Assembly (NCBI GenBank): GCA_030377945.1
Contig: JAUCGD010000186.1
Coordinates: 1 to 6,559 of the forward strand
Direction: 5' to 3'
DNA from: Desulfobacterales bacterium HSG17
GTDB lineage: Bacteria > Desulfobacterota > Desulfobacteria > Desulfobacterales > Desulfococcaceae
Length of the DNA stretch: 6,559 nt
The translations under genes and the position numbers were made by a program. Position 1 is the stretch's first letter; the number at the start of each line of letters is the position of its first letter. This document shows, piece after piece, positions 1 through 6,559 of the stretch. The notes beneath the pieces were generated by a model. It saw nothing but the letters and a program-made list of their open reading frames with translations. It did no database searches and was not told the origin of the DNA.

Positions 1-53
1 ATGATGTGCAAAGCACACATGGTCAGGGTAAAAAAAACTAACAATCTCTTCAT
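1..53 (-). CDS. 5' end of a divergent gene for a probable exported protein (partial)
   Basis: Read on the minus strand, an ATG at 53-51 opens a frame that runs off the window edge after 17 full codons: MKRLLVFFTLTMCALHI. It has the form of a signal peptide: two basic residues after Met, then a hydrophobic stretch. A perfect AGGAGG Shine-Dalgarno (plus-strand CCTCCT at 60-65) lies 6 nt before the ATG, which is the strongest reason to believe the gene. The gene is transcribed away from mttB, so the two share an upstream region. Products exported next to methylamine genes are often substrate-binding proteins of amine or betaine transporters, but nothing in these few residues shows that. The cysteine at residue 13 is not in a good lipobox (preceded by L-T-M), so a lipoprotein is not supported. 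Confidence 0.55.
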   Translation of the reverse strand, partial: MKRLLVFFTLTMCALHI

Positions 54-59
54 TTAAAA

Positions 60-65
60 CCTCCT
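60..65 (-). promoter_or_regulatory. Shine-Dalgarno of the divergent gene
   Basis: Plus-strand CCTCCT reads AGGAGG on the minus strand, a perfect ribosome-binding site, 6 nt upstream of the minus-strand ATG at 53-51. It decides the start of that partial gene. Confidence 0.6.
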
Positions 66-119
66 GATTAAATATTATTTGTTATTGTTTCCATTTTTAG
101 CACCAATTTTTGTTAACAC

Positions 120-148
120 AAATTGTCGAACAATTTTTATTGACAATT
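120..148. promoter_or_regulatory. inverted-repeat cluster, candidate operator between divergent genes
   Basis: Positions 120-136 form a perfect inverted repeat with 7-nt arms around CGA (AAATTGT-CGA-ACAATTT). A further copy of the right-hand half-site, GACAATT at 142-148, is an exact reverse complement of AATTGTC at 121-127. The second copy overlaps TTGACA (140-145), which matches a sigma70 -35 box exactly. No good -10 box lies 16-18 nt downstream (GTAAGG, TAAGGA or AAGGAA). A transcription-factor site controlling mttB, the divergent gene, or both is plausible for this layout. The identity of the regulator is unknown and the region is AT-rich, so chance matches are possible. Confidence 0.35.
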
Positions 149-228
149 CTATAAAGGCTTTGTAAGGAAGTCAAGGAAAAAAGTTGCTTACCTTAATAGT
201 AGCAGCAATATTATAGATAAGATGAGTG

Positions 229-261
229 TGGCTGCCGTTTTTATTTACAAAACCGCAGCCA
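229..261 (+). promoter_or_regulatory. hairpin in the mttB leader
   Basis: GGCTGCCGTTTT (230-241) pairs with AAAACCGCAGCC (249-260) around the 7-nt loop TATTTAC, with a single C-C mismatch (236/254) and an added T-A pair at 229/261. It ends 20 nt before the mttB Shine-Dalgarno. It is not followed by a T-run on the plus strand, and none follows on the minus strand, so it does not look like an intrinsic terminator. It could be a structured 5' leader, an mRNA-stability element, or a protein-binding DNA dyad. No known riboswitch consensus was recognised around it. Confidence 0.4.
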
Positions 262-281
262 AAACATTAACCCTTAGTTGT

Positions 282-288
282 GGGGTGA
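282..288 (+). promoter_or_regulatory. Shine-Dalgarno that selects the mttB start at 296
   Basis: GGGGTGA lies 7 nt before ATG 296. An in-frame TTG at 278 would also open the frame, but this site lies inside the extra codons, so ATG 296 is the better start. Using TTG would add six residues. Confidence 0.55.
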
Positions 289-295
289 AAATACT

Positions 296-1771
296 ATGAA
301 ACGAAATTGTCATGCCGGGCGACAGCTTAGTTCGGGTCTGAGCCTTAACATCCTAACTGATGATGAACTTGAGGATATCCACTATGGAACCCTCGAAGTT
401 CTAAATGAAACAGGTGTTTTTGTTGAAGACGAGGATGCACTTGATTGTTTTGAACAGGGCGGGGCAGATGTCAACCGGGAAACAAAAATTGTTAAGATTC
501 CGCCGCATATAGTGGAAGATGCTGTGCGCAGTGCGCCTCCAAAGGTTGTTTTATACGGCCGTGACCCAAAGCACGATATTGTACTGGAAAATACACGAGT
601 TCACTTTACCAATTTCAGTGAAGGCGTTATGGTAAATGATCCGTATACAGGAGAACACAGGCCGCCTGTTAAACATGACCTGGTTGATTCTGCAAAAGTA
701 ATTGATTTTCTTCCTGAAATTGATTTTTGTGAAAAAGCCCTGGGTGCCCATGATGTGGCTCAGGAAACAGTACCCCTGCATAATGCCGAAGCTTATTTGA
801 CAAATACAACCAAGCATTGTGCTTTTGGTCCTGGTAACGGAAAATTCCTGAGAAAAATAATTGAGATGGGCCAAGTTATTGCCGGGGGCGTGAAAAAATT
901 CAGGCAAAGGCCCCTGGTTTCTTTTACAACCTGCCCTGTAAGCCCCCTTAAATTAATTTCAGACTGCTGTGAAATTATTATGGAAGCAGCCAGGAACAAT
1001 GTTGTCTGTAATATTCTTTCCATGGCAATGGCCGGTGGTACTGCTCCTGTAACTCTTGCAGGAACTCTTGTAAATCATAATGCCGAGGTGCTTTCCGGGA
1101 TTACCCTTTCACAGCTCACAAAAAAAGGGGCTCCTGTTATTTACGGGAGTTCAACAACTGCAATGGATTTGAAACTGGCATCTGCCAGTGTGGGCACACC
1201 TGAGTGTGCTGTAATCAGCGGTGCAGTTGCCCGGCTGGCCCGCTATTATGCCTTGCCCAGTTATGTGGCAGGCGGATAGAGCGACAGTAAAATATCCGAT
1301 ACCCAGACCGGCCATGAAAAGACATTAACCGGACTTATACCCGCATTGGCAGGTGCCAATATGATTTATGGTCCGGGGATGCTTGAAAGCGGCATCACCT
1401 TTGATTTTGGCCAGCTGGTTTTAGATTGTGAGTTTGTTCGTATGATTAAACATACCATCCAGGGAGTTCCTGTGAATGATGACACCCTTGCTATTGACCC
1501 TGTCAAGGAGATAGGGCCGGGCGGGAATTTCCTCATGCACAAACACACTTTCACATACATGAGACAACAATCTGCACCAGAATTGATTGACCGGAAAATG
1601 AGAGGTGCCTGGGAAAGTGCCGGTGCAGCCAGTGCTTTTGACAGGGCCATGGAAAAAGTCCGGTATATACTGGAAAACCATAAACCAGAGCCTCTATCCC
1701 AAGACGTGCTGGCAAAAATCCGTTCTATTGTTGAAGAAACTGAAAAAGAGATGGGGATTACCCCTAAATGA
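296..1771 (+). CDS. mttB: pyrrolysine-containing trimethylamine methyltransferase (MttB)
   Basis: This is an MttB-family methyltransferase of 491 residues if UAG at 1277-1279 is read as pyrrolysine at residue 328. Known MttB moves a methyl group from trimethylamine to a cognate corrinoid protein (MttC) in the cytoplasm. The whole length matches the family as I recall Methanosarcina MttB (about 495 residues): LTDDELEDIHYGTLEVL near residues 20-36, SMAMAGG and GTLVNHNAEVLSGI around 242-265, and YGSSTT before the active site. The amber codon sits between SYVAGG and SDSK, matching SYVAGS-Pyl-SDAK, and the same frame continues with GHEKTLTGLIPALAGANMIYG. The gene ends in TGA, with a second in-frame TGA two codons on. 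It starts a tight operon, 24 nt before the FAD enzyme. No corrinoid-protein gene is adjacent, so the exact substrate (trimethylamine or another methylated amine) is not proven. Without suppression a 327-residue fragment would result. Confidence 0.95.
1277..1279 (+). other. UAG codon recoded as pyrrolysine in mttB
   Basis: The in-frame TAG follows Gly-Gly and precedes Ser-Asp-Ser-Lys, at residue 328 counted from ATG 296 (334 from TTG 278). Sequence on both sides is unbroken MttB in one frame, with no frameshift. The position is that of pyrrolysine in characterised MttB, where Pyl is thought to bind and activate the methylamine. The window itself carries the matching suppressor tRNA at 6046-6118. 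A pseudogene or sequencing error is much less likely. Confidence 0.95.
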
Positions 1772-1795
1772 TATTGAGTTAGCAGAGGAATACTA

Positions 1796-4261
1796 ATGGA
1801 AAATAAGAAGATAAACCTTCCATCCCAGGCAAATGTCGTCATCATCGGCGGTGGTATAATCGGTTGTTCACTAGCCTATCATCTCGGTCATATGGGGTGC
1901 AAAGACGTTGTGCTTTTGGAACGGGATGAACTGACATCAGGAACTACATGGCATGCAGCAGGCCTGATGGTAACATTTGGCTCATTATCCGAAACAGCAA
2001 CCCAGATGAGGCTTTACGGTCGTGATCTTTATAACAGCCTTGAGGCGGAAACAGGTTTGTCAACCGGGTTTATGCCGGTCGGATTTATTGAAGCAGCCAG
2101 CAATAAAGACCGGCTTGAGGAGTATCGCCGTGTAGCGGAATTTAACCGTTACTGCGGTGTAGATGTAAATGAAATTTCTCCTTCTGAGATAAAAAAATTA
2201 TTTCCCCTGGCAAAAGTGGATGATCTTCTGGCAGGTTTTTATATAAAAGAGGATGGAAGGGTAAATCCTGTTGACGGAACTATGGCCCTTGCCAAAGGCG
2301 CACGCAACCAGGGAGTACAAATTTTTGAGGGCGTATCTTCTAGTGGTGTAATAAAAAAGAACGGGGTTGTCACAGGTGTTAAAACAACAGCAGGTGATAT
2401 AAAGGCTGATGTAGTTGTCAATTGTGCAGGAATGTGGGCACGCCAGATCGGGGATGTGGACGGGGTTAATATTCCAAACCAGTCAACTGAGCACTATTAC
2501 CTTATTACAGAAGAGATAGACGGCATTCCCCAGAATATGCCGATTCTTGAAGATCCTTCTCACTACGGATATTACAGGGAAGAAGTCGGCGGTTTAATGA
2601 TCGGCTTGTTTGAGCCGGTCTGTGCACCCTGGAAACTGGATAAAGTTCCGGAAACATTTTCTTTTGGTGAGATTGAACCTGACTGGGACAGGATGGGCCC
2701 GTTCCTGGAAAAAGCCATGTCCCGTGTTCCTATTTCAGAGACACTTGGTGTTAAAAAATTCTTCTGCGGCCCGGAAAGCTTTACTGCTGATCTTTCTGCA
2801 ATTATCGGTGAAGCCCCGGAATTAAAAAATTATTTTGTATGCGCGGGTCTGAATTCAGTTGGCATTATTATGGGGCCCGGCCTGGGGCAGATGATGGCAA
2901 GATGGATTATTGAAGGAGATCCTGGATGCGATATTACAGGCTTTAATATTGACCGTCTCCACACTTACCAGAATAACTACGATTACCGAAAGCACAGAAC
3001 AGTTGAATCCCTTGGAAAAGTTTACAAATGCCACTATCCTTTCCAGTCCATGGAAACAGCAAGAGGTGCAAAAAAATCGGCCATATTTGACCGTTTAGCA
3101 GCCCAGGGCGCCTGTTTCAAGGATGTCAGCGGCTGGGAAGGAGCAGACTGGTTTGCCCCTGAAGGACAGGAACCCAGGATTGACAAGCATTCCTGGGCCA
3201 GGGAAGACTGGTTTGCAAACTGGGAAAGAGAGCATCGCGCAGCCAGGGAAAATGTTATCCTGATGGACATGTCTTTTATGTCAAAGTTCCTTGTCCAGGG
3301 CAGGGATGCAGGAAAGGTTCTCAATTACATCTCAGCCAATAATGTGGATGAAAAGATAAACCAGGTAACTTATACGCCCTGGCTGAATAAAAACGGCAAA
3401 CTTGAAGCAGACCTGACTGTTGCAAAACTTGAACATGAAAAATACCTTGTTGTGGTTACAGATACTATGCACCGTCATGCAGAGACATGGCTGAAAAGAA
3501 ATATCCCGGAGGATGCCCATACCTTTGTTACAGATGTTACTTCTGCCTATGCCCAGATCAATATCCAGGGGCCAAAATCCAGGGAGCTTTTGCAGTCAGT
3601 TACAACAGCCGACATGTCCAATAAAGCTTTTCCATACAGGCATGCAAGAGAGATTGCCATTGGTTACGGACGGGCTGTGTGCATGCGCCTGACTTACCTG
3701 GGAGAACTGGGTTATGAATTGTATATACCGACCGAACAGGCTGTTCATGTTTATGACACAATTGTCGAGGCCGGGAAGAATTTTAATCTTGTTCATGCAG
3801 GTCTCAAGGCTTTGGGCAGTTTGAGGATGGAAAAAGGCTACCGTGATTACGGACATGATATGGACAACACGGACGACCCCTATGAAACCGGTCTTGGATT
3901 TACAGTTAAACTGGACAAGCCAGGCGGTTTTATCGGCAGGGAAGCCTGTATTAAAAAGAAAGAAGAGGGCCCTTTAAAAAGACGTCTGGCCCAGGTTTTA
4001 GTTAAGGACCCTGAACAATTATTATTCCATGCCGAGGTGATAACCCGTAACAGCAAAAACGCAGGCTATGTAAGATCAGGCTCATACTGCTATACCCTGG
4101 GTGGAGCAGTCGGTTTATTTATGATTGAAGCTGATGAACCTGTGGATGAAGCATATCTAACCAAAGGAGAATGGCAGATAAATATCGCAGGCAAAACATA
4201 TGCTGCCGAGGTTTCATTAAAACCCATGTATGATCCTGATATGAAAAGAATAAAAGTTTGA
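1796..4261 (+). CDS. FAD-dependent dimethylglycine/sarcosine dehydrogenase-like protein with GcvT domain
   Basis: This 821-residue protein has the architecture of dimethylglycine and sarcosine dehydrogenases (about 850 residues in mammals). An N-terminal DAO-type FAD domain carries G18-x-G20-x-x-G23 and the ribose-binding acidic residue E42. The SGTTWHAAGL segment holds H53, aligned with the histidine that binds FAD covalently in mammalian relatives. A linking FAO-type middle domain lies at about 385-440, and a GcvT-like aminomethyltransferase domain runs from about 483 to the end, with ADLTV near 539 and LRMEKGYRDYGHD near 680. Family members oxidise an N-methyl group, hand the carbon to tetrahydrofolate as 5,10-methylene-THF, and pass electrons to ETF. 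The etfB and etfA genes follow 15 nt downstream, which fits. No signal peptide is seen, so it is probably cytoplasmic. Start ATG 1796 has AGAGGAA 5 nt upstream. Whether it uses dimethylglycine, sarcosine, dimethylamine or another amine cannot be read from sequence. Confidence 0.85.
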   Translation: MENKKINLPSQANVVIIGGGIIGCSLAYHLGHMGCKDVVLLERDELTSGTTWHAAGLMVTFGSLSETATQMRLYGRDLYNSLEAETGLSTGFMPVGFIEAASNKDRLEEYRRVAEFNRYCGVDVNEISPSEIKKLFPLAKVDDLLAGFYIKEDGRVNPVDGTMALAKGARNQGVQIFEGVSSSGVIKKNGVVTGVKTTAGDIKADVVVNCAGMWARQIGDVDGVNIPNQSTEHYYLITEEIDGIPQNMPILEDPSHYGYYREEVGGLMIGLFEPVCAPWKLDKVPETFSFGEIEPDWDRMGPFLEKAMSRVPISETLGVKKFFCGPESFTADLSAIIGEAPELKNYFVCAGLNSVGIIMGPGLGQMMARWIIEGDPGCDITGFNIDRLHTYQNNYDYRKHRTVESLGKVYKCHYPFQSMETARGAKKSAIFDRLAAQGACFKDVSGWEGADWFAPEGQEPRIDKHSWAREDWFANWEREHRAARENVILMDMSFMSKFLVQGRDAGKVLNYISANNVDEKINQVTYTPWLNKNGKLEADLTVAKLEHEKYLVVVTDTMHRHAETWLKRNIPEDAHTFVTDVTSAYAQINIQGPKSRELLQSVTTADMSNKAFPYRHAREIAIGYGRAVCMRLTYLGELGYELYIPTEQAVHVYDTIVEAGKNFNLVHAGLKALGSLRMEKGYRDYGHDMDNTDDPYETGLGFTVKLDKPGGFIGREACIKKKEEGPLKRRLAQVLVKDPEQLLFHAEVITRNSKNAGYVRSGSYCYTLGGAVGLFMIEADEPVDEAYLTKGEWQINIAGKTYAAEVSLKPMYDPDMKRIKV

Positions 4262-4276
4262 AAAACAAGGAAGAAC

Positions 4277-5047
4277 ATGAAAATATTTGTATGCGTAAAG
4301 CATGTACCTGACACGGCAGCCAGCATAAAAGTTGACGGGCAAGCAGGATATAATAGCGAAGATATTGTATTTATCATAAATCCCTATGATGAATATGCAA
4401 TTGAGGAAGCTGTCAGTATTGTTGAAAAAGAGGGTGGAGAGGTTGTAATCATTACCCTGGGTAAACCAGATGCAGTTACTTCCATAAGAACAGCCCTGGC
4501 AATGGGGGCAGACCGGGCCATACTGATTAAAACAGATGAACAATTCCCGGACAGCAGTATGACTGCCAGGGTTATTGCGGCTGCCATTGAACAGGACGGT
4601 TTGCCGGACATTATTTTTTGCGGAAAAGGTTCGGTTGATTCGGAAAGTTTCCAGACACAATACCGCCTGGCAGAAAACCTTGTCATGCCCGTTATTAATG
4701 ATGTGTCCACTTTAACACTTGATACTGGTAAAATTACAGCTCAAAGGGATATTGGAAGCAGCGGGAAACAGGTCATTGAAATGAAATTGCCCGGTGTAAT
4801 CGGTGCTGCAAAAGGATTGAACGAGCCCCGATACCCGACTGTAATGAATGTGATGAAAGCCAAGAAGAAAAAAATCAATGAAATTGAAATCTCCGATCTT
4901 GGGATAGACCCGAAACAAAACCGGGTAATAATGGAAAAACTTGAATCTGCCCCGGAGCGTGCCAATGCCGAGATAATCCAGGGATCAGTGGACAACCAGG
5001 TAACTGAGCTTATCAGGATACTGAGAGAAGACAAAAAGGTGATATAA
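4277..5047 (+). CDS. etfB: electron transfer flavoprotein, beta subunit
   Basis: The 256-residue product has the normal length and motifs of EtfB/FixA. MKIFVCVKHVPD at the N-terminus, NPYDEYAIEEA at about 35-45, and the family signature at about 156-198 (QRDIGSSGKQVIEMKLPGV, then LNEPRYPTVM and KAKKKK) are all present. EtfB pairs with EtfA to form a soluble cytoplasmic one-electron carrier, taking electrons from flavin dehydrogenases. Here the preceding dimethylglycine dehydrogenase-like enzyme is the obvious donor. The nucleotide-binding loop CGKGSVDSES (115-124) is unlike the usual GKQAxDxD form, so whether the beta subunit binds AMP (classical) or FAD (bifurcating) cannot be told. ATG 4277 is preceded by AAGGA with a 5-nt spacer. 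The TAA stop overlaps the Shine-Dalgarno of etfA. Confidence 0.95.
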   Translation: MKIFVCVKHVPDTAASIKVDGQAGYNSEDIVFIINPYDEYAIEEAVSIVEKEGGEVVIITLGKPDAVTSIRTALAMGADRAILIKTDEQFPDSSMTARVIAAAIEQDGLPDIIFCGKGSVDSESFQTQYRLAENLVMPVINDVSTLTLDTGKITAQRDIGSSGKQVIEMKLPGVIGAAKGLNEPRYPTVMNVMKAKKKKINEIEISDLGIDPKQNRVIMEKLESAPERANAEIIQGSVDNQVTELIRILREDKKVI

Positions 5048-5051
5048 GGAG
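5045..5051 (+). promoter_or_regulatory. etfA Shine-Dalgarno overlapping the etfB stop
   Basis: TAAGGAG contains the TAA stop of etfB and the AAGGAG ribosome site of etfA, so ribosomes ending on etfB sit on the next start. The spacing, 3 nt to ATG 5055 and 9 nt to ATG 5061, favours the second start slightly. Confidence 0.6.
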
Positions 5052-5054
5052 AAA

Positions 5055-6008
5055 ATGGGTATGCCTAAAACCGGAATATTAATAGAAACTGAAAATAACC
5101 GGGTCAAAGAAGCTTCCCTGGGAGCCATGACCGCTGCTGCCGGGAGTGAAATTTATGCATTCATATTGGAAGGAGATGCAGGTGCTGTTGCGGATAAACT
5201 AGCTGAGTACGGTGCTGCCCGAATTATTATAGTTGCTCCAAAGGATGATTTGTCAAAAAATCCTGATCTCCAGGCAAAAGCTTTATCCCAGGCTGTAAAA
5301 GAGTATGAACTTGATGCCTTTTTAGGGTCGGCCAGTCCTGTGGGACAGGATATGTTTGCAAGGATGGGCGCAATCCTGGATGTTCCCCTTGTATCTGATA
5401 GTATCAAAATAGATATTGAGGAAAAAACAGCTGTAAAATCACATTTTTCAGGCAAAACCTTTGCTAGTATGAAAGTGGCAGCATCACCGTTTTTGTGTAC
5501 AATCCGCCCAAATTCAATAGAGCCTGTTCCGGCCAAAGCAAAAGAAGACAATGCAGAAGTTGAAATTATTGAATTTAATTTTGAACACGGGAATGGCGGT
5601 CAGGTAACAATTATTGAAACTGTAAAGGATGATAAAGGTAAAATAGATCTGGCAGAAGCATCTATCATTATTTCCGGTGGCCGAGCTATGGAGTCTGCTG
5701 AAAACTTTTCCATACTTAAAGAGTGTGCTGAAAAACTGGGCGCTGCTGTGGGCGCTTCAAGAGCTGCTGTTGATTCAGGTTATGCTCCCCACACCATGCA
5801 GGTAGGGCAGACAGGAAAAACCGTTAGCCCAAAACTCTATATTGCCTGCGGCATTTCAGGAGCTGTACAGCATTTTGCAGGAATGAAAACCTCGGAAATA
5901 ATCGTGGCAGTTAACAAGGATAAAGATGCCCCGATTTTTTCCAAATGCGATTATGGAATTGTTGGAGATGTTTTTGAAATTATACCTTTATTGACAAACA
6001 AATTATAA
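5055..6008 (+). CDS. etfA: electron transfer flavoprotein, alpha subunit
   Basis: The 317-residue product is a full-length EtfA. The C-terminal FAD-binding domain is clear: SGGRAM (207-212), [11 protein letters not shown] (233-243), [20 protein letters not shown] (250-269), QHFAGM (272-277) and [11 protein letters not shown] (285-295), then DYGIVGD. The N-terminal domain up to about 190 is the usual Rossmann-like half that contacts EtfB. The heterodimer would carry electrons from the FAD enzyme towards an ETF:quinone oxidoreductase, which is not in the window. AAGGAG (5046-5051) is only 3 nt before ATG 5055 but 9 nt before a second in-frame ATG at 5061 (MPKTGIL), so translation may start at either. 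The gene begins 7 nt after etfB, typical of translational coupling. Confidence 0.96.
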
Positions 6009-6009
6009 T
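6004..6009 (+). promoter_or_regulatory. possible -10 box for pylT
   Basis: TATAAT, a perfect sigma70 -10 hexamer, overlaps the TAA stop of etfA. It would start transcription near 6016, about 30 nt before the mature tRNA. The TTGACA at 5991-5996 is too close (7 nt) to act as its -35, and the hexamer 17 nt upstream is poor (TATACC). It could therefore be chance, and pylT may instead be cut from the operon transcript. Confidence 0.25.
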
Positions 6010-6045
6010 CCAAGCCAATAAATAAAAAACAAGGCAGATGCAATC

Positions 6046-6118
6046 GGAGGGTGGATCGGACGGGATCACACGGACTCTAAATCCGTGCAGCCGGGTGCAA
6101 CTCCCGGACTCTCCGCCA
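6046..6118 (+). tRNA. pylT: tRNA-Pyl, anticodon CUA
   Basis: The gene folds as a 73-nt tRNA with encoded CCA. The acceptor stem is GGAGGGT (6046-6052) with ACTCTCC (6108-6114), including one G-T wobble; the discriminator is G6115 and CCA is 6116-6118. Features special to tRNA-Pyl are present: a single base between acceptor and D stems, a 4-bp D stem (GATC/GATC) with a small 6-nt loop lacking the usual conserved D-loop sequence, one base before the anticodon stem, a 6-bp anticodon stem (CACGGA/TCCGTG), loop CTCTAAA with anticodon CTA at 6077-6079, a 3-nt variable loop, and a perfect 5-bp T stem with loop TGCAACT. It closely resembles the bacterial tRNA-Pyl of Desulfitobacterium as I recall it. 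It decodes UAG, matching the amber codon in mttB. Confidence 0.97.
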
Positions 6119-6185
6119 TTTGCAAATGATACAAAGCTTGAGAATGCCCGGAACTAGCAGCAGGAACACTGGAAATATTACTTGA
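6119..6185 (+). other. short spacer between pylT and pylSn
   Basis: These 67 nt carry no coding frame, terminator hairpin or promoter that I can support. A weak GGAA at 6171-6174, 11 nt before the pylSn ATG, is the only ribosome-site candidate. The lack of a terminator suggests that pylT and pylSn share a transcript. Confidence 0.4.
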
Positions 6186-6554
6186 ATGGCAGATGGAACA
6201 TCAAAAGTTAAATCCGTAAAAAAACGGTACTACCGAAAACGTGTACGGCTTTTTAAACTGGTTGAAAAAATCAAGCTGTGGCCTTCCAGGACAGGACAGC
6301 TGCACGGAATCCGGTCAATAAATATTTTGGGTGAAACAGCTGTGTTAACCACACATTGCAACAAAGAGTTTATTACCGGAAATTCCCTGAACAGCCGTGC
6401 AGCAAGGTGGCTTAGAAACAAATGGTTTGTCAGGGTGTGCCCCAAATGCGGGATACCGGAGTGGAAACTTGAAAAATATGCATCAACTTTGTTTAAACGC
6501 CATTACGGCTCTGGTTTAACATTATTAAAAAACAAAGATATAGATATAGATTAA
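6186..6554 (+). CDS. pylSn: pyrrolysyl-tRNA synthetase N-terminal domain protein (PylSn)
   Basis: This 122-residue protein matches the tRNA-binding N-terminal domain of pyrrolysyl-tRNA synthetase, which bacteria encode apart from the catalytic PylSc. LWPSRTGQLHGI (31-42) aligns with LWMSRTGTLHKI of the methanosarcinal enzyme, so H40 matches its zinc-ligand histidine. SLNSRAARWLRNKW (67-80) aligns with the SRTARAxRHHKY segment. C85-P-K-C88 matches CKRC, the cysteine part of the zinc site. PylSn grips the unusual core of tRNA-Pyl and aids charging by PylSc. Residues 6-24 are very basic (KVKSVKKRYYRKRVRLFK), an extension ahead of the conserved start that may add RNA contacts. A TGA directly before ATG 6186 fixes this as the earliest start. 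CAGGA at 6555-6559 may be the ribosome site of the next gene, plausibly pylSc. Confidence 0.93.
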   Translation: MADGTSKVKSVKKRYYRKRVRLFKLVEKIKLWPSRTGQLHGIRSINILGETAVLTTHCNKEFITGNSLNSRAARWLRNKWFVRVCPKCGIPEWKLEKYASTLFKRHYGSGLTLLKNKDIDID

Positions 6555-6559
6555 CAGGA

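Follow-up and report, generated by a model that had tools for sequence, protein, structure and literature searches.

The need for an mRNA signal in the decoding of UAG as pyrrolysine (Pyl) has been debated since the mid-2000s, and in bacteria UAG is also an ordinary stop. Both matters meet in a 6,559-nt stretch of DNA from Desulfobacterales bacterium HSG17 (the window, a term used here for the whole stretch analysed), in which mttB, the gene for a trimethylamine (TMA):corrinoid methyltransferase, is crossed by an in-frame UAG: is this codon read as Pyl, and does the mRNA carry an element that belongs to it? We propose, with a probability of roughly 85%, that a Pyl codon and a selected hairpin occur together in this bacterial mttB mRNA (Table 1). 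The Pyl codon was to be expected; a downstream hairpin tied to the UAG-bearing copies of the gene was less so.

Table 1. Features of the window discussed in the text, with the evidence for each.
Feature	Position	Strand	Evidence
mttB, trimethylamine:corrinoid methyltransferase	296..1771	+	491 codons with UAG as Pyl; TIGR02369; PF06253, 318.5 bits; PDB 7xcm, E 1.4e-128
In-frame UAG, codon 328, pyrrolysine	1277..1279	+	Frame, profile, structure alignment, relatives
Rfam RF02510 PYLIS_3 (mttB) match	1277..1376	+	79.4 bits, gathering threshold 38
Outer 7-bp stem, 5' side	1329..1335	+	Single-sequence fold; clade conservation
mRNA hairpin ATTGGC-AGGT-GCCAAT (arms 1345-1350 and 1355-1360, loop 1351-1354)	1345..1360	+	Counts, covariation
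Outer 7-bp stem, 3' side	1370..1376	+	Single-sequence fold; clade conservation
FAD oxidoreductase fused to GcvT domains, dimethylglycine dehydrogenase (DMGDH)-like	1796..4261	+	PF01266, PF16350, PF01571, PF08669; PDB 5l46, E 1.1e-119
etfB, electron transfer flavoprotein beta subunit	4277..5047	+	PF01012, 118 bits
etfA, electron transfer flavoprotein alpha subunit	5055..6008	+	PF00766, 123.4 bits; PF01012, 86.4 bits
tRNA-Pyl (pylT), anticodon CUA	6046..6118	+	ARAGORN; fold
pylSn, N-terminal subunit of pyrrolysyl-tRNA synthetase	6186..6554	+	TIGR03912, 128.6 bits, cut-off 51.15

The mttB frame runs from ATG 296 to TGA 1769-1771 and gives 491 residues when UAG 1277-1279 is read through, the translation bearing SYVAGG before the codon and SDSK after it. 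The joined protein scores 750.3 bits against TIGR02369, the equivalog profile of Pyl-containing TMA methyltransferases, and thereby passes the curated cut-off of 525, which supports the view of the sequence-only reading that both sides of the UAG belong to one MttB in one frame. In profile searches, the N-terminal piece covers TIGR02369 positions 1-313 (487 bits) and the C-terminal piece alone positions 315-469 (242.6 bits), so that the sole profile position missing is the Pyl column. That reading had also called the C-terminal piece unrelated-looking, which is not how it appears to a profile search, and had predicted a 327-residue 5' gene, a length that holds from ATG 296 and becomes 333 aa from the first mechanical start, TTG 278. 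MttB aligns nearly end to end with PDB entries 7xcl and 7xcm, both named trimethylamine methyltransferase, and their Pyl column holds an unknown residue X in 7xcl and K in 7xcm; we take X to be Pyl and the source of both structures to be M. barkeri MttB. The profile column and the structure alignment thus agree with the earlier placement of the UAG at the exact catalytic Pyl position.

The machinery and the relatives point the same way. The Pyl machinery was assessed within the window, where pylSn and a tRNA-Pyl with a 6-bp anticodon stem, a 3-base variable loop and one base separating the acceptor stem from the D stem are present, pylSc, pylB, pylC and pylD lying outside it. Scanning the GTDB species genomes yielded 62 mttB loci, the best being 84-89% identical and titled mostly Desulfobacteraceae, Desulfobacula, Desulfotignum and kin; the best match has TAG at the Pyl column in 61 of the 62 genome loci, the exception (L059) having ATG and being 42% identical. 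The UAG at 1277-1279 is, to judge from profile, structure column, tRNA-Pyl, pylSn and relatives, almost certainly a Pyl codon. Sense-codon homologs, which together with a lack of Pyl machinery in the genome had been named in advance as evidence against Pyl, do exist (the closest at 54% identity); tRNA-Pyl and pylSn lie in the window itself. At five loci, L126, L133, L154, L155 and L269, which are 44-54% identical to the window MttB, the column holds His, Val or Leu; all are without the full hairpin described below, and they are natural Pyl-free cousins of MttB. No mttB homolog was found in the viral contigs searched, and plasmid homologs (195 records) were all below 60% identity, the best among 15 matches listed reaching 34%.

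A Pyl codon in mttB is of a known kind and has already been described for Deltaproteobacteria. Window and Pyl-dependent MttB (TIGR02369; PDB 7xcl) have the family, the Pyl column, SYVAG before and SD after it and the full length in common, whereas in the window the synthetase gene is split (pylSn), and a DMGDH-like gene plus etfBA separate mttB from pylT. A deltaproteobacterial mttB with nearby pyl genes has been reported with Pyl at residue 327 of 485, compared with 328 of 491 in the window, where pyl genes are likewise near (PMC8318568; Kivenson et al., 2021); the accessible portions of that text hold passages on selenocysteine and none on an mRNA element for Pyl.

Downstream of the UAG, the mttB mRNA can fold into a hairpin with a perfect 6-bp stem that is separated from the UAG by 65 nt, its first base lying 68 nt after the T of UAG. 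Copies of the gene were collected by searching TIGR02369 in nine genomes of the loci, 291 genomes from the class of the Desulfospira joergensenii locus genome (G001) and 299 from the phylum of the 'Candidatus Formimonas warabiya' locus genome (G003), presumably Firmicutes. Removal of rows identical over codons 300-420 reduced 321 copies to 273, comprising 177 with TAG and 96 with another codon at the column; near-identical rows were retained, save in thinned sets, and the UAG set is incomplete, as the genomes are drawn samples, at most five matches were scored per genome and most short UAG fragments were left out. All six pairs form in 124 of the 177 UAG copies and in 1 of the 96 sense copies, 68 of which are less than 38% identical and poorly aligned at the Pyl column, the fairer controls being the 28 closest sense copies and those coding exactly ALAGAN. 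Among the 28, the full hairpin is found in none, and among the copies with ALAGAN it is found in 115 of 141 with UAG versus 0 of 14 with a sense codon. Under a null in which each copy's amino acids are fixed and its codons drawn from its own usage, copies being treated as independent and shared ancestry ignored, 6.4 full hairpins are expected in the UAG copies, where the largest of 400 draws gave 15, and 1.2 in the sense copies. When the same geometry was placed at 1,285 offsets, the next best reached 40/175.

Among the UAG copies, the full hairpin is present in 43/43 at 70% identity to the window or above, 34/40 at 56-70%, 22/55 at 50-56% and 25/39 below 50%. The hairpin was first noticed on loci that belong to the counted set; in the later samples alone it is complete in 53/68 UAG copies from the class of G001 and 23/44 from the phylum of G003. 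It is incomplete in 53 of the 177 UAG copies, 21 of the 44 from the latter sample included, and hence is not essential. An outer 7-bp stem around it, whose pairs are formed in 37 to 43 of the 43 copies of at least 70% identity and several of which are unformed in more distant groups, was rejected as a general feature, being conserved in the window's clade only.

The loop reads AGGT, AGGC, AGGG or AGGA in 122 of the 124 full hairpins, and Ala352 is encoded by GCA, which places A at the unpaired loop base 352.3, in 140 of 161 UAG copies (34.8 expected) and in 8 of 37 sense copies (8.6 expected). This base bears on the best-surviving alternative, in which the hairpin would be an mRNA stability or polarity element: ribosomes that stop at the UAG for lack of Pyl would leave the 3' part of mttB bare, and the fold of this RNA would guard it from Rho or nucleases, or hand it to them, so that the hairpin would sense decoding without stimulating it. 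A terminating ribosome would not cover RNA 65 nt further on, the window has other genes and tRNA-Pyl 3' of mttB on the same strand, and the association of the full hairpin with UAG copies fits as well; a stability element alone, however, does not predict that base 352.3 is kept as A, and we consider this alternative rather unlikely. An internal restart at ATG 1361-1363, with the AGGT loop as ribosome-binding site, was also considered and rejected as the hairpin's general role, the codon not being ATG in many other UAG copies.

That the dyad is read as RNA is indicated by its covariation. The outer pair, 350.3/355.3, joins two third codon positions and in the 177 UAG copies is A-U in 72, G-C in 65, G-U in 7 and A-C in 4, the rest being other mismatches, whereas sense copies have A-U 8, A-C 9, G-C 10 and G-U 7. 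Pair 4 (351.3/354.3) is G-C in 133 of the 177 UAG copies, A-U in 16, G-U in 12 and A-C in 3, and pair 2, in which the Asn codon leaves the A no freedom to vary, is U-A in 143 and mismatched as C-A in 25. In an unbiased covariation scan (142 thinned rows, 258 nt), the top rank goes to 350.3-355.3 (z 20.4); 351.3-354.3 comes sixth (z 11.0, 92% canonical), and the second-ranked pair, at z 13.7, is only 28% canonical. On a FastTree phylogeny of 217 rows, built without the columns of the hairpin region, 350.3 and 355.3 give 17 independent pairs, 13.4 of them concordant and 0.2 opposed (median p 0.00024), while the lowest p among 154 control pairs is 0.0625. Pair 4 gives 10 independent pairs (6.5 same versus 0.8 opposite, p 0.07), and UAG against hairpin only 4 (3.6 same, 0 opposite, p 0.125), the hairpin changing at least 21 times on the tree and UAG 5 times. 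Over 104 diverse sequences, 85.6% of the hairpin's cells are paired, compared with 51.0% at best when it is slid, and 49 cells are double-changed versus 17.2 in shuffled data (0/500 as high); pairs with a change on both sides number three in the same sequences, which is not above shuffles (143/500 reach it). RNAalifold recovers the whole hairpin from the copies of at least 70% identity and five of its pairs from those at 56-70%, but predicts nothing for the 104-row alignment, the pooled UAG copies or the most distant group. With RNAalifold against it, the hairpin shows the conserved, covarying structure on the 3' side of the UAG that is expected of a PYLIS in the functional sense, a cis RNA element that aids Pyl decoding.

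These pairs, and the location of the dyad, also bear on the reading of the sequence as a DNA operator or other DNA-level site within the gene, to which we give very little weight. It is a perfect inverted repeat, as such a site might be, but the loci (1.57 Mb) contain 146 RTTGGC-N4-GCCAAY sites, of which 143 sit 65 nt after a TAG, and the other three are a site after masked sequence (L047), one at a locus edge within an apparently truncated mttB (L086) and one elsewhere (L117). The dyad is also absent from the 14 sense copies with the same peptide, and G-U is commoner than A-C where the pairs are free to vary, as at pairs 1 and 4 and at pair 5, which in UAG copies has GT 5, TG 4 and no AC; pair 2, with its C-A mismatches, goes the other way.

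Synonymous positions downstream of the UAG are themselves constrained. In relatives above 83% identity for which both are estimable, synonymous divergence is lower after the UAG than before it (0.96 versus 2.44 for the Desulfospira joergensenii locus, L002). The codon-identity profile of 29 sequences (same-residue pairs) lies at 0.45-0.62 in windows before codon 311, rises mainly over codons 331-380 and peaks at 0.80 over codons 341-370, a height reached in 0/500 permutations; a smaller rise, to 0.72, is found at codons 401-420, and the profile of the adjacent DMGDH-like gene is without such a peak. It was in the codon alignment that the hairpin first stood out, at the centre of a block. At the hairpin, the codon-identity excess in three identity groups of UAG copies is +0.59, +0.35 and +0.12, against baselines of 0.10, 0.05 and 0.03, and the 28 close sense copies have none (+0.03 versus 0.03); in the most distant UAG group, constraint is equally strong in the codons immediately 5' of the UAG (+0.13, versus +0.12 at the hairpin). 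Codons 321-336 (approximately 1256-1303), around the UAG, are above baseline in all three UAG groups, and sense copies have a smaller conservation rise at codons 329-336. A second, weaker constraint at codons 397-416 (approximately 1484-1543; +0.19 to +0.26 versus 0.10) is clearest in the window's clade.

Such a signal might also come from codon choice or from protein folding during translation, without RNA structure, given that the region encodes the well conserved ALAGAN stretch. The close sense copies are unconstrained there, however, sense copies with the same peptide are without the full hairpin, bases covary pairwise across the dyad, and a like hairpin is found in mtbB over a different peptide, so that we regard this explanation as highly improbable. 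As for the coding sequence itself, the UAG is the sole stop within the aligned part in the 48 relatives compared (at least 58% identity), and dN/dS downstream of it is 0.07-0.26 where estimable in relatives of that identity. UAG is a stop codon for release factor 1, and some truncated product is expected without Pyl; but the codon is kept at its column among the relatives, selection downstream is purifying and pyl genes lie in the same window. That the UAG is instead a working stop or a decayed codon, whether through truncation of MttB, loss of the gene to a pseudogene or an error in sequencing, may thus practically be discounted. From these sequence comparisons, the mttB hairpin is very probably a real, conserved RNA hairpin, and we infer that it is an RNA under selection in the UAG-bearing bacterial copies of mttB.

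The region is not new to Rfam, as RF02510 (PYLIS_3) matches it, yet this model draws other pairs and not the mttB hairpin, which is not formed in the Rfam consensus letters either. Only five of the eight drawn PYLIS_3 pairs form in the window, three of the eight are formed in fewer than 120 of the 177 UAG copies, and in these copies the eight are paired to 71% on average versus 90% for the hairpin's six; the PYLIS_3 structure was therefore set aside as an account of the region, being only partly supported. In mtbB, which belongs to a different family and was found in 25 of 30 genomes searched, each match over the cut-off has one TAG, and a synonymous peak of its own lies 20-33 codons after the UAG. 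Here a hairpin of 6 bp with a 4-nt loop, 71 nt from the UAG (first base 74 nt after the T of UAG), has all its pairs in 42 of the 48 distinct copies, compared with 7.5 expected and at most 16 in any of 1,000 draws, and its outer third-position pair is TA, TG, AT, CG, GT or GC in 46 of 48. Tree tests of the mtbB pairs, with at most five independent pairs each, gave none that was significant and none that goes the opposite way. Its 4-nt loop is shared with the mttB hairpin, but it reads AGAN (AGAU in 45/48) rather than AGGN, and gene and stem sequence differ. The loop of the second hairpin of Rfam RF02509 (PYLIS_2, mtbB; model positions 81-84) coincides with the loop counted here; the mtbB hairpin is thus already drawn in PYLIS_2, whereas the mttB hairpin is undrawn in Rfam's mttB model. 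In mtmB with UAG (L311-L316, L329, L330 and L339-L341), a hairpin with an AGGU loop starts 109 nt after the T of UAG. Its six inner pairs are complete in 7 of the 11 distinct UAG copies, a smaller set having given 7 of 9, and in 0 of 29 sense copies, which are 27-37% identical, and one pair has a C-G/T-A exchange; the copies are too few and too related, and the mtmB hairpin is kept only as a lead.

How the codon would be decoded can be outlined from established pathway knowledge. PylSn and PylSc would charge tRNA-Pyl(CUA), the charged tRNA would compete with release factor 1 for the mttB UAG, and the Pyl placed at residue 328 would present TMA to a corrinoid protein. The hairpin may be a bacterial PYLIS-type cis element that favours full-length product, either at the UAG itself or through the fate of the mRNA after a stop there. 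A role in UAG decoding or its consequences is slightly favoured in our judgement, while direct stimulation of Pyl insertion by the hairpin can be suggested only tentatively. With the UAG in the A site, the ribosome's footprint does not reach a hairpin 65 nt further on, so that a simple roadblock beside the decoding site fits poorly; the hairpin may act over a longer range or through a factor, or come into play after a ribosome has stopped at the UAG. A further, speculative step, which we would not bet on at even odds, is that the mRNAs of bacterial Pyl methyltransferases have a true recoding element in common. It would consist of a 6-bp stem closed by an AGRN tetraloop, placed 65-71 nt 3' of the UAG in mttB and mtbB and perhaps further on in mtmB, and would mark the UAG as Pyl rather than stop, possibly via a trans-acting factor that reads the loop.

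A comparable arrangement is known from the bacterial SECIS, likewise a hairpin 3' of a recoded stop codon, although it serves selenocysteine at UGA, lies close to this codon and binds SelB; neither of the window's two Rfam matches is a SECIS. A shared element, if true, would run counter to current opinion, which holds that Pyl can do without a cis signal. As far as their accessible text goes, reviews state that PYLIS is not required and is poorly conserved, citing experiments in which no cis element was needed, among them tests on archaeal mtmB and in E. coli (PMC2933860; PMC8211752; PMC9499178), and one of them notes that replacement of the archaeal mtmB PYLIS lowered the full-length product (PMC2933860). 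The portions available of two further papers hold nothing on such a Pyl hairpin element (PMC7593587; PMC11467909), and in literature searches, for which most subscription papers were beyond reach, no title or opening abstract among the papers listed described the mttB hairpin. Because the hairpin of bacterial mttB is small, covarying and specific to the gene, synonymous mutants can put the question of a signal directly to the test, and it could help to find Pyl genes that gene callers split.

Two minor observations concern the neighbourhood. An Rfam match to sR35 at 5196-5250 scores 22.1 bits, far under the cut-off of 60, and is probably due to chance. The interval from mttB to pylT (1796-6008) is occupied by the DMGDH-like FAD/GcvT fusion and etfBA. 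Over the 62 loci, many of which end early, a DMGDH-like gene lies 3' of mttB in 23, etfB being present in 7 and tRNA-Pyl in 11 of these, and it is absent despite long downstream sequence at, for example, L022, L023 and L027-L032. Among the papers accessible, none pairs 'pyrrolysine' with 'dimethylglycine dehydrogenase'; the fusion and etfBA could possibly provide a route that oxidises dimethylamine or dimethylglycine after the MttB step.
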